Part shown: positions 1 through 64,000 of the stretch, one piece after another | How positions within the stretch are numbered: position 1 is the first letter of the stretch | Layout: every line of letters starts with the position of its first letter | Source: Pseudochrobactrum kiredjianiae | Lineage (GTDB): Bacteria; Pseudomonadota; Alphaproteobacteria; Rhizobiales; Rhizobiaceae | Reading direction: 5' to 3' | Assembly: GCF_030362795.1 (NCBI RefSeq) | Contig: NZ_JAUCBM010000001.1 | Coordinates: 558,001 to 622,000 of the forward strand | DNA length: 64,000 nucleotides | Program-made: the position numbers and the translations under genes | Notes under the pieces: generated by a model | Seen by the model: the letters and a program-made list of their open reading frames with translations, nothing else | Told to the model about the DNA's origin: nothing | The model's database searches: none

Positions 1-40
1 TAATCATCTGCGTTACACGGGTTAAACAGGCATAAAAAAA

Positions 41-72
41 ACGGCCATATGCTGCAAGGTGCATATGGCCGT
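41..72. terminator. Stem-loop terminator, best read on the minus strand
   Basis: A perfect 12-bp stem (ACGGCCATATGC at 41-52 with its complement at 61-72) closes an 8-nt loop. On the minus strand it is followed by a run of seven T, which makes it an intrinsic terminator for minus-strand transcription, probably of the small gene at 247-414. On the plus strand a weaker T-rich tail follows. From here to 246 I see no other gene. Confidence 0.75.
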
Positions 73-246
73 TTCAGCTTTTTCCGGTCAGTATCAGCTT
101 AATGCAAGCCGCATATTCATACGATGACGGTACAGTTGTGTACCGGAAGTACAAGAGCAGCGCTAAGCTCATCTTTTCTTGGCGTTGTTGTGGAGATCCA
201 ACTGCCGGAAAATGCTTATTTGAACTGAGTTTGTTTCCGGTATTTC

Positions 247-414
247 TTAGCCTAAAGCTGCAATCAGGCTTGTTGAGATTGCCCAGATAAGAAATGCGGC
301 GGGAACAGCCAGACCGGCAAGAAAGATCCCGAGAAAAACAAATGCCGCTTCATCTGTGCGGTTTTTCATCTGATCGGCAGGCTTTTGCCAAAGAGCGGGT
401 ACACCATCATACAT
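247..414 (-). CDS. Small single-pass membrane protein, function unknown
   Basis: This 55-residue reading frame starts MYDGVPALWQKP, has a charged stretch (residues 14-22), then one hydrophobic segment (about 24-50, FVFLGIFLAGLAVPAAF and onwards) that runs almost to the C-terminus. The start is chosen because GGAGGAG lies 5-6 nt upstream of the ATG, one of the strongest ribosome sites in the window. The gene stands alone, and the stem-loop at 41-72 would end its transcript. I do not recognise a family. Size and topology fit small accessory subunits or regulators of larger membrane complexes, but nothing nearby names a partner. Confidence 0.6.
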   Translation of the reverse strand: MYDGVPALWQKPADQMKNRTDEAAFVFLGIFLAGLAVPAAFLIWAISTSLIAALG

Positions 415-870
415 TGCAGGTCTCCTCCGATATAGTCTTAATGAATTTATTATGATCCGAATGTGAAATACTGCAATACTGAATATAAAAAGATTTGAAT
501 TGCACGAAAATGATGGTATTAGCTATCTTGTTGTGAGTTTGAATTTGAATTTTGAAATATTTTCTACAGAATCTGATTGATTTTTTTAATTTAAGTCTAT
601 GATATTTATAAATTTTTCTTTTATACTGTAGATTCTGAAGTATCTGTAATTTCAATAAATGCTGAATGTCTCGAAAAATATGAGATTTCTGTATGGATTG
701 TCGTTGAGATAACCCGACAAATTTAAGCAAAATCGGTGTCTGTTGAGTCGGGCAAATCACACGCACTTTGCTGCAGCGCACATGACTTCTTTGATCCCAT
801 GATCGTGATGGAATCCATAAGACGGATGGCTGCCTTGCAATGCTGCATAACTGTTATGCATTATTGTTTA
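415..870. other. AT-rich intergenic stretch without recognisable gene
   Basis: About 450 bases between the small membrane protein and the sRNA promoter. The part from roughly 470 to 700 is strikingly AT-rich compared with the rest of the window. Open frames here have no ribosome sites and no protein-like composition. It presumably holds the minus-strand promoter of the gene at 247-414; I see nothing else in it. Confidence 0.5.
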
Positions 871-898
871 TTGTCGGTTTTTTTATCTGCCGTTATAT
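871..898 (+). promoter_or_regulatory. Sigma-70-type promoter of the alpha-r14-like sRNA
   Basis: TTGTCG (871-876), a 16-nt spacer and TTATAT (893-898) form a plausible -35/-10 pair. Transcription would start near 904-905, exactly at the foot of the first sRNA hairpin. The fit between promoter and RNA 5' end is what supports the call. Confidence 0.5.
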
Positions 899-903
899 GT
901 CTG

Positions 904-1019
904 TCCATCGGGTTCGTTCTCCTCCTCCCAATTGAGCCCGATGACGGAATGCGGCACTCCTCCTCCCAGCCGCATCCATGATCAGGCCGCGCATCTCCTC
1001 CCCCGCGCGGCCTTTTTCT
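904..1019 (+). ncRNA. Alpha-r14 (NfeR1/cuckoo-type) trans-acting sRNA
   Basis: Three consecutive hairpins each display a CTCCTCC-type anti-Shine-Dalgarno motif in the loop. Stem 1 is 906-915 with 934-943 (10 bp), loop motif at about 919-929. Stem 2 is 949-955 with 969-975, motif at 957-967. Stem 3 is GGCCGCGC at 985-992 with 1005-1012, motif in the loop, followed by TTTTTCTTTT, so it doubles as the terminator. Length (about 115 nt), three-hairpin layout and loop motifs match the alphaproteobacterial alpha-r14 family (NfeR1 of Sinorhizobium) and the related cuckoo RNAs, which pair with ribosome binding sites of many transport and metabolic mRNAs. The family call rests on motif and shape, not on an alignment. 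Confidence 0.85.
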
Positions 1020-1239
1020 TTTCTCCCGAGACTTTTTTGATATTGCGGTGCTCTCTGTCTTTCAGACGAAAGCATATTCAATTTTGTTTGAATTTTTGCT
1101 GAGCCCTGTTTGATTTTGGTCAATGCAGTGTAAGAGTGCACTGCCTGATCTGATGTTGCTGACAGAGCTTTGTTTGCGATCTGACGGTCAAATCTGTTTA
1201 CTCCCTGCCATTTGTTCATTGCCTATGAAGGATATAAAA

Positions 1240-1911
1240 GTGAAGCAGCGCGATAGTTCGGTATTTCTGAATTCCTATTCCGGTTTTCTGTTTGATATGG
1301 ACGGTACTCTGGTCAATTCCATTCCGGTTGTGGAGCGGATTTGGCTGGAATGGGCAGCTGAGCACGGCATTGACGGACAGGAATTGCTGAAACAGGTGCA
1401 TGGTATCCGCGTTGTTGATGTGATCAAAATGCTGAACATGCCGCATCTTGATCCGGACGCGATTGCAGCAGTGTTTCTTGCTGAAGAAATGCAGGACTTC
1501 GCCGGTATCCGCGCTATTGCCGGTGCAAAAGATTTTATAGCCAGCCTGCCTGCAGACCGTTGGACAATTGTCACCTCAGCGCCGCGTGAACTGGCGGAAG
1601 CCCGTTTGGCCGCCGCCGGTCTTCCGGTGCCGGAAACGATTGTCGTGGCTGAGGATGTTACAGCCGGTAAACCTGACCCGTCCGGCTATCGTCTGGGCGC
1701 ACAGCGTCTTGGCTTTGATGCTGCCGATTGTCTGGTGTTTGAAGATGCGCCAGCCGGTATTGCAGCAGGGCAGGCGGCAGATGCGCAGGTCGTGGTTATT
1801 ACTGAAACGCACAGCCATCCGGTGACCGGTGGTAATGTAGACTTTCGTGATTTTACTAATTTGGGTCTGATGCAGGATAGCGACGGGCGTTTGCGTCTTA
1901 GTGTTGGCTAA
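1240..1911 (+). CDS. HAD-family sugar-phosphate-type phosphatase
   Basis: Cytosolic haloacid-dehalogenase-type hydrolase of subfamily IA, which dephosphorylates small phospho-metabolites through an aspartyl-phosphate. Motif I is FDMDGTLVNS (nucleophile Asp near residue 19 and Asp 21), motif II is TSAP, motif III is the Lys of AGKPDP, and motif IV is VFEDAPAGIAAG. A helical cap lies between motifs I and II. I prefer the GTG start because AAGGA sits 7 nt upstream; ATG at 1225 is in frame but has no ribosome site. Length, about 223 residues, is normal. Closest relatives by motif are sugar phosphatases such as E. coli YfbT/YniC and glycerol-3-phosphatase. The true substrate cannot be read from sequence. 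Confidence 0.88.
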   Translation: MKQRDSSVFLNSYSGFLFDMDGTLVNSIPVVERIWLEWAAEHGIDGQELLKQVHGIRVVDVIKMLNMPHLDPDAIAAVFLAEEMQDFAGIRAIAGAKDFIASLPADRWTIVTSAPRELAEARLAAAGLPVPETIVVAEDVTAGKPDPSGYRLGAQRLGFDAADCLVFEDAPAGIAAGQAADAQVVVITETHSHPVTGGNVDFRDFTNLGLMQDSDGRLRLSVG

Positions 1912-1922
1912 AAGCTTATTAG

Positions 1923-2870
1923 TCAGGCCTTGCGATAGGCCTGAATAATCTCTGCCAAAATAGCTATGGCAATTTCTGCCGGTTCCTGTGCGCTGATCGC
2001 AAGGCCGATTGGCGCGCAGATGCGCTCTAAAGTTCCTGCCTCAAAACCAGTTGCGGTTAAACGCTCCAGACGTTTGGCATGAGTTTTACGACTGCCTAAA
2101 GCGCCGATATAGAAGCAATCGCTTTTCAGCGCGGCATTGAGCGCCGGATCGTCGAGATGCGGAATATGGCTGAGCGCGACAATGGCCGTAAAACTATCCG
2201 GTTGATTGGTTTTGAAAAATTCCTCCGGCCAAATTTCATGTAAATTGACGGACGGAAAGCGTTCCGCTGTCGCAAAACCGCTGCGCGGATCAATTATGCT
2301 CAGATCGTAGCCGGTTATTCGAGCCATTTGTGCCAGCGCCTGAGCGATATGAACAGCACCGATCACCATAATATGGGGTTGCGGCCGGTAAGTCTGAATA
2401 AATCCGCTCTCGTCCAGTTGTGTGATCCTGGCATTATCCGGTGCAGGGATCAGCGCGATTTGTCCGGTTGTTAAATCCGTATGGCTGGTAATGCGCTGAC
2501 GTGTAATCTGCGCCTGTACGATTTGTATCACCACGTCATGTATCGCTGCATCATAGGGCGCAATCAGCAACCGGATCGTGCCGCCGCAGGATAATCCCGC
2601 AGACCATGCCGTTTCATCGCTGATACCAAAAGACAAATCACGCGCTTGTCCCTTTGTTAGCACTTCAACGGCTTGAGCAATCACTTCCGCTTCAATGCAG
2701 CCGCCGGAGACTGAGCCTTCAAAATTACCCTGATTGTCACAGATCAGATGGCTGCCCGCAGGGCGTGGAGCAGAGCCCCAGACGGAAAGAACTGTCACCA
2801 GAGCCAGTTTACGCCCTTGTTCAAACCAGTTTTGTGCATGATGCAGCGGGGTGGTGGCATGGTTTTCCAT
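1923..2870 (-). CDS. XdhC/CoxI-family molybdenum-cofactor maturation protein
   Basis: The N-terminal part holds the XdhC/CoxI signature GSVSGGCIEAEV and a second Cys motif (LSCGGTIRLL). The C-terminal part is a Rossmann-like domain with HIMVIGAVHIAQALAQMA and a GALGSRKTHAKRL motif. Members bind molybdenum cofactor and deliver its sulfurated form to xanthine dehydrogenase or CO-dehydrogenase-type hydroxylases. At 315 residues both domains are complete. The start is supported by AAGGAG about 10 nt upstream. No xanthine dehydrogenase or molybdenum hydroxylase is next to it, so the client enzyme must be encoded elsewhere. Convergent with the HAD gene, with only 11 bases between the stops. Confidence 0.87.
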   Translation of the reverse strand: MENHATTPLHHAQNWFEQGRKLALVTVLSVWGSAPRPAGSHLICDNQGNFEGSVSGGCIEAEVIAQAVEVLTKGQARDLSFGISDETAWSAGLSCGGTIRLLIAPYDAAIHDVVIQIVQAQITRQRITSHTDLTTGQIALIPAPDNARITQLDESGFIQTYRPQPHIMVIGAVHIAQALAQMARITGYDLSIIDPRSGFATAERFPSVNLHEIWPEEFFKTNQPDSFTAIVALSHIPHLDDPALNAALKSDCFYIGALGSRKTHAKRLERLTATGFEAGTLERICAPIGLAISAQEPAEIAIAILAEIIQAYRKA

Positions 2871-2898
2871 GGAGGGTATCTCCTTGTCAGGGCGTTAA

Positions 2899-3002
2899 AG
2901 CATTTCCAGCAAGAGTGTGAAGCGGTTTTGCGTGGGATAATGCGTAAAAACAAATAGATAGAGCGGTTTGAATGTTTCGTTTTTAACTGGAACCGCTCTA
3001 TC
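2899..3002. repeat. Intergenic hairpin repeat, copy 1
   Basis: Begins AGCATTTCCAGCAA, contains GAAGCGGTTTTGCGT and ATAATGCGTAAAAACAAA, and ends in a perfect 12-bp stem, GATAGAGCGGTT (2957-2968) with its complement (2991-3002). A second copy lies at 56513-56616. Elements of this look are common between genes in Brucella, Ochrobactrum and relatives. Here it sits between xdhC and the lrp-type gene, both on the minus strand, and may act as an RNA processing or terminator structure. Confidence 0.8.
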
Positions 3003-3007
3003 AAATT

Positions 3008-3445
3008 TTATTTATCGCGCAGGATTTCGCGGCGCAGCACGATACTGGTTGTCAGATCTTCCACATTTTCGATTTCTGCAATTTTATTGCGGATTTCGTT
3101 CAGAGCATTGATGGAAGGTACTTCTACTTCAACCACCAGATCAAGCTGGCCGCTCACAGAAGAGACTTTGCGCACGGCCGGAAATCCGGCAAGAATGTCG
3201 AGAATGGAAATGCTCGGTGTGCGTTTCAGCGTAATCATCAGAAAAGCCTGCAAAGCTGCATCATCCAGCAGGCCGATATCGGCACGGTAGCCACGGATCA
3301 CGCCGTTCTTTTCAAGACGGGCAACGCGCTCGCTGGTGGCGCTGCGGGACAGACCAACACGCGCTGCAAGGGTCTTCATCGGAATGCGGGCTTCCTGCGA
3401 CAGAATGGTCAGGATTTTCTGATCCGTTGTGTCAATATCCTGCAT
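3008..3445 (-). CDS. Lrp/AsnC-family transcriptional regulator
   Basis: Compact feast/famine regulator. The N-terminal helix-turn-helix is at about residues 5-55 (DQKILTILSQEARIPMKTLAARVGLSRSATSERVARLEKNG), followed by the RAM ligand-binding domain (about 65-145). Members bind amino acids and control their metabolism as octamers. The second ATG of ATGATG is chosen because the G-rich ribosome site (AAAGGGGGG) then lies 4 nt away. It is divergent from the large fusion gene at 3643 across a 197-bp gap, which suggests it senses the substrate of that enzyme, probably an amino compound. Confidence 0.9.
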   Translation of the reverse strand: MQDIDTTDQKILTILSQEARIPMKTLAARVGLSRSATSERVARLEKNGVIRGYRADIGLLDDAALQAFLMITLKRTPSISILDILAGFPAVRKVSSVSGQLDLVVEVEVPSINALNEIRNKIAEIENVEDLTTSIVLRREILRDK

Positions 3446-3642
3446 CATTCCCCCCTTTGGCCCTCTCTGAAACGGCACGATCCTGATGGTGAAAAGTGCG
3501 ACCGGCAAAGTGACGGTTACTTGAAACAAAGTGCCGGTGCAACCGGCACTTTGTCTGATGCGCATCTTTTTACGCTGTGCAAATCTGTGGAAATACAGAT
3601 GCAACGCCTGTCTCAAAAACAGGCAGACAGAACGGAACAGCC

Positions 3643-6600
3643 ATGCTTGATACCGCACCGCAGTTTTCACTTACCGATGCCGCTTCTCTGCTTCAGACAC
3701 ATTATGGTCTGAGCGGTGACCTGTCGCCGCTCAATAGTGAACGCGATCAGAATTTCAAAGTGACCACGGCAGATGGAAAAATCTTCATTCTGAAGATTAT
3801 CAATGCATCGGAGCCGGTTGTTGAAAGCCGTTTTCAGACTGCTTTGCTGGGGCATATTCGCGATCATGCCGGTCATCTTCCGGTGCCGCATATTGTGCCA
3901 ACGCTGAAAGGTGACAGCCTTGCCAATACGCTTTCGGTCAATGGTGATGTGCATAATATCCGTCTGGTTGGCTGGGTTGATGGCTTGCCGCTGGCAGAAT
4001 CCTCCCGCTCATTGCAGGCGTTGGAAGGTTTGGGCGAATTGCTCGGCCAGTTTGATGCCGCCTTGCAGGGCTTCATGCATGGCGGTGCACTGCGTGATCT
4101 CGACTGGGATATTACCAAGGCCGGCCGTTCCAATGACCGGTTGCATTTTGTTAAAAATGCCGATGATCGCGCTTTGCTTGAGCGTTTCATCAGCCGTTTT
4201 GAAACACAGGTCGTGCCAAAGCTCGGCACGCTGCGCTCGGGTGTAATCCATAATGATGCTAATGACTGGAATGTGCTGGTTGAAGACAGCAACCATGATG
4301 TGATTGCCGGTCTGATTGATTTCGGGGATGCGCTTTATACGCCAGTGATTGCGGAAGTGGCGATTGCTGCTGCCTATGCCGGGCTGGATCATGATGCGCC
4401 AATTAGTGCCGCCGCTGCTATCGCAAAAGGCTTTCACAAACACTACCCGCTGCGTGAAGAAGAGTTGAATCTGCTCTATGATCTCATCGCCATGCGTCTT
4501 GTTACCTCTGTCACGATTTCCGCATCACGCCATGCAGAAACTGCAGATAATCCGTATCTGGCGATCAGTGAAAAACCGGCATGGGATTTTCTGCGCAAGC
4601 TCGACCGGATGGAACCACTGTTTGCAACAGCTATCTTGCGCAAGGCCTGCGGCTTTGATGCAGTTTCCGGTGCCTCGGCAACAGTCAGCTGGCTGAAAAA
4701 TAACCGCTCAAAACTCTTGCCATTGCTGGATAAACCGGTGGCCTCATATCCGGCAGAACTGGTGCCTTACGGCGATCCGACCCATCCGATGACCATCAAG
4801 TCGGCAGAAGAACAGCCGGTTATTGCGCAGGCAATGTGGGAAGAGCATTGCGCTGTTACCGGCTCGGAACTTGGCATCGGCCCGTGGGGGGAAGAACGCA
4901 CTGTTTATGCCGGTACAATGTTTGAATCCAAGCTGGTCAAGGACAAGCGCCGCACCTATCACTTAGGGCTTGATCTGTTCATGGCTTCCGGCACGCCGCT
5001 TTATACACCGCTTGATGCGATTGTCCGCAGCGTGGATATTGAGCCGGATCCGTTGGGTTATGGCTGCCTGATTACTCTGGAACATCGCCCCGAGGGCTGT
5101 GCGCCATTCATCTCGCTCTGGGGGCATCTGGCGCATGAGGCGGGTAATCGCCTTAGAGCGGGGGATGTTCTGAAAGCTGGTGATCTTGTTGCCGTGATGG
5201 GCGATGAAACCGAAAATGGTCATTGGGCACCGCATCTGCATTTGCAGATTTGCACGGATACCCGCCTGACTGCGATGGATATTATCGGTGTGGGTGAAGA
5301 AGCCTATCTGGATGTCTGGGCAGAACTGTTTCCTGATGCGCGCAACTATGCCGGTATGGCCGAAGAGTTCTATCAGCAGTCCGGGCGCAGCAAGGAAGAA
5401 ATCGTGGCTATGCGCCGCGAGATGCTGCTGCCGAACTTGTCGATCTCCTATGAAGATCCAATCAAATTTGTGCGTGGCGACGGCGTCTGGCTGATTGACC
5501 ATAAAGGCCGCGCCTATCTCGACTGCTTCAACAATGTCTGCCATATCGGCCATGCTCATCCGGCAGTCGTGGAAGCAATGGCAAAACAGGCCTCAACGCT
5601 CAACACCAATACCCGCTATCTGCATGATAATATCGTTGCCTATGCCGAGTGTCTGACGGCGACCTTGCCGGATAATCTCACTGTTGCCGGTTTCACCAAT
5701 AGCGGTTCGGAAGCCAATAGTCTGGCACTGCGCATGATGCGCGTGCATACAGGACGCGAAAATGCGGTTGTACTCGACTGGTCCTATCATGGCACCACAC
5801 AGGAGCTGATTGATATCAGTCCGTATAAATTCAACCGCAAGGGTGGCAAGGGTGCCAAGCCGCATGTTTATGTGGCGAAAGTGCCGGACAGCTATCGTGC
5901 ACCGAAAGACTGGTCACCGGAAGATCACGCCAAGCTCTATGCGGAAAGTGTGGCCGAACAGATCACGCTGATGCAGGCAAAGGGCGAAGGGCCGGGCTTC
6001 TTTATCGCGGAATCCATTCCGAGTGTTGCCGGTCAGGTCTTTATGCCGGATGGCTACCTCAAGGAAGTTTACAAGATGATCCGCGATGCCGGTGGTATTT
6101 GTATTGCCGATGAGGTGCAGGTCGGTTTCGGCCGTGTCGGCAGCCATTGGTGGGCGTTTGAAACGCAAGGCGTTACACCGGATATCGTGACGATGGGCAA
6201 GCCGATTGGTGACGGTCATCCGATGGCAGCAATGGTCACCACCCGTGAAATCGCAGACAGCTTCAACAATGGCATGGAATATTTCAACACATTCGGCGGC
6301 AATCCGGTGTCCTGTGCCGTTGGTCTTGCTGTTCTGGATGTGATTGAGAGCCAGAACCTGCGCGGCAATGCACTGACAATGGGCAATTATCTGATGGATT
6401 CTTTCCGTGAGATGCAGAACCGTTATGAAGTGATCGGCGATGTGCGCGGCCTCGGCCTGTTCCTTGGTATTGAGCTGGTCAATGACCGTTATACCAAAGA
6501 ACCGGCAACCAATATTGCGCGCGCCGTGTGTAATGTCGCCCGCCGTCGCGGTATTCTGATGGGCACAGAAGGCCCGTTTGATAATGTGCTGAAAATGCGT

Positions 6601-6684
6601 CCACCAATGATCTTCAGCAAGGCCAATGCCGATTATCTGCTTAATGTGCTGGATGAGGCTTTCGCAGAAGTGACGAAGAAGTAA
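3643..6684 (+). CDS. Fusion protein: APH-type kinase, M23-like domain, class III aminotransferase/phospholyase
   Basis: One unbroken frame of about 1013 residues with three domains. Residues 1-320 are an aminoglycoside/homoserine-kinase-like phosphotransferase (IHNDANDWN near 204 and IDFGD near 226). Residues about 415-540 are an M23/LytM-like fold with zinc-ligand motifs HLGLD (about 439) and HLHLQ (about 530). Residues 580-1013 are a class III PLP enzyme with Schiff-base Lys near 851 in MGKPIGDGHP. The kinase and PLP halves resemble hydroxylysine kinase and the phospholyases ETNPPL/PHYKPL, which act in sequence: phosphorylate an amino alcohol, then eliminate phosphate. The M23 domain has no signal peptide, so cell-wall cleavage is unlikely. 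Similar fusions occur in rhizobia. The substrate (hydroxylysine, ethanolamine or similar) is inference. Confidence 0.85.
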   Translation: MLDTAPQFSLTDAASLLQTHYGLSGDLSPLNSERDQNFKVTTADGKIFILKIINASEPVVESRFQTALLGHIRDHAGHLPVPHIVPTLKGDSLANTLSVNGDVHNIRLVGWVDGLPLAESSRSLQALEGLGELLGQFDAALQGFMHGGALRDLDWDITKAGRSNDRLHFVKNADDRALLERFISRFETQVVPKLGTLRSGVIHNDANDWNVLVEDSNHDVIAGLIDFGDALYTPVIAEVAIAAAYAGLDHDAPISAAAAIAKGFHKHYPLREEELNLLYDLIAMRLVTSVTISASRHAETADNPYLAISEKPAWDFLRKLDRMEPLFATAILRKACGFDAVSGASATVSWLKNNRSKLLPLLDKPVASYPAELVPYGDPTHPMTIKSAEEQPVIAQAMWEEHCAVTGSELGIGPWGEERTVYAGTMFESKLVKDKRRTYHLGLDLFMASGTPLYTPLDAIVRSVDIEPDPLGYGCLITLEHRPEGCAPFISLWGHLAHEAGNRLRAGDVLKAGDLVAVMGDETENGHWAPHLHLQICTDTRLTAMDIIGVGEEAYLDVWAELFPDARNYAGMAEEFYQQSGRSKEEIVAMRREMLLPNLSISYEDPIKFVRGDGVWLIDHKGRAYLDCFNNVCHIGHAHPAVVEAMAKQASTLNTNTRYLHDNIVAYAECLTATLPDNLTVAGFTNSGSEANSLALRMMRVHTGRENAVVLDWSYHGTTQELIDISPYKFNRKGGKGAKPHVYVAKVPDSYRAPKDWSPEDHAKLYAESVAEQITLMQAKGEGPGFFIAESIPSVAGQVFMPDGYLKEVYKMIRDAGGICIADEVQVGFGRVGSHWWAFETQGVTPDIVTMGKPIGDGHPMAAMVTTREIADSFNNGMEYFNTFGGNPVSCAVGLAVLDVIESQNLRGNALTMGNYLMDSFREMQNRYEVIGDVRGLGLFLGIELVNDRYTKEPATNIARAVCNVARRRGILMGTEGPFDNVLKMRPPMIFSKANADYLLNVLDEAFAEVTKK

Positions 6685-6694
6685 GTTAAACAAG

Positions 6695-6722
6695 AAGGCC
6701 GGTGAAACTCACCGGCCTTTTG
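6695..6722. terminator. Bidirectional intrinsic terminator
   Basis: AAGGCCGGTGA (6695-6705), a 3-nt loop and the exact complement (6709-6719) run into TTTT on the plus strand. It lies between the convergent fusion gene and the D-lactate dehydrogenase gene. The minus-strand side has a poorer T tail. Confidence 0.85.
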
Positions 6723-6724
6723 CT

Positions 6725-8467
6725 TTAGCAGTCATTACACTGACAGCCATAGAATCTGAGTTTCGAAGCTTTACCGATCCCCGGATTGAAACTGTTGGTC
6801 GGATCAAGTTTTTTATAGAATGCAGCCTGTTCCGGTTTGGCTTCATAAAGATGACCGACATTATGCTCGGCAGGATATTCTGCGCCACGTGCGCTTATCA
6901 ATCCCAGCAGATCATGCTTGAATACCTTGGCATCAAAACCCTTTTTCACCACATAATCCTGATGGAAAACATGGCAGAAGAAATGCCCGTAATAGAGTTT
7001 TGACAGGCATTGCTGCTCCAGATCGTCCGGCAGAACTTCAAACCAGTCTTGTGTGCTGCGCGGCAAGGCAATATCCAGCGCGACCATATCTTCCGCATCT
7101 TTACCATGCACAGTCGCATAGCGGATAGCGGCACCGGCGGCTGCAAAGCGGTGTAGAAATGCTTTCTTGCCCTCTTCTGCCGTGCAGGTGAACCAGTTTC
7201 CGCTTCGTGTATTTTCAGCCTTTGTAAACAGGCTGCTTAAGTAATCCCGCGCTTCCTGCACACCCTTGCCGGACATTTTCAGCATCAGATGATGTTCATA
7301 TTTTTCGTGATAATCCAGCAGGCGTTTTGGCAATACTTCCGGCCAAAGCCGCATCAGTTTTTGCAAAATCCGGTCGGTGAGTGGCGAAGGTAAAAACGGC
7401 AAGCGGTTGGTGAAAGCATCAATCCGGCCTTTGAGCGTAAAAAAGCGCGGCATGAATTCTGTGCCGAGCTTGTCGATCATGACAAATGTATCTTTGCCGT
7501 AAATGCGGGTTACAGCAAAAGCTTCACGATGCATATATTCACCAGCTACGGGAAGATCGTCAAAATTTTGCAGAATGTGTCGCCGGATTTCGGTGAGGAT
7601 TTGCGGATTATTCGTGCCAATATAGAAACTTTGCTCTTCGCCTTCCGGTGCAAATGTATCCAGCCGCACGGCAAAAACCGCGAGTTTGCCTGCGCAACCG
7701 GAGGCGTTTTTCAGACGACGCGGATCAGCATTGAAACGGGCAGGGCTGTCTTCTTCCACACCACGCACACGAGCGGCATAATCATCATCATGGGCAACTG
7801 CATCTGCATTATTGCGGATATCATCCTGAATATAATCACCTTTGTCCAGCCGTGTCAGAATTTCTTCCGGTGTATTGCCGAGATCAATGCCAAGTTCATT
7901 GATCAGATGTAATTCACCTTGTTCATCAAGGCGGGCATAGAGCGCCAGTTCCGTATAGGCAGGGCCACGTTTGACCAGTGAACCGCCGGAATTATTGCTG
8001 ATGCCGCCGATAATTGACGCACCAATACAGGATGAACCGATGACGGAATGCGGCAGACGGTTGTGGGGTTTGAGCAGTTTTTCCAGCTGATACAGCGTTG
8101 CACCGGGCAGGCTGATAATCTGTTTCGCGTCATTGATCAAATCAATACGGTTCATCCGTAAAGTGCTGACTAGCACCACAGGCCGGTCATAATCATAACC
8201 GCTTGGGGTGGAGCCTTCTGTCAGGCCGGTATTCGCGGCCTGAAAAATGATTGCCGCACCATGTTTCACGCAAACCTGCAATATCCGCCATTGTTCTATA
8301 AGGCTTGCCGGAAACACCACTGCCACAGCTGCCCCTTCGCCACTGCGAAACCCTTTGCGATACCGCTCTGTGGCGCGGGCAGATGTCAGAATGTGTTTTC
8401 TGCCGACGACAGAACGCAGATCATTGATCAGTTTCTGCGGGGCGGAGGCGGTTGTGCTGGGCTTCAT
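6725..8467 (-). CDS. dld: Quinone-dependent D-lactate dehydrogenase
   Basis: Peripheral membrane FAD flavoprotein that oxidises D-lactate to pyruvate and passes electrons to the respiratory chain. An FAD_binding_4 (PCMH) domain lies at residues about 35-210, with the ANTGLTEGSTPSG and GSSCIGASIIGGISNNSGGSLV segments. The Dld-specific C-terminal membrane-binding part follows, with VFHQDYVVKKG and AEHNVGHLY. The length of 580 residues is close to E. coli Dld (571). It begins 8 bases after the stop of the cytochrome c gene and has no good ribosome site of its own, so the two are likely translated together. With glyoxalase I nearby, it could oxidise the D-lactate made from methylglyoxal. Confidence 0.93.
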   Translation of the reverse strand: MKPSTTASAPQKLINDLRSVVGRKHILTSARATERYRKGFRSGEGAAVAVVFPASLIEQWRILQVCVKHGAAIIFQAANTGLTEGSTPSGYDYDRPVVLVSTLRMNRIDLINDAKQIISLPGATLYQLEKLLKPHNRLPHSVIGSSCIGASIIGGISNNSGGSLVKRGPAYTELALYARLDEQGELHLINELGIDLGNTPEEILTRLDKGDYIQDDIRNNADAVAHDDDYAARVRGVEEDSPARFNADPRRLKNASGCAGKLAVFAVRLDTFAPEGEEQSFYIGTNNPQILTEIRRHILQNFDDLPVAGEYMHREAFAVTRIYGKDTFVMIDKLGTEFMPRFFTLKGRIDAFTNRLPFLPSPLTDRILQKLMRLWPEVLPKRLLDYHEKYEHHLMLKMSGKGVQEARDYLSSLFTKAENTRSGNWFTCTAEEGKKAFLHRFAAAGAAIRYATVHGKDAEDMVALDIALPRSTQDWFEVLPDDLEQQCLSKLYYGHFFCHVFHQDYVVKKGFDAKVFKHDLLGLISARGAEYPAEHNVGHLYEAKPEQAAFYKKLDPTNSFNPGIGKASKLRFYGCQCNDC

Positions 8468-8475
8468 GGGACTGC

Positions 8476-8871
8476 TTATTCTGCGGATTTGGAACGGATA
8501 TAGGCAATGAGATCACTGATATCTTCCGGCTTTTTCAGGCCGACAAAGATCATTTTATTGCCCGGAATGAACTGCTTCGGTGCTGTGAGATAAGAGGTCA
8601 GTGTTGCTTCGTCCCAAACCATACCGTCTTCACCGGCTTTGGTCATGGCCGGAGAATATTTAAAACTGTCAACCGTTGCGGTCTTACGGCCGAGAATATT
8701 CACCAGATGCGGGCCAACGCGGTTTTTCTCATCTTCAATTGTGTGGCAGGCCATGCATTTTGCGAAGACTTTTTTACCTTTGTCGGCATCACCTTCCGCA
8801 TGGGCAGGTTGGATGAGAGCAAAGCCTGAGAGAACAGCAAGGCCGATAAGAGTTTTTATTGCACTACGCAT
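8476..8871 (-). CDS. Periplasmic class I cytochrome c
   Basis: A 131-residue precursor with a signal peptide (MRSAIKTLIGLAVLSGFALIQPAHA) and one haem site CMACH near residue 40. The distal Met ligand is probably in the PGNKMIFVGL segment, typical of cytochrome c2/c550. The second ATG is chosen because AAAAAGG then lies 7 nt upstream. It sits between the GMC dehydrogenase and dld on the same strand, so it could take electrons from either enzyme. The dld coupling is the tighter one (8-nt gap). Confidence 0.92.
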   Translation of the reverse strand: MRSAIKTLIGLAVLSGFALIQPAHAEGDADKGKKVFAKCMACHTIEDEKNRVGPHLVNILGRKTATVDSFKYSPAMTKAGEDGMVWDEATLTSYLTAPKQFIPGNKMIFVGLKKPEDISDLIAYIRSKSAE

Positions 8872-9027
8872 AGTCATACCTTTTTTAAACCGCAGTTAAA
8901 GCATTTCCGGTAACGCAGTCGTCAATGGAACTGCTCTGTTCTGTGGTTTTAAATGAATTCTGCCGCAACGGCGCTGGCATTAGCGTCGCTGCGACAAAGC
9001 TGTGCAGAGGAAACATCTTAGTTTACG

Positions 9028-10599
9028 TCAGATATTTCCTGCAGCCATTTCAGCTGCAATATATTCGGCCTGTCTGATCGCCAGAGATACGATGGTCAGT
9101 GTCGGATTTTCTGCCGCTGATGTGGTGAACTGGCTGCCATCCGAAATAAACAGGTTTTTAATATCATGGCTCTGGCCATGTTTGTTCACCACGCCGTCCT
9201 GTGCTTTTGCACTCATCCGGTTGGTACCCAGATTATGGGTGGAAGGATAAGGCGGCGTCGGGAAGGCCTTGGTTGCGCCGACAGCTTTATAGAGCGCTTC
9301 TCCCTGTTTGTAAGCATGATTACGCATAGCGATGTCATTGGCATGATCCGTGAACCATACATCAGGTATCGGCATGCCATATTGATCTTTCAATTCGCCA
9401 TGCAGTTTAACGGCATTTTGCTCCTGAGGCAGATCTTCGCCGACAATCCACATGCCCGCCATATTCGGATAATCATCCATAGCGGCTGCAAAAGACCGTC
9501 CCCAGCCACCCGGATTAAGGAATGCTGCCATAAAGGGAATCCCCAGCGACAGGGTTTCCAGTTCATAACCGCCGACAAAACCGCGTGACGGATCGTGGCG
9601 GGCTTCATCACGGATAATGCCTGCCATAGTGGTGCCGCGATACATGCGAACCGGATTTTCAAACACGCCATAGACGGAACCGGTGGTGTGGCGCATATAG
9701 TTTTTTCCGACCTGACCGGAGGAATTGGCAAGACCATCCGGAAACAGGGAGGAAGCCGAGTTTAGTAGCAGGCGCGGACTTTCAATCGAATTACCGGCAA
9801 CGGCAATGATACGGGCTTTCTGTGTGTGCAGGTTGCCTTCTTTATCCGCATAGGTAACGCCGGTAACTTTGCCGTCTTTGTCATGTTCGATTTTGACAAC
9901 ATGGGCATTATCACGCACTTCGAGTTTGCCGGTGGCTTCACCTTTCGGAATTTCCGTATAAAGGGTTGACCATTTGGCACCCCATTTGCAGCCCTGAAAG
10001 CAAAAGCCGGTTTGCTGGCAGGCCATGCGGTCATCACGCTCGGCAGAGTTGATCGCCATATTGCCGGTATGGCATTCTTTATAGCCGAGCTTATCGGCGC
10101 CGGCCTTCATGACTTTGAAGTTATTATTACCGGGCAGAGGTTTAATCCCATTGGTATTGGTTACGCCCATTTTGTCTTCGGCACGAGCATAATAAGGCTC
10201 TAAATCCTGATAGGTAATCGGCCAGTCCAGCAGGTTGGCACCCTCAATCTTGCCGTAATGGCTCAGGGTTTTGAATTCATGTTCCTGAAAGCGAAGCGAT
10301 GCACCAGCCCAGTGTGTTGTTGTGCCGCCAACAGCTTTTACAATCCATGCAGGCAGGTTCGGAAAATCTTTTGTTAAGCGCCAGCCACCGCTGCTGGTGC
10401 GGTTGTCGCCCCATGAAAGCTGGGCAAAACTGTCCCATTCATCATTGATAAAGTCTTCATACTCATGGCGTTGACCTGCTTCCAGAATGACAACATCAAT
10501 GCCCTTCTGCGCCAGTTCATTACCCAATGTGCCGCCACCGGCACCGGAGCCGATAATAACGACCACATGGTCATCGGTTAGTTTATAAGGAGCTGCCAT
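9028..10599 (-). CDS. GMC-family FAD dehydrogenase, large subunit
   Basis: Glucose-methanol-choline oxidoreductase, 523 residues. The N-terminal FAD motif is IIGSGAGGGTLGNELA (about 15-30). The cysteine cluster CQQTGFCFQGC (about 195-205) recalls the 3Fe-4S site of FAD-dependent glucose/gluconate dehydrogenases. The C-terminal His/Asn active-site region is STHNLGTNRMS, followed by SAAENPTLTI. GGGAGG lies 6 nt before the ATG. With the small subunit upstream and a cytochrome c downstream it matches the three-part membrane dehydrogenases for gluconate, sorbitol or glucose. The sugar or polyol substrate cannot be told from sequence. The large subunit has no signal and would be carried across the membrane with its Tat-signalled partner. 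Confidence 0.9.
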   Translation of the reverse strand: MAAPYKLTDDHVVVIIGSGAGGGTLGNELAQKGIDVVILEAGQRHEYEDFINDEWDSFAQLSWGDNRTSSGGWRLTKDFPNLPAWIVKAVGGTTTHWAGASLRFQEHEFKTLSHYGKIEGANLLDWPITYQDLEPYYARAEDKMGVTNTNGIKPLPGNNNFKVMKAGADKLGYKECHTGNMAINSAERDDRMACQQTGFCFQGCKWGAKWSTLYTEIPKGEATGKLEVRDNAHVVKIEHDKDGKVTGVTYADKEGNLHTQKARIIAVAGNSIESPRLLLNSASSLFPDGLANSSGQVGKNYMRHTTGSVYGVFENPVRMYRGTTMAGIIRDEARHDPSRGFVGGYELETLSLGIPFMAAFLNPGGWGRSFAAAMDDYPNMAGMWIVGEDLPQEQNAVKLHGELKDQYGMPIPDVWFTDHANDIAMRNHAYKQGEALYKAVGATKAFPTPPYPSTHNLGTNRMSAKAQDGVVNKHGQSHDIKNLFISDGSQFTTSAAENPTLTIVSLAIRQAEYIAAEMAAGNI

Positions 10600-10658
10600 A
10601 GTTCCCTCCCAAAAGAAAAATGACGTAATTTACTGAAATAGATTGTTAAAATGCGCGG

Positions 10659-11195
10659 TCAGAGCCACTCGATATCGTCAAAACCGCGTTCGATATAACC
10701 ACCCTTGGAATAGGATTCGCCCTCATAACCGAACAACGGCCAGAGTTCTTTCTGGTTATAAAGGCTGACAACGAGATCGCTGCGCACAGCCTGAAAAAAC
10801 GGGGTATCTTCAATGTCACGTAAGATTGCGATGCGGTCTTCTTCCCAACCCATATCGCGGTAGGATGTGCCCGTTGTCGCCGCACGCTTGTCAAGATCGG
10901 CAACGCCGTCTTCAATCAAAGCCTGGTGAACTTTGTCTTTCGCGGCTTTAGTCTCATGGCCTTTAATAGCAATGGCATAAAACCGGTCAGCCAGTTTGTC
11001 ATGCGGATAGATATCGCGTGCCAGTTTGATCAGTGTCGCCATTGTTTCCGGCTTTAAGGCGCTGCTTTCGAGTGCCCATGCATAATTGGCACCGAATACC
11101 GTATTGCCCATGACAATGAGTGCAGCACCGGCAGTGCCGCGTTTCAGTAAGTCGCGGCGTGATAGGCCGCGCAGATTTTTGGTTAAGCCTGTCAT
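10659..11195 (-). CDS. Gluconate 2-dehydrogenase subunit 3 family protein (Tat-exported small subunit)
   Basis: Small gamma subunit of periplasmic GMC dehydrogenases, 178 residues. It starts with a twin-arginine signal (LSRRDLLKRGTAGAALIVMG), which would export the folded complex with the large subunit. The rest is helical and fits the DUF1348-like/GluconDH subunit 3 fold (TLIKLARDIYPHD, near the N-terminus of the mature part, is the recognisable motif). The start is fixed by GGGAGG 6 nt upstream of the ATG; the longer in-frame start has no ribosome site. It lies 59 nt before the large subunit gene and is transcribed with it. Confidence 0.87.
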   Translation of the reverse strand: MTGLTKNLRGLSRRDLLKRGTAGAALIVMGNTVFGANYAWALESSALKPETMATLIKLARDIYPHDKLADRFYAIAIKGHETKAAKDKVHQALIEDGVADLDKRAATTGTSYRDMGWEEDRIAILRDIEDTPFFQAVRSDLVVSLYNQKELWPLFGYEGESYSKGGYIERGFDDIEWL

Positions 11196-11224
11196 GTTTC
11201 CCTCCCAAGATAGACAGTCATTGC

Positions 11225-11250
11225 CGGGCAGCACTGCTCAATGCTGCCCG
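11225..11250. terminator. Stem-loop between gloA and the dehydrogenase operon
   Basis: CGGGCAGCA (11225-11233) pairs with TGCTGCCCG (11242-11250) across an 8-nt loop. On the minus strand, the direction of both flanking genes, no T-run follows. It is more likely an attenuator or mRNA-stability hairpin than a full terminator. Confidence 0.4.
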
Positions 11251-11258
11251 TTTCATGC

Positions 11259-11654
11259 TTATTTGAAGCGGCGGCCGCGCTGCAAAACTTCGATTTTGTA
11301 GCCGTCCGGATCGGTGATGAAGAAGAAGCGACCAACCGGCACACCGTCCGGTTTGAACTCGATCAGCTTGCCCGGATTGAGACCGGCTTGTTCAAGACGG
11401 GCATGTTCTGCATCAAGGTCAGACACTGAAACAGCGAGATGGCCGTAGCCGTCACCCAGATTGTAAGGTTCAGTGCGGTCTTTGTTGATCGTGAGTTCAA
11501 GTTCAAAATCGCTTTCCGTATTGCTAAGGTAAACAAGCGTGAAAGCCTGAAAATCAAGCCGCTCAGCAATATCCAGATCGAAAGCTGATTTATAGAATGC
11601 AAGGGAGCGGGCTTCATCAAGCACGCGGATCATGGAATGGATATTTTTTGCCAT
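11259..11654 (-). CDS. gloA: Lactoylglutathione lyase (glyoxalase I)
   Basis: Vicinal-oxygen-chelate enzyme of 131 residues that converts the methylglyoxal-glutathione hemithioacetal to S-lactoylglutathione. It starts with MIRVLDEARSLAFYKSAFDL. It carries the expected metal ligands: His near the N-terminus (IHSMIRV), Glu in ELELTIN, His in GYGHLAVSV and Glu in GYKIEVLQRG. Length is that of bacterial single-domain GloA. No clear ribosome site is seen before the ATG. Its product, after glyoxalase II, is D-lactate, the substrate of the dld product encoded 3 kb downstream on the same strand. Confidence 0.92.
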   Translation of the reverse strand: MAKNIHSMIRVLDEARSLAFYKSAFDLDIAERLDFQAFTLVYLSNTESDFELELTINKDRTEPYNLGDGYGHLAVSVSDLDAEHARLEQAGLNPGKLIEFKPDGVPVGRFFFITDPDGYKIEVLQRGRRFK

Positions 11655-11841
11655 AGGACACCGGTTATGAGATATTTAGAATTAGTTTCATTCCAAACTT
11701 GCACTTTTTGTCTCATTGCATGGTAGTAGCCCGTTACCGCATGATGATTTTTTATTGTGAAGTGAGCGGATGACGGCGAAATATGCCGGATTACGCTCCG
11801 GTATGAATAGAAACGAAAAGAAATTTTAGTGAGGATTGGCC

Positions 11842-12150
11842 ATGTGTGAGGTATTTGCGACGCAGGATCCAGACCGCTATCGTCCGGTTAACCGCTCTGT
11901 CCGTATTGGCGGGCATTCCACCAGTATTCAGCTCGAGGCCGCATTCTGGGACATTATTGATGAAATCGCGAGCGGACAGGATATGTCGACTTCGCGTTTT
12001 CTTTCCACGCTTTATGATGAAGCAATGCATGTAAATGGTGCGGTGCCGAATTTTGCATCTCTGCTGCGTACCAGCTGCCTGATTTATCAGGGTGGGAATC
12101 CGGTGCAGCGTAAAGATATGACAGCACCGCTGATTATTGCTGCCGAATAA
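11842..12150 (+). CDS. Ribbon-helix-helix domain protein
   Basis: A 102-residue protein whose middle (RPVNRSVRIGGHSTSIQLEAAFWDIIDEIASGQDMSTSRFLSTLYDEA) fits the RHH_4 DNA-binding family of alphaproteobacteria: a beta-strand followed by two helices. The ATG start is supported by GAGGA 6 nt upstream. A TTG two codons earlier is possible but overlaps that site. Members are annotated as putative aryl-sulfate-sulfotransferase-like or RHH regulators with no known target. It precedes the YdiJ-type gene by 150 bp on the same strand. Confidence 0.75.
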   Translation: MCEVFATQDPDRYRPVNRSVRIGGHSTSIQLEAAFWDIIDEIASGQDMSTSRFLSTLYDEAMHVNGAVPNFASLLRTSCLIYQGGNPVQRKDMTAPLIIAAE

Positions 12151-12300
12151 ATTATATCAGCGATTATGCATGACTTCATGCCAATGCGTGACAAAGTAGC
12201 CGCTGCGTATGATTGGAAAATGTTGCTGAAAACGCTATGACATCTGTGAAAGACGGGTTGCTTGCGCAGACAGGCAACCGGCAAATGCGGAGAGAATTGC

Positions 12301-15300
12301 GTGATACCATTCCTGCAGGCAGACGTTCTGGCAAAACCGGAGCCGTTGGATTTTTACGATGCGTTGCGACTGAGCAGCTTTGGCGGTGATATTGAATTCA
12401 GCGCGGCGACAACCACCGTTTATGCAACCGACAATTCCGTTTATCAGGTGCAGCCTCAGGGCGTGGTCTATCCGTGTGGGTTTGAAGATTTGCAGCAGAT
12501 TGCGCAGCTTCTCCATAAGCCTGAGTTCCGTCACCTGAAAATGGCGATGCGCGGTGGCGGTACCGGCACCAACGGCCAGTCACTGACCGACGGAATTGTG
12601 GTTGATACCTCACGCTACATGAACCGTATTCTCTCGATTGATCCGGAAAAGCGCATTGCCCGTGTGCAGAGCGGTGTGGTCAAAGATCAGCTCAACAAAA
12701 CATTGAAGCCTTATGGCCTGTTTTTCGCACCGGAGCTTTCAACATCGAACCGTGCCACTATCGGCGGTATGATTAATACCGATGCCTGCGGGCAGGGCTC
12801 CTGCCTTTATGGCAAAACCTCCAACCATGTTTTGGGCTTACGTGCTGTTTTGATGGATGGCAGTGAGCTGAATACCAGACCGGTTTCAAAGACAGAGCTG
12901 CAAGAGTTACAGAAACCGGATAATCGCAGTGGTGCAATCTATCGCCTGATCGATGAGATCGAGCACGATAATCGCGACCTGATTGATAAGACTTTCCCGA
13001 AGCTCAACCGCTTTTTGACCGGTTACGATCTGGCGCATTTGCGCGAGAGAGACGGCGGGCTTAATCTCAATTCTCTGCTGTGCGGTGCGGAAGGAACATT
13101 GGCGCTGATCGCTGAAGCCGATCTCAATCTGCTGCCGCTCCCGCGTTTCGCGGCATTGATCAATATCCGCTATGATGACTTCAACACTGCGCTGCGCGAT
13201 GCCCGTTTTCTCACCGGATTGCAGGTAGCATCGGTTGAGACAGTAGATGCCAAGGTGCTGTCACTGGCGCGCGGCGATATTATCTGGAGCCGGATTGCGG
13301 ATTATTTTCCGTCAGAGGAAGGCAAGCGCACAGACGGTATCAATATTGCCGAGGTGCTGGCCGACAGTGCCGAGGAACTGGCGGAGAAAATCCGTTTTGT
13401 CAGCCAGTCTCTGGCAAATTCTCCGCAAAGCGGCCGTCATGGTTTTACCATCACAGAAAAACCGGATGATATTGAAGCGATCTGGACAATGCGCAAACGC
13501 GCGGTTGGTTTGCTCGGCAATGTCGAAGGCGCGCGCCGACCAGTTGCATTTGTGGAAGATACGGCGGTGCCGCCGGAAAATCTGGCCGATTATATTCTCG
13601 AATTTCGCGCGCTGCTGGATGGGGAAGGGCTGGATTACGGCATGTTCGGCCATGTCGATGCAGGCGTGTTGCATGTGCGCCCCGCTCTCGATCTGTCTGA
13701 CCCCGCACAGGAAATAATGATCCGCCGTATCTCCGATGCGGTGGTGGCGTTGACGCTGAAATATGGCGGCGTTTTGTGGGGCGAACACGGTAAGGGTGTG
13801 CGCTCGGAATATGTGCCGGAGTTTTTTGGCCCGCTTTATCCGCAATTGCAGCGTATTAAAGCTGCTTTTGATCCTTATAATCAGCTCAATGCCGGTAAGA
13901 TTGCCACGCCGGATGATCAGCCGCTGACAAAGATCGACGAGCTGGCCTTTCGTGGTCAGAAAGACCGGATCATCCCTGCAGATGTGCGCAATGCTTATGA
14001 CAATGCGCCTTATTGCAACGGTAACGGCGCTTGTTTTGATTTCAACACAGATTCCGCTATGTGCCCGTCTTTCAAAGGCAGCGGCGACCGGCGTTATTCT
14101 CCGAAAGGCCGTGCTTCGCTGATCCGCGAATGGCTGCGTCTGTTGAGCGAAAAGGGTATTGATCCGCGCCGTTCGGCACAGGCGTTGCGGGATAAGCCGC
14201 TATGGAGTGGTTTGCTTGGTCGTATCAGCAACAGTCTAGGCTCGAAAAACCGCGATGACTTTTCCCATCAGGTGCGTGATGCGATGGATACCTGCCTTGC
14301 CTGTAAGGCTTGCGCAGGTCAATGTCCGGTCAAGGTCAATGTGCCTGCCTTCCGCTCCAAATTCCTTGAGCTTTATTACAGCCGCTATCTGCGTCCGCTG
14401 AAAGACCCGCTGATTGCCTCGATTGAACATATGATGCCGCTGGTTGCCAAAACCGGCAGGCTTTATAATGGCGTGATGGGCAGTGGTCTTGGCCGTTGGG
14501 GTATGAAACAGGTTGGCCTCACAGCTCTGCCGTCCCTAAGCGATGTTCGCCTGACAAAAGAACTGTGCGCCCGCAATATTCATATGGCGGATGCAAATGT
14601 GCTGAATAACCTGAGTGCGGAACAGAAAACCAAAGCGGTTATTCTGGTGCAGGACAGCTTTACGAGTTTCTTCGATACACAATTGCTGCTGGATGTGCTG
14701 GATCTGCTGAAAGCGCTCGGCTTCACACCTTATCTGGCTGAATTGAAACCGAACGGCAAAGCGCAGCATGTGCATGGTTATCTGAAGTCTTTCACCCGTA
14801 CGGCGCGCAATACCAGTCTTTATCTCAACACTCTGGCGCAAAGCGGTGTGCCGCTGGTCGGGCTTGATCCGTCGATGACGCTGACCTATCGCAGTGAATA
14901 TCGCTCGGCGCTGCCAAATGAAGCCGTGCCGGATGTGAAGCTGCCACAGGAATGGCTGGCTCAGCATCTGGGGCAGATTGCCTCCGGGATTAAACCATCG
15001 GCTGAGCACAGCACACAGAATTATATGCTGCTGCCGCATTGTACCGAAAAGACTAATGCCACGCCGACAATTGCGGCTTGGGTTGCGATCTTTAAACATT
15101 TCGGCATCAATATGGTGATTGGAGAAAGCGGTTGCTGCGGTATGGCCGGTACTTTTGGTCATGAGTTGCGCAATCGTGCACTGTCCGAAAATATCTATGA
15201 TCTGAGCTGGCGGCAGAAAATGCAGACCCATGGCCGCGAGCAAATTGTTATGGCCACAGGTTTTTCCTGCCGTTCGCAGGTTGAGATCATGGAAAAGACG

Positions 15301-15351
15301 CAAATTCAGCATCCTTTGCAGGTTCTGAAGCAGTTGATCTCTTCTTTGTAA
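12301..15351 (+). CDS. ydiJ: YdiJ-type FAD and 4Fe-4S D-2-hydroxyacid dehydrogenase
   Basis: A large two-part oxidoreductase of 1016 residues (E. coli YdiJ has 1018). The first 560 residues are an FAD_binding_4/FAD-oxidase-C unit (MRGGGTGTNGQSL, TSNRATIGGMINTDACGQGS, GHVDAGVLHVRP). The C-terminal part is ferredoxin and GlpC-like, with CLACKACAGQCP (near 664) and the Cys-rich ESGCCGMAG and TGFSCRSQ motifs. This layout belongs to D-2-hydroxyglutarate and related D-2-hydroxyacid dehydrogenases. The GTG start is chosen because GGAGAG lies 6 nt upstream and the protein then begins MIPF, like E. coli YdiJ; an upstream TTG lacks support. The electron acceptor is probably the quinone pool. Confidence 0.9.
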   Translation: MIPFLQADVLAKPEPLDFYDALRLSSFGGDIEFSAATTTVYATDNSVYQVQPQGVVYPCGFEDLQQIAQLLHKPEFRHLKMAMRGGGTGTNGQSLTDGIVVDTSRYMNRILSIDPEKRIARVQSGVVKDQLNKTLKPYGLFFAPELSTSNRATIGGMINTDACGQGSCLYGKTSNHVLGLRAVLMDGSELNTRPVSKTELQELQKPDNRSGAIYRLIDEIEHDNRDLIDKTFPKLNRFLTGYDLAHLRERDGGLNLNSLLCGAEGTLALIAEADLNLLPLPRFAALINIRYDDFNTALRDARFLTGLQVASVETVDAKVLSLARGDIIWSRIADYFPSEEGKRTDGINIAEVLADSAEELAEKIRFVSQSLANSPQSGRHGFTITEKPDDIEAIWTMRKRAVGLLGNVEGARRPVAFVEDTAVPPENLADYILEFRALLDGEGLDYGMFGHVDAGVLHVRPALDLSDPAQEIMIRRISDAVVALTLKYGGVLWGEHGKGVRSEYVPEFFGPLYPQLQRIKAAFDPYNQLNAGKIATPDDQPLTKIDELAFRGQKDRIIPADVRNAYDNAPYCNGNGACFDFNTDSAMCPSFKGSGDRRYSPKGRASLIREWLRLLSEKGIDPRRSAQALRDKPLWSGLLGRISNSLGSKNRDDFSHQVRDAMDTCLACKACAGQCPVKVNVPAFRSKFLELYYSRYLRPLKDPLIASIEHMMPLVAKTGRLYNGVMGSGLGRWGMKQVGLTALPSLSDVRLTKELCARNIHMADANVLNNLSAEQKTKAVILVQDSFTSFFDTQLLLDVLDLLKALGFTPYLAELKPNGKAQHVHGYLKSFTRTARNTSLYLNTLAQSGVPLVGLDPSMTLTYRSEYRSALPNEAVPDVKLPQEWLAQHLGQIASGIKPSAEHSTQNYMLLPHCTEKTNATPTIAAWVAIFKHFGINMVIGESGCCGMAGTFGHELRNRALSENIYDLSWRQKMQTHGREQIVMATGFSCRSQVEIMEKTQIQHPLQVLKQLISSL

Positions 15352-15359
15352 CGGGTGCC

Positions 15360-15920
15360 ATGATTCCAAAGCGTAGAAAAACTTTAGCTGTCTTGCTGGT
15401 TCTGGCGCTGGCTGTGCCGGTTGCGGGTTTTGCTTATACGAAAGTGCTGGGACGTTTCGGTTCCGGCACTGCACCGGTTATGGCGGCTGTTGAACAACAG
15501 GCAGATAAAATCATCGTGCGTAAAGGTCAGCGTGAGTTGCAATTGCTGCGCGGTGATGAAGTCTTGCGCACATATCGCATTGCGCTGGGTGGCGCACCGG
15601 AGGGGCATAAATTACAGGAAGGCGATCAGAAGACGCCGGTCGGTGATTATGTGATTGATTGGCGTAATCCGCGATCCATGGCGCATCTTAGCCTGCATAT
15701 TTCTTATCCCAATGAGCAGGACGCGCTGAGAGCCAAAGAGGCCAATGTTTCACCCGGCGGCAATATTATGATCCATGGCCTGGCAAATGGCTGGGGCGCG
15801 CTTGGAGCTATCCATCATCTCTGGGACTGGACGGATGGTTGTGTGGCCGTGACCAATAGCGAAATGCAGGAGATTTGGTCCTTGGTGCCTACAGGCACGC
15901 CGATTTTGATTTCTGAGTAA
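15360..15920 (+). CDS. L,D-transpeptidase (YkuD/ErfK family)
   Basis: A 186-residue periplasmic cell-wall enzyme. A basic start and hydrophobic helix (residues 8-25) form a signal peptide or anchor. The YkuD domain follows (about 48-185), with the catalytic motif split as IMIHG and TDGCVAVTN, where Cys is the nucleophile and His the base. Such enzymes cross-link peptidoglycan tetrapeptides through 3-3 bonds or attach lipoprotein or outer-membrane proteins to the wall. It begins 8 bases after ydiJ and so is probably co-transcribed, though no functional link between the two is evident. Confidence 0.88.
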   Translation: MIPKRRKTLAVLLVLALAVPVAGFAYTKVLGRFGSGTAPVMAAVEQQADKIIVRKGQRELQLLRGDEVLRTYRIALGGAPEGHKLQEGDQKTPVGDYVIDWRNPRSMAHLSLHISYPNEQDALRAKEANVSPGGNIMIHGLANGWGALGAIHHLWDWTDGCVAVTNSEMQEIWSLVPTGTPILISE

Positions 15921-16010
15921 TCATGTTTGAAATGTGGCCTTTTTTCATTGAAAACGGGTCGCAGCTCTTGAAGCCTGAGCAGGAATGATTAATTACTATA
16001 CATCTGTAGT

Positions 16011-16241
16011 ATGAAGGCTGCGGAATTTTCTGCTGGTGAGAGGCACCGGCATCCGCCTTGCGTTTGTTTGAAGCAACCGGGTTGATCATTACAGAACTAA
16101 CACGGTACCGGGCCCCTCTGGCGAGAGTTTTTACGGCGCTCTCGTGATGTCGGTACTGCCGCAAATTTAGCCGGCGGACATGTGATCATGAAAATCTGTT
16201 TCATGTTTTTTGCGGAAGGCCATCAGGCCATTTCCGCTTTT
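16011..16241 (+). promoter_or_regulatory. Structured 5' leader of the terC-like gene, candidate terC-motif RNA
   Basis: Between the transpeptidase stop and the TerC-like start lie 401 bases with clear RNA structure. AAGGCTGCGGA (near 16014-16024) can pair with TCCGCCTT (near 16032-16039) around a GCTGGTG/CACCGGC stem. GGTACCG (near 16104) encloses a CGAGAG/CTCTCG stem and closes with CGGTACT (near 16151). CATGAAA/TTTCATG (16187-16193 with 16199-16205) is followed by six T. A strong terminator hairpin follows. Position in front of a TerC-family gene in an alphaproteobacterium suggests the described terC RNA motif. The canonical yybP-ykoY manganese riboswitch signature is absent. Ligand unknown; the assignment is by context and needs a covariance search. 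Confidence 0.6.
16212..16241 (+). terminator. Leader terminator in front of the terC-like gene
   Basis: GCGGAA (16212-16217) pairs with TTCCGC (16232-16237), with an inner GGCC/GGCC stem around an ATCA loop and a TTTT tail. It stands 80 bases before the start codon and after the structured leader. This is where a transcriptional attenuator would be expected. Confidence 0.65.
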
Positions 16242-16321
16242 AACTCTTGTTCTCACACTGAAAATTCATATCGGGCAGACCGGTCTCCCGCCTTTCATCC
16301 GGCTAATAAGGAGATCGTGAA

Positions 16322-17410
16322 ATGAGCACGCCTACACCTCATAAAACTGTTCTGAGTTATTTTACCTGGTCATTTATTGTCACCGTTGTCGGTTTGGCAC
16401 TCGGCGCATGGCTTGGCTGGCAGTCCTCCGGCACAATCGGTGGTATGGCCTCGATCTTCTTTATCTGTGCGGTTCTCGCCGTGCTGGAAATCTCGCTGTC
16501 CTTCGACAATGCCGTGGTCAATGCCAATAAGCTGAAAGACATGACGCCGGAATGGCAGCATCGCTTTCTGACCTGGGGTATTATCATTGCCGTTTTTGGT
16601 ATGCGTATTATCTTCCCGCTGCTGGTAGTGGTGATTGCTGCGGGCATCGGCCCGATTGAAGCGATTGTGCTTGCTGCATCGAAGCCGGAAGAATATGCGC
16701 GGATCATGACGGATGCGCATCTGCCGATTGCCGCTTTCGGCGGTACATTCCTGTTGATGGTCGCGCTGACCTATTTCTTCAACTCCGATAAGGATGTGCA
16801 TTGGTTTGGCCCGTTGGAACGCCCGATGGCACGTCTTGCGGAAATCAAAGGTATTGAAGTTGCGCTCGTTCTGATCCTGTTGCTGACGTTCTCGTCGGTG
16901 CTTGGTGAGGTCGAAGGCACAACATTCCTTTATTCCGGTATTTACGGCTTGCTGACTTTCCTCGCAGTGGAAGTTCTGGGTGGTATTCTTGATGCTTCAC
17001 AGAAAACGCTGAATGCAGCGGCGCAGGGTGGTTTTGGTGCCTTCCTTTATCTCGAAGTGCTGGATGCCAGCTTCTCCTTCGACGGTGTGATCGGTGCATT
17101 TGCTCTGTCGCAGAACCTGTTCGTGATTGCGATTGGTCTGGGTATCGGTGCTATGTATGTGCGTTCTATGACTATTATGCTGGTCGAAAAAGGCACGTTG
17201 AGCGAATACCGCTATCTGGAGCATGGCGCATTCTATGCGATCCTGATCCTCTCGGTGGTGATGTATTTCCAGACACTCGTGCATATTCCGGAAGTGATTA
17301 CCGGTCTTGGCGGTGCGGTGCTGATCGGTATCGCCTTCTGGGCATCGGTTCGTCACAATCGTCGTGAAGAAGCACATGCTGAGCAGGGCAAGACTGTTGC
17401 GGCTGAATAA
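16322..17410 (+). CDS. TerC/DUF475-family integral membrane protein
   Basis: Inner-membrane protein of 362 residues with about nine hydrophobic segments. The two family hallmarks are ISLSFDNAVVNANKL (near 60-72) and EVLDASFSFDGVIGAFA (near 245-260). These are acidic, Asp-bearing motifs in membrane helices that are duplicated in TerC-clan proteins and thought to bind a cation. Relatives are linked to manganese export, metal co-translocation or tellurite resistance. AAGGAG lies 8 nt upstream of the ATG. The long structured leader suggests control by RNA. It ends in a clear terminator and is monocistronic. Confidence 0.88.
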   Translation: MSTPTPHKTVLSYFTWSFIVTVVGLALGAWLGWQSSGTIGGMASIFFICAVLAVLEISLSFDNAVVNANKLKDMTPEWQHRFLTWGIIIAVFGMRIIFPLLVVVIAAGIGPIEAIVLAASKPEEYARIMTDAHLPIAAFGGTFLLMVALTYFFNSDKDVHWFGPLERPMARLAEIKGIEVALVLILLLTFSSVLGEVEGTTFLYSGIYGLLTFLAVEVLGGILDASQKTLNAAAQGGFGAFLYLEVLDASFSFDGVIGAFALSQNLFVIAIGLGIGAMYVRSMTIMLVEKGTLSEYRYLEHGAFYAILILSVVMYFQTLVHIPEVITGLGGAVLIGIAFWASVRHNRREEAHAEQGKTVAAE

Positions 17411-17440
17411 TCAGCCTCTAGTCCTTCACTAAAATATGAG

Positions 17441-17466
17441 CCGCCGGAGTGATCCGGCGGTTTTTT
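17441..17466 (+). terminator. Intrinsic terminator of the terC-like gene
   Basis: CCGCCGGA (17441-17448), a GTGA loop and TCCGGCGG (17453-17460) are followed by six T. Confidence 0.93.
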
Positions 17467-17469
17467 ATA

Positions 17470-17542
17470 TTTTGCAACATTGCAAAACTGCGATTATTGC
17501 TCATTGATGAGACAGGCATAATAACCAATAGCCATTGGCTAT
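17470..17542. promoter_or_regulatory. Two palindromes in the MATE promoter region
   Basis: A perfect 18-bp palindrome, TTTTGCAACATTGCAAAA (17470-17487), lies just after the terC terminator. A second inverted repeat, ATAGCC-ATT-GGCTAT (17528-17542), lies 28 bases before the MATE start codon. Both are of operator size. No regulator gene is adjacent, so one would have to act from elsewhere. Confidence 0.45.
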
Positions 17543-17569
17543 CGGTGGCAGCGGGAACGGAAAGCGGAT

Positions 17570-18985
17570 ATGACAGCAAGTGGACAGAACGGGAATAACG
17601 GACAGGCTGTTGCTGCCAGTGTAGATACTGTGAAGCCGCCTGTACTGCAGGGCCTGTGGCGCTCTTATATGCTGATTTTTCTGCCGATGTTGCTGTCCAA
17701 TGTGTTGCAGGCAGCATCCGGGACGCTGAATGGTGTGTTTGTCGGCCGGATGATGGGCGTCGATGCACTGGCGGCTATGTCCGCTTTTTCACCGGTGTTC
17801 TTTTTGTTCCTCGGGCTGATTATTGGTCTCGGTGCCGGTGCAACTGTGCTGATCGGTCAGGCATGGGGCGCGCGGGACATGGTCAAACTCCATGGCATTG
17901 CGGGGAGTGCGGTGGCTATGGTGATGACCGTTTCTATCACTGTGGCAATAATCGGCGGATTATTTGCTACACAGTTCATGGCATTCCTAGGCACGCCCGT
18001 GGCGGTGCTTGAAGAATCCTCTCATTATGCGCGTATCATGATGATGGGTATGCCGGTGATTTTTCTGCTATGGCTGATGAGCAATATGAGTCGTGGTGTG
18101 GGTGATGCGGTCAGTCCGCTCTGGGCTTTGGTGATCGCCACAGGTGTTGCCATGGTGCTGACACCAATATTTATTGAAGGCTGGCTGGGCTTTCCGCAGC
18201 TGGGTGTGATGAGTGCGGCTGTTTCAACAGTGATTGCTTCCGCTGTAGCTCTGATCTGGTTGATATGGTTTTGGAACCGTCGCAATCATCCGATGGCTTT
18301 TACGCGGCAATTTCTGGCGCTGGTGCGGTTTAACAGTACCTATTGTAAGACAATCCTGCGTGTTGGATTGCCGACAGCTTTGCAAATGCTGACAATCGCT
18401 TTTGCCGAAATCGTGCTGCTGGGGCTGGTCAACGGACATGGTACGCAAGCAACGGCTGCCTATGGTGCAATTGTGCAGACATTGGGCTGGGTGCAGTTTC
18501 CGGCTATTTCTATCGGTATCACGGCCTCTATTCTGGCGGCGCAGGCTGTCGGGGCAGGGCGCAATGAGCAGGTGCATAAGATTGTCATTGCCGGATTGCA
18601 GCTGAACTGGCTGGTCACGGGTTCCTGTGTCGCACTGGCTTATTTACTGTCCGGTTATATTACCAGTGCTTTCCTCACCGAACAGGCTGTGGCTGATCTG
18701 GCAGCGCATTTGCTGCATATCGTGCTTTGGACGATTGTGCTGTTTGGTATGAACATCGTGTTTATGAGTGCAATGCGGGCGAGCGGCGCGATTTATGCGC
18801 CGACTGCGCTGACGATGAGTGCCCTTGTGCTGGTGGAAATTCCCGCAGCTTACACCTTCAATCACTGGATCGGCATTGACGGTATCTGGTGGGCTTATTC
18901 ACTGACTTTCGTAACAATGTTGTGCCTGCAATCGGGCTATTATTATTTCATCTTCAGGAAGCGGAAAATTGTGAAACTGATTTAG
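17570..18985 (+). CDS. MATE-family multidrug/sodium antiporter
   Basis: A 471-residue inner-membrane exporter with twelve hydrophobic segments in two MatE halves. The first half starts at residue 30 (SYMLIFLPMLLSNVLQAASGTLNGVFVGRMMGVDALAAMSA), the second near 255. Family members expel cationic drugs or metabolites using a sodium or proton gradient. The start has a weak GGAAAGCGGA ribosome site. The gene stands alone between the terC terminator and a repeat element and has two palindromes in its promoter region, so it may be inducible. The natural substrate is unknown. Confidence 0.92.
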   Translation: MTASGQNGNNGQAVAASVDTVKPPVLQGLWRSYMLIFLPMLLSNVLQAASGTLNGVFVGRMMGVDALAAMSAFSPVFFLFLGLIIGLGAGATVLIGQAWGARDMVKLHGIAGSAVAMVMTVSITVAIIGGLFATQFMAFLGTPVAVLEESSHYARIMMMGMPVIFLLWLMSNMSRGVGDAVSPLWALVIATGVAMVLTPIFIEGWLGFPQLGVMSAAVSTVIASAVALIWLIWFWNRRNHPMAFTRQFLALVRFNSTYCKTILRVGLPTALQMLTIAFAEIVLLGLVNGHGTQATAAYGAIVQTLGWVQFPAISIGITASILAAQAVGAGRNEQVHKIVIAGLQLNWLVTGSCVALAYLLSGYITSAFLTEQAVADLAAHLLHIVLWTIVLFGMNIVFMSAMRASGAIYAPTALTMSALVLVEIPAAYTFNHWIGIDGIWWAYSLTFVTMLCLQSGYYYFIFRKRKIVKLI

Positions 18986-19088
18986 AGCGCCGTGTGCCAC
19001 ACTTGGCACTACACAAGGTCGCTCTAACATTTTAAAATGAGAGCATAATTTTACTTTAAACTGATCCAAGTTTAAGGAATTATGCTCT
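18984..19088 (+). repeat. 105-bp two-hairpin repeat, copy 1
   Basis: Two back-to-back stem-loops, each framed by AGAGC and GCTCT. The first contains GTGCCA/TGGCAC, the second CTTTAAACT/AGTTTAAGG. The copy at 35981-36085 is the reverse complement with only four differences in 105. This copy begins over the last two bases of the MATE stop codon and runs into the terminator at 19089. Confidence 0.93.
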
Positions 19089-19115
19089 AAAAAAGCCGGC
19101 AGTGCCGGCTTTTTT
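19089..19115. terminator. Bidirectional terminator between MATE and dppA-like genes
   Basis: AAAAAAGCCGGC (19089-19100), an AGT loop and the perfect complement (19104-19115). Both strands have a T run after the G+C core, so it serves both convergent genes. Confidence 0.92.
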
Positions 19116-19119
19116 GTTG

Positions 19120-19941
19120 TTATCTCACATTGGCTGCGAGGCCGGAGAGAACGCCCATCCAGCCGACAGCCTCAGCGACATTTTTGCAATCAAAGCTGAT
19201 TGTGGTGGCATCTGGACGTTTGGCACAAGGGATAATCGCCATCTGATCGGCGAGCAGCGGTGAATTCATGATGAATTCTGCATGTATGCGGCCGGTAAAC
19301 GGCTTCCAGACTTTGAGCTCGCTTTTACGTTCAACGGCCTTTTTCGCCCGATCATAGATCATTGTACGGGCATTTTGCACGGAAACCTGACGGGCTGCGC
19401 GGTTGCCGAGTGCAGTTTTAACCGTGGCAAATTCAGCTTGCGGGAAGAACGGACGGTTTTCCTGTTCAGTCTGATCGTCACCGCTGATCAAAGCCACCGG
19501 CACACCAAGCTCACCGGCATAGGCACCATAAAAGCCTGGCTCGCCAACAACCTGACCATTGAGTTTAATGGTGCGGAAAGCAAAGCCGTTGGTGGTATGA
19601 GCAAGCACGCCATATTGCGCGGCACTGGCATGGTGGCCGGTGAAGAACAACAGGTCAAAACTTTCATTCAGACCGGCAGCCATATTGAATTTTTTTGGGC
19701 GGCCAAGGATCAGCTCTGCCGCCGGATGCAGCATTTCCGGAATGATATTGACCATTGGTCCGTGAGAGTCATTGACCAGAATATACTCTGCTCCGCCTGC
19801 CAATGCGCCTTCGATAGCGGAATTGACTTCTTCTGTCATTAAGCGGCGTGCGCGTTCATATTCCGGATTGCCAGGCTGACCCTGCTGGGATGTTACAACG
19901 CCTGCAACACCTTCAATATCCGCACAAATATAGACTCTCAT
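19120..19941 (-). CDS. M55-family zinc D-aminopeptidase (DppA-like)
   Basis: Cytosolic metallopeptidase of 273 residues that removes N-terminal D-amino acids from short peptides. The N-terminal zinc motif is ADIEGVAGV (Asp 7 and Glu 9 region), and the further ligand segments NDSHG, FFTGHHA and GEPGFYGAYAGELGVPVALISGDD are all present. The start is fixed by GGAGGG 5 nt before the ATG; a longer in-frame start has no ribosome site. In Bacillus, dppA is the first gene of a dipeptide transport operon. Here it stands alone, although a peptide-type importer lies at 42-47 kb. Confidence 0.9.
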   Translation of the reverse strand: MRVYICADIEGVAGVVTSQQGQPGNPEYERARRLMTEEVNSAIEGALAGGAEYILVNDSHGPMVNIIPEMLHPAAELILGRPKKFNMAAGLNESFDLLFFTGHHASAAQYGVLAHTTNGFAFRTIKLNGQVVGEPGFYGAYAGELGVPVALISGDDQTEQENRPFFPQAEFATVKTALGNRAARQVSVQNARTMIYDRAKKAVERKSELKVWKPFTGRIHAEFIMNSPLLADQMAIIPCAKRPDATTISFDCKNVAEAVGWMGVLSGLAANVR

Positions 19942-19990
19942 ATTTTCCCTCCGGTAATCATGATTGATTCCGTGCGCTACCTTGACAAAA

Positions 19991-20023
19991 AAGCCCCGCA
20001 GCTTCAACCGAAGCGCGGGGCTT
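19991..20023 (-). terminator. Terminator of the small DUF1127-like gene
   Basis: AAGCCCCGC (19991-19999) and GCGGGGCTT (20015-20023) enclose a further GCTTC/GAAGC stem. On the minus strand it runs into TTTTTT, directly downstream of the gene at 20055. Confidence 0.88.
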
Positions 20024-20054
20024 AAAACTTTTAAAATCTTGTAGCTAAGGCAGA

Positions 20055-20210
20055 TTAGCTGAAGTCAGCAGGATTGATGCCAAGCGTACGCAAATCTCTT
20101 TCATGCGGGCGGCGGCGACCTTCAACGGCGGCGGCAGCGGAAGCGGCAGCGCCGAAAACTGCCAATGCGCGGGCGATGAAGTTACGGGAATGCTTTGTGC
20201 GTTCAGTCAT
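20055..20210 (-). CDS. Small basic protein, DUF1127-like
   Basis: A 51-residue protein, MTERTKHSRNFIARALAVFGAAAS and onwards, with an alanine-rich middle and the C-terminal stretch RRRPHERDLRTLGINPADFS. That tail (basic, then LRTLGI-P-D) resembles DUF1127 (YjiS-like) small proteins of Rhizobiales, some of which influence RNA turnover and phosphate or carbon metabolism. GGAG lies 8 nt upstream of the chosen ATG, and the gene has its own terminator. The family call is tentative because the usual N-terminal part of DUF1127 is not obvious. Confidence 0.7.
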   Translation of the reverse strand: MTERTKHSRNFIARALAVFGAAASAAAAVEGRRRPHERDLRTLGINPADFS

Positions 20211-20344
20211 CTTGCTTCTCCGTGTTTGGGGCTTCGTCTTTTGCAAAGCCGTAATCTGATGTTTTAAAGATGGGCTCGGAGAAGCACTTTCACAACTGCT
20301 GTAAAGGCAGAGCTGCCATGCATGAATCGCATGGCCAGCTACAA

Positions 20345-20377
20345 TAAAAAACCCGCCGTGTTAAGCGGCGGGTTTTT
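20345..20377 (-). terminator. Terminator of the tctCBA operon
   Basis: CCCGCCG (20352-20358) pairs with CGGCGGG (20366-20372), flanked by A and T runs. Read on the minus strand it ends in TTTTTT just after tctA. Confidence 0.9.
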
Positions 20378-20398
20378 ATATAGATCATGCGGGCGTGA

Positions 20399-21916
20399 TT
20401 AGTCTTCGTTTGCCGCAAGTTGTGAGAGTACCTGTCCACGGCCACGGGCACGCATAATCAGCGGTACAATTAGAGCCAGCGCTGCAATGGTGAGCAGAAC
20501 AGCGGCAATCGGTGAGGTAAACAGCACTGTTACATCGCCCTGACTGATCGACAAAGCACGGCGCAACTGTTGTTCTGCCAAGGGGCCGAGGATCAAGCCG
20601 ACAACCGCAGGGGCGATCGGATAACCGTAAATGCGCATACCATAACCCATCAGACCGAAGGCCAGCAGCATGCCGAGTTCAAACACAGACGGGTTCGCGC
20701 CGATGGTGCCAAGGGTGGCGAACATCAGAATACCGGCATAGAGCCACGGCTTCGGAATGCTCAACAGTTTCACCCACAGGCCGATCAGCGGCAGGTTGAG
20801 CACCAGCAACATGAAATTAGCGATGAGCAGACTGGCAATCAGACCCCAGACCAGCTGCGGATTGGTAGCAAACAGTAATGGGCCCGGTTGCAGACCATAT
20901 TGCTGGAAACCGGCCAGCATGATTGCCGCAGTGGCTGTTGTCGGCAGACCGAGCGTCAGCAATGGCACAAGCGTACCGGCCGCCGAGGCATTATTGGCCG
21001 CTTCAGGCCCTGCAACACCTTCAATCGCGCCATGACCGAATTCTTCCGGATGTTTGGTGAGTTTGCGCTCCGCTGCATAGGACAGGAATGTGCCGATTTC
21101 CGCGCCACCGGCAGGCATGGCACCAATCGGAAAGCCGATAAAAGTCCCGCGCAGCCAAGGTTTCCATGAGCGCGCCCAGTCAGAAGCGGACATCCACAGT
21201 GAGCCTTTTACCGCTTCGACTTTATCCGGTGCCCGCGCGCCTTGCGCGGCGATATAAAGCGTTTCGCCAATCGCAAACATGGCAACGGCAAGAGTTGTCA
21301 CTTCAATACCGTCCAGCAGATCAGGCACACCAAAGGACAGGCGTGCCTGACCGGTAAGCTGGTCAATACCGATGGTTGCAAGCGCAAGGCCGATAAACAG
21401 CGAGGTTAGCCCCCGCAAAGCACTGTCACCAAAAGCAGAGGAGACCGTGACGAAAGCCAGCACCATCAGCGCAAAATACTCGCGGGGGCCAAAAACCAGT
21501 GCGAGTTTGACGATGTAAGGCGCGATAAAAGCGAGGCCGATGGTGGCGATCAGACCGGCAACAAAAGAACCGATGGCGGCCGTGGCCAATGCAGGGCCAC
21601 CGCGACCTTTGCGTGCCATTTTGTTACCTTCCAGAGCGGTAACAATCGAGGCACTTTCACCCGGTGTATTTAGCAGGATGGAGGTGGTGGAGCCGCCATA
21701 CATGCCGCCGTAGTAAATACCGGCAAACATAATCAGAGAGCCTGCTGCATCAAGCTGATAGGTCACAGGCAGCAGCAGGGCAACTGTGAGCGCAGGGCCG
21801 ATGCCCGGAAGTACGCCGACAGCAGTGCCGAGTGTTACGCCGATCAGTGCGTAAAGCAGGTTCATCGGTTGCATCGCAACCCCAACGCCCTGCATCAGAA
21901 AATCAAATGTAGACAT
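20399..21916 (-). CDS. tctA: Tripartite tricarboxylate transporter, large permease TctA
   Basis: Inner-membrane permease of 505 residues with about twelve hydrophobic segments. TctA hallmarks are near the N-terminus ([41 protein letters not shown]), with a second glycine-proline segment at [23 protein letters not shown] and [13 protein letters not shown]. With TctB and TctC it imports tri- or dicarboxylates such as citrate, driven by an ion gradient. Last gene of tctC-tctB-tctA, 87 bases after tctB. Confidence 0.95.
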
Positions 21917-22003
21917 TTAAGCATTTCCCACTTTTGTCTCAGAGCTTCTCAAAGCCGCAGGCGTCATGGTAAGGCGCGGCGTTGAGGAGACAGTCTGCGG
22001 ATT

Positions 22004-22489
22004 TCAGAAGAACAACCGCTCTAAAGGGCCCGCAGGCAGCGATAATTGCAGCAATTTGGCAAAAATCAGCCAGATCACATAGCAGGCAGCAATGCCGACA
22101 GGGATTGAGAACCACAATTTACGTTTGCCGAAACCATAGGCTGTCAGGGCAAACATGATGCCTGTGGCGATGGAAAAACCTGCGATATTGAGCAGCAGCA
22201 TTTGCGCGGTCAGACCGCCGACAATCCAGAGAACCGGCTTGACTTCCTGCGGCTCGCGCTCAGGAAAATCATTGCGAAAAGCTGCAATAATTGTCCAGAC
22301 TGCCAGTCCCGCGAGAGCAAAGGCAATGGCTTTGGGAACCGTTGCAGGACCAACTTGTGAATAGCCGGCAGACTCAGAAAGACGGGTCATGTCCCAGAAC
22401 ATAATGCCGGAAACAACGAGCAGGATGGCGGCGATACAAAGCGCCGCCCGATCGGGGCGACGCTCTGTTGCTGATTTCAGCGTACTCAT
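22004..22489 (-). CDS. tctB: Tripartite tricarboxylate transporter, small permease TctB
   Basis: A 161-residue membrane protein with four hydrophobic segments (about 17-32, 49-66, 84-120 and 125-145), the usual TctB size and topology. Sequence is weakly conserved in this family, so position matters: its ATG overlaps the tctC stop by four bases, and tctA follows. It helps the large permease in carboxylate uptake. Confidence 0.9.
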   Translation of the reverse strand: MSTLKSATERRPDRAALCIAAILLVVSGIMFWDMTRLSESAGYSQVGPATVPKAIAFALAGLAVWTIIAAFRNDFPEREPQEVKPVLWIVGGLTAQMLLLNIAGFSIATGIMFALTAYGFGKRKLWFSIPVGIAACYVIWLIFAKLLQLSLPAGPLERLFF

Positions 22490-23430
22490 TGAACCAGACC
22501 GATATCTTTCAGAACACCTTCGGTCGCCTCAATATCCTTGTCGAGCTGTGCATCAAATGCATCGCCTGCCAGATAGGTGTCGGCCCAGCCTTTGGTTTTC
22601 AGCGTGTCCTGCCATGTTTTGGATTTGGCCAGTTTTTCAATATCGGCATTGATCGCGGCTTTCTGCTCAGCGGAAATGCCAGGTGCAGCTGCCAGCATGC
22701 GCCAGTTTTCAACCACAACATCAAGGCCGGATTCTTTCAGTGTCGGCGCATCAATACCTTCAAGGCGCTCGGCGCTGGAAATTGCAAGCAGACGCAATGT
22801 GCCGGATTTAACCTGCGATTCAAATTCACCATAGCCGGAAATACCGGCAGAAACCTGACTGCCAAGGATAGCGGCCAGTGCTTCACCACCGCCGGAATAG
22901 GCGATGTAGTTGATTTTCTTAGGATCAACGCCCGCAGCCTTGGCAATCAGACCAACCGCAATATGGTCAGTCCCACCGGCCGAGCCGCCGCCCCATGAAA
23001 CAGCACCCGGATCTTTTTTGAGCGCTTCAACCAGATCGCCGATGTTTTGGAAAGGGGATGAAGCAGGCACAACAATGGCTTCATATTCGCCGGTCAGACG
23101 AGCAATCGGGGTAACATCTTTCAGCGTTACCGGTGATTTATTGGTAAGAATAGCACCGACCATCACATAGCCGCCGACGATCAGGGCATCGCCTTTGCCT
23201 TTTTGCTGACTGGCAAATTGTGCAAGGCCGATTGTACCACCGGCACCTGGTACGTTCTGTACCTGTACTTTACCGGAAATGCCTTCCTGCTGCAGAACAG
23301 TCTGCAGGGAACGGGCTGTCTGATCCCAGCCTCCGCCCGGATTGGCCGGTGCGATAATGGTGTAATCTGCTGCATAGGCAGGCAGTGCTAATGCGCTTGC
23401 AAAAAGGGAAGCGAGTAAAAATTTTTTCAC
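22486..23430 (-). CDS. tctC: Tripartite tricarboxylate transporter, periplasmic binding protein TctC
   Basis: A Bug-family solute-binding protein of 314 residues. Signal peptide is MKKFLLASLFASALALPAYA. The family motif TIIAPANPGGGWDQTARSLQ and the VQNVPGAGGTIGLAQF stretch follow, with a Bug-type ligand loop. It captures the carboxylate in the periplasm and passes it to TctAB. Starts with GTG, 7 nt after GGAGGA. It is the first gene of the operon, whose promoter region faces the tctDE side. Confidence 0.94.
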   Translation of the reverse strand: MKKFLLASLFASALALPAYAADYTIIAPANPGGGWDQTARSLQTVLQQEGISGKVQVQNVPGAGGTIGLAQFASQQKGKGDALIVGGYVMVGAILTNKSPVTLKDVTPIARLTGEYEAIVVPASSPFQNIGDLVEALKKDPGAVSWGGGSAGGTDHIAVGLIAKAAGVDPKKINYIAYSGGGEALAAILGSQVSAGISGYGEFESQVKSGTLRLLAISSAERLEGIDAPTLKESGLDVVVENWRMLAAAPGISAEQKAAINADIEKLAKSKTWQDTLKTKGWADTYLAGDAFDAQLDKDIEATEGVLKDIGLVQ

Positions 23431-23538
23431 GTCTGATCCTCCGGATGCTGCGTTTCAACGCAGGCTGTGCTTTTAAAATAAACGCACGGGAAGGATCAGG
23501 CACTGTGGCCCCCGACCATATGACAGTATTCCTCCCCG

Positions 23539-23573
23539 GCACTGTTGTGAGCCGCCTCCACGGACAACAGTGC
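23539..23573 (-). promoter_or_regulatory. Inverted repeat in the tctC upstream region
   Basis: GCACTGTTGT (23539-23548) and ACAACAGTGC (23564-23573) are perfect 10-bp arms separated by 15 bases, about 110 bases before tctC. It could be an operator (TctD is the obvious candidate) or an RNA hairpin in the tct leader. Confidence 0.45.
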
Positions 23574-23670
23574 TTCCAATCGATCATATGAAGCTGACGC
23601 CAACCTGACATGATATGCAGATTGTTTGCTGCGTCTCGCGTGTTCACAGAATTATAGCCGGAGAGAGGGA

Positions 23671-24747
23671 TTACTGCTGCCGCAGGACATTATTCCATTT
23701 TTCAATCAGACGGCTACGCTTGACCTGATCGAGATAGACCATCAGCCCTGGGCTGACCGGCACCGGTTTCAGCTTACTGCCGTAGATTTCCTGCATCGTC
23801 AGAGCAGTATTCTCACCGGCAACTTCAGGGCTGACCGCCGGAATTTGCAGCTGGCGGGCGAGAATGGTCTGGCCTTCTTTCGACATGAAAAATTCAAGAT
23901 AGCGCCAGCCAAGTTCCGGTGAGGCGGCAGCCTCCGGCACCAGACCGATACGGGACATCACCACCGTATAATCTTTGGGCAGAATAATGCCGACATCCGG
24001 ATTGCGGGATGCCCAGTCGGCGGCATAAGAACCGAGAATATTATAACCGAGGACAAAGCGCCCGTCAGCTACACGCTCTAAAATGGCCTGACTGGTGGAA
24101 TAAAGTTTGACACCGGCGGCACCCATCGCGCGAATGACTGTCCAGATATCGTCAAACTGCTCCTGATCGCGTGCCATAAAGAGAAAGCCCACGCCGGAGC
24201 GTTCAATATCATAGGTGCCGATACGGCCAAAGACCGCTTCTCCCTGTTCTTTGAGATAGGCGATAAATTCTGCACGGGTTGACGGTGGTTTGCGGGTTTT
24301 AAAATCCGGTTTGTGATAAACGAAAACGGCCGGCTCGAAAGTCAAAGCATAGGCTGTATTGCGCCAGTTCGCCCAAGCCGGCCAACGTTCGCTCATTGGT
24401 AAAATACCGGATTGTGCATAGCCGTCATTGGTGAGTTTGACCTGCAAGTCCATTGCCGAGGAGAAAGCAAAGTCGGCGGTTTTCAGCCCGTCATCCGTTT
24501 CACGCACGATACGCTCATAAATCTCGGTGGTGAGCATATCCTCATAACGCACAGTGATGTCTGGGTTTTCTTTTTGAAAGCCTTCAATCATCGGGCGGGC
24601 AAGCGGCTCGTCTAGCGATGAGTAAACAACCAGTATCTGTGCATTTTTATTGCCGTTGAGAGCGGGAAATAAGACAGGGGCGGTCTGTGCAGGGATGCTC
24701 CCCAGCACAAGTACACCGAAAATAATACTCAGCCACAAACGGCGCAC
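23671..24747 (-). CDS. Periplasmic ABC-type/PgtC-like binding protein linked to TctDE
   Basis: A 358-residue extracytoplasmic binding protein. A signal peptide (RRLWLSIIFGVLVLGSIPAQTA) leads into a two-lobed SBP_bac family 1/6 fold (ILVVYSSLDEPLARPMIEGFQKENPDITVRYED; later FLMARDQEQFDDIWTVIRAMGAAGVKL). Starts with GTG, 7 nt after GAGGAGG. No ABC permease or ATPase is next to it. It is divergent from tctD-tctE and resembles PgtC-type proteins that present a ligand to a sensor kinase, as in Salmonella phosphoglycerate sensing. A sensory rather than transport role is inference. Confidence 0.82.
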   Translation of the reverse strand: MRRLWLSIIFGVLVLGSIPAQTAPVLFPALNGNKNAQILVVYSSLDEPLARPMIEGFQKENPDITVRYEDMLTTEIYERIVRETDDGLKTADFAFSSAMDLQVKLTNDGYAQSGILPMSERWPAWANWRNTAYALTFEPAVFVYHKPDFKTRKPPSTRAEFIAYLKEQGEAVFGRIGTYDIERSGVGFLFMARDQEQFDDIWTVIRAMGAAGVKLYSTSQAILERVADGRFVLGYNILGSYAADWASRNPDVGIILPKDYTVVMSRIGLVPEAAASPELGWRYLEFFMSKEGQTILARQLQIPAVSPEVAGENTALTMQEIYGSKLKPVPVSPGLMVYLDQVKRSRLIEKWNNVLRQQ

Positions 24748-24797
24748 ACTCTGTCCTCCTCAGAACTACAGCGTCAATGCAATGTGCCATAATCTTA

Positions 24798-24836
24798 AAC
24801 CAAAACTCTGTGAGTATGACTCATGGGGTTTTGGTT
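24798..24836. promoter_or_regulatory. 39-bp nested dyad between the binding protein and tctD
   Basis: Outer arms AACCAAAAC (24798-24806) and GTTTTGGTT (24828-24836) and inner arms TGAGT (24811-24815) and ACTCA (24819-24823) share the same centre at 24817. This lies in the 265-bp divergent promoter region and is the best candidate for the TctD binding site. A hairpin in the leader of the minus-strand gene is the alternative. Confidence 0.55.
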
Positions 24837-25012
24837 AAGCCCGAGTGGCGATTGAACTTCTTCAAGGCGTGATGCGTTAGCATCTTAGCGTCTTGGTGTT
24901 ATGTGCTATTAATTTGCTTGCATGGCACTGACATTGCTGCGGTAATCATTATATGTTGCTCGCAAGAGAAACAATACGGGCTGCGATATACTGGCGGGGA
25001 GAGGCTGACTGC

Positions 25013-25735
25013 GTGCGGATTTTGCTGGTTGAAGACAACAAGGCACTATCAGAAGGGCTTGGTGCTTTGCTGCGTGGTAGCGGTTATGCTGTTGATATTG
25101 TTGAGGATGGAGCATCAGCCCATGCCGCAGCAGCGACGGAGACTTTTGATCTGGTGATCCTTGATCTCAATTTGCCGGAAATGGACGGTCTGGATGTTTT
25201 GCGCGCGATGCGGGCGCGGCATAATCAGGCAGCCGTGCTTATTCTGACAGCGCGCGGGACAGCGGAGGAGCGGGTGCGCGGGCTGGATCTCGGTGCTGAT
25301 GATTACATGATTAAGCCCTTTGATATCAGTGAGTTTGAAGCACGGGTGCGGGTTTTATTGCGCAGACAAGCGGGATTGCGTCATGCGCTGGTACATTTTG
25401 GGTCTGTAACACTGGATCTGAACACACGTACATTCAGCGCAGGCGGACAGCCGATTGAAATACCGGCACGTGAGCTTGGTTTGCTGGAATTATTGTTTGT
25501 GCGTGGCGGCAAAGTGGTGGCGAAAGAAGCAATTGTGCAATCGCTCAGCGGTTTTGACCATGATTTGAGCTCCAATGCGATTGAGCAATATGTCAGCCGT
25601 TTGCGTAAACGGCTTGCACCCTTCGCTTTGACGGTGCGAACCGCGCGCGGCCTTGGTTATTATCTTGATCGCCTGACTGCAGCGCAGCCGGTTCTGCCTG
25701 ACGATATGCCGATACTCTCTGCGGACAGAGAATGA
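25013..25735 (+). CDS. tctD: Response regulator TctD, OmpR family
   Basis: A 240-residue two-component regulator. The receiver domain (1-118) has acidic pocket EDN, phospho-acceptor Asp near 50 in LVILDLNLPEMDG, Thr in ILTARG and Lys in MIKPFD. The winged-helix OmpR/PhoB domain follows (about 128-225). The GTG start is chosen because GGGGAGAGG precedes it by 8 nt and the protein then begins MRILLVEDN; the longer frame adds a non-conserved tail. It is expected to activate tctCBA when phosphorylated by TctE, whose start overlaps its stop by four bases. Confidence 0.92.
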   Translation: MRILLVEDNKALSEGLGALLRGSGYAVDIVEDGASAHAAAATETFDLVILDLNLPEMDGLDVLRAMRARHNQAAVLILTARGTAEERVRGLDLGADDYMIKPFDISEFEARVRVLLRRQAGLRHALVHFGSVTLDLNTRTFSAGGQPIEIPARELGLLELLFVRGGKVVAKEAIVQSLSGFDHDLSSNAIEQYVSRLRKRLAPFALTVRTARGLGYYLDRLTAAQPVLPDDMPILSADRE

Positions 25736-27129
25736 GAGAAGCCGCCTATTCCCTGCGCAAACGTCTGCTTGGCTGGTTGCTGGTTTCAACTGTGCTGATC
25801 GGTCTGGTTGCGCTGGTGGATACCTATCAAGAAGCCGTCAGTACCGCCAATAAAGTTGCGGATCGTGTGTTGAGTGGCTCTGCGCTGGCTATTGCCGAAC
25901 GTGTTGTTGTCTCTGAATATGGTGAGCTGGAAGTCGACATTCCCTATGTCGCGCTGGAAATGCTGACCTCTGCGGCGCAGGATCGGGTATTCTATCGCGT
26001 CGATGGTCCGCCGGGACAGTTTATTACCGGTTATGAAACGTTGCCGCTGCTGGAAAATCCGCAAAATAAAGATCTGGAATTTGGTGACGGGCTTTATCGC
26101 GGAGAGCCGATCCGGCTTGCTCTGTTACGGCGCTCCGCATCGACGGGCGTCAATTCCGTGCCGTTTACGGTGACCGTTGCTGAGACCACCATGGCTCGCC
26201 GCCAGCTGACGCAAACGATTTTGCTGCGCTCGGCTTTACGATTGTTATTCATGATTATTGGCACGGCGCTGGTGGTCTGGATTGCTGTTACCTATGCGCT
26301 GCGCCCGCTTTATCGTTTAAGTGACGCAATTGCGGAGCGAAATCCGCAGGATTTGCATCCGATCAGCGAGCATGTGCCCAATGAGGTGCAGGGATTGGTG
26401 GAAACGGTCAATTCCTTCATGGTGCGGCTGCAATCGGCGCTTGATGCACTGCGTCATTTTACAGGCAATGCCAGTCATCAGTTGCGCACGCCGCTGGCGG
26501 TGGTGCGTACCCAGCTTGCCCTTGCACAGCGCAATGATGACAGGCAGGCTATGCTGGAGGCTGTGACGCAGGCCGATCAGGCTGTTGCCCATGCGGAGCG
26601 CATATTGGCTCAATTGCTTCTACTGGCAAAAATTGATGCATCCGGCGATCAAGCAGCACAATTGCTGGTGCCGCTGGATATGGCGGAGATGGCACGTCAG
26701 ATCACCGGCGACTATGTGCGCGAGGCAGCGCGTAACAATATTGACCTCGGTTACGAGGGCGAAGCAAGTCTGATAGTACGGGGCGACCGGCTGTTGCTGG
26801 AAGAAGCTTTGAAAAATCTTATCAGCAATGCCCTGCTTTATGCCGGAGAGAATACGGCTGTAACGGTGCGGGTACGCAGGCAGGGCGATAATGTCTGTCT
26901 GGAGGTTGAGGACAGTGGTGCGGGCGTAGCGGAAGAAAAGCTCGCTGTGATCCGCAAGCGCTTTGCCCGTGGCGAAGTATCAAAAAATACCCAGCATCAG
27001 CCACATGGCAGTGGTTTGGGACTGTCGATCGTGGAAGAAATCGCAGTGCTTCATGGTGGTAATTTGAGTTTACGTCACGCTGGTCAGGGCAAAGGCCTAC
27101 TGGCCACAATCTGTTTTCCTCATCCTTGA
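25732..27129 (+). CDS. tctE: Sensor histidine kinase TctE
   Basis: Inner-membrane kinase of 465 residues. The first membrane helix is at about 10-35, then a periplasmic part (2CSK_N type), a second helix at about 165-185, a HAMP-like linker, a HisKA box with phospho-His near 248 (NASHQLRTPLAVVRTQL) and an HATPase domain with N-box (EEALKNLISNALLYA), G1 (VEDSGAGV) and G2 (GSGLGLSIV). It senses tricarboxylate or the loaded binding protein and phosphorylates TctD. It is coupled to tctD by a four-base overlap. Confidence 0.93.
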   Translation: MREAAYSLRKRLLGWLLVSTVLIGLVALVDTYQEAVSTANKVADRVLSGSALAIAERVVVSEYGELEVDIPYVALEMLTSAAQDRVFYRVDGPPGQFITGYETLPLLENPQNKDLEFGDGLYRGEPIRLALLRRSASTGVNSVPFTVTVAETTMARRQLTQTILLRSALRLLFMIIGTALVVWIAVTYALRPLYRLSDAIAERNPQDLHPISEHVPNEVQGLVETVNSFMVRLQSALDALRHFTGNASHQLRTPLAVVRTQLALAQRNDDRQAMLEAVTQADQAVAHAERILAQLLLLAKIDASGDQAAQLLVPLDMAEMARQITGDYVREAARNNIDLGYEGEASLIVRGDRLLLEEALKNLISNALLYAGENTAVTVRVRRQGDNVCLEVEDSGAGVAEEKLAVIRKRFARGEVSKNTQHQPHGSGLGLSIVEEIAVLHGGNLSLRHAGQGKGLLATICFPHP

Positions 27130-27300
27130 TGAAATATCTTGGCCGGTTAAAATAATATTGTGTTGCGTATAAATCATACCGGCCGTGTTCCTGCCCGCCA
27201 GCAATTTATTCTGTTGCAAGATAAAGCTTTTTCACTACAACCGCCTGTAACTTGAATAAAAATGTCAGATTTGTACGGACGGATGGCGGGAGAGAGAAGC

Positions 27301-29034
27301 ATGACGGATATATTAAAGCGGTTTTTTGCCTATTATCGCCCGCATAAGCTTCTCTTTGCCGTAGATTTTTGCAGTGCTGTGCTTTCCGGTTTGCTGGAAC
27401 TGGCCTTTCCGGTGGCGGTGACATTGTTCATCGACCGTTTGCTACCGACAAATGAGTGGGGGCTGATTGCTCTTGCTGCGGCAGGTTTGCTTTGTGTTTA
27501 TGTATTCAATGCCGGTTTGCAGGTGGTTGTGACCTATTGGGGGCATATGCTCGGAATCAATATTGAGACCGAGATGCGCCGCAAAGCTTTTGATCATTTG
27601 CAGAAATTGTCTTTCGGTTATTTCGACAATCAAAAGACCGGTCACCTTGTGGCGCGTATGACCAAGGATCTTGAGGAGATCGGTGAGGTCGCCCATCACG
27701 GCCCCGAAGACCTGTTCATTGCGATTATGACCCTGATCGGCGCTTTCCTGCTGATGTTCTGGGAGCATTCGACACTCGCAATCATTACTGTGCTGATCGT
27801 GCCGGTAACCGCTTGGGTGACGTTGCGCTACGGCGGTCGTATGACCACAACATGGCGTGCGCTCTATGGTCGTGTGGCGGCGTTCAATGCGCGTATCGAG
27901 GAGAATGTCGGCGGTATTCGTGTGGTTCAGGCGTTCACCAACGAAGATTATGAGCGCGCGCTTTTTGCCGAAGACAATCAGAATTATCGCAACACCAAGC
28001 TTGAAGCCTATAAGGTCATGGCCGCCTCAACATCGCTAAGCTATCTGTCGATGCGCTTTATTCAGGTTGTGGTGATGCTGTGTGGCGCTTATTTCGTAAT
28101 CCGCGGCGATCTGACAGCCGGTGGCTTTGTCGGCTTTCTGTTGCTGGTGAGTGTGTTCTTCCGCCCGATTGATAAGATCAATTCCGTGATTGAAAGCTAT
28201 CCGAAAGGGATTGCCGGTTTTCAGCGTTATCTGGAGTTTTTGGATACGCGGCCGGATATTGCCGATCGCAGCAATGCCCGCGATGTGGGGCAATTGCAGG
28301 GCAATATCCGCTATGATCAGGTATCCTTTGGTTATCAGGACAACCGTGCGATTGTGCAGGGGCTGAACCTCGATATTCAGGCCGGTGAAACCATTGCTTT
28401 TGTCGGCCCTTCCGGTGCGGGTAAAACGACGATCTGTTCTTTATTGCCACGCTTTTACGAAGTGACCGGCGGCAGTATCAGCATTGATTGTATTGATATC
28501 CGCGACATGACGCTGAAATCTTTGCGTAGTAATATCGGTATTGTCAGTCAGGACGTGTTTCTGTTTGCGGGAACCATTCGCGAGAATATTGCCTATGGCC
28601 GTCTTGATGCGAGTGATGCCGAGATTATGCAGGCGATGGAACGTGCGCGTCTGAGTGATGTAGTTGCCGGTCTGCCAGCGGGGCTGGATACGATTATCGG
28701 TGAGCGCGGGGTTAAACTTTCCGGCGGACAGAAACAGCGTCTGGCGATTGCGCGGATCTTCCTGAAAAACCCGCCGATCCTGATTTTGGACGAGGCGACT
28801 TCTGCGCTGGATACAGAAACTGAGCGTGCCATTCAGCAGTCACTGGCGGATCTGTCGGTCGGGCGTACCACTCTAGTGATTGCACATCGCCTTGCCACGA
28901 TTACCAATGCTGATCGTATCGTTGTGGTGCAGGACGGGCGCGTGGCGGAAGAGGGCAGCCATGAGCAATTGCTCGCGTCTCAATCGGGACTTTATCGTCA
29001 GTTGCTGGAGGCGCAAAACCGACCTGCAGCTTAA
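27301..29034 (+). CDS. ABC exporter, fused membrane and ATPase domains (MsbA-like)
   Basis: Half-transporter of 577 residues. The six-helix ABC_membrane domain spans about 15-300, and the ATPase domain has Walker A GPSGAGKTT (near 370), Q-loop SQDVFLFAG, signature LSGGQKQRLAIAR, Walker B ILILDEATSALD and the switch His in IAHRLATI. Works as a homodimer that exports lipids, drugs or peptides. The second ATG is used because GGGAGAGAGA lies just upstream. The gene is monocistronic and ends in a long hairpin. The substrate cannot be read from sequence. Confidence 0.92.
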   Translation: MTDILKRFFAYYRPHKLLFAVDFCSAVLSGLLELAFPVAVTLFIDRLLPTNEWGLIALAAAGLLCVYVFNAGLQVVVTYWGHMLGINIETEMRRKAFDHLQKLSFGYFDNQKTGHLVARMTKDLEEIGEVAHHGPEDLFIAIMTLIGAFLLMFWEHSTLAIITVLIVPVTAWVTLRYGGRMTTTWRALYGRVAAFNARIEENVGGIRVVQAFTNEDYERALFAEDNQNYRNTKLEAYKVMAASTSLSYLSMRFIQVVVMLCGAYFVIRGDLTAGGFVGFLLLVSVFFRPIDKINSVIESYPKGIAGFQRYLEFLDTRPDIADRSNARDVGQLQGNIRYDQVSFGYQDNRAIVQGLNLDIQAGETIAFVGPSGAGKTTICSLLPRFYEVTGGSISIDCIDIRDMTLKSLRSNIGIVSQDVFLFAGTIRENIAYGRLDASDAEIMQAMERARLSDVVAGLPAGLDTIIGERGVKLSGGQKQRLAIARIFLKNPPILILDEATSALDTETERAIQQSLADLSVGRTTLVIAHRLATITNADRIVVVQDGRVAEEGSHEQLLASQSGLYRQLLEAQNRPAA

Positions 29035-29047
29035 AAAATGACTGAAG

Positions 29048-29091
29048 TTATGAGAGCATTTCGTTCCTGAAAATGCTCTCATAATGTTTTT
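29048..29091. terminator. 14-bp stem terminator after the ABC exporter
   Basis: TTATGAGAGCATTT (29048-29061) pairs perfectly with AAATGCTCTCATAA (29071-29084), followed by TGTTTTT. It lies between the convergent exporter gene and the porin remnant. Confidence 0.75.
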
Positions 29092-30199
29092 AAAAAGTGC
29101 GCTGGATGAGTAGCGTGCCGCCAAAAGCTTGTTTCCCGTTAAGGGCTGTAGCGCGCTCATCATTCCATTTCGTATAGTTAAATTCCGGTTGGATAGTCAG
29201 ACCGGGAAGAATTTGATATTCAACATTAATTGCTGCTGCCAACGTCTTGCTGGCATCGTAGCCAACTTGTGTGTTGAGGCTGGCTTTAGCGTTTAACTGA
29301 TATGCGAAACCACCCCAGCCAACCCAGTCTCCGCCCCATTGGCCGTAAAAACTGGTTTTCTGGCGTTGTCCGTTAAAATAAATATCTTCGTTATTTTTGT
29401 AAGCGCCCTGTATCCAGAGAGACAGAGCATCACTAACTTTCAGGTCAAGTCTGGTTTTTCCTGCCCAGGTTCTGTTCACGCTGTCATAGGCTGCTACAGT
29501 CGCAACAGCACCCCATCCCTGTTCATATTTCACACCGGCAATAACGTGCGGTACATAATCTTTAATTGTGCCGCCGTGGATCAGGCTGGTATCGTCATCT
29601 TTTTTCGTATTATAGCCGCTGTCTTTGTCACTACCCTGTTCAAGAGCCAGAAGAGCCGAGAAACCATTGTCGCTTTTATAAATATAACTGATTTGGGCGG
29701 TGCGGGTGCCGCCGTAAGCGATAACATCATCATTGATAATATTGCCGAGATAGTTACTGAAGCTAACAAAAGTCGAAAAATCGAGGCCGATTTATAAGCC
29801 TCCTAGCTGGATAATTGCTTTACGCAACGTGCCGGTGCCCTTGCCGTCGTTTCCATCATCCCATTGAAAACGGAGGGAAGTATCTGTTTTCAATGTGCCG
29901 AGTTCGGTCTCGGAGGCTGTTTTAGTGTTGAATGTAAATCGTACGGAATTCGTGGGGCTTGTATAATTTGTATTGTCATAGGGGTCATGACCGACTTGCG
30001 TTGTCGTGCGCACATATCCCCCGAGCGACAGACAAGTTTGTGTGCCCGGAATCGCGAAGTAGCTCTTACCATAAGTATCGCAAATACGAACATAATTGAG
30101 ATTATCTGGCTCAGGCGATATTATATTATCGGCTGCATATGAAGTATTATTGAAAGATGTTAATAAGATTAAGCTGCAATATATTTGCAAATGTTTCAT
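29090..30199 (-). pseudogene. Porin (Porin_2/Omp2 family) interrupted by one in-frame stop
   Basis: The frame runs for 370 codons from a signal peptide (MKHLQIYCSLILLTSFNNTSYA) to a C-terminal aromatic residue (LLIQRTF), with a single TAA at 29792-29794 (codon 136). N-terminal CDTYGKSYFAIPGTQTCLSLGGYVRTTTQ is the Porin_2 signature, with its Cys pair. After the stop the same frame continues with porin-like strands (DFSTFVSFSNYLGNIINDDVIAYGG and on to KYEQGWGAVATVAAYD). No frameshift is needed. Brucella-type outer-membrane channel, probably dead or a recent nonsense mutation; a base-call error is the alternative. The N-terminal piece alone could not form a barrel. Confidence 0.85.
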
Positions 30200-30336
30200 T
30201 GCGTCCCCTAAATGTTTTTATTTGAGTTCTCAATATGTATGGATATCTTATTGTCCGAAATTGCAGTTTTTGGGGACGCAGAATGAGCGGGCAAGCACTG
30301 TGCCGGATCATATCTATGCATAAATTTAACGTATTG

Positions 30337-30354
30337 ATACGGTACCGTATGGTA
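30337..30354. promoter_or_regulatory. Palindromic operator before the EamA-TetR operon
   Basis: ATACGGTACCGTAT (30337-30350) is a perfect 14-bp palindrome and overlaps a second one, TACCGTATGGTA (30343-30354). It lies about 40 bases before the operon start, where the TetR protein encoded as the second gene would repress its own promoter. Confidence 0.65.
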
Positions 30355-30391
30355 TGATATTGATGTGACAAATTGAAAGACAGGTCACATT

Positions 30392-31303
30392 ATGAACCCA
30401 AAACTTGCCGCTGCACTGGCCACCATTCTGTGGGGCTTCACCTATATTGTTTCCTCTAACATGCTTCCGCATAATCCGGTTTTCATCGGTGCTATCCGCG
30501 CTTTGGGCGGCGGCATACCGCTGCTGCTGTTCGCCCGCACAATGCTGCCGCGCGCGTGGTGGTGGAAAATTGTTGTGCTTGGCACACTCAATGCCGGTCT
30601 GTTTTTCGGTCTGATATTCGTCGCAGCGCTGCGTTTGCCGGGTGGTGTAGCGGCAACCATTCAGGCGCTGGGGCCGCTTTTTACCATTCTGCTGGCGTGG
30701 CCGCTGATGCATGTTATCCCAACTGGCCATAAAATTTTCAGTGTGCTGCTTGGCGCGGTTGGCGTTAGCCTTGTGGTGCTGCGCGGTGGCGTGCAGATGG
30801 ATATGATCGGCGTGCTGGCAGGTCTGGGCGCAGCTCTGTCTGTGGCGCTGGGCGGTATCTATGTCCATAAATGGGGACGCCCGTGTTCTCTGCTGGCTTT
30901 TACCGGCTGGCAGTTGGTGGTCGGCGGTGTTGAACTGGCAATCCTTGCTGTGATTTTTCAGGATATTCCGTCTTCGATAAGCCTCGTTAATGTCACCGGC
31001 TTTGTGGTTATGGCACTCTTTCTCACTGCTTTGGCCTTTGCTTTATGGTTCCGTGGTATTGAAGGTGCAGGCCCATCAGCCGTTGCACCATTCTTCCTGC
31101 TCGCTCCGGTCACAGCCTTCATTATGGATGCGACATTTAATAATATGGTGCCAAGCTGGTTGCAGCTTGGTGGTATTATGCTGGTATTGGGCAGTCTGCT
31201 TTATGGTCAGCTGGTGGATCGCAGGTCTTTCCGGCCAGCGCATCACCATAAAATCAACGCTGCAGATAAAAAGGCAGAGAAACAACCGGAGGTCGCTGAA
31301 TGA
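30392..31303 (+). CDS. EamA/DMT-family transporter
   Basis: A 303-residue inner-membrane protein with ten hydrophobic segments in two EamA halves (starting ALATILWGFTYIVSSNML and VLAGLGAALSVALGGIYVHKWG). The family exports amino acids, nucleotide precursors or drugs. AGG lies 7 nt before the ATG. It is the first gene of an operon with tetR (four-base overlap) and doxX, headed by a strong palindrome. Substrate unknown. The His- and Lys-rich C-tail (HHHKINAADKKAEK) is probably cytoplasmic. Confidence 0.9.
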   Translation: MNPKLAAALATILWGFTYIVSSNMLPHNPVFIGAIRALGGGIPLLLFARTMLPRAWWWKIVVLGTLNAGLFFGLIFVAALRLPGGVAATIQALGPLFTILLAWPLMHVIPTGHKIFSVLLGAVGVSLVVLRGGVQMDMIGVLAGLGAALSVALGGIYVHKWGRPCSLLAFTGWQLVVGGVELAILAVIFQDIPSSISLVNVTGFVVMALFLTALAFALWFRGIEGAGPSAVAPFFLLAPVTAFIMDATFNNMVPSWLQLGGIMLVLGSLLYGQLVDRRSFRPAHHHKINAADKKAEKQPEVAE

Positions 31304-31950
31304 GTGAGATAAAGCCTGTCCGGATTACCCGCCGCGGCATTGAGCGGCGGGAGCAGATCAGAACTATCGCTGCGGCTTTGTTCTTGGAACATGGCTATGA
31401 AGGCGTGTCGGTTGACGAGATTATGCGGCAGGCCGGTGGTTCGAAAACCAATCTCTATAATCATTTCGGCGATAAAGAAGGCCTGTTCATGGCTGTTATC
31501 TCGGAAATGAGTGAGACTTTTACCCATGGTATCAAAGATCTGGATGTATCCATGCTACCGTTGAAAGACGGGCTGGAACGCTTAGGCCGGCAATTATTGT
31601 CTTTGCTGATGCAGGAGCATCATGTGGCTTTTCAGCGGCTGGTGATAGCGGAATCCGGCCGGTTTCCGGCGATTGCCAAAACTTGGTTTGAGAAGGGGCC
31701 GCAAATGGCACGGCATTATTTTGCTAAAACCATTGCGCCGCATATTCAGAAGGGCAGCCTGCGGCAGGGCGACCCTCATGTGATGGCAACCCATTATCAC
31801 GATATGATTGTTGAAAATCTGCTCAGTCAGGCACTGCTCGGTCAGCATGTGGATGAGCCCATGCAACATCAGGCTGTTGAAGATGCTTTGCAGACATTGT
31901 TGTGGGGCTGGCAGTCCCGATCTCACGATTTAAGCGGAGTAAAATCATGA
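31300..31950 (+). CDS. TetR-family transcriptional regulator
   Basis: A 216-residue repressor. The N-terminal TetR helix-turn-helix is at about 12-60 (RREQIRTIAAALFLEHGYEGVSVDEIMRQAGGSKTNLYNHFGDKEGLF); the rest is the helical ligand and dimer domain (TetR_C_7-like). It is co-translated with the EamA gene and followed by doxX, so it most likely represses this operon through the palindrome at 30337 and is released by a substrate of the pump. Confidence 0.92.
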   Translation: MSEIKPVRITRRGIERREQIRTIAAALFLEHGYEGVSVDEIMRQAGGSKTNLYNHFGDKEGLFMAVISEMSETFTHGIKDLDVSMLPLKDGLERLGRQLLSLLMQEHHVAFQRLVIAESGRFPAIAKTWFEKGPQMARHYFAKTIAPHIQKGSLRQGDPHVMATHYHDMIVENLLSQALLGQHVDEPMQHQAVEDALQTLLWGWQSRSHDLSGVKS

Positions 31951-32369
31951 ACCCGAACTGGATTTACCAGCTTTTAGCCATGCCTGTTATTCAGCTCTTG
32001 GCACGTATCTTACTGACGATTACCTTCTGGCTGAGTGGATTAGCCAAGCTGTTTGATTTTCCGGCAGCTGTGGCGGAAATGACGGCGAATGGCCTGCCTG
32101 CTCCGGCTTTATTCGCCGCGCTGACTATTGCAGTGCAACTGATCGGCTCTGCTCTGGTGATCTGGGGCGGCTCACTTGTCTGGCTGGGCGCGGGAGCATT
32201 GGGTGTTTTCACGGCCGCCACCATTCCGGTGTCTCATGCGTTCTGGCGGGCAGAGGGGGCGGAAGCTATTGCCAAAATGCATGTGGCGGTTGAGCATTTG
32301 TCCGTGATCGGCGGCTTAATTGTCGTGGCTGTTCTGCATGCTGTTGTACCGCATCTGCGGCGCAAATAA
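31947..32369 (+). CDS. DoxX-family membrane protein
   Basis: A 140-residue protein with four hydrophobic segments (RILLTITFWLSGLAKLFDF at the start is the DoxX signature). The ATG overlaps the tetR stop by four bases, and GGAG lies 8 nt upstream. DoxX proteins are small membrane partners of redox or detoxifying systems. In Mycobacterium one links thiol homeostasis to superoxide dismutase. Membership in an efflux operon suggests a role in stress caused by the exported compound. Confidence 0.88.
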   Translation: MNPNWIYQLLAMPVIQLLARILLTITFWLSGLAKLFDFPAAVAEMTANGLPAPALFAALTIAVQLIGSALVIWGGSLVWLGAGALGVFTAATIPVSHAFWRAEGAEAIAKMHVAVEHLSVIGGLIVVAVLHAVVPHLRRK

Positions 32370-32735
32370 TCAGTCCTGTTCTGCGCGGTTGCTGTCCAGC
32401 CATGCGAGATCATCGTTCAAGGCATCATTAAGGGTCACTTCCATTTGACGGAACCGGCGGATCAGCTCTTCTCCGAAAGGGGTGAGAACTGCACCACCGC
32501 CCTGTTTACCACCGCGTTGCGACGTGACAGAGGGCTCACTGAACATGCTGTTCAGCGCATCAACCAGCTGCCATGCACGGCGATAGGACATATCCATAGC
32601 GCGACCGGCTGCAGAGATTGAGCCGGTTTCGCGGATGTGTTCAAGCAGCTGGATTTTACCACGACCCAAGCGTGCTTTTTCAGGGAAATCAATCCGGAGT
32701 ACCGGTTTTAGCAGATTGGTATTTTGATGTGCCAT
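32370..32735 (-). CDS. ModE-like winged-helix regulator (DNA-binding domain only)
   Basis: A 121-residue protein that matches the N-terminal domain of ModE (LLEHIRETGSISAAGRAMDMSYRRAWQLVDALNSMFSEPSVTSQRGGKQGGGAVLTPFGEELI), a LysR-like winged helix. The molybdate-binding TOBE domains of full ModE are absent, as in the short alphaproteobacterial form. It may control molybdate or molybdenum-enzyme genes. Its stop abuts the doxX stop with no base between them. Confidence 0.88.
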   Translation of the reverse strand: MAHQNTNLLKPVLRIDFPEKARLGRGKIQLLEHIRETGSISAAGRAMDMSYRRAWQLVDALNSMFSEPSVTSQRGGKQGGGAVLTPFGEELIRRFRQMEVTLNDALNDDLAWLDSNRAEQD

Positions 32736-32767
32736 GAGCGGTCTCCGCTTGGATTCAGGCTGAAAAT

Positions 32768-33322
32768 TTAAAAACTTGGTGGTGTGCAGGCGCTGATGAC
32801 ATCACAAGCAACCGGCCCCACACAACGGAAGCGATGCGGGCGTCGGCTTTCAAAGTAATAGCCGTCACCGGGGCCGAGAATTCGTCGTTCACTGTCAACC
32901 GTCACTTCAAGGCGACCGGCAATCACAATACCGCCTTCCTCGCCTTCATGAACCAGCGGTACTTTTCCTGTGTCTGCGCCCGGTTCATAGCGCTCTTTCA
33001 GAATTTGCAATGCGCGTCCAAACAGATTATCGCCCAATTGACGGAATGAGATTTTGCCTTTGCCGATTTCAACAAATTCTTCCGACTGATAAAATGCTTT
33101 TTGCGGCATATCCGGCTGCAAAGCAAAAAACTCAGACATACCAATAGGTAGGCCGTCGAGGATGCGTTTTAAAGCGCCAACGGAAGGATTTGTCTGATTG
33201 CCCTCAATCAGCGAAATGGTAGCATTGGTGACGCCGGTGCGCTTTGCCAGTTCACGTTGTGACAGGCCGGATTTTTCACGAATAAAGCGCAGACGACCAC
33301 CAATATCGATTTCATTCGTCAT
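32768..33322 (-). CDS. XRE-cupin regulator, PuuR-like
   Basis: A 184-residue protein: helix-turn-helix at 8-62 (GGRLRFIREKSGLSQRELAKRTGVTNATISLIEGNQTNPSVGALKRI) and a C-terminal cupin (about 110-180; EGEEGGIVIAGRLEVTVDSERRILGPGDGYYFESRRPHRF). Size and layout match PuuR, the putrescine-responsive repressor. It is divergent from an omega-aminotransferase, which suggests it senses an amine or omega-amino acid that this enzyme consumes. The start codon is the only one near the domain border; its ribosome site is weak. Confidence 0.9.
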   Translation of the reverse strand: MTNEIDIGGRLRFIREKSGLSQRELAKRTGVTNATISLIEGNQTNPSVGALKRILDGLPIGMSEFFALQPDMPQKAFYQSEEFVEIGKGKISFRQLGDNLFGRALQILKERYEPGADTGKVPLVHEGEEGGIVIAGRLEVTVDSERRILGPGDGYYFESRRPHRFRCVGPVACDVISACTPPSF

Positions 33323-33345
33323 AATGCAATCATCCGCTGTTATGG

Positions 33346-33365
33346 TTGTTAAATATTTTAAACAA
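33346..33365. promoter_or_regulatory. Candidate XRE-cupin operator
   Basis: TTGTTAAATATTTTAAACAA is an imperfect, AT-rich inverted repeat just upstream of the regulator start, in the 191-bp gap shared with the aminotransferase. Placement fits autoregulation and control of the divergent gene. Confidence 0.4.
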
Positions 33366-33513
33366 TCTATGCACTTTATAAGCAAGATCAAGGGGATAAT
33401 AATCAATAGAAATAGACTTGTTTCGCTCCCCGAAGCATGGCCAACTTAACATCATACAGATGGGAGAGGTCAGTTTTTTATTACTGAAAAACTGTGCCTG
33501 TGAGGAGTGAATG

Positions 33514-34845
33514 ATGAGCGATTTAACCAATAGTCCGAAACTGGATAGTTTCTGGATGCCGTTTACGGCAAACCGTCAGTTTAAAGCGGCGCCGCGTATG
33601 CTGGCAGCTGCCGCTGGTATGTACTATACCGATGTCGACGGTAATTCCGTGCTGGATGGTACGGCCGGTCTGTGGTGCGTGAATGCCGGTCACGGTCGCA
33701 AGCAGATTTCCTCTGCCGTGGAAAAACAGCTTTCAACCATGGATTTCGCGCCAACCTTCCAGATGGGGCATAATATTGCATTTGATTTTGCGACCCGTCT
33801 TGGTGAAATTGCACCGCGTGGTGATGGTAAAATTCTCGACCGCGTTTTCTTCACCGGTTCCGGTTCGGAATCCGTTGATACCGCTCTGAAAATTGCGATT
33901 GCCTATCAGCGTGCGATTGGTCAGGGCACCCGTACCCGCGTGATTGGTCGTGAGCGGGGCTATCATGGCGTGGGCTTTGGCGGTATTTCCGTTGGCGGTC
34001 TGGTCAATAACCGCCGTGTGTTCCCGCTGCTGCCGGGTGCAGACCACCTGCGCCATACCCATGATCTTGAGAAGAATGCTTTCAGCAAAGGTCAGCCGGA
34101 ACACGGCGCAGAACTGGCGGATGATCTGGAGCGCATGGTTGCACTGCATGGTGCGGAAACTATTGCCGCGGTGATCGTGGAACCGCTGGCCGGTTCAACC
34201 GGTGTACTGGTGCCGCCGAAAGGCTATCTGGATCGCCTTGCTGCTATTGCCAAAAAACACGGTATCCTGCTGATTTTTGATGAAGTCATCACCGGTTTTG
34301 GCCGTCTTGGTACGCCATTTGCGTCAGATTATTTCGGTGTAACACCGGATCTGATCACCACTGCAAAAGGCCTGACCAACGGTGCCATTCCGATGGGCGC
34401 TGTTTTTGCCAGCCGTCATATTTATGATGGTCTGATGCATGGGCCTGAAGGTGCGATTGAGCTGTTCCACGGCTACACCTATTCCGGTCACCCGGTCGCT
34501 TGCGCTGCGGGTATTGCAACGCTGGATGTTTATGCCGAGGAAGGTCTGCTGACCCGTGCGGCTGATCTTGCCGATGATTGGCAGGAAGCCATGCATTCGC
34601 TGAAATCCGCGAAAAATGTGATTGATATCCGTACACTCGGTCTGGTGGCCGGTATTGAATTGTCCTCCCGTGACGGTGCTGTGGGCGCGCGTGCCTATGA
34701 CATCTTTACCGATTGCTTCAGGAAGGGGCTGCTGATCCGTGTGACCGGCGATGTGATTGCCCTTTCTCCACCGCTGATCGTCAGCAAAGAAGAAATCGGT
34801 AAGATTGTCTCTATCCTTGGTGATGCAATCAACCGCGCAGCGTGA
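33514..34845 (+). CDS. Omega-aminotransferase (beta-alanine/pyruvate type)
   Basis: Class III PLP enzyme of 443 residues. Start SFWMPFTANRQFKAAPRML matches beta-alanine:pyruvate transaminases. The PLP region has GSGSESVDTALKIA, the ring-stacking YHG, FDEVITGFGRLG and the Schiff-base Lys in TTAKGLTNGAIPMG (near 288). It moves an amino group from omega-amino acids, beta-alanine or amines to pyruvate. The second ATG is chosen, 6 nt after GAGGAG. Divergent from the PuuR-like regulator, and followed by a strong terminator. Confidence 0.9.
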   Translation: MSDLTNSPKLDSFWMPFTANRQFKAAPRMLAAAAGMYYTDVDGNSVLDGTAGLWCVNAGHGRKQISSAVEKQLSTMDFAPTFQMGHNIAFDFATRLGEIAPRGDGKILDRVFFTGSGSESVDTALKIAIAYQRAIGQGTRTRVIGRERGYHGVGFGGISVGGLVNNRRVFPLLPGADHLRHTHDLEKNAFSKGQPEHGAELADDLERMVALHGAETIAAVIVEPLAGSTGVLVPPKGYLDRLAAIAKKHGILLIFDEVITGFGRLGTPFASDYFGVTPDLITTAKGLTNGAIPMGAVFASRHIYDGLMHGPEGAIELFHGYTYSGHPVACAAGIATLDVYAEEGLLTRAADLADDWQEAMHSLKSAKNVIDIRTLGLVAGIELSSRDGAVGARAYDIFTDCFRKGLLIRVTGDVIALSPPLIVSKEEIGKIVSILGDAINRAA

Positions 34846-34858
34846 TTGTACAAACATG

Positions 34859-34896
34859 AAAAAGCCCCGCACAGTGTTTGCTGTGCGGGGCTTTTT
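34859..34896. terminator. Bidirectional terminator, 16-bp stem
   Basis: AAAAAGCCCCGCACAG (34859-34874), a 6-nt loop and the exact complement (34881-34896). T runs follow on both strands, so it serves both the aminotransferase and the convergent permease gene. Confidence 0.95.
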
Positions 34897-34907
34897 CTAT
34901 TTTTCAA

Positions 34908-35951
34908 TTATTTCGCGCTGTCGGTCTGCGGTGCTTCCTGCCATTTGTCCCAGCCTGTCAGAATGGTCTGGGCATAGGTTTTGCCGATGCGATAGGCATT
35001 GGTTGTGGCCAGCTTGAAGCCGCCGGATTCTGATTTCAGCGATTCCAAAGCGGTCTGATCTTCACCCTGACGGTCAAAATTCGATGCAGTACGCAGCAGG
35101 GCAATACGGTCAAAATCCAGCTTGCCGGCTTCGGATGCACGTTTCAGCGCGGTCAGCGTGGCATTGTCTTCCATCTGTGATGTGCAATAGGTCGCTTTGC
35201 CATCGGTGAGCAGTTCAACCCATTTTTCCATAAACAGCGCCATTTTAACGCCATGCCAGTAGGTGTCGCTGGAAAGCGTGTCACAAATGCTGACAATCGG
35301 CGCACCGGTTGCGATATCGCCTTTGTAATGTTTGCGATAGGCTTTGGCACCGTCACCATCCAGCAGTTCCACATCTTTGGTCACGCTGAAAGCATAGTCG
35401 GTCAGCTTGGCATTGAGAGCATAAACTTCTGTACCGGCAGACCATTTGGCTGTTTCTGTCGGGTTTTCAGCACCCAGTGCAAAAGAACCGGTTTCCCATG
35501 TATCAGGCACTTCACTCTGATCAATGCGGTGGTTGAGGTCAGCATCAATGGCAAATTTTGCCCAGTGCGCGGAGCCGAGTGTGCCGTGCTTCGGATCAAC
35601 ACCGGCAATACCGGCAATCAGAAAATAGGTTTTGGAGAGGTCGAATTTCTCGCTGAGCGCCATAGCCGAAACCGAACTTGCGGCATTGGCAAAGCCCATG
35701 GCGGTTGTCATGTGGCACAGACCTTCATCCGAGCAGTCAACATTCGGATATTCAGGATTAAGGCCGGCCAGCTTGATCTGTTGGGTGAATTTTTCGCCTT
35801 CAATCCAAGGCTTGGCTTCCTGACCGAACATGGTGATGACCATGACTTTCGGTGCGATTTTAGCGCCGTCCTGTGCCTGAGCAGGCATTGTCAGTGCAGC
35901 AGAAAAAGTAACAGCGGTGAGGGCAGAAGCTGAAAGAAGAAGCGAGCGCAA
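34908..35951 (-). CDS. Purine nucleoside permease (NUP family)
   Basis: A 347-residue protein with a signal peptide (RSLLLSASALTAVTFSAALTMPAQAQ) followed by the NUP fold (KVMVITMFGQEAKPWI, CHMTTAMGFANAASSVSAMALSEKFDLSKTYFLIAGIAGVDP). Family members were described as fungal nucleoside transporters and resemble nucleoside phosphorylases, so in bacteria the protein may be a periplasmic nucleoside-binding or cleaving enzyme instead. The start is TTG with AAAGG 9 nt upstream. No partner transporter is nearby. The 105-bp repeat lies upstream. Confidence 0.88.
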   Translation of the reverse strand: MRSLLLSASALTAVTFSAALTMPAQAQDGAKIAPKVMVITMFGQEAKPWIEGEKFTQQIKLAGLNPEYPNVDCSDEGLCHMTTAMGFANAASSVSAMALSEKFDLSKTYFLIAGIAGVDPKHGTLGSAHWAKFAIDADLNHRIDQSEVPDTWETGSFALGAENPTETAKWSAGTEVYALNAKLTDYAFSVTKDVELLDGDGAKAYRKHYKGDIATGAPIVSICDTLSSDTYWHGVKMALFMEKWVELLTDGKATYCTSQMEDNATLTALKRASEAGKLDFDRIALLRTASNFDRQGEDQTALESLKSESGGFKLATTNAYRIGKTYAQTILTGWDKWQEAPQTDSAK

Positions 35952-35980
35952 TTCTGGAATACCTTTGATGATATGACACT

Positions 35981-36085
35981 AGAGCATAATTCCTTAAACT
36001 TGGATCAGTTTAAGGTGAAATTATGCTCTCATTTTAAAGTGTTAGAGCGACCTTGTGTAGTGCCAAGTATGGCACACGGCGCTCT
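35981..36085 (-). repeat. 105-bp two-hairpin repeat, copy 2 (inverted)
   Basis: Reverse complement of the element at 18984-19088, with four mismatches. Two hairpins framed by AGAGC and GCTCT; the second has GTGCCA/TGGCAC at its tip. The 304-bp gap between the nucleoside permease and the TonB receptor holds this element, the hairpin at 36224, and no gene. Confidence 0.93.
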
Positions 36086-36223
36086 AGTCAGTTTCATATC
36101 AGACAGGTTGCATTGCGGATCAATTGGCGATCAGGCTCTGCCGGTTATCTGGCTAGTTAGAAACTGATCTTTCGTCTTTTACGGCATCTTGCGGTCTATG
36201 GGAACTCGGATTTGCGGTTATAC

Positions 36224-36248
36224 AGGCCGGAGATTGGCTCTCCGGCCT
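36224..36248 (-). terminator. Stem-loop after the TonB receptor gene
   Basis: AGGCCGGAGA (36224-36233) pairs with TCTCCGGCCT (36239-36248) around a 5-nt loop, 7 bases past the stop. The T tail on the minus strand is poor, so termination may be partial. Confidence 0.5.
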
Positions 36249-36255
36249 CTGTTCA

Positions 36256-39048
36256 TCAGAATTTTGCGGTCAGACTGGCGCGGAATGTCCGTCCCGGTGA
36301 AGGCATCAGGCCGAGTGTCAGCGCATCCATATAATAAACATCGGTGAGGTTATCGATGTTGAAATCAAAGGTCGTATCCTCATTGATCTTATAGCTCGCG
36401 AAGATATCCACCAAGGTATATTGGCTCCACTCAATACCGGCGGTATAGCCGCCGCTGGTGGCATTGCCGAGTTCGGAGGCCCGTCGACCGGTATAGGTGA
36501 CACGGCTACCCACAGTCAGAGCCTCATCCAGCCAGCGGGTGCCCAGAATGACCGAGCCGGATTTTTTAGGCGGCAGATGCATTTGTGCATAGCCGCTCGG
36601 CACGCCGCCGCCGAAGCAATTTGGCCGTGAAGTGCTGCCGGTTTGTTCTGTGGTGCAGAATTCCGTGCCGGTATAATAGATGCCGGATGCTTCACCGAAG
36701 AACCAGCCATTGTCATAGCGGGCTGAAATTTCGTAACCTTTGAACTTTGCATAATCCAGATTACGCATAGTTGTGGAGCCGATATTTTCACCCGGTTTGT
36801 TTTCAATGGTGCGGGTGAGGTAATTATCAATGTGGTTGTTGAAATAAGCGACTTTGAAACGCAGTTCATCGCCGCCGTCAAACACGCTGTCGAGTTTGAG
36901 ATTGGAGCCGAATTCCCAGTTTTTGGCGTGTTCCGGTTTGAGCGTCAGCAACGGCGAGGCATCAAAAGACCAGCCTGATGTTGTTTCAAACAGGTTCGGC
37001 GCACGGATCGCTTCTGCATAACGGGCATAGAATTGCAGTCCGTCCTGCGGTTCGATCGTCACCGCCGCAATCGGGGCAAAGCCGGAGCTATTTTCCTCAT
37101 TGTTCAGATAATAAGCATCTGCCGGATTTTTCGTCGGAATACGGGTCAGGGCATTATCGTAACTATGGGTTTTGGTATAACGTAGCGTGCCGTCAAATTT
37201 CAGCCAGTCGAGCGGTTTCCACTCACCGGAAATGAAGCCGCTGGTTTCTTTGCGCCAGCCGTCACGGGCATTCAGCGTGCCACCATCCGGTGTGTTGGGA
37301 CGATGTTTTGATGGCGCCAGCGTTTCATAGGTGTAAGAGCCACCATAATTCAGCGTTACATCACCCCAGCGCGTATCGAATAAACTCTCATTGGAAACAT
37401 CGAAGCCGGTACGTTTGGCAACATCCGAGTAACCTTGCGTATAGTCATCGCCGAAAAACTCGTAAGGCGTGCGGATATCGGTTTCGGTTTTGGTATGCCA
37501 GAGATTGGCAGTGAGATTGATCAGATCATTATTGTCCGGCTTCCAGTTATAGCGTGCGGTATAGGTATCGACATCCACATCGCTGAGCGGTGCCTGCACT
37601 GCACCTTCACCGCGAATAATCACGGAAGGCATCAGCTCACCGAATTTGCTCTGATATTTCATATAGCCGAGATCAAGCGTATGCCCGCCTTCCAGCATGA
37701 ACTTGCCTTTAAGCAGATAAGACGTGTTATCCTGCGAGGTATTCAGCACTTCTTCCCCCGCGCGATAGCGGTTCAGACCATCAAGCGCGAAGGAAGTCGT
37801 TTCCGTCCATGTGTCCGGTCGCCCGCCGCGTCCTGGTCGCACAACCCGTCTGACAGTTTTTTTAATCTCCGGCGTGTCGCCCCGTGTTCCCGCATGGTAA
37901 TTGCCGACCTTTCGTCTGGTATAGGCAGCTACCAGCTCAAAATTTTCCCAGCGCTTGGCAAAGGCAACACTGCCGGAGCCGGAGCTTGGCTCCAGCAAAG
38001 CAGGGCGGTCAAAGCCGGTTTTACTGCCATATTTGCTCATATCCATTTTGGCGATGTCATCCGGTATCGGCTGAATCACGCAGTTCGTATTACAACCGGT
38101 GATATAGGATTTGCTGACACCATAGAGGCCGCCGGTCGTGCCTGCCGGTGGCGGGGAGGACGTGTTGCCCATCAGGCTGCCGCGTACCCGCCAGCCCATA
38201 TCCTGCCCGTCTTTGATAATGTCATTGGCTGTGAGTGTCCGCATAACGGCGACACCGCCGGTGGCACCCACACCATAAACACCGGCAGATGGGCCTTTGA
38301 CGATTTCCACGCCGCCGATCATATCCGGATCAACATAGTTGCGCGACGCCACGCCGGAATAACCGCGATAAACGGTGTTTTGCTGCTGCGCACCATCAAT
38401 CACCACCGGCACACGGCCAAAGCCCTGCATCCCGCGAATATTAATATCAATCGCACCGCTATTGCGGTTGTCGCCGGTCATAATACCGGCCTGACCCTTG
38501 AGAAAGTCACCTGTGGATGTACCGCGAAACAGCTCGATTTTTTCCTGTGACAGATAGGTGGACGAGCCGGGGCTGGAATAGGTAGCATCCGCCGCAGCGA
38601 TGGCACTGTTACCGGCAATGGTGATGGTGTTGAGGGTGATCCCTCCCTCCGGCACGGCACCTGCATTGCCTGTTGCTGCCGGAGCAGGGGCATTGAGGGT
38701 CACAGACGTCGGCGAGGTGAAATGATAGCTGATACCGCTGCCTGACAATAGCTGACTGAGGGCGGCCTCCGCAGACATTGTGCCTTTGACACCATTGGTG
38801 GAAAGCCCGCGCGTGACTGAAGCATCATAGACAAGACGTATGCGCGATGTGTCAGCGAACCGGTTGAGTGCCGCACTGAGATTGCCGGATGCAATCGCAT
38901 AGCTGAAACTTGCACTTTGCTGGGCGGCAACCGGAGCCGCGCCATACAAGAGCGTGCCACCGGATAAAGCGGCAATGGCTACCGAATTCAGCAATAAAGC
39001 TGTCAAGAATTGTGAGTGGCGCAAACCGCTATTCATCCGCGTGGTCAT
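36256..39048 (-). CDS. TonB-dependent haem/siderophore receptor with signalling domain
   Basis: Outer-membrane receptor of about 930 residues. After a signal peptide comes a secretin/TonB short N-terminal (STN) domain (FSYAIASGNLSAALNRFADTSRIRLVYDASVTRG), which talks to FecR. The plug follows (GDFLKGQAGIMTGDNRNSGAIDINIRGMQGFGRVPVVIDG), then a 22-strand barrel ending in Phe (RASLTAKF). The RAPNLFE stretch recalls the FRAP/NPNL motif of haem receptors, so haem is the likeliest ligand, though a ferric chelate remains possible. The start with MTTRMNSG is chosen for signal-peptide geometry; ribosome sites are weak. Third gene of the fecI-fecR-receptor set. Confidence 0.9.
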   Translation of the reverse strand: MTTRMNSGLRHSQFLTALLLNSVAIAALSGGTLLYGAAPVAAQQSASFSYAIASGNLSAALNRFADTSRIRLVYDASVTRGLSTNGVKGTMSAEAALSQLLSGSGISYHFTSPTSVTLNAPAPAATGNAGAVPEGGITLNTITIAGNSAIAAADATYSSPGSSTYLSQEKIELFRGTSTGDFLKGQAGIMTGDNRNSGAIDINIRGMQGFGRVPVVIDGAQQQNTVYRGYSGVASRNYVDPDMIGGVEIVKGPSAGVYGVGATGGVAVMRTLTANDIIKDGQDMGWRVRGSLMGNTSSPPPAGTTGGLYGVSKSYITGCNTNCVIQPIPDDIAKMDMSKYGSKTGFDRPALLEPSSGSGSVAFAKRWENFELVAAYTRRKVGNYHAGTRGDTPEIKKTVRRVVRPGRGGRPDTWTETTSFALDGLNRYRAGEEVLNTSQDNTSYLLKGKFMLEGGHTLDLGYMKYQSKFGELMPSVIIRGEGAVQAPLSDVDVDTYTARYNWKPDNNDLINLTANLWHTKTETDIRTPYEFFGDDYTQGYSDVAKRTGFDVSNESLFDTRWGDVTLNYGGSYTYETLAPSKHRPNTPDGGTLNARDGWRKETSGFISGEWKPLDWLKFDGTLRYTKTHSYDNALTRIPTKNPADAYYLNNEENSSGFAPIAAVTIEPQDGLQFYARYAEAIRAPNLFETTSGWSFDASPLLTLKPEHAKNWEFGSNLKLDSVFDGGDELRFKVAYFNNHIDNYLTRTIENKPGENIGSTTMRNLDYAKFKGYEISARYDNGWFFGEASGIYYTGTEFCTTEQTGSTSRPNCFGGGVPSGYAQMHLPPKKSGSVILGTRWLDEALTVGSRVTYTGRRASELGNATSGGYTAGIEWSQYTLVDIFASYKINEDTTFDFNIDNLTDVYYMDALTLGLMPSPGRTFRASLTAKF

Positions 39049-39163
39049 ATTGTCAAATTCCGCTGTCAATCTGTGCAACAGGCACATTCATAGCGGTAGA
39101 CGAATGAGTGGTTTAAAACCGGATATAAATAATCATCTTTTTATAAAAAATATTTTACTGCAC

Positions 39164-40135
39164 TCAGCGATGCAGCAAAATCAGATAATTACTGAGCCGT
39201 GTGGAGCGGATATTCAGTGCATTTTCCAGATCGCTGACAACGACAACGGTGTTTTTGGTATCAAACACGCCGCTCACACGCTGTTCACGGATTGCTGCAT
39301 CCGTAATGCGGATCAGCCCTGCATGATAACGATTGAGCTCTTCAATAACTTCACCAAGCGGACGATCCGCTACAATCAGCTTACCGCGTCGCCATGCGGT
39401 TGCGGTATCTGCATCAATCGTGCTGACTGCGGAGACGGTATTGCGGGTAAAACGAGCCGTCTCATCCGCATTGAGCACTGTTGCCTGTGCATTTTCCGCA
39501 CGGCCTTTGATCTCGACCTTACTCTCCAGCACAGTCACTTCCGTGCTTTGCGGCTGCTGCCGCACAGCATAGATGGTGCCGAGTGCTGTGGCTTCCCCCT
39601 CATGGGTCTCCACACGAAACGGACGGGTTTTATCGGCGGCAACGGTGAACACAGCTTCGCCTTTCAACAGGCGTATTCTCCGCTCTTGCGGCGTGTAGAG
39701 AACTTCAAGTGCGGTCGCCGTGTTTAGCTCCGCGGTAGAGCCATCGGGCAGAGTGACGCGCTCATTATGCCCTTTGGCGGTGTAAATATCAGCCTGCACC
39801 CGTGTTGGAACATCATAAATATAGGTGCCGGAAAGCGCGAACGCTGCGAATAATCCAGCGGCGGCAGCGGACTGCCATCGGGTGAAAACAGAACGGCGCT
39901 GAGGCGCAGTTTTGGCAGAGAGCGGGATGACGTTATCCTGTATTGCGGGTTTGGGCAGTAATGCCGTTTCATACCAAATGCCGGATATTTCATGATAGAC
40001 AGCACGATGCCTTGCGCTGGCGGCAAGCCAGTCGTCAAAGGCGCTCTGATCTGCGTCGGAAAGCGCATTGTCTTCCTGTCGGGCAAACCACAGAGCCGCT
40101 TGCTCAAGGATATGATGCTCTGTTGTGTCTCTCAT
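39164..40135 (-). CDS. fecR: FecR-type anti-sigma factor/signal transducer
   Basis: A 323-residue inner-membrane protein. The cytoplasmic DUF4880 head (EQAALWFARQEDNALSDADQSAFDDWLAASARHRAVYHEI) binds the sigma factor. One membrane helix lies at about 88-105 (AAAAGLFAAFALSGTYIYDV), and the periplasmic FecR domain (IYTAKGHNERVTLPDGSTAELNTATALEVLYTPQERRIRLLKGEAVFTV) contacts the receptor STN domain. It carries the signal that the receptor is loaded to FecI. It lies 98 bases after fecI. Confidence 0.93.
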   Translation of the reverse strand: MRDTTEHHILEQAALWFARQEDNALSDADQSAFDDWLAASARHRAVYHEISGIWYETALLPKPAIQDNVIPLSAKTAPQRRSVFTRWQSAAAAGLFAAFALSGTYIYDVPTRVQADIYTAKGHNERVTLPDGSTAELNTATALEVLYTPQERRIRLLKGEAVFTVAADKTRPFRVETHEGEATALGTIYAVRQQPQSTEVTVLESKVEIKGRAENAQATVLNADETARFTRNTVSAVSTIDADTATAWRRGKLIVADRPLGEVIEELNRYHAGLIRITDAAIREQRVSGVFDTKNTVVVVSDLENALNIRSTRLSNYLILLHR

Positions 40136-40233
40136 GAAAGGTTCTGTTTCATTCCCTGTGATCGTGATGTTGATAGGTTTCTATAGTTAAGACGAATGAG
40201 AACGGCCAATTCCTCATTGATTTATAAAAATAA

Positions 40234-40812
40234 TTATCCGCGCTCCCGCATCCGCCTTGTACAATGCGCCGTTGCTGCAGCAAGATGTTTCTCTACGGCA
40301 CTTCTGGTAATATTCATGCGGAAGGCAATTTCTGCATGGGGCAGCTCGTCAAAACGCCGCAAAATAAAGCATTCACGGCAGCGCGGCGGGAGTTCATCAA
40401 TAGCTTCCTGCAGGATTTTCAGGCGCTGTCGCGCGATCAGCTGGTCTTCGGCATTTTGGGTATCAGCTGCAATATCCGGCGCTTCTGCTGTGCTGAAACG
40501 CTCACGGGTACGCCGTAACTTGCGAAAATGATCGGTCACCAGATTGTTGAGAATACGAAACAGGAAAGCGCGCATATTGCGCAACTCGGAACTGTCGCTG
40601 TTGACAGCACGTAAATAGGTTTCCTGCACCAGATCTTCGGCCAGCACCGTGTCTCCGGTTCTGGAGCGGGCAAAATTATGCAATTCACGATAATGACCGG
40701 CACTGTCCCGTGCCGCATCTTCGTGCTTTACAATTTTGCTTTGGCCGTTGTTATGCGGCGCATCAGGGTCCGAAAAATCCATGCCGCTCTGAAAATGAAG
40801 AATGCTGATCAA
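40234..40812 (-). CDS. fecI: ECF sigma factor, FecI type
   Basis: A 192-residue extracytoplasmic-function sigma factor. Sigma-70 region 2 is at about 40-105 (TVLAEDLVQETYLRAV and MRAFLFRILNNLVTDHFRK), region 4 at about 128-180 (LQEAIDELPPRCRECFILRRFDELPHAEIAFRMNITRSAVEKHLAAA). It would direct transcription of the receptor gene when iron or haem is present outside, while the iron box just upstream would confine fecIR expression to iron-poor conditions. A later Met (40782) is an alternative start. Neither has a strong ribosome site. Confidence 0.93.
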   Translation of the reverse strand: MISILHFQSGMDFSDPDAPHNNGQSKIVKHEDAARDSAGHYRELHNFARSRTGDTVLAEDLVQETYLRAVNSDSSELRNMRAFLFRILNNLVTDHFRKLRRTRERFSTAEAPDIAADTQNAEDQLIARQRLKILQEAIDELPPRCRECFILRRFDELPHAEIAFRMNITRSAVEKHLAAATAHCTRRMRERG

Positions 40813-40830
40813 AGCCGCTTATATAAAACA

Positions 40831-40845
40831 TGATTTTTATAATCA
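40831..40845. promoter_or_regulatory. RirA-type iron box (TGA-N9-TCA)
   Basis: TGATTTTTATAATCA matches the iron-responsive operator of Rhizobiales exactly in its fixed positions. It stands 19 bases upstream of fecI. It lies in the gap shared with the divergent aminotransferase gene at 41054. Confidence 0.65.
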
Positions 40846-41053
40846 AGTTAATTGCCCGTACAAATTCAGGTGAAAATCAGGCATGCGGCAGATATGAATA
40901 TCTATGCGTATAAAATTTATGCAGCAGAGTATTTCCGCAAATTGCAGGAAAAGAAAATCAGATTTCAATAAATCCGGATCGTGGAAAATTATCCCTCTTG
41001 GAGAAGCGGAAAAGCGCTCCTATGATGCTGTTTTTCAACAGGTCAATGCCACC

Positions 41054-42163
41054 ATGCTTCACGTGCCTGCCTATATGCTCACAACCGGTCCGGTACCTGC
41101 TTATCCGGAGGTGCTCCGTGCATTGGGGCAGCCGGTTTCCTATGACTATACGGATGCGTTTCAGGCATTTTATCAAAGCGTGATTGAGAAGCTGGCGCAG
41201 ATTATGCGCACCGTCAACCAGCCGGTGATTATGCAGGGTGAGGCTATTCTTGGCATTGAGGCGGCAGCTGCGGGTCTGATCGCCCGTCAGGATGTGGTGC
41301 TTAATCTGGTGTCCGGTGTTTATGGCAAGGGTTTCGGGCCTTGGGCTGCGCGCTATGGAAGTGAAGTCATTGAACTGGCAGTGGATTATGACGATGTGAT
41401 TGATCTGCAGGCTGTAGAGGTCGCGCTGAAACAACGCCCTGACATCAGTATTATTGCCGTTTGTCATCACGATACGCCTTCGGGTACGCTCAATCTTTTG
41501 GCGGAGATCGGTGCGATCGCCGCGCGTCACGGTGCTTATCTGATTGTCGATGCGGTCTCATCTTTTGGCGGCATGGATGTGCATCCTGAAGCTGTGCATG
41601 CGGATATTTTCATTACATCACCGTCCAAATGTTTGGGCAGCACACCGGGACTGACATTGGCTGCGGTGAGCGATCGCGCATGGCAGAAAATGGCCTCTAA
41701 TCCGGATGCGCCACGAGCATCATTCCTGAGCCTTCTGGATTGGAAAGACGCATGGCGTGCAGGCAATGCTTTTCCGGTAACACCTTCAGTTGCGGAAATT
41801 TATGCTCTCAATGCGGCGCTTGATCTTTATCTGGCGGAAGGCGCTGCAAATGTCTGGGCGCGTCATGCCAAGACTGCGCAAATCGCTCGTGAAGGTGTCA
41901 AAGCGCTGGGGCTGGAATTATGGCCGCGTCAGGAGGCTTATGTATCACCGACTGCGACAGTGTTTAAAGTGCCGGATGGTATCAGCGATGTGCCTTTGCG
42001 CGATCTGATGCTGCGCGACCATGATGTGCTGGTATCGCTGGGTCGCAAGGATACGGCTGGCAAGGTGTTGCGCATCGGTCATATGGGGGCATCTGCACAA
42101 CCGGAATTCGCGGCAAAAGCGGTTGAGGCTTTGGCTGCTGCATTGAAAAAACTTAAGATATAA
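41054..42163 (+). CDS. Pyridoxamine-pyruvate aminotransferase-like class V enzyme
   Basis: Fold-type I class V PLP enzyme of 369 residues. The landmarks TTGPVPAYPEVLRALGQPVSYDYTDAF, LNLVSGVYGKGFG, VCHHDTPSGT, GAYLIVDAVSSFGGMDVHPE and the Schiff-base Lys in SPSKCLGSTPGLT follow the Mesorhizobium loti pyridoxamine-pyruvate aminotransferase as I remember it. That enzyme converts pyridoxamine plus pyruvate to pyridoxal plus alanine in vitamin B6 degradation. Serine/alanine-glyoxylate aminotransferases are the next closest group. The start gives the expected N-terminus; the upstream open frame is not conserved-looking. It leads a peptide-type ABC importer operon, 24 bases before the binding protein. 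Confidence 0.82.
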   Translation: MLHVPAYMLTTGPVPAYPEVLRALGQPVSYDYTDAFQAFYQSVIEKLAQIMRTVNQPVIMQGEAILGIEAAAAGLIARQDVVLNLVSGVYGKGFGPWAARYGSEVIELAVDYDDVIDLQAVEVALKQRPDISIIAVCHHDTPSGTLNLLAEIGAIAARHGAYLIVDAVSSFGGMDVHPEAVHADIFITSPSKCLGSTPGLTLAAVSDRAWQKMASNPDAPRASFLSLLDWKDAWRAGNAFPVTPSVAEIYALNAALDLYLAEGAANVWARHAKTAQIAREGVKALGLELWPRQEAYVSPTATVFKVPDGISDVPLRDLMLRDHDVLVSLGRKDTAGKVLRIGHMGASAQPEFAAKAVEALAAALKKLKI

Positions 42164-42187
42164 GCGATTACAGAGGGACAGGGACTT

Positions 42188-43837
42188 ATGACAAGATTGA
42201 CGCTTAACCGACGCGCGCTGCTGGCAGGAACTGCCGGTCTTGCAGCATTGTCTGTTCTGCCGCGATTTGCTTTTGCGCAAGGTTCAACATCGCCGCGCCG
42301 CGAAGCGGTTGTGCCCAATCGCGGCGGTCATTTGGTGGTTGCGGCAGATAGTGAACCGGCCAATCTTAATCCGGCAATTGTCGCCTCCAATGGCGTGTTC
42401 TTTGTTGCCAGTAAGGTGATTGAGCAACTTGCCGAGCAGTCCTATGTGAATGTTGATCAGCCGGATGGTTTGAAACCTCTGCTGGCCACCAGTTGGGAAG
42501 GCGCAGCAGATGGCCTGTCGGCCACATTCAAATTGCGTGAAGGCGTGACATGGCATGACGGCAAGCCGTTCACCTCTGCCGATGTGGCATTCTCGGCGCT
42601 GGAGGTTTGGAAGAAACTACAAAATCTCGGCCGCTCGGTTTTCAAAAATCTGGAAAATGTTGAAACACCGGACGAGTATACGGCTGTCTTCCGTTTTTCC
42701 GAGCCGACACCGTTTCAGCTGATCCGCAATGCCTTGCCGGTAGTAACTTCAGTACTGCCGAAACATCTCTATGAAGGCACGGATATTGCGAAAAATCCGG
42801 CCAATGAGAAACTTGTGGGCACGGGGCCGTTTGTCTATGGCGATCACAAACCGGGTGAATATTACCTGCTGAAACGCAATGAGAATTATTGGGACAAACA
42901 AGCACCTGCACTGGATGAGATTATCTATCAGGTGCTGCCGGATCGTGCTTCTGCGGGCAATGCGCTGGAAGCCGACCAGATTCAGCTGGCCGCTTTCTCT
43001 GCCGTGCCACTGGCTGATCTGGAGCGGATTTCCAAAGTACCAGGGCTGAAAGTCTATGCCGACGGCTATGAGGCACTGACCTATCAGTTGAGTGTCGAGC
43101 TTAATCATCGTCGCAAAGAACTCGCTGATCTGAAAGTGCGCCAAGCTATTGCTCATGCGATCGATAAGGACTTTGTGGTTAAGACGATTTTCCTCGGCTA
43201 TGCAAAACCGGCGACAGGACCGGTACCGGCTTTTGACACGGTATTTTATGCGCCGGATACGCAGCAATATGCATTTGATATTGCCAAGGCTGAAAGCCTG
43301 CTGGATGAGGCCGGTTATAAAAAAGGCGCTGACGGTATCCGCTTTAAACTAAAGCTGCTGCCTGCTCCATTCTTTAATGAAACCAAGCAATTCGGCGATT
43401 ATCTGCGTCAGGCTCTGGTGAAAATCGGTATTGATGCGGTGATTGTCGCCAATGACTCACCGGCGCATCTCAAAGCGGTCTATACCGATCATGACTTTGA
43501 TATTGCTGTGGCTACGCCGGTTTATCGCTCTGATCCGGCGATCTCGACAACAGTACTGTTCCAGAGTGGATTACCAGCCGGTGCGCCATTCACCAACCAA
43601 TATGGCTATAAGAATGAGGCGGTTGATGCACTGATTGCCAAGGGCGCAGTGACTTTGGACGATGGGCTACGTGCAGGTATCTATCAGGATCTGCAACGAC
43701 TGGTGGCGGAAGATTTACCGCTGATTAATGTTGCGGATTTCTCGTTCATTACGGTTGCAAGCGAACGTGTGCAGAATGTTTCGGATAATCCACGCTGGGC
43801 TGTGTCTTCATGGGCGAATACTGGTTTGCAAGAGTAA
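42188..43837 (+). CDS. Peptide/nickel-type ABC importer, periplasmic binding protein
   Basis: An SBP_bac_5 protein of 549 residues with a twin-arginine signal (LNRRALLAGTAGLAALSVLPRFAFAQ). The domain holds GGHLVVAADSEPANLNPAIVASNGVFFVASKVIEQL, TFKLREGVTWHDGKPFTSADVAFS and VRQAIAHAIDKDFVV, all typical of DppA/OppA/NikA. Cluster members bind peptides, nickel chelates or other small organic ions. Its neighbour is an aminotransferase that acts on an amine, so the ligand may be that amine or a precursor. Last residues lie 6 bases before the first permease. Confidence 0.92.
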   Translation: MTRLTLNRRALLAGTAGLAALSVLPRFAFAQGSTSPRREAVVPNRGGHLVVAADSEPANLNPAIVASNGVFFVASKVIEQLAEQSYVNVDQPDGLKPLLATSWEGAADGLSATFKLREGVTWHDGKPFTSADVAFSALEVWKKLQNLGRSVFKNLENVETPDEYTAVFRFSEPTPFQLIRNALPVVTSVLPKHLYEGTDIAKNPANEKLVGTGPFVYGDHKPGEYYLLKRNENYWDKQAPALDEIIYQVLPDRASAGNALEADQIQLAAFSAVPLADLERISKVPGLKVYADGYEALTYQLSVELNHRRKELADLKVRQAIAHAIDKDFVVKTIFLGYAKPATGPVPAFDTVFYAPDTQQYAFDIAKAESLLDEAGYKKGADGIRFKLKLLPAPFFNETKQFGDYLRQALVKIGIDAVIVANDSPAHLKAVYTDHDFDIAVATPVYRSDPAISTTVLFQSGLPAGAPFTNQYGYKNEAVDALIAKGAVTLDDGLRAGIYQDLQRLVAEDLPLINVADFSFITVASERVQNVSDNPRWAVSSWANTGLQE

Positions 43838-43843
43838 CCCGCA

Positions 43844-44815
43844 GTGCCGTTTCTCCTCCGCCGTCTTGCCAGTATCCTTCCGGTTCTGGGTATTGTTCTG
43901 GTGGGTAGCTTTCTTATTCTGGAAGCTGCCCCCGGCGATGCCGTGGATGCTTATGTGGCGCAGATGGGCGGGGCGGATGCGCAGCACCTTGAAGCTTTGC
44001 GCCAGTCATGGGGATTAGATCAGGGGCCGTTGCAGCGGTTTTTTGCCTATGTCACGGCGCTGTTCTCCGGCGATTTTGGCTGGTCTTCGGCTTTTCAGCG
44101 TCCGGTGCTGGATGTCATTCTGGAGCGGCTTCCGGCAACCTTACTGTTGATGGGCGTATCGACGTTTTTGGCATTTTTTGCCGGTTCTCTGCTCGGTATC
44201 GTGGCCGGTGCCAAACCGCATTCCAAGCGAGACCGGTTGTTGTCACTGACTTCACTGGCACTTTATGCAGTCCCGGGTTTCTGGCTGGGCTTGGTACTGA
44301 TAGTGATCTTCGGCGTAACATTGCGCTGGTTGCCAATCGGCGGGCTGGAAACCATTGCATCGGGTAAAACAGGACTGGCCAGAGCGGCGGATATCAGCCG
44401 ACATCTGATCCTGCCGGTTGCGGCACTTTCCAGCGTCTATCTCACGCTTTACCTGCGCTTGATGCGGGATCGTATGGCCGATCTGCATCAGGAAATGTTT
44501 GTGCAGGCGCTTAAAGCACGCGGAATTTCTTCGCGCCGGATCATCTGGCGGCATATCGCCCGTAATGCTGTGTTGCCGGTGGTGACAATGTTAGGTCTGC
44601 AGGCCGGTGTGATGCTCGGCGGCAGTGTGGTGATTGAGAGTGTCTTTGCCATTCCGGGCTTTGGTCGGCTGGCAGCAGAAGCCGTTGCCAAACGCGATAC
44701 GGCCTTGCTGCTTGGTGTCGTTCTGTTCGGTGCTTTCGCGGTGATCATTGCCAATCTGCTGGTTGATCTGGCCTATGCACGGCTTGATCCGCGGGTGCGG
44801 AGCCAGCGCCAATGA
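43844..44815 (+). CDS. Peptide/nickel-type ABC importer, permease 1 (DppB-like)
   Basis: A 323-residue BPD_transp_1 permease with six membrane helices. The N-terminal segment (FLLRRLASILPVLGIVLVGSFLILEAAPGDAVDAYVAQMGG) and the cytoplasmic coupling loop (FVQALKARGISSRRIIWRHIARNAVLPVVTMLG) are those of DppB/OppB. It begins with GTG. Its TGA overlaps the ATG of permease 2, so the two subunits are made in step. Confidence 0.93.
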   Translation: MPFLLRRLASILPVLGIVLVGSFLILEAAPGDAVDAYVAQMGGADAQHLEALRQSWGLDQGPLQRFFAYVTALFSGDFGWSSAFQRPVLDVILERLPATLLLMGVSTFLAFFAGSLLGIVAGAKPHSKRDRLLSLTSLALYAVPGFWLGLVLIVIFGVTLRWLPIGGLETIASGKTGLARAADISRHLILPVAALSSVYLTLYLRLMRDRMADLHQEMFVQALKARGISSRRIIWRHIARNAVLPVVTMLGLQAGVMLGGSVVIESVFAIPGFGRLAAEAVAKRDTALLLGVVLFGAFAVIIANLLVDLAYARLDPRVRSQRQ

Positions 44816-45642
44816 AGTTTTTTCAGACTTTGGACAGGCAGAGTAAGGCCGGTATTGGTCTTCTGATACTTCTAGGACTAATGGCGCTGTCTGCACCATT
44901 ACTGTTTGCCGGTGATCCGCTGGCGATTGCCGGAGAACCGCTGATCCGGCCATTCACGGATTATGCCCATTGGTTGGGTACAGACCGGTTGGGACGCGAT
45001 GTGCTGGCAGGGCTGTTTCATGGCGCACGCACGACTTTGCTGGTGGCGCTGAGTTCCGCAGCAGCAGCACTGATTGCTGGTAGTCTGATCGGCACACTGG
45101 CTGGTTTTCTCGGCGGTTTTGCCGATAATGTGCTGATGCGGATCACTGAGGCGTTTCAGACTGTGCCGGGCTTTTTGCTGGCGCTGGCGATGATCAATGT
45201 GCTGGGGCCAAGCATTCCGACGCTGATTATTGCAATCAGCATTGGCAGCTGGACGCAGGCTGCGCGGGTAACGCGGGCGGAAGTGCTGTCTCTGCGCGAG
45301 CGCGATTTTGTTGCCGCTGCCCGCACGCTGGGGCAGGGGCCGTTCTCCATTGCTTTTCGGGAAATCCTGCCCAATGCTTTTGGGCCAGCGGCATCGCTGG
45401 CAGCTGTCTCTGTTGCGGCGGCAATTTTGATTGAAGCCTCACTGGCCTTCTTAGGCTTTGGCGATCCGAACAGCGTGACATGGGGCACGATGATTGCCGA
45501 GGGACGCAGCGTGCTACGCTCAGCGCCTTATCTCTCGATCATTCCGGGACTGGCATTGGTGGTAACCGTTTTGGCTGTGCATCTCACCGGACAGGCACTG
45601 ACACGCCGCCCATCATCCGCGAGGGAGCGCAGCAATGTCTGA
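44812..45642 (+). CDS. Peptide/nickel-type ABC importer, permease 2 (DppC-like)
   Basis: A 276-residue permease with an N-terminal helix followed by the HWLGTDRLGRDVLAGLFHGARTTLLVALSSA motif diagnostic for DppC/OppC. The coupling loop is EVLSLRERDFVAAARTLGQGPFSIAFREILPNAFGP. Pairs with the upstream permease. Overlaps permease 1 by four bases and the first ATPase by eight. Confidence 0.93.
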   Translation: MKFFQTLDRQSKAGIGLLILLGLMALSAPLLFAGDPLAIAGEPLIRPFTDYAHWLGTDRLGRDVLAGLFHGARTTLLVALSSAAAALIAGSLIGTLAGFLGGFADNVLMRITEAFQTVPGFLLALAMINVLGPSIPTLIIAISIGSWTQAARVTRAEVLSLRERDFVAAARTLGQGPFSIAFREILPNAFGPAASLAAVSVAAAILIEASLAFLGFGDPNSVTWGTMIAEGRSVLRSAPYLSIIPGLALVVTVLAVHLTGQALTRRPSSARERSNV

Positions 45643-46429
45643 GGTCTTTCTTGTCGTACAGGACTTGGCTGTTCGCTATGGTGCGCAGCAGGTGTTGCAC
45701 CCTGTTAGTTTTGAGCTAAAACAAGGTGAAAGACTGGCGCTGATTGGTGAAAGTGGTTCCGGTAAAACCACATTGGCCATGGCAATTGCCGGTCTCTTGC
45801 CTGCCAGTGCTAAAACTGCCGGTTCAATCCATTTTCCGGCTTTAGCGCATGAGCCGCGTGCCGGTCGTGATATTGGTGTGGTGTTTCAGGATCCTGATGG
45901 GTCACTCGATCCGATGATGCGGGTGGGCGATCAGATTGCAGAAGTGATCGTCACGCATCTTAAAACCTCTTGGACTGAAGCACGCCAAAGAGCTGTAGAA
46001 CTGATGCAGCAGGTGCAGATTGCGGATAGTCAGCAGCGTTTACGCAGCTACCCGCATGAATTCTCCGGCGGGCAAAAACAGCGTATTGCCATTGCCGCAG
46101 CTTTGGCTGCACAGCCGCAGTTACTGATCGCAGACGAGCCGACCAGTGCGCTGGATACGGTAGTACAAAATCATGTGGCGCAATTGCTGGATGGTCTGGT
46201 GCGGGCACAAGGACTGACAATGCTGTTCGTGACCCATGATATCGCGCTGGCATCACAACTGGCTGATAGAATTGCCGTGCTTTATCGCGGGGATCTGGTG
46301 GAACTTGGCACGGCTGAACAGGTAATCACCGCGCCGCAGCATGAGTATACCAAAGCTTTGCTGGCAACCCATATCGGGCTGGACTGGGAAAAGCAGCCAC
46401 GCCTGCCTGAGATTGACGGTGTGCTATGA
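45635..46429 (+). CDS. Peptide/nickel-type ABC importer, ATPase 1 (DppD-like)
   Basis: A 264-residue ATPase. Walker A is GESGSGKTT (near 41), Q-loop FQDPDGSLDPMMRVGDQI, signature FSGGQKQRIAIAAAL, Walker B LLIADEPTSALD, switch His in FVTHDIALA. The usual C-terminal oligopeptide extension is short. It is weaker than most DppD proteins in the C-terminal iron-sulfur Cys region, which is missing. The start has GAGGGAG 7 nt upstream. Confidence 0.92.
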   Translation: MSEVFLVVQDLAVRYGAQQVLHPVSFELKQGERLALIGESGSGKTTLAMAIAGLLPASAKTAGSIHFPALAHEPRAGRDIGVVFQDPDGSLDPMMRVGDQIAEVIVTHLKTSWTEARQRAVELMQQVQIADSQQRLRSYPHEFSGGQKQRIAIAAALAAQPQLLIADEPTSALDTVVQNHVAQLLDGLVRAQGLTMLFVTHDIALASQLADRIAVLYRGDLVELGTAEQVITAPQHEYTKALLATHIGLDWEKQPRLPEIDGVL

Positions 46430-47199
46430 GAGAGGTTTTGAATATTTCCGGTCTCAATAAGACCTTTGGTAAAGACCCTTCTAAAGGATTGAAAAATATC
46501 CATCTCACAGTTCATGCCGGTGAGACACTGGCGCTGGTCGGGCGTTCCGGCTCCGGCAAAAGCACACTGGCGCGGCTGATCATGCGGCTGAACGAGCCGG
46601 ATAGTGGCAGGATCATTCTCAACGGCACCGATATTACCGCTCTTCAGGGCAATGCGCTGCGGGAGAAGCGTACTGCATTCCAGATGGTGTTTCAGGACCC
46701 TCTGGCGGCTTTCAACCCGCGCCATACGCTGCGTCAGATATTACATGTGCCGCTGGCTTTGCACGGTAGTCAGCAGCATACGAACCAGCAAATTGCTGAA
46801 GTCTTGCAACGGGTTGGTCTGACAGCGGATATGGCTGACCGCTATCCGCGTGAACTCTCCGGTGGTCAGCGCCAGCGTGTTGCCATTGCCCGTGCGCTGT
46901 TGTGCAAGCCTGATCTGATTGTGCTGGATGAACCGGTATCGGCTTTGGACGTATCTGTGCGTGCGAAAATCCTTAATCTGCTGGCTGATTTACAGCGCGA
47001 AAATGACATTGCCTATCTGTTTATCTCGCATGACCTGGCATTGGTGCGGGCTTTTTGTGACCGGATGCTGGTGCTGCATGAGGGCGAGATCGTCGAGCAG
47101 GGTGTGCCGGATGATGTACTGCAAAACCCGCAGACAGAACCGACGCGGCAACTGGTTGATGCTGTACCAAAACTTATAACTGAATTCGGCAAATCTTAA
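46426..47199 (+). CDS. Peptide/nickel-type ABC importer, ATPase 2 (DppF-like)
   Basis: A 257-residue ATPase with Walker A GRSGSGKST (near 38), Q-loop FQDPLAAFNPRHTLRQIL, signature [15 protein letters not shown], Walker B LIVLDEPVSALD and switch His in FISHDLALVR. It completes a five-gene importer. The start overlaps ATPase 1 by four bases. The last 26 bases overlap the 3' end of the convergent lysR gene. Confidence 0.93.
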   Translation: MREVLNISGLNKTFGKDPSKGLKNIHLTVHAGETLALVGRSGSGKSTLARLIMRLNEPDSGRIILNGTDITALQGNALREKRTAFQMVFQDPLAAFNPRHTLRQILHVPLALHGSQQHTNQQIAEVLQRVGLTADMADRYPRELSGGQRQRVAIARALLCKPDLIVLDEPVSALDVSVRAKILNLLADLQRENDIAYLFISHDLALVRAFCDRMLVLHEGEIVEQGVPDDVLQNPQTEPTRQLVDAVPKLITEFGKS

Positions 47200-48073
47200 C
47201 GGCGAAATCAATGAAGTGCCGCAAAACAGGCAGAATACGCCCGCTTTTCCGGTAGAACAAATGCACCGGAACCGCTGGTAATTCATAGTCCGGTAGCAGG
47301 CGGATCAGCTCGCCGGAGCGGATCATATCCTCAAGCATATAATGATGCAGGGAAACAATGCCTGTACCTTGGCAGGCAGCCTGCCGCATGGCCGATGTAT
47401 CATTGAGGCGCAGAACTGTGCGCATTGCCACTTCCTGATGATCTCTGAATATCAGCCTGTTCGGATGGCGGCGCATCGTATGGGCAATCAGATAATGTTC
47501 GCTCAGATCATCCGGTTGTTGCGGATGACCGTGGCGCTCCAAGTAAGACGGTGCGGCACAGAGCCAATAGGCCGTCTTGCCGATGGAGCGCTGGATCAGA
47601 CCGGCAGTGCCTTGCATGGTCATGCCGAAAATCAGATCGATATTCTCCTGTTCGATATCCGGAAAGCGCTCAGCCAGTTCCAGATCAAGGGTGATATGCG
47701 GAAAGCGGCTGGTAAATTCGTGTAAATGCGGCAGCAGGAATTGTGTGGCCAGCGGACGTGCAGCGACAACGCGCAAAGTACCGGATGGCTCGCCACGCAT
47801 TTCCGAAAGATAACGGCTTTCCCGTTCGCTTAGGAGGCGCAATGTCTCGGCCGCATAATCTTTGAAAATCCGGCCTGCCGGTGTCAGCTGCATACGCCGT
47901 GTGGTGCGTTCAATCAGTCCCAGTTCCAACTGGTTTTCCAGCATTGTCAGTTGTTTGCTGACTGCAGGAGCGGAAATGCCGAGCTTTTTGGCGGCAGCAG
48001 CAATGCTGCCAGCCTCGGCAATATCCAGAAAAATTTGCATCTGCTGCGGTGAAACGCGAAAATTCGGTGACAT
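47174..48073 (-). CDS. LysR-family transcriptional regulator
   Basis: A 299-residue protein. The N-terminal winged helix is at 8-66 (PQQMQIFLDIAEAGSIAAAAKKLGISAPAVSKQLTMLENQLELGLIERTTRRMQLTPAG), the LysR substrate domain is at 92-295. Its 3' end overlaps the ABC ATPase gene on the other strand by 26 bases. Its promoter faces the MFS gene, with a LysR-type palindrome at 48081-48093, so the MFS pump is the most likely target. A role at the importer operon is possible. Confidence 0.92.
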   Translation of the reverse strand: MSPNFRVSPQQMQIFLDIAEAGSIAAAAKKLGISAPAVSKQLTMLENQLELGLIERTTRRMQLTPAGRIFKDYAAETLRLLSERESRYLSEMRGEPSGTLRVVAARPLATQFLLPHLHEFTSRFPHITLDLELAERFPDIEQENIDLIFGMTMQGTAGLIQRSIGKTAYWLCAAPSYLERHGHPQQPDDLSEHYLIAHTMRRHPNRLIFRDHQEVAMRTVLRLNDTSAMRQAACQGTGIVSLHHYMLEDMIRSGELIRLLPDYELPAVPVHLFYRKSGRILPVLRHFIDFAVKICRIQL

Positions 48074-48080
48074 CTATTCG

Positions 48081-48093
48081 TAACTTTTAGTTA
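48081..48093. promoter_or_regulatory. LysR-type palindrome between lysR and the MFS gene
   Basis: TAACTTTTAGTTA is a symmetric site with T and A at the ends spaced 11 apart (T-N11-A), as in LysR boxes. It lies 8 bases from the lysR start and 88 before the MFS start. A weaker half (GTAATTTTAAC) follows at about 48100. Confidence 0.45.
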
Positions 48094-48180
48094 TGAAATC
48101 GTAATTTTAACAGGGCTTATGTTACTTATTAGATTGTTTTAAGGACTGGCGCAAATTCTGAATAAAGAAAGGAATGCGCC

Positions 48181-49401
48181 ATGACCACATTGGCTGCGCA
48201 AACGAAGACATTCCGTAAAACACCGGCTTTGCTGCTTCTGGCGCTGCTGGTTACACTGCCGCAAATCGGCGAAACAATTTATACGCCTTCTCTGACTGGT
48301 ATGGCGCGGGGGCTGAATATTTCCGCATCGGCGGCGCAAACAACACTGAGCATCTTTTTTGCCGGTTTCGCGCTTGGCGTTTTATGCTGGGGGCAGGTGT
48401 CCGATCATATCGGGCGGCGTAAAACCATGATCATCACACTGGCACTTTATCTGCTGGGTTGCCTGATCTGTCTTTCTGCATCCTCGTTGTGGGTGCTCAA
48501 TAGCGGACGTTTCATTCAGGCTTTCGGTGCGGCCAGCTGTTCGGTGGTGATTCAGTCTGTCTGTCGTGAGGCATTCAGCGGTGAGCGTCGCGTGGTTGTT
48601 TTTACAACAATCGGTATGCTCATTCCTGTTTCCGCGGCAGCAGGGCCGTTTATCGGCGGTCTGAGTGTCACGCTCGGTGACTGGCGTACCGCTTTCATGG
48701 TACTGCTGGTGCTTGGTGCTGTCTCTCTGGTGCTGGTCTGTGTTGCTTTTCCGGAAACGCTGGTGAAGCAGAACCATAAATCATCCCTGATGCAGATTTT
48801 GGCGCGGATGCTGCGCGATCCGCAGGTGATCGGCACAGGCCTGCTGATCGGCATTGGTAACGGGATTATTTTCAGCTTCTATGCGGAGGCACCGTTTCTG
48901 CTAATCAATATGCAGGGCTTGTCGCCTGTTACCTATGGCACGCTTTGTATGCTGGTCGTGTCCGGCAGTATTTGGGGTGGCATGGCGATGCGCCGTTTGA
49001 ATACGGCAGGCTATACAAGTCAGACGGTGATGATTGCAGGTATTCTGCTGTTGGCTTGTGCTGCGGCCGGTTTGCTGGTCGTGAGCCTGCTGACAACAGG
49101 ACAGCTTTATCTTGTGTTGTTTACCGGTTTTTCCGTGCTGCTGTTTGCCGGTTTTACTTTGCTGACAACCGCCTGTCTGCATGGCGCCTTGCAACATTAT
49201 CATGATGCTTTGGGCACGGCTGGTGCTTTGCTCGGCCTGTTCTACTATGCGGTGATCACAGCGCTTACAGAGGGCATGGCACTGCTGCACAGTGGTTCTG
49301 CTCTGGTTTTCCCGAGCTATGCGCTGGGGCTGAGTGCGGCGGCAGCGCTGATATTCTTTGCCTTTATTTACAAGGCAAAGGCCGCTGCTGTTAAAGCCTA
49401 A
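48181..49401 (+). CDS. MFS drug-resistance transporter, Bcr/CflA type
   Basis: A 406-residue major facilitator with twelve membrane helices. Motif A between helices 2 and 3 is GQVSDHIGRRKTMI, the helix-5 motif is PVSAAAGPFIGGLSVTLGDWRTAF, which places it in the DHA1 Bcr/CflA group. It probably exports a drug or a metabolite by proton exchange. It is divergent from lysR. The stop overlaps the phnF 3' end by four bases in convergent orientation. Confidence 0.92.
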   Translation: MTTLAAQTKTFRKTPALLLLALLVTLPQIGETIYTPSLTGMARGLNISASAAQTTLSIFFAGFALGVLCWGQVSDHIGRRKTMIITLALYLLGCLICLSASSLWVLNSGRFIQAFGAASCSVVIQSVCREAFSGERRVVVFTTIGMLIPVSAAAGPFIGGLSVTLGDWRTAFMVLLVLGAVSLVLVCVAFPETLVKQNHKSSLMQILARMLRDPQVIGTGLLIGIGNGIIFSFYAEAPFLLINMQGLSPVTYGTLCMLVVSGSIWGGMAMRRLNTAGYTSQTVMIAGILLLACAAAGLLVVSLLTTGQLYLVLFTGFSVLLFAGFTLLTTACLHGALQHYHDALGTAGALLGLFYYAVITALTEGMALLHSGSALVFPSYALGLSAAAALIFFAFIYKAKAAAVKA

Positions 49402-50156
49402 TCATCATTCAGCGACATGCTCTCAATAGAGAATTCCATGCGGTCAGCAGGAAAGCGTGTCGCTGAATATTCCACCGGCACGCCATTCGTATCGACATTG
49501 AGGGATTGAGCTGTGAGTACAATCGCACCCGGTGTGAGCTTTAGGTGGAGCAGATCTTGTCCATTGGCATGCTGGGCGGAAATCAAGGTGGATTTGCGGA
49601 AATAATCGGCAATGCCCGATTGTTTCAGCGCCTGTGTAACCGAACCGCTGGCCTTGTAAAATTCATCAAATTGCGGAAAGCGCTGTTGATCAAACCAGCT
49701 GTCAGACATGGAAACCGGCTGGCCATCGGCAATGGATAATGTTTCAAAATGATGCACCTGTGCAGTCTCATCATTGAGTTGCAAGGCATGGGCAACCTCA
49801 GCGGATGGTTTGTCGATGCTGTGGGCAAGAATAACCCGCTCCTGCTGTGTAATCTGTTCGGCGAGACTGGTCGACATACGCGTGCGTTTGCTGATGGGGT
49901 AAGTCAGCCGCTTGGCATTGGCGATAAAAGTGCCACGCCCTTGCTCCGCCCGTAACACGCCTTCCTGTGTCAGCGCAGCAATAGCACTACGCACCGTATG
50001 GCGGTTGACACCAAAGCGGGCAGCCAGTGTCATTTCCGGCGGCAGCTTTTCGCCGCGTTTGAAATGACCGTGTTTAATTTCCCTGCGAATTTCATCTGCA
50101 ATCTGCCGCCAGACAGCCACGCCGCTGTTGCGGGCGATTTTTGTTGTTTCTGCCAT
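49398..50156 (-). CDS. phnF: PhnF, GntR/HutC-family regulator of phosphonate genes
   Basis: A 252-residue protein. The N-terminal winged helix is at 12-80 (GVAVWRQIADEIRREIKHGHFKRGEKLPPEMTLAARFGVNRHTVRSAIAALTQEGVLRAEQGRGTFIA), and the UTRA effector domain is at 98-245. Divergent from phnG, which starts 111 bases away. A row of TGTCTA/TAGACA half-sites in this gap fits its operator. In other bacteria PhnF represses phosphonate or phosphate uptake genes. Confidence 0.93.
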   Translation of the reverse strand: MAETTKIARNSGVAVWRQIADEIRREIKHGHFKRGEKLPPEMTLAARFGVNRHTVRSAIAALTQEGVLRAEQGRGTFIANAKRLTYPISKRTRMSTSLAEQITQQERVILAHSIDKPSAEVAHALQLNDETAQVHHFETLSIADGQPVSMSDSWFDQQRFPQFDEFYKASGSVTQALKQSGIADYFRKSTLISAQHANGQDLLHLKLTPGAIVLTAQSLNVDTNGVPVEYSATRFPADRMEFSIESMSLNDD

Positions 50157-50179
50157 TTATTTTGTCGCAGCCCCGCTGA

Positions 50180-50197
50180 TTGTCATGCGCTTGTCAC
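50180..50197. promoter_or_regulatory. PHO box upstream of phnG
   Basis: TTGTCAT (50180-50186), GCGC and TTGTCAC (50191-50197) match the CTGTCAT-N4-CTGTCAC PHO box in all but the first position of each repeat. It is placed 70 bases before phnG, where PhoB would activate transcription under phosphate starvation. Confidence 0.7.
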
Positions 50198-50209
50198 CAA
50201 GAGCGTTTA

Positions 50210-50248
50210 AGACAATAATTAATGTCTAGTTGTATAGATGAATAGACA
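50210..50248. promoter_or_regulatory. Candidate PhnF operators, three half-sites
   Basis: AGACA (50210-50214), TGTCTA (50223-50228) and TAGACA (50243-50248) make two overlapping inverted repeats that share the middle half-site. They lie between the PHO box and phnG, where a GntR/HutC repressor would block the promoter. Confidence 0.55.
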
Positions 50249-50267
50249 ATTTAGAGCGGTGTGTCAA

Positions 50268-50756
50268 ATGAAGAATGAAACCGAAAATCTACCCGATAAT
50301 TTGCAGGGTGAGCGACGCAAGGTTGCAGCACTACTGGCAAAGGCGGAGTTGCAGGAGCTGGCTTCCTTCTGGAGCAATCAATCAGAGCAGCCGCAGGTCG
50401 ATGTGCTGCGCGGCCCTGAAACCGGACTGGTCATGGTGCGTGGCCGCATTGGTGGCGGCGGTGCACCTTTTAATCTGGGTGAGACAACCGTGACTCGCGC
50501 GACGGTGCGCGTGGCATCAGGTGCTTCTTCGGAAGGTTCTGTTGGTCATTCCTATGCGCTTGGTCGCGATCATGAAAAAGCGCGTCTGGCAGCTATTGCC
50601 GATGCTTTATGGCAGGCGCCGCAAAGCCGTGCGGCTGTTGAGCGCGATCTGTTGCAGAAAATTGCACAGCGTCTTGATGCACGTGCCACGCAGCGCCGCC
50701 GTGAAGCGGCAGCAACGAAAGTGGACTTCTTCACCATGGTTCGGGGAGACGACTAA
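50268..50756 (+). CDS. phnG: Carbon-phosphorus lyase subunit PhnG
   Basis: A 162-residue subunit of the C-P lyase core complex PhnGHIJ. Conserved stretch RGPETGLVMVRGRIGGGGAPFNLGETTVTRATVRVASG and the GHSYALGRDHEKARLAAIADAL segment identify it. Together with PhnHI and L it couples a phosphonate to ATP to form ribose-1-phosphonate-5-triphosphate. The start after GAGCGG is preferred over an ATG 30 bases upstream, which lies in the operator. The last base is shared with the phnH start. Confidence 0.93.
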   Translation: MKNETENLPDNLQGERRKVAALLAKAELQELASFWSNQSEQPQVDVLRGPETGLVMVRGRIGGGGAPFNLGETTVTRATVRVASGASSEGSVGHSYALGRDHEKARLAAIADALWQAPQSRAAVERDLLQKIAQRLDARATQRRREAAATKVDFFTMVRGDD

Positions 50757-51367
50757 TGGCTTTTGATAATCAGGCTTTTGAAGGCGGTTTTGCTGATGCC
50801 GTTTATGATGCGCAAACCTGTTTTCGCGCATTGATGGATGCTTTGGCTAATCCGGGCATAATCCAATCGCTGACAGCCGAAACGCAGCCGCCATTGCCGC
50901 TGACACCGGAGCTCGGTGCCATTGCACAGGCATTGTTTGATCACGATACCAAGGTCTGGCTCGACAGTCGTTTAGCCGCAAGCAGCGCGGTGCGTGAATG
51001 GCTCTCGTTCCAGACCGGTCTGGAACTGGTGTCTGAGATTGGTGAGGCACAATTCGCGCTGGTCAGCGATATTGCTCAGATGCCGCCGCTGGATGTTTTT
51101 GCCAAAGGCACATCGGAGTATCCGGATCGCTCAGCCACCATTATCATGGCGTTGGACGGCTTTACGGGCACGCAGACTCTGCAGCTTCAGGGGCCTGGTA
51201 TCGAGCATGTCCGTGATTTCGCGCCAAGCATTTTGCCGGTGCGTTTCAGTGAGCAATGGGCAGCCAATGCAGCCTTGTTCCCGCGTGGTGTGGATCTGGT
51301 TTTTGCAGCATCCAAAGCCGTTGCCGCACTGCCGCGCAGTACCAAACTTATCAAAAACGGAAATTGA
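50756..51367 (+). CDS. phnH: Carbon-phosphorus lyase subunit PhnH
   Basis: A 203-residue subunit. FRALMDALANPGIIQSL near residue 25-40 and the tail LFPRGVDLVFAASKAVAALPRSTKL are PhnH landmarks. It is required for C-P lyase activity and forms the core complex with PhnG, PhnI and PhnJ. It overlaps phnG by one base (TAATG), which couples their translation. Confidence 0.93.
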   Translation: MAFDNQAFEGGFADAVYDAQTCFRALMDALANPGIIQSLTAETQPPLPLTPELGAIAQALFDHDTKVWLDSRLAASSAVREWLSFQTGLELVSEIGEAQFALVSDIAQMPPLDVFAKGTSEYPDRSATIIMALDGFTGTQTLQLQGPGIEHVRDFAPSILPVRFSEQWAANAALFPRGVDLVFAASKAVAALPRSTKLIKNGN

Positions 51368-51370
51368 ACC

Positions 51371-52474
51371 ATGTATGTTGCAGTTAAAGGCGGTGAAGCC
51401 GCTATTCAGAATGCACATCAGTTGCTGGGTGATCGCCGCCGTGGTGACCGTTCAGTACCGGCCTTGCAGCTGGAGCAGATCGTGGAGCAGCTGGGTCTGG
51501 CCGTTGATCGTGCTATGGCGGAGGGTGCGCTTTATGATCGTGAGCTGGCAGCACTGGCAATCCGTCAATCGCGCGGTGATTTGATTGAGGCGATTTTTCT
51601 GGTGCGTGCCTATCGCACAACCTTGCCGCGCTTCGGCTATTCCGAGCCGCTGGACACAGCGCAGATGCTGGCGGAACGCCGCATTTCCGCAACCTTTAAA
51701 GACCTGCCGGGTGGTCAGCTTTTAGGCGCAACTTTCGATTACACCCATCGTCTGCTTGATCCGGAAATGGCCGGAGATCATCCCGTGGCGCAAGGTGTGC
51801 AGCGTGATGATGAGACCGTCGGTGAGCACATGCCGCGTGTGACCGATATTCTCGGTGCCAATGGCATGATCGAGCCGGATGGCGAGATGCCGGAAGGCCA
51901 TGTTCCGGGTGATCTGACCCGCGAACCTTGGACATTCCCGATGGAGCGCGATCTGCGTTTGCAGGCCTTGGCACGTGGCGATGAGGGTTTTCTGCTGGCG
52001 CTGGGTTACTCCACGCAGCGCGGTTATGGCCGTACGCATCCTTTCGTGGGCGAAATCCGTATTGGTGAAGTTGAAGTTGAACTGGATGTGCCGGAGCTTG
52101 GCGGTCTGGTATCGCTAGGCAGCATACAGGTGACTGAGTGCCAGATGGTCAATCAGTTTGCCGGTTCGGCAACTCGCCCGCCACAATTCACCCGTGGCTA
52201 TGGTCTGGTTTTTGGTCAGAGCGAACGTAAGGCGATGTCAATGTCGCTCTGTGACCGTGCGCTGCGCACCGCAGAATTTGAAGAAGATATTACCGCACCG
52301 GCACAGGATGAGGAATTTGTGATTTCCCACTCCGACAATGTGCAGTCGACCGGTTTTGTCGAGCATCTCAAACTGCCGCATTATGTGGATTTTCAGGCTG
52401 AGCTTGACCTTATCCGCCGTATGCGTGCCGAATATGCCAGCCACAATGATGCACAGAAGGAAGCCGCAGAATGA
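51371..52474 (+). CDS. phnI: Carbon-phosphorus lyase subunit PhnI
   Basis: A 367-residue subunit. MYVAVKGGEAAIQNAHQLL at the start, LGATFDYTHRLLDPEM, RVTDILGANGMIE and GYSTQRGYGRTHPFVGEIRIGEVEVE are typical. PhnI is the nucleosidase part that, with PhnGHL, swaps adenine for the phosphonate. It overlaps phnJ by four bases. Confidence 0.95.
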   Translation: MYVAVKGGEAAIQNAHQLLGDRRRGDRSVPALQLEQIVEQLGLAVDRAMAEGALYDRELAALAIRQSRGDLIEAIFLVRAYRTTLPRFGYSEPLDTAQMLAERRISATFKDLPGGQLLGATFDYTHRLLDPEMAGDHPVAQGVQRDDETVGEHMPRVTDILGANGMIEPDGEMPEGHVPGDLTREPWTFPMERDLRLQALARGDEGFLLALGYSTQRGYGRTHPFVGEIRIGEVEVELDVPELGGLVSLGSIQVTECQMVNQFAGSATRPPQFTRGYGLVFGQSERKAMSMSLCDRALRTAEFEEDITAPAQDEEFVISHSDNVQSTGFVEHLKLPHYVDFQAELDLIRRMRAEYASHNDAQKEAAE

Positions 52475-53379
52475 GCGTTCTGATGCAGTATAATTTTGCT
52501 TATCTTGATGAGCAGACCAAGCGGATGATCCGCCGTGCATTGCTTAAAGCGATTGCGGTGCCGGGGTATCAGGTGCCTTTTGCAAGCCGCGAAATGCCGA
52601 TGCCTTATGGCTGGGGTACCGGTGGTGTGCAGGTGACCGCTGCGGTGCTGGGCGCTGACGATACGCTGAAAGTGATCGATCAGGGTGCGGATGATACGAC
52701 CAATGCCGTGTCGATCCGTGCATTCTTTGAAAAGACCGCGCAGGTTAAAGTGACGACCCGCACGGAAGATGCAACCATCATTCAGACCCGTCACCGTATT
52801 CCGGAAGCACCGCTCACAGAAGGTCAGATCCTTGTTTATCAGGTACCGATCCCTGAGCCGCTGCGCTTTCTGGAACCACGCGAGACCGAAACCCGCAAAA
52901 TGCATGCACTGGAAGAATACGGCCTGATGCATGTTAAGCTCTATGAAGATATTGCCCGTCACGGCCATATCGCCACGACCTATGCCTATCCGGTGAAAGT
53001 CGAAGACCGATATGTGATGGACCCTTCACCGACGCCGAAATTCGACAATCCGAAAATGCATATGTCACCGGCCTTGCAGCTGTTTGGTGCGGGACGTGAA
53101 AAGCGTATTTACGCTCTGCCGCCTTACACCAAAGTGGTGAGCCTCGACTTTGAAGATCATCCGTTTGAGGTGCAGAAATTCGCCCAGCCTTGCGCCATGT
53201 GTGGTGCCAAGGGCGTTTATCTCGACGAGGTGGTGTTGGATGACAAGGGCGGCAGCATGTTTGTTTGCTCCGACACCGATTATTGCGAAACACGACAGGC
53301 CGACGGCCATGTTGGCCATCTCTCCGCAAATAACAAAGATATCGGACAAGCGTCCTCAGGTCGGGAGGCAGCCCAATGA
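52471..53379 (+). CDS. phnJ: Carbon-phosphorus lyase radical-SAM subunit PhnJ
   Basis: A 302-residue enzyme that cleaves the C-P bond of ribose-1-phosphonate-5-phosphate with a 4Fe-4S cluster and S-adenosylmethionine, releasing the alkane (methane from methylphosphonate). The functional residues fall at the same numbers as in E. coli: Gly 32 (glycyl radical), Cys 241, Cys 244 and Cys 266 (cluster), and Cys 272 (thiyl radical). All are present, so the enzyme should be active. It overlaps phnI and phnK by four bases each. Confidence 0.97.
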   Translation: MSVLMQYNFAYLDEQTKRMIRRALLKAIAVPGYQVPFASREMPMPYGWGTGGVQVTAAVLGADDTLKVIDQGADDTTNAVSIRAFFEKTAQVKVTTRTEDATIIQTRHRIPEAPLTEGQILVYQVPIPEPLRFLEPRETETRKMHALEEYGLMHVKLYEDIARHGHIATTYAYPVKVEDRYVMDPSPTPKFDNPKMHMSPALQLFGAGREKRIYALPPYTKVVSLDFEDHPFEVQKFAQPCAMCGAKGVYLDEVVLDDKGGSMFVCSDTDYCETRQADGHVGHLSANNKDIGQASSGREAAQ

Positions 53380-54164
53380 GCGATATAAATCATGATACGC
53401 CTTTGCTGCGTGTAAACGGATTGTCGAAGTTCTATGGCAACCGCCTTGGTTGCAGCAATGTTTCCTTTGAGCTGTATCCGGGTGAAGTGCTGGCGATTGT
53501 CGGCGAGAGCGGTTCCGGTAAGACAACGCTGCTCAACTGCCTTGCCACACGCTTGCAGCCCTCAGTCGGCGCTGTGGAATACCGGATGCGTGACGGCCAG
53601 TTCCGTGATCTGTACCGGATGAGTGAGGCCGAGCGCCGGTTTCTGATGCGTACTGACTGGGGCTTTGTGCATCAGAACCCTTCTGACGGTTTGCGTATGA
53701 CTGTCTCTGCCGGTGCCAATGTCGGCGAGCGTCTGATGGCGGTTGGTGAGCGCCATTATGGCAAAATCCGTGAGACCGCGACAGACTGGCTTGGTCGTGT
53801 GGAAATCTCTGCCGACCGTATTGATGACCAGCCGCGTGCGTTTTCGGGTGGTATGCGCCAGCGCTTGCAGATCGCCCGCAATCTGGTGACTGCACCGCGT
53901 TTGATCTTCATGGATGAGCCGACCGGTGGTCTGGACGTATCCGTGCAGGCGCGTTTGCTCGATCTGTTGCGCGGTCTGGTGGCCGATCTCGGTCTGGCTG
54001 CAATTGTCGTGACCCACGATCTGGCTGTGGCGCGTCTGTTATCGCATCGTATGATGGTGATGAAAGACGGTCATATTATTGAAGCCGGTCTGACTGACCG
54101 CGTGCTGGATGATCCGCAGGCGCCTTATACACAGCTGCTCGTTTCCTCGATTTTGCAGGTTTAA
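53376..54164 (+). CDS. phnK: PhnK, ABC-type ATPase of the C-P lyase complex
   Basis: A 262-residue ATPase with Walker A GESGSGKTT (near 44), signature FSGGMRQRLQIARNLV, Walker B LIFMDEPTGGLD and the switch His in VVTHDLAVA. PhnK docks onto the core complex and is needed for in vivo phosphonate use. Looks like DppD/OppD-type ATPases but belongs to the complex, not to a transporter. The start overlaps phnJ by four bases. Confidence 0.94.
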   Translation: MSDINHDTPLLRVNGLSKFYGNRLGCSNVSFELYPGEVLAIVGESGSGKTTLLNCLATRLQPSVGAVEYRMRDGQFRDLYRMSEAERRFLMRTDWGFVHQNPSDGLRMTVSAGANVGERLMAVGERHYGKIRETATDWLGRVEISADRIDDQPRAFSGGMRQRLQIARNLVTAPRLIFMDEPTGGLDVSVQARLLDLLRGLVADLGLAAIVVTHDLAVARLLSHRMMVMKDGHIIEAGLTDRVLDDPQAPYTQLLVSSILQV

Positions 54165-54166
54165 TC

Positions 54167-54886
54167 ATGACTATGCCCCTTATTGTTTCGGAAGTGGCAA
54201 AGAGCTTCACCATGCATTTGCAGGGCGGCATTAAGTTGCCGGTGGTGAATAATGTTTTCTTTGCTCTGAAAGCCGGTGAATGTGCCGTGCTCGGCGGCCC
54301 GTCCGGTGCCGGTAAAAGCTCGATCCTGAAAATGGTCTATGGCAATTACGCCGTGGACGAAGGTCAGATCATTCTGCGCCATCACGGCAAACAGATCGAT
54401 ATTGCCTCGGCAGATCCGCGCACTGTTATGGCGGTGCGCCGCGATACGATTGGTTATGTCAGCCAGTTTTTGCGCACTGTACCGCGTGTCAGTGCATTGA
54501 ATGTGGTGGCTGATCCGTTATTTGCCCGTGGTATTGACCGCGAGAAAGCTCAGGATAAAGCGCGTGAATTGCTGGCGATGCTCAATCTGCCGCAGCGCCT
54601 GTGGGATCTGCCGCCAGCCACTTTCTCCGGTGGTGAGCAGCAACGTGTGAATATTGCCCGTGGGTTCATCACCGATCATCCGGTTCTGTTGCTCGATGAA
54701 CCAACTGCCTCGCTCGATGCCAAAAACCGTGACGTGGTTGTGGAGCTGATCCGCCGTAAAAAAGCGGAAGGCGTGGCGATGCTCGGTATTTTCCACGATG
54801 AAGATGTGCGCGAAGCCGTGGCTGACCGTATCATTGACGTGACGGAGTTTGCTCCGGGTTATGTGCGTCAGGGAGCGGACGCATGA
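54167..54886 (+). CDS. phnL: PhnL, ABC-type ATPase of the C-P lyase complex
   Basis: A 239-residue ATPase. Walker A is GPSGAGKSS (near 45), signature FSGGEQQRVNIARGF, Walker B VLLLDEPTASLD, His in GIFHDEDV. PhnL works with PhnGHI in forming the ribose phosphonate intermediate. It follows phnK by two bases and overlaps the hexapeptide gene by four. Confidence 0.94.
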   Translation: MTMPLIVSEVAKSFTMHLQGGIKLPVVNNVFFALKAGECAVLGGPSGAGKSSILKMVYGNYAVDEGQIILRHHGKQIDIASADPRTVMAVRRDTIGYVSQFLRTVPRVSALNVVADPLFARGIDREKAQDKARELLAMLNLPQRLWDLPPATFSGGEQQRVNIARGFITDHPVLLLDEPTASLDAKNRDVVVELIRRKKAEGVAMLGIFHDEDVREAVADRIIDVTEFAPGYVRQGADA

Positions 54887-55497
54887 CCAGATTGTCAGAG
54901 CAGCCGTTTATCCATCTGGATACAGAAATTTCCGACAGCACATTCGGCCGCTATACGGAAATTGGTAACCGTTGTCGTATTTCTGAAACGGAAATGGGTG
55001 ACTATTCCTATATTGAGCGCGACGGTATGGTCTGGTGCGCCAAGATCGGTAAATTCGCGAATATTGCAGCCTCTGTGCGTATCAATGCCACCAATCATCC
55101 GATGTGGCGCGCAACACTGCATCACTTTACCTATCGCGCCAATGATTACTGGCCGGATGCCGAGCAGGAGGCGGATTTCTTTGAATGGCGCCGCGCCCAT
55201 GAAGTGACCATTGGTCATGATACATGGCTTGGACATGGTGTAACCGTTTTGCCTGGTGTTAAAATCGGTAATGGCGCGGTCATCGGCTCCGGTGCAGTCG
55301 TTTCCAAAGATGTCGCGCCTTATACGATTGTCGGCGGGGTGCCTGCCAAACGCATTCGTCAGCGTTTTACAGACAGCATTGTTGAGCGTCTCGAAGCTCT
55401 GGCATGGTGGGACTGGGATCATCAGCGCCTGCGGGATGCACTGGATGATTTCCGCAAACTTGAGATTGAAGCCTTTCTTGAAAAGCACGGCGGCTGA
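54883..55497 (+). CDS. Hexapeptide-repeat transferase of phosphonate operons
   Basis: A 204-residue left-handed beta-helix protein (repeats from about 10, ISDSTFGRYTEIGNRCRISETEMGDYSYIERDG, to VLPGVKIGNGAVIGSGAVVSKDVAPYTIVGGVPAK) in the DapD/CysE/xenobiotic acetyltransferase group. It matches the family found in alphaproteobacterial phn operons. Likely acetylates an aminoalkylphosphonate or a pathway intermediate. It overlaps phnL by four bases and ends the first phn operon, followed by a terminator. Confidence 0.88.
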   Translation: MTRLSEQPFIHLDTEISDSTFGRYTEIGNRCRISETEMGDYSYIERDGMVWCAKIGKFANIAASVRINATNHPMWRATLHHFTYRANDYWPDAEQEADFFEWRRAHEVTIGHDTWLGHGVTVLPGVKIGNGAVIGSGAVVSKDVAPYTIVGGVPAKRIRQRFTDSIVERLEALAWWDWDHQRLRDALDDFRKLEIEAFLEKHGG

Positions 55498-55530
55498 TAA
55501 GCCAAGGTGCTGAATCCAATAGCAGAACAG

Positions 55531-55558
55531 AGCCGCCGGAGTTTCCGGCGGCTTTTTT
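55531..55558 (+). terminator. Terminator of the phnG-L operon
   Basis: AGCCGCCGGA (55531-55540), a 3-nt loop and the exact complement (55544-55553), then TTTTT. Confidence 0.94.
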
Positions 55559-55589
55559 GTCAAAAATCTGATTCAGAATTTTCACATAG

Positions 55590-55618
55590 ATGTAATATAA
55601 GTTACATTTTCATTTCAT
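55590..55618. promoter_or_regulatory. Degenerate PHO box and dyad upstream of phnC
   Basis: GTTACAT (55601-55607), TTTC, ATTTCAT (55612-55618) resemble the two PHO-box heptamers in their conserved CAT ends. The same stretch contains a perfect inverted repeat, ATGTAA-N6-TTACAT (55590-55607). It lies 43 bases before phnC. Either PhoB or another regulator could use it. Confidence 0.4.
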
Positions 55619-55660
55619 ATCACGCCCCTAATTTCGCATGGAAATTGATAGAGGGCGCTG

Positions 55661-56509
55661 ATGCTGAAGCTAGAAAATGTAACCCGTCGTTTTGGCGGTA
55701 ATACTGCGGTTGCAGATGTAAATCTGGAAATCCCGCAGGGCCAGATGGTGGGTATCATTGGTGCATCGGGTGCGGGTAAATCCACACTGCTACGCATGAT
55801 CAATCGTCTGATTGATACCTCTGATGGTTCCATCATCTTCAAAGATCAGCATGTCTCGCGTTTGCGTGGTTCTGAACTGCGCCGCTGGCGCAGCGATTGC
55901 GCGATGATTTTCCAGCAGTTCAATCTGGTGCCGCGTCTTGATGTGCTGACCAATGTTCTGCTCGGCCGTCTTAATCAGCGCTCCACAGTCAAAAGCCTGA
56001 TGGGCATTTTTTCCCGTGAGGAACGGGCGCAGGCGCTATCGAATATCGAGCGTCTGGATATTGTTAAAACTGCTTTGCAGCCAGCTGGTACGCTTTCCGG
56101 TGGTCAGCAGCAGCGTGTGGCGATTGCCCGTGCGCTGATGCAAAACCCGAAAGTTATTCTCGCCGATGAGCCAATTGCTTCGCTTGACCCGCGCAATGCG
56201 CAGGTGGTGATGAGTGCACTGCGCGATATCAATCAGCGCGAAGGCCTGACGGTTATCACCAATCTTCATACGCTGGATACAGCACGCACCTATTGCGACC
56301 GGATCATCGGTATGCAAGGCGGACGCGTTGTGTTCGACGGAACGCCTGCTGATCTGACACAGGCCGCAGCCCGCCGCATTTATGGTGCTGAAGCTGATGA
56401 TGAAAGCTTCTCAGAAGCGGTGACATCCACCGCTCTGGAGCAGCCGCAGCCGCCGGTCAGCCCGCAAGTGGCACGACAGGTCGCAAAGCTCGTTGCAGAC
56501 GCACAATAA
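55661..56509 (+). CDS. phnC: Phosphonate ABC importer, ATPase PhnC
   Basis: A 282-residue ATPase. Walker A is GASGAGKST (near 36), Q-loop [22 protein letters not shown], signature [15 protein letters not shown], Walker [13 protein letters not shown] and the PhnC switch region NLHTLDTA. The C-terminal 30 residues ([18 protein letters not shown]) extend beyond the usual end. GAGGG lies 5 nt before the ATG. Opens the transport half of the phn region. Confidence 0.95.
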
Positions 56510-56512
56510 TAT

Positions 56513-56616
56513 AGCATTTCCAGCAAAAGTGCGAAGCGGTTTTGCGTCGGATAATGCGTAAAAACAAACAGTTACAGCGGTTCCAACGATTCAGTCTTAA
56601 CTGGAACCGCTGTAAC
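56513..56616. repeat. Intergenic hairpin repeat, copy 2, between phnC and phnD
   Basis: Same order as the element at 2899-3002: AGCATTTCCAGCAA, GAAGCGGTTTTGCGT, ATAATGCGTAAAAACAAA, then a stem. Here GTTACAGCGGTTCCA (56571-56585) pairs with its complement (56602-56616). The outer stem differs from copy 1 on both sides, so pairing is kept. Confidence 0.85.
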
Positions 56617-56661
56617 TCATCCCAACCAAAAAACGATCATCGTTTAACAGGAGAATGGTTC

Positions 56662-57579
56662 ATGACCTTCAAGAAGCTTTTGCTCGGCGCCGTTGCGCTG
56701 TCCGCAGTGGCAACCGCAACCGCAGCGCAGGCAGATAAGCCTGAAGTGTTCCGCGTTGGTATTATCGGTGGCGAAAACGAAGCTGACCGTTTACGCAATT
56801 ACCAGTGCATTATTGACCAGCTGCCAAAGGCAATCGGCGTAAAGGAAGTTAAACTGTTTCCTGCCGCTGATTATGACGGTGTTATTCAGGGTCTGCTCGG
56901 CGGCACACTGGATTATGCAGAGCTTGGCGCTTCCGGCTATGCCAAAATCTATCTGACCAAAGAAGATGCTGTTGAGCCAATCCTGACCACTGAACAGACA
57001 GACGGTTCGACCGGTTATTATTCGATCATGGTTGCCCGCAAAGACAGCGGCATCAAGACTATTGCCGATATGAAAGGCAAGAAGCTTGGTTTTGCTGATC
57101 CGGATTCAACTTCCGGCTATCTCATTCCGGTAACTTCGCTGCCAAAAGATCTGAGCGGCGCGACGGTTAAAGATTATTTTAGCGAAACCGGTTTTGGCGG
57201 CGGTCATGAAAATCTGGTTCTTGCTGTTAAAGACGGCAAGTTTGATGCCGGTACAACTTTCGGCTCCGGCGTTGGCAGTTTCGATGAAGGTTACACATCC
57301 GGTAACCTGCGCAAGATGGTCGACAAAGGCCTGATCGACATGAAAGACTTCACAGAAGTCTGGAAGTCCCCGCTGATCCCGAACGGCCCGATCGTTATCC
57401 GTACAGCCATTGATGCTGATCTGAAAGCCAAGTTCAAAGCCTATATGCTGGACCTGCCGAAAAATGATCCTGAGTGCTTTGCTTCCACCATGGGCGGTGA
57501 TTTCAAGTCCTATATCGAAGTGAATAAAGATTTCTACCAGCCGGTTATCGACGCACGTAAGTCGCAGATCGGTCAGTAA
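56662..57579 (+). CDS. phnD: Phosphonate ABC importer, periplasmic binding protein PhnD
   Basis: A 305-residue binding protein. The signal peptide (MTFKKLLLGAVALSAVATATAAQA) leads into VFRVGIIGGENEADRLRNYQCIIDQLPKAIGVKEVKLFPAADYDGVIQGLLGGTLDYAELGASGYA, the PhnD family start. It binds alkyl- or 2-aminoethylphosphonate. The start is fixed by AGGAG 8 nt upstream; the longer frame is the repeat element. A stem-loop follows the stop, which would favour more binding protein than permease. Confidence 0.95.
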   Translation: MTFKKLLLGAVALSAVATATAAQADKPEVFRVGIIGGENEADRLRNYQCIIDQLPKAIGVKEVKLFPAADYDGVIQGLLGGTLDYAELGASGYAKIYLTKEDAVEPILTTEQTDGSTGYYSIMVARKDSGIKTIADMKGKKLGFADPDSTSGYLIPVTSLPKDLSGATVKDYFSETGFGGGHENLVLAVKDGKFDAGTTFGSGVGSFDEGYTSGNLRKMVDKGLIDMKDFTEVWKSPLIPNGPIVIRTAIDADLKAKFKAYMLDLPKNDPECFASTMGGDFKSYIEVNKDFYQPVIDARKSQIGQ

Positions 57580-57587
57580 TATTAAGT

Positions 57588-57625
57588 TGCGGCCAGTGTC
57601 AGAGTCTGATGCTGGCCGCATTTTT
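57588..57625 (+). terminator. Terminator or attenuator after phnD
   Basis: TGCGGCCAG (57588-57596) pairs with CTGGCCGCA (57612-57620), with an inner TCAGA/TCTGA stem, and TTTTT follows. Placed inside the transport operon, it probably lowers read-through into the permease genes. Confidence 0.75.
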
Positions 57626-57636
57626 GTATCCTTTTT

Positions 57637-57798
57637 AGAGCGTGTTGCGTTTGGTCTTTATTCACTGCGCTCGCTCTAACTCTTTGTTTTGTCGCATTAT
57701 CGCGGTCGTCAAATGAAGTCATTTGACTGCGAAATGCTCTGTCTTTTTGTTTTTACGCGTATCCCGAAAACCGCTCACACTTTTCGGGATACGCTCTA
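57637..57798. repeat. Second type of intergenic hairpin element between phnD and phnE
   Basis: Bounded by AGAGCG and CGCTCTA. Contains GTCAAATGA (57708-57716) with its complement (57719-57727) and GCGTATCCCGAAAA (57757-57770) with its complement (57781-57794). It looks like the mosaic intergenic elements of Rhizobiales. No second copy is seen in this window, so the repeat status rests on resemblance. Confidence 0.55.
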
Positions 57799-57808
57799 GG
57801 CGGGCCCG

Positions 57809-58774
57809 ATGACCCATACTGTTTCTAAGCCATCCCTGTCCGGTGAAGCCGCTTTGGTCGAGCAGCACTGGCGGGAGCTATCCTCCCGACGTCGTACCTA
57901 TACGCTGCTGATACTCGGCGGATTGTTTCTGGCGCTTTCCGCATCTTTGTGGTTCGCCAATGAAAGCAATGCCGGTAAATTCTGGGAGCGTCTGCCGCAT
58001 TTCTTCGACTTCGTAGGCGATATGGTGCCGCGTGACGGCTGGGAAGTCTGGCGGGCTCTGTTCGATCTGCCGTCACCTTATTTCGACGGTAGTCAGAAAT
58101 ATGATTATGAGGCAGGCCGCATCTATTTGTTCGGCAGCGGTTTTTATATTCCTGAATATTTCTACAAGATGCTGGAGACGCTCAATATTGCCATGATGGC
58201 AACTTTGATCGGCTTTTTCTTTGGTTTTATACTCTGCTTCCTTGCCGCTAAAAATCTGACAACCAGCCGTGCGCTGCGTTTCTTCGTGCGCCGCTATATG
58301 GAAATTCTGCGTGCTTTTCCTGAAATCGTGATTGCCGGTTTCTTCGCTGCCATTCTCTCGCTGGGGCCAATTCCTGCGATTTTTGCGGTTGGTATTCACA
58401 CCATCGGCGCGCTGGGTAAGCTATTTTTTGAAGTGGTTGAGAACGCCGATATGAAGGCGGAAGAAGGCCTGCGTGCCGTCGGCGCCAACTGGTTCGAGCG
58501 TGTGGGCTTCGGCATTGTGCCGCAAGTCATGCCAAACTTCATGTCCTATGCCTTCTTGCGTTTCGAGATCAATGTCCGTGCATCCACTATTATCGGTGCG
58601 GTTGGCGGCGGCGGTATCGGTGAGGCACTACGCCTGTCGATCGGTCATGGCCATCAGGCAAAAACACTGGCGATTGTGTTTCTGCTGCTCGTTACAATCA
58701 TTGCGGTGGATCAGACCTCTGCATGGCTGCGTGGTCGTCTTGTCGGCGCACAAGCCTTTCAGTTCGGAGCGTAA
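57809..58774 (+). CDS. phnE: Phosphonate ABC importer, permease PhnE (first)
   Basis: A 321-residue inner-membrane permease. One helix near the N-terminus (YTLLILGGLFLALSASLWFA) and a BPD_transp_1 core at 125-315, with EVVENADMKAEEGLRAVGANWFERVGFGIVPQVMPNFMSYAFLRFEINVRASTIIGAVGGGGIGEAL as the PhnE coupling region. Pairs with the second permease. Ribosome site is weak. Three bases separate it from phnE2. Confidence 0.93.
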   Translation: MTHTVSKPSLSGEAALVEQHWRELSSRRRTYTLLILGGLFLALSASLWFANESNAGKFWERLPHFFDFVGDMVPRDGWEVWRALFDLPSPYFDGSQKYDYEAGRIYLFGSGFYIPEYFYKMLETLNIAMMATLIGFFFGFILCFLAAKNLTTSRALRFFVRRYMEILRAFPEIVIAGFFAAILSLGPIPAIFAVGIHTIGALGKLFFEVVENADMKAEEGLRAVGANWFERVGFGIVPQVMPNFMSYAFLRFEINVRASTIIGAVGGGGIGEALRLSIGHGHQAKTLAIVFLLLVTIIAVDQTSAWLRGRLVGAQAFQFGA

Positions 58775-58777
58775 AAA

Positions 58778-60145
58778 ATGACAGCTTTGACTTTAAACGC
58801 CGATCAGATTGCTGATTACGAAAACCGCTATCCGCATGTCTTTCGCCGCCCGTTCTCCAAGCGCTATACATTGCCGCTGATCGGTTTGGGCATTGTGCTG
58901 TATATGGCCTATAGCTGGTGGTTTTTTGCCATTGGTACAGTGATCTCGGAAGGTCAGTGGGATCGTGCCGGTATTACTGCGCGTCAGTGGTATTCCTACG
59001 AAGTGCGCCCGACTATACGCCTAACCACTGGCTTGAATGGTGATGAGGCAAAAGTAACCTATCCGCGCTTTTCTGTGCTGGGTAAAAATCCTGATCCGGA
59101 TTGGGTGCAGCAGGCCAATGGCCGTGCCAGTGTGATTTTCGGCAGTTCTGAAGCGCTGCATCTCAGTGGCAATACGGTTGTCGTGGAGCATGGCGGCGAG
59201 ACGCTCAATGTGCGTATTGATGCTGATGCTGCCCGACCTGCCGATGATAAGCCGCTGCCGTCTTGGGCAGTGCTGAAAAATGATGAAGTGCAGGTGGATT
59301 TCGGCTTCTCCGGTGAAGCCCGTATCATGCCGGAGCGTATCACCGTTAACCGCCGCTTTTTAGGTTGGCCGAACTTTGTCTTCGATACCAATTCGCCATT
59401 CTGGGGTAAATCTGTTGGTGAAGTTACCTCGATGATCGTCTCAGGTGAGCGTATCAAACCGGAAATGTCCAATCTGTCGTTGGCTTTCAACAATATCTGG
59501 AACAATGCGGAATGGCAGCACGGCGATGTCTGGATCAAGATGTTGCAGACCATTGTCATGGCCTTTGTCGGGACGCTGTTTGCCGGATTAATCGCCTTAC
59601 CGCTGGCATTCATCGCTGCGCGTAATATTACACCGAACTTCTTTGCCAATCAGATTACCAAACGCCTGTTCGACTTTTTGCGTTCCGTCGATATGTTTAT
59701 CTGGGCCTTGTTCTTCACGCGTGCTTTCGGCCCGGGGCCGCTGGCTGGTATTTCGGCGATCTTCTTCACCGATACCGGTACGCTGGGAAAACTCTATTCG
59801 GAAACACTGGAAAATATCGACGATAAACAGCGTGAAGGTGTGAAATCGGTTGGTGCTTCACCGGCCAATGTGCAGCGCTATGGTGTTATTCCGCAGGTGA
59901 TGCCGGTCTTCCTCAGCCAGATGCTGTATTTCTGGGAGTCCAATACCCGTTCGGCAACGATTATCGGTGCTGTTGGTGCCGGTGGTATCGGTCTGAAGCT
60001 TTGGGAAGCGATGCGCACCAACTCCAATTGGGCAAACGTCGCCTATATGGTGATCCTCATTCTGATCGTGGTGTTTGTATTTGATGCCATTTCCAATGCG
60101 CTGCGTTCACGTTTGACCGGTGATCGCCGCGTCTCACAGAAATGA
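58778..60145 (+). CDS. phnE: Phosphonate ABC importer, permease PhnE (second), with large extra domain
   Basis: A 455-residue permease. After a first membrane helix (about 30-55) come some 200 residues that look soluble and probably face the periplasm (RPTIRLTTGLNGDEAKVTYPRF to LSLAFNNIWNNAEWQHGD). The PhnE core then follows at about 260-450, with REGVKSVGASPANVQRYGVIPQVMPVFLSQMLYFWESNTRSATIIGAVGAGGIG. Ordinary PhnE has about 260-320 residues. The insertion may contact PhnD. It ends 115 bases before phnM. Confidence 0.92.
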   Translation: MTALTLNADQIADYENRYPHVFRRPFSKRYTLPLIGLGIVLYMAYSWWFFAIGTVISEGQWDRAGITARQWYSYEVRPTIRLTTGLNGDEAKVTYPRFSVLGKNPDPDWVQQANGRASVIFGSSEALHLSGNTVVVEHGGETLNVRIDADAARPADDKPLPSWAVLKNDEVQVDFGFSGEARIMPERITVNRRFLGWPNFVFDTNSPFWGKSVGEVTSMIVSGERIKPEMSNLSLAFNNIWNNAEWQHGDVWIKMLQTIVMAFVGTLFAGLIALPLAFIAARNITPNFFANQITKRLFDFLRSVDMFIWALFFTRAFGPGPLAGISAIFFTDTGTLGKLYSETLENIDDKQREGVKSVGASPANVQRYGVIPQVMPVFLSQMLYFWESNTRSATIIGAVGAGGIGLKLWEAMRTNSNWANVAYMVILILIVVFVFDAISNALRSRLTGDRRVSQK

Positions 60146-60201
60146 GACAAAAACTTCAAATCAGCGTTGTGTGATTGTCACAAAACTCCTGTAGGCCACA
60201 G

Positions 60202-60232
60202 CCATGCTGCGTGATCCGATCATGCAGCATGG
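60202..60232 (+). promoter_or_regulatory. Long hairpin before phnM
   Basis: CCATGCTGCGTGAT (60202-60215), a CCG loop and ATCATGCAGCATGG (60219-60232) form a 14-bp stem with one G-T pair. TTATTTCTTG follows, a poor terminator tail. It may attenuate or protect the phnE-phnM junction. GGAAAG follows before the phnM ATG. Confidence 0.55.
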
Positions 60233-60260
60233 TTATTTCTTGTAGGAAAGCATAATTCCG

Positions 60261-61415
60261 ATGACACGTGACACGCGCCCTTCCGATATCGTTTTTAAAA
60301 ATGCCCGCATCATCCTTGAGGATGAAGTTATCACCGGTACAATCCAGATCCGTGACGGAAAAATCGCTGATATCAGCGCTGGCAATGGCATAAGCGGTGA
60401 AGATTTTGGCGGCGATTATCTGATGCCGGGTGTTGTGGAGCTGCATACCGATCATCTTGAACATCATTATGCACCGCGCCCTAAAGTCCGCTGGAACGCA
60501 GATGCAGCATTGATGGCGCATGATGCACAGATCGCGGCTTCGGGTATCACCACAGTGTTTGACGCTTTGCGCGTTGGTCTGGACGGGGACACCGATATTA
60601 ACTCAGATGATATGGTGCTTCTTGCCGATGCAATTGCCGATGGTCAGAAAAACGGACGACTGCGCGCAGACCACTATCTGCATTTGCGCTGCGAAGTATC
60701 TTCGCCGAATTGCCTCGATGCGTTTGAATTATTTGAGCATAACCCGCAGGTGAAAATTGCTTCCCTGATGGATCATGCACCGGGGCAACGTCAGTTCGCC
60801 AGCCTTGAAGCCTATAAGACCTATTATATGGGCAAACAGAAAATGACACAGGCCGAGTTTGATGCGTTCTGTGATCGTCGCGTGGCGGAATCTGTGTCTC
60901 ATGCAGATCGTTTCCGTAAAGAAATTGCTGCCCGTTGTCAGGCCAAGGGCATTTCTCTGGCCAGCCATGATGATGCGACACTTGCTCATGTGGATGAGGC
61001 GATTGAGCAGGGCATTCATGTGGCAGAGTTCCCGACAACGTTGGAAGCTGCCAAAGCCTCCAAAGAAGCAGGTATGGCTGTTTTGATGGGCGCACCGAAT
61101 ATTGTGCGTGGTTCTTCGCATTCCGGCAATGTCTCGGCACGTGATTTGGCTTCTGCCGGTCATCTGGATATTCTGTCGTCCGACTATATTCCTTTCAGCT
61201 TGATACAGGCGGTTTACACACTGCCGCAATTGGTGGATGGCTATACGCTGCCGCAGGCGATCAATCTGGTAACACGCAATCCGGCCAAAGCGGTTGGTTT
61301 TGCAGATCGCGGAACACTTGCATCGGGCAAGCGGGCTGATATGGTTCGCGTTCATATGCAAAATGCGATACCGGTGGTACGTTCAGTATGGCGGGAAGGG
61401 CAGCGCGTACTCTAA
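60261..61415 (+). CDS. phnM: PhnM, ribose 1-methylphosphonate 5-triphosphate diphosphatase
   Basis: A 384-residue amidohydrolase that removes pyrophosphate from the ribose phosphonate triphosphate before PhnJ acts. Metal motifs are LMPGVVELHTDHLEHHYAPRP near 55-75, the carboxylate segment LMDHAPGQRQF and the SHDDAT segment; the terminal RGTLASGKRADMVRV is typical of the clan. The gene is 115 bases downstream of phnE2 with a hairpin between. Confidence 0.95.
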   Translation: MTRDTRPSDIVFKNARIILEDEVITGTIQIRDGKIADISAGNGISGEDFGGDYLMPGVVELHTDHLEHHYAPRPKVRWNADAALMAHDAQIAASGITTVFDALRVGLDGDTDINSDDMVLLADAIADGQKNGRLRADHYLHLRCEVSSPNCLDAFELFEHNPQVKIASLMDHAPGQRQFASLEAYKTYYMGKQKMTQAEFDAFCDRRVAESVSHADRFRKEIAARCQAKGISLASHDDATLAHVDEAIEQGIHVAEFPTTLEAAKASKEAGMAVLMGAPNIVRGSSHSGNVSARDLASAGHLDILSSDYIPFSLIQAVYTLPQLVDGYTLPQAINLVTRNPAKAVGFADRGTLASGKRADMVRVHMQNAIPVVRSVWREGQRVL

Positions 61416-61441
61416 GTGCGGTTGCAATGTTGAGTGACGGA

Positions 61442-62002
61442 ATGAGTGAAATGACCGGTATTTTTGTTGCCGTTGTGGGACCGAGCGGTGCGGGCAAAGA
61501 CACAATCATTGATTATGCACGCACGCATTTGCCACAGGATGGCAGCTATCATTTTGTGCGTCGCGTGGTAACCCGCGATGCGGATAGTAATACGGAAGAT
61601 CATGATACATTGTCGGAAGCCGATTTTCTGAAAGCAATTGAGCAGTCAGAATTCTGTATGCACTGGCAGGCGCATGGTCTGTATTATGGCCTGCCTGCTT
61701 CCGTGGAGAAGGTGCTTGAAAACGGCGGCGTGGTAATCGCCAATCTGTCGCGAAAAGTGCTGCCGCAACTGGCTGAGCGTTTCCCTCATGTCGCGATTGC
61801 CCATATTACCGCTCGTCCTGAAGTGCTGGCACAACGTCTTGCATCACGCGGGCGCGAAACTGAAGACTCCATTGCATTACGTTTGCAACGTCAGCAGCCG
61901 GTGGAGGCAGGTAATCTGCCGCTCTGGACGATTGATAATTCCGGTGAAGTGTCGGATGCCGGTGATGCTTTCACCGCGCGTCTCAAAGCTTGCCAGTCCT
62001 GA
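61442..62002 (+). CDS. phnN: PhnN, ribose 1,5-bisphosphate phosphokinase
   Basis: A guanylate-kinase-like enzyme of about 186 residues that makes phosphoribosyl pyrophosphate from ribose 1,5-bisphosphate. Walker A is VGPSGAGKDT near residue 12-20; VRRVVTRDADSN and HWQAHGLYYGLP follow the family. The start is uncertain: ATG at 61442 or 61451, both after GACGGA. Last gene of the phn region, 26 bases after phnM, closed by a shared terminator. Confidence 0.9.
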   Translation: MSEMTGIFVAVVGPSGAGKDTIIDYARTHLPQDGSYHFVRRVVTRDADSNTEDHDTLSEADFLKAIEQSEFCMHWQAHGLYYGLPASVEKVLENGGVVIANLSRKVLPQLAERFPHVAIAHITARPEVLAQRLASRGRETEDSIALRLQRQQPVEAGNLPLWTIDNSGEVSDAGDAFTARLKACQS

Positions 62003-62023
62003 ACGGATACATTGACATAAAAT

Positions 62024-62060
62024 AAAAGAGGCGATGCCGGGTTGCGTTATCGCCTCTTTT
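62024..62060. terminator. Bidirectional terminator between phnN and ccoS
   Basis: AAAAGAGGCGAT (62024-62035), a 13-nt loop and ATCGCCTCTTTT (62049-62060). T runs follow on both strands; it abuts the ccoS stop codon. Confidence 0.93.
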
Positions 62061-62228
62061 TTATGATTTTTCCTGCGCTGGCCTGTCATCATCATCCGGC
62101 AGGAAAATCCGGTTGGCAGCACCATCCATATCCTCATATTGCCCGCTTTTCAGCGACCACAGAAAAGCCGCGAGCCACATACCGCCTAAAAACAAGGCGA
62201 TGGGAATAAGGAAGATCAAGATATTCAT
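62061..62228 (-). CDS. ccoS: CcoS, cbb3 oxidase assembly protein
   Basis: A 55-residue protein, MNILIFLIPIALFLGGMWLAAFLWSLKSGQYEDMDGAANRIFLPDDD and so on. One membrane helix is followed by the CcoS signature SGQYEDMDGAANRIL, here with RIFLPDDDD. It is needed for placing haem b and copper in CcoN of the cbb3-type oxidase. It begins 4 bases after the ccoI stop, so it is translated with it. The region upstream, outside the window, should hold ccoH and ccoG. Confidence 0.92.
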   Translation of the reverse strand: MNILIFLIPIALFLGGMWLAAFLWSLKSGQYEDMDGAANRIFLPDDDDRPAQEKS

Positions 62229-62232
62229 ATAT

Positions 62233-64000
62233 TCAAGCCTTTTGACGCTTGAGCAGGCTTAAAGGAGAGACCGCTTTAGGGTCTTTCTTCTTGCCCGCTT
62301 TCAGGCGAAGCGCGTTGCTGACCACGAGGATCGAAGACAGCGACATAGACAGCGCCGCAATCAAAGGCGTGACATAGCCGAACAACGCAATGGGTACGGC
62401 GATGATATTATAGATCAGCGACAAAGCAAAGTTCTGACGGATCAGTTTGCCAGCCTCGCGGGAAATTGCCACTGCCAGTGGTACAGCTTTCAGGCTGTCA
62501 TGCAGGAAGACGAAATCCGCAGCATTACGACCGATATCCGCAGCCGTTGCCGGTGCCATAGAAACATAAGCGGACATCAATGCCGGAGCATCATTCAGCC
62601 CGTCGCCGACCATCAATACCTTATGGCCTTCATTGGTACGCTCGGTCACCAGTTCCGATTTATGCGCAGGCAGAATTTCCGCACGATATTTCTCAATACC
62701 CAATTGACGAGCCAGAGTCTTGACGGCCTGTTCTTTATCGCCGGAGAGAATTTCCACACTGAGTTTTTCGTCTTTCAGCGCCTGCACAGAGCGGGCGGCA
62801 TCATCACGCGGGCTGTCTTCAAAACGGAATGCCTCAAGCAGGCTGCCATTGCGGCTCAGAACAGTTTCCGTGCCAGTGTTGGCGGTGTCTTGTGGATTGT
62901 CTGCAACAGCCCAGTCGCGGCGACCAAGACGGTAAATATCTTTGCCCATACGCGCTTCGATACCGGCGCCGCTCACTTCTTCAATCAGATCAAAACGGAT
63001 GTTTTTTGCCGGATTGGTAAAAGCGGTCAATGCACGCGACAGCGGGTGGCGGGAATAGAGTGCCAGTTCTGCGGCCAGCTCAAGCGCATTTTGGTCAAGA
63101 GCGCCGCGCTCAATCAGCTGCGGCTGACCGAGAGTCAGTGTGCCGGTCTTGTCAAACATCACACTGTCAATCTCAGCCATGCGCTCCATAGCGGAGCCGT
63201 CTTTGACCATGATGCCGTTTTCAAACAGACGACGTGCGGCTACAACCTGCACAATCGGCACAGCCAAAGCCAGGGCGCACGGACAGGTGATAATCAGTGT
63301 GGTAATGGCAACGTAAGTGGACTTGTACCAGTCGCCGGTGAAATAGAACCAGACGACAAAAGCCAGAAATGCAGTGGTATGCACAAGCGGCACATAAAGG
63401 GCGGAAGCACGGTCGGCCAATTGGCGATAACGGGCGCGGCCACCCTCAGCCGCATCCATCAGACGTACCATTTCCGAGAGGAAAGAATTGTCGGCGGAAG
63501 CAGTCGCTTTAATGGTCAGCGGTGCGGTCAGGTTCATCGTACCAGCGCGGATTTTGGAGCCTTGCGTCACCGGAACCGGCACACTTTCACCGGTGGCAAT
63601 CGAGCAATCGAGATCGGAGCGGCCGCTTTCAACAACAGCATCGACCGGCACGCGTTCACCAACCGCCAGAATAATCCGCATGGAGGGGCGAATATCGCCG
63701 ATCGGCAGGAAATTATGCTGGTTATCATCACCTATCACCACAGCGCCGCGTGCCGCCAGCTGGCTTAAACCTTTCACGGCAGAGCGTGCGCGTTCACGCA
63801 TCACGTGATCCAGCGTGCGCCCGATCAGCAGAAAAAACAGCAATGTCGCTGAAGCATCAAAATAGGCATGCTGACCGGAATTGAGTGTTTCATACACACT
63901 CATACCAAAGGCCAAAGTGATCGCCAGCGAGATCGGCACGTCCATATTGGTGCGGCCGTGTTTCATTGCATTCCATGCGGACATATAGAAAATACGGCCG
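62233..64000 (-). CDS. ccoI: CcoI/FixI copper-exporting P-type ATPase, 5' end outside the window
   Basis: The last 589 residues of a P1B-type ATPase. The frame is open to the edge, reading GRIFYMSAWNAMKHGRTNMDVPISLA, so the N-terminal metal-binding domain is missing here. Present are the CPC ion-path motif (TCPCALALAVP), the phosphorylation Asp in MFDKTGTLTLGQ, the ATP site (SRHPLSRA) and MVGDGLNDAPAL. It supplies copper for the cbb3 oxidase and is part of ccoGHIS. No internal break. An apparent start at 63984 is not the true one. Confidence 0.95.
   Translation of the reverse strand, partial: GRIFYMSAWNAMKHGRTNMDVPISLAITLAFGMSVYETLNSGQHAYFDASATLLFFLLIGRTLDHVMRERARSAVKGLSQLAARGAVVIGDDNQHNFLPIGDIRPSMRIILAVGERVPVDAVVESGRSDLDCSIATGESVPVPVTQGSKIRAGTMNLTAPLTIKATASADNSFLSEMVRLMDAAEGGRARYRQLADRASALYVPLVHTTAFLAFVVWFYFTGDWYKSTYVAITTLIITCPCALALAVPIVQVVAARRLFENGIMVKDGSAMERMAEIDSVMFDKTGTLTLGQPQLIERGALDQNALELAAELALYSRHPLSRALTAFTNPAKNIRFDLIEEVSGAGIEARMGKDIYRLGRRDWAVADNPQDTANTGTETVLSRNGSLLEAFRFEDSPRDDAARSVQALKDEKLSVEILSGDKEQAVKTLARQLGIEKYRAEILPAHKSELVTERTNEGHKVLMVGDGLNDAPALMSAYVSMAPATAADIGRNAADFVFLHDSLKAVPLAVAISREAGKLIRQNFALSLIYNIIAVPIALFGYVTPLIAALSMSLSSILVVSNALRLKAGKKKDPKAVSPLSLLKRQKA

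Follow-up and report, generated by a model that had tools for sequence, protein, structure and literature searches.

The window, by which we mean the whole analysed stretch of 64,000 nucleotides from Pseudochrobactrum kiredjianiae, carries near its start a small RNA gene (hereafter copy A), which stands between a divergent open reading frame (ORF) of 55 residues and a gene for a HAD-type phosphatase (table 1). Pseudochrobactrum is a genus near Brucella and not known as a plant symbiont, and a literature search covering the titles and the openings of abstracts of the papers listed gave no treatment of small RNAs in this genus. The order of the 55-residue ORF on the minus strand and then the RNA on the plus strand was found in all seven genus genomes, with the start of the ORF lying 478-567 bases before the RNA. 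This ORF had no match in Pfam or NCBIfam; by eye, it looks like a membrane protein. Among the best 80 records found for the phosphatase, the six closest had 91-94% identity in the best segment, while the next had 56%, and three of the six were from Pseudochrobactrum. A record titled Bacillus subtilis SK6B4 (JAHREI010000001.1, L038) holds a stretch whose protein shares 91% identity with the phosphatase and is probably mislabelled or contaminated. Farther along the window, a terC RNA motif (RF03067; 61.6 bits vs. a gathering score of 39.9) was observed at 16100-16162 (+), shortly before an ORF at 16322-17410.

Table 1. Features of the copy A locus and candidate targets in the window (aSD, anti-Shine-Dalgarno)
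Feature	Position	Strand	Remarks
55-residue ORF, divergent neighbour, candidate target	247..414	-	in 7/7 genomes
TGCA-N5-GCAT, overlapping the dyad	836..848	+	one base short of TGCA-N6-GCAT, the LsrB motif in S. meliloti, which it resembles
17-bp dyad TGCATAACTGTTATGCA, candidate LsrB/VtlR box	844..860	.	GCAT-N3-TG-N3-T at 845-857; fits TGC-N11-GCA too
-35 element ATTGTC	870..875	+	17 bases before the -10 element; 7/7 genomes; consensus CTTGAC-N17-CTATAT (in part of PMC8844928)
-10 element TTATAT	893..898	+	TTATAT or TTATAA in 7/7 genomes; alphaproteobacterial consensus CTATAT (in part of PMC10746234)
ar14-family small RNA, copy A	904..1019	+	Rfam boundaries 903-1018; fold z = -6.09; 7/7 genus genomes
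Hairpin 1, loop CCTCCTCCC at 921-929 (aSD a)	906..943	+	stem retained in 4/4 distinct sequences
Hairpin 2, loop CCTCCTCCC at 959-967 (aSD b)	946..977	+	fold, alignment
Hairpin 3, TCTCCTCCC at 994-1002 (aSD c), into a T-rich tail; intrinsic terminator	984..1018	+	fold, alignment
HAD-type phosphatase, downstream of copy A	1225..1911	+	longest ORF from 1123
Solute-binding protein (SBP_bac_8), candidate target	23671..24747	-	GAGGAGGAC before the GTG start

Family, fold, and copies of the RNA

Copy A matched the Rfam family ar14 (RF02344) on the plus strand with 76.9 bits, against a gathering score of 58.8, over model positions 1-123 of 123. The sequence-only reading had proposed an alpha-r14-type sRNA here, and this was borne out by the covariance model at its full length; judged by its sequence, copy A is a member of the known ar14/NfeR1 family. 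The next-best family, CcsR1 (RF02791), reached 26.9 bits against its gathering score of 65.3, and CcsR1, SorY, sX13, and anti-hemB were all rejected as the family of copy A, each falling far under its own gathering score. There was no suhB among the two matches of the gathering-score scan over the whole window, and ar15 was absent from the five matches on the copy A stretch at E <= 1.

The predicted fold of the stretch 904-1019 (MFE -49.4 kcal/mol) has three hairpins whose loops are CU-rich; none of 200 shuffles was equally stable, and this three-hairpin observation is far from chance. Both the hairpins with CTCCTCC in their loops and the double role of the last one as a terminator had been claimed beforehand; the hairpins were confirmed at about 906-943, 946-977, and 984-1013, and the third has a 9-pair stem that runs into TTTTTCTTTT. 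CCUCC is the core of the 16S rRNA anti-Shine-Dalgarno. CTCCTCC was present in all three loops and, in the 64 kb, at seven places on the plus strand, five of them within copy A, and at one on the minus strand, while CCTCCTCCC occurred at 921 and 959 only (none on the minus strand). The motif CCUCCUCCC, which is expected to be unpaired in each hairpin of an ar14 RNA, was exact in loops a and b and one base off in loop c (UCUCCUCCC). All 29 pairs of copy A form in the four distinct sequences; slid partners did so in 25-45% of cells. A single pair of hairpin 2 was changed on both sides within the genus (C-G, U-A), and since 111 of 500 shuffles equalled this one two-sided pair, the covariation is consistent with the fold rather than strong. 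Copy A is like NfeR1/alpha-r14 of Sinorhizobium meliloti (SmrC14/SmelC397) in having three aSD-loop hairpins, the third of which is the terminator, within 115-123 nt; it is unlike NfeR1 in its third loop, TCTCCTCCC.

Copy A and a second copy, copy B, were each over the cut-off in all seven Pseudochrobactrum genomes, among them the source of the window; NfeR1 likewise has more than a single copy in a genome. In the wider GTDB family sample, an ar14 match was present in 60 of the 61 genomes at E <= 0.001 and over the cut-off in 56, and it was found in 0 of 14 control genomes. Copy B is located immediately 3' of a DUF1127 gene (a 48-residue ORF; PF06568, E 8.1e-15), whose protein was identical in the seven genomes, and copy B would yield a similarly looped RNA that is controlled differently. 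This placement resembles the CcsR1-4/CIN1 loci of Rhodobacter sphaeroides and others, where a DUF1127 gene is followed by aSD-loop RNAs (PMC10253847, in part); unlike these, copy A is preceded by a promoter of its own and, farther upstream, by the 55-residue ORF instead of a DUF1127 gene. A DUF1127-like ORF upstream was detected by regular expression at 15 of 30 family loci, which were those of the best-scoring matches in the wider-family search and not every match, and this count is an undercount (L021 was visibly missed). The genome that holds copy A also holds, besides copy B, two ar15/AbcR loci over the cut-off and one weaker ar14-like stretch. AbcR1/AbcR2 (RF02345, ar15) share the aSD-type loops but belong to a different family from copy A; AbcR1/2 bind Hfq, whereas NfeR1 is Hfq-independent in S. 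meliloti, as stated in passages of PMC8844928 and PMC10746234. Six of the seven genus genomes also gave weak ar14-like matches (30.5-42 bits, under the cut-off) whose loops are CU-rich, with two of them adjacent in three genomes (L003 and L126-L133; G000:C5:93949-94046 and relatives). These matches are possibly a further type of aSD-loop RNA.

Candidate targets and probable mode of action

The three loops with a CCUCC core would pair with G-rich ribosome-binding sites and prevent docking of the 30S subunit; translation of the paired mRNAs would halt, and decay of the mRNAs may follow. The anatomy of copy A supports ribosome-site occlusion as in NfeR1, and copy A is very probably an ar14 RNA that works by blocking ribosome sites.

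Candidate targets were evaluated within the window, where the 55-residue ORF, the binding protein starting at 24747, and tctC had been suggested from the letters alone. Pairing with copy A amounted to -11.9 kcal/mol for the 55-residue ORF and -11.7 kcal/mol for the binding protein, and only one of 37 other window starts scored lower (-12.0), by pairing inside the coding sequence. These two suggestions held up, and the third did not: the tctC-family ORF (start 23430) reached -8.2 kcal/mol, sixth of the 37, and with this moderate pairing tctC was rejected as a strong target. The claim that GGAGGAG precedes both 24747 and tctC was mistaken, the actual sites being GAGGAGGA and only GGAGGA, respectively. 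The background of 37 starts comprised 36 of the 43 ORFs and one alternative start; six ORFs had been dropped by hand (five that are probably spurious or antisense and a sixth that has a separate score), and a further one was lost at the window end. The start of the 55-residue ORF was preceded by GGAGGAGACC in six of seven genomes and by AGAGGAGACC in the seventh. A close relative of the 24747 protein (88-94%) was found in five of the six other genomes, and GGGAGGA stood ahead of its start in four of these five. An exact 8-base complement preceded six window starts, including those of the 55-residue ORF and the 24747 protein, although some of the six are probably not real genes.

Genome-wide candidates were collected by pattern searches for GGGAGGAG at 3-10 bases before ATG, with 12 hits in this genome against 3 for the control and 68 against 21 in the seven genomes. 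Five of the 12 stood before ORFs of 274-499 residues and seven before ORFs of 5-74. One of the larger ORFs encodes an oxidoreductase with Fer4_20 and pyridine-nucleotide oxidoreductase domains, whose best NCBIfam matches were under their cut-offs and whose gene we take, from its protein, to be preT. Before preT, GGGAGGAG was found in all seven genomes by pattern, and in the six that were read the same kind of protein begins there. For a mmgE/prpD gene, the pattern was found in five of seven genomes, two of which were read; the other three large ORFs encode a thiolase, a PotI-like permease, and a cytosine/purine permease. After the opening cost, pairing reached -16.4 for the thiolase, -14.4 for preT, -13.1 for mmgE/prpD, and -12.9 for the cytosine/purine permease, but merely -5.4 for the PotI-like permease. 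Since loops of this kind are expected to pair with Shine-Dalgarno sites in general, such target lists are weak evidence. Based on these comparisons, preT, mmgE/prpD, the 55-residue neighbour, and the 24747 binding protein are better candidates than ntrB or tctC. The targets are presumably transporter and catabolic genes (preT, mmgE/prpD, solute-binding proteins, and the neighbouring small ORF), the chance for each being near even or somewhat short of it.

In a different role, copy A would be mainly a global decoy, its 16S-mimicking loops titrating ribosome sites or competing with AbcR1/2 and copy B. The presence of copy B, the two ar15/AbcR loci, and the weaker ar14-like stretch in the same genome is in line with this, as are the likewise CU-rich loops of AbcR and copy B. 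We nevertheless regard a decoy as very improbable, considering that repression of specific mRNAs, namely ntrB and two transporter mRNAs, via three redundant aSD motifs has been measured for S. meliloti NfeR1 (PMC10746234, in part) and that the long complements are not generic, because GGGAGGAG before ATG occurs only 12 times in the genome. Occlusion of the ribosome sites of particular mRNAs is thus the action that we favour for copy A.

Promoter and upstream box

Copy A would be transcribed from its own sigma-70-type promoter, and its transcript would terminate at the third hairpin. A promoter at the right distance had been anticipated, and ATTGTC-N17-TTATAT was indeed found at 870-898, with four of six bases identical to CTTGAC and five of six to CTATAT. 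The arrangement that characterizes ar14 promoters, a sigma-70 CTTAGAC/CTTGAC-N17-CTATAT and a conserved upstream stretch, was present, with the upstream block in all seven genomes; NfeR1 likewise has a sigma-70 promoter with N17 and an LsrB-type motif upstream. A simple scan, with rules built on the E. coli promoter consensus and loops of 3-8 bases, listed neither the promoter nor the terminator of copy A and was uninformative; it gave one other promoter-like site (704-733), where shuffles averaged 1.6.

Upstream of the promoter lies the 17-bp dyad, which reads TGCATGACTGTTATGCA in the other six genus genomes instead of TGCATAACTGTTATGCA. In Brucella and Agrobacterium, the VtlR/LsrB box has the form GCAT-N3-TG-N3-T (PMC7486931, in part), which is expected near -61 to -49; in copy A, it was found at 845-857 (-59 to -47 relative to 904), and it was kept in all seven genomes. 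The whole window contains three fits to this consensus on the plus strand and five on the minus strand. LsrB in S. meliloti needs TGCA-N6-GCAT, as stated in part of PMC10746234. The best VtlR/LsrB box of copy A is centred near -52, unlike the S. meliloti position (-72 to -57), to which the TGCA-N5-GCAT of copy A is close.

The full box pattern TGCATRNCNGNTNTGCA occurred at two to four sites per genome and 21 sites in the seven genomes, with none for the reversed control. Copy A accounted for seven of these sites, AbcR1 for five, and ahpC for six, while the remaining three (L197, L204, and L206) had no common neighbour that we recognised. The two genomes in which the exact pattern was not found at AbcR1 fit the shorter VtlR consensus there. 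The distance from the box centre to the start of the RNA model was nearly equal for the two RNAs, 54 or 55 bases for the exact sites of AbcR1 and 51 for copy A. The peroxiredoxin gene linked to the box is presumably ahpC, as named from its protein; the box was upstream of it in six of seven genomes (L199, L200, L201, L202, L207, and L214), the fetched stretch of L200 holding only the start of ahpC, judged by eye from the alignment. The occurrence of the box before this ahpC-like gene in six of seven genomes suggests a LysR-type regulon in common with AbcR1. The ahpC link is an observation of the present analysis alone, because ahpC does not occur in the main texts of the papers that deal with Agrobacterium VtlR, Agrobacterium LsrB, and B. 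melitensis VtlR.

In this genome, AbcR1 is found immediately downstream of a LysR-type gene, and AbcR1/2 adjoin lsrB in S. meliloti (PMC8844928, in part). We infer that the LysR protein beside AbcR1 is a putative LsrB/VtlR orthologue that binds the box of copy A. VtlR of Brucella melitensis is a positive regulator of AbcR2 and of three DUF1127 genes, as described in part of PMC12595884. Because the box is common to the AbcR1 promoter, a LysR-type activator of the LsrB/VtlR kind, at or around 844-860, probably switches copy A on.

The same dyad could be read as an NtrC site, in which case copy A would be repressed by NtrC like S. meliloti NfeR1 and not activated there by LsrB/VtlR. Both dyad variants of the seven genomes fit TGC-N11-GCA, the NtrC signature quoted in passages of PMC10746234, and a second fit (831-847) overlaps the one at 844-860; this signature, however, has 44 fits across the window. 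Moreover, the S. meliloti site is located at -116 to -101, where copy A has no identified NtrC site, and not near -52, and its authors did not find the site evident in Agrobacterium or Brucella promoters (PMC10746234, in part). The full dyad was found again before AbcR1 and ahpC and the VtlR consensus fits it, so NtrC is less likely than LsrB/VtlR to own the dyad, and we consider NtrC repression from it very improbable. Activation by an LsrB/VtlR-type protein remains our reading of this region.

In the alignment of the seven oriented copies A, conservation extended from near 831 to just past the terminator, and the flanks diverged. That this conservation stems from a short coding sequence and not from an RNA gene is practically negligible as an explanation: ORFs such as 893-1219 (-) or 736-981 (+) overlap the stretch and, in the window copy, three of six reading frames are stop-free across the block, but the differences among the seven copies preserve base pairs and alter residues in every frame, and the sharp ends of the block at the promoter region and the terminator, together with the full-length Rfam match, speak against it.

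Comparison with the NfeR1 circuit

Control of NfeR1 in S. meliloti comprises activation by LsrB and repression by NtrC, as reported in passages of PMC10746234. The dusB-ntrB-ntrC cluster is present in the Pseudochrobactrum genome studied here. The ntrB start had no strong aSD complement, with -5.6 kcal/mol in the 60-base stretch around it; in a 100-base stretch, the best pairing (-9.7 after the opening cost) was 49 bases upstream. With its ribosome site pairing so poorly, ntrB was unsupported as a target. The weak pairing of ntrB and the moderate pairing of tctC cut against a simple transfer of the S. meliloti circuit. An NfeR1-type RNA rewired in Pseudochrobactrum, with LsrB/VtlR control kept, ntrB lost, and preT and other catabolic or uptake genes gained, is conceivable, though we hold it rather unlikely. 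The gene preT lies about 13 kb from copy A in this genome, and its function is presumably pyrimidine catabolism. If the rewiring were true, an aSD-loop RNA would link nitrogen scavenging to the sensing of redox or stress without involving the NtrBC loop.

To the known family, the present analysis would add an LsrB/VtlR-type box shared with AbcR1 and ahpC, a DUF1127-linked copy B, the apparent absence of the ntrB target, and preT as a conserved candidate. A rhizobial regulator is thereby extended to Pseudochrobactrum, with a promoter box that can be read from seven genomes and is common to AbcR1 and ahpC. With this common box and with ntrB, a well-characterised target, apparently missing, one can test whether LsrB control is the ancestral part of the circuit and the NtrBC loop a part that symbionts have added. 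As an RNA, copy A is ordinary, but specific predictions open to testing follow from its conserved switch region and likely targets.
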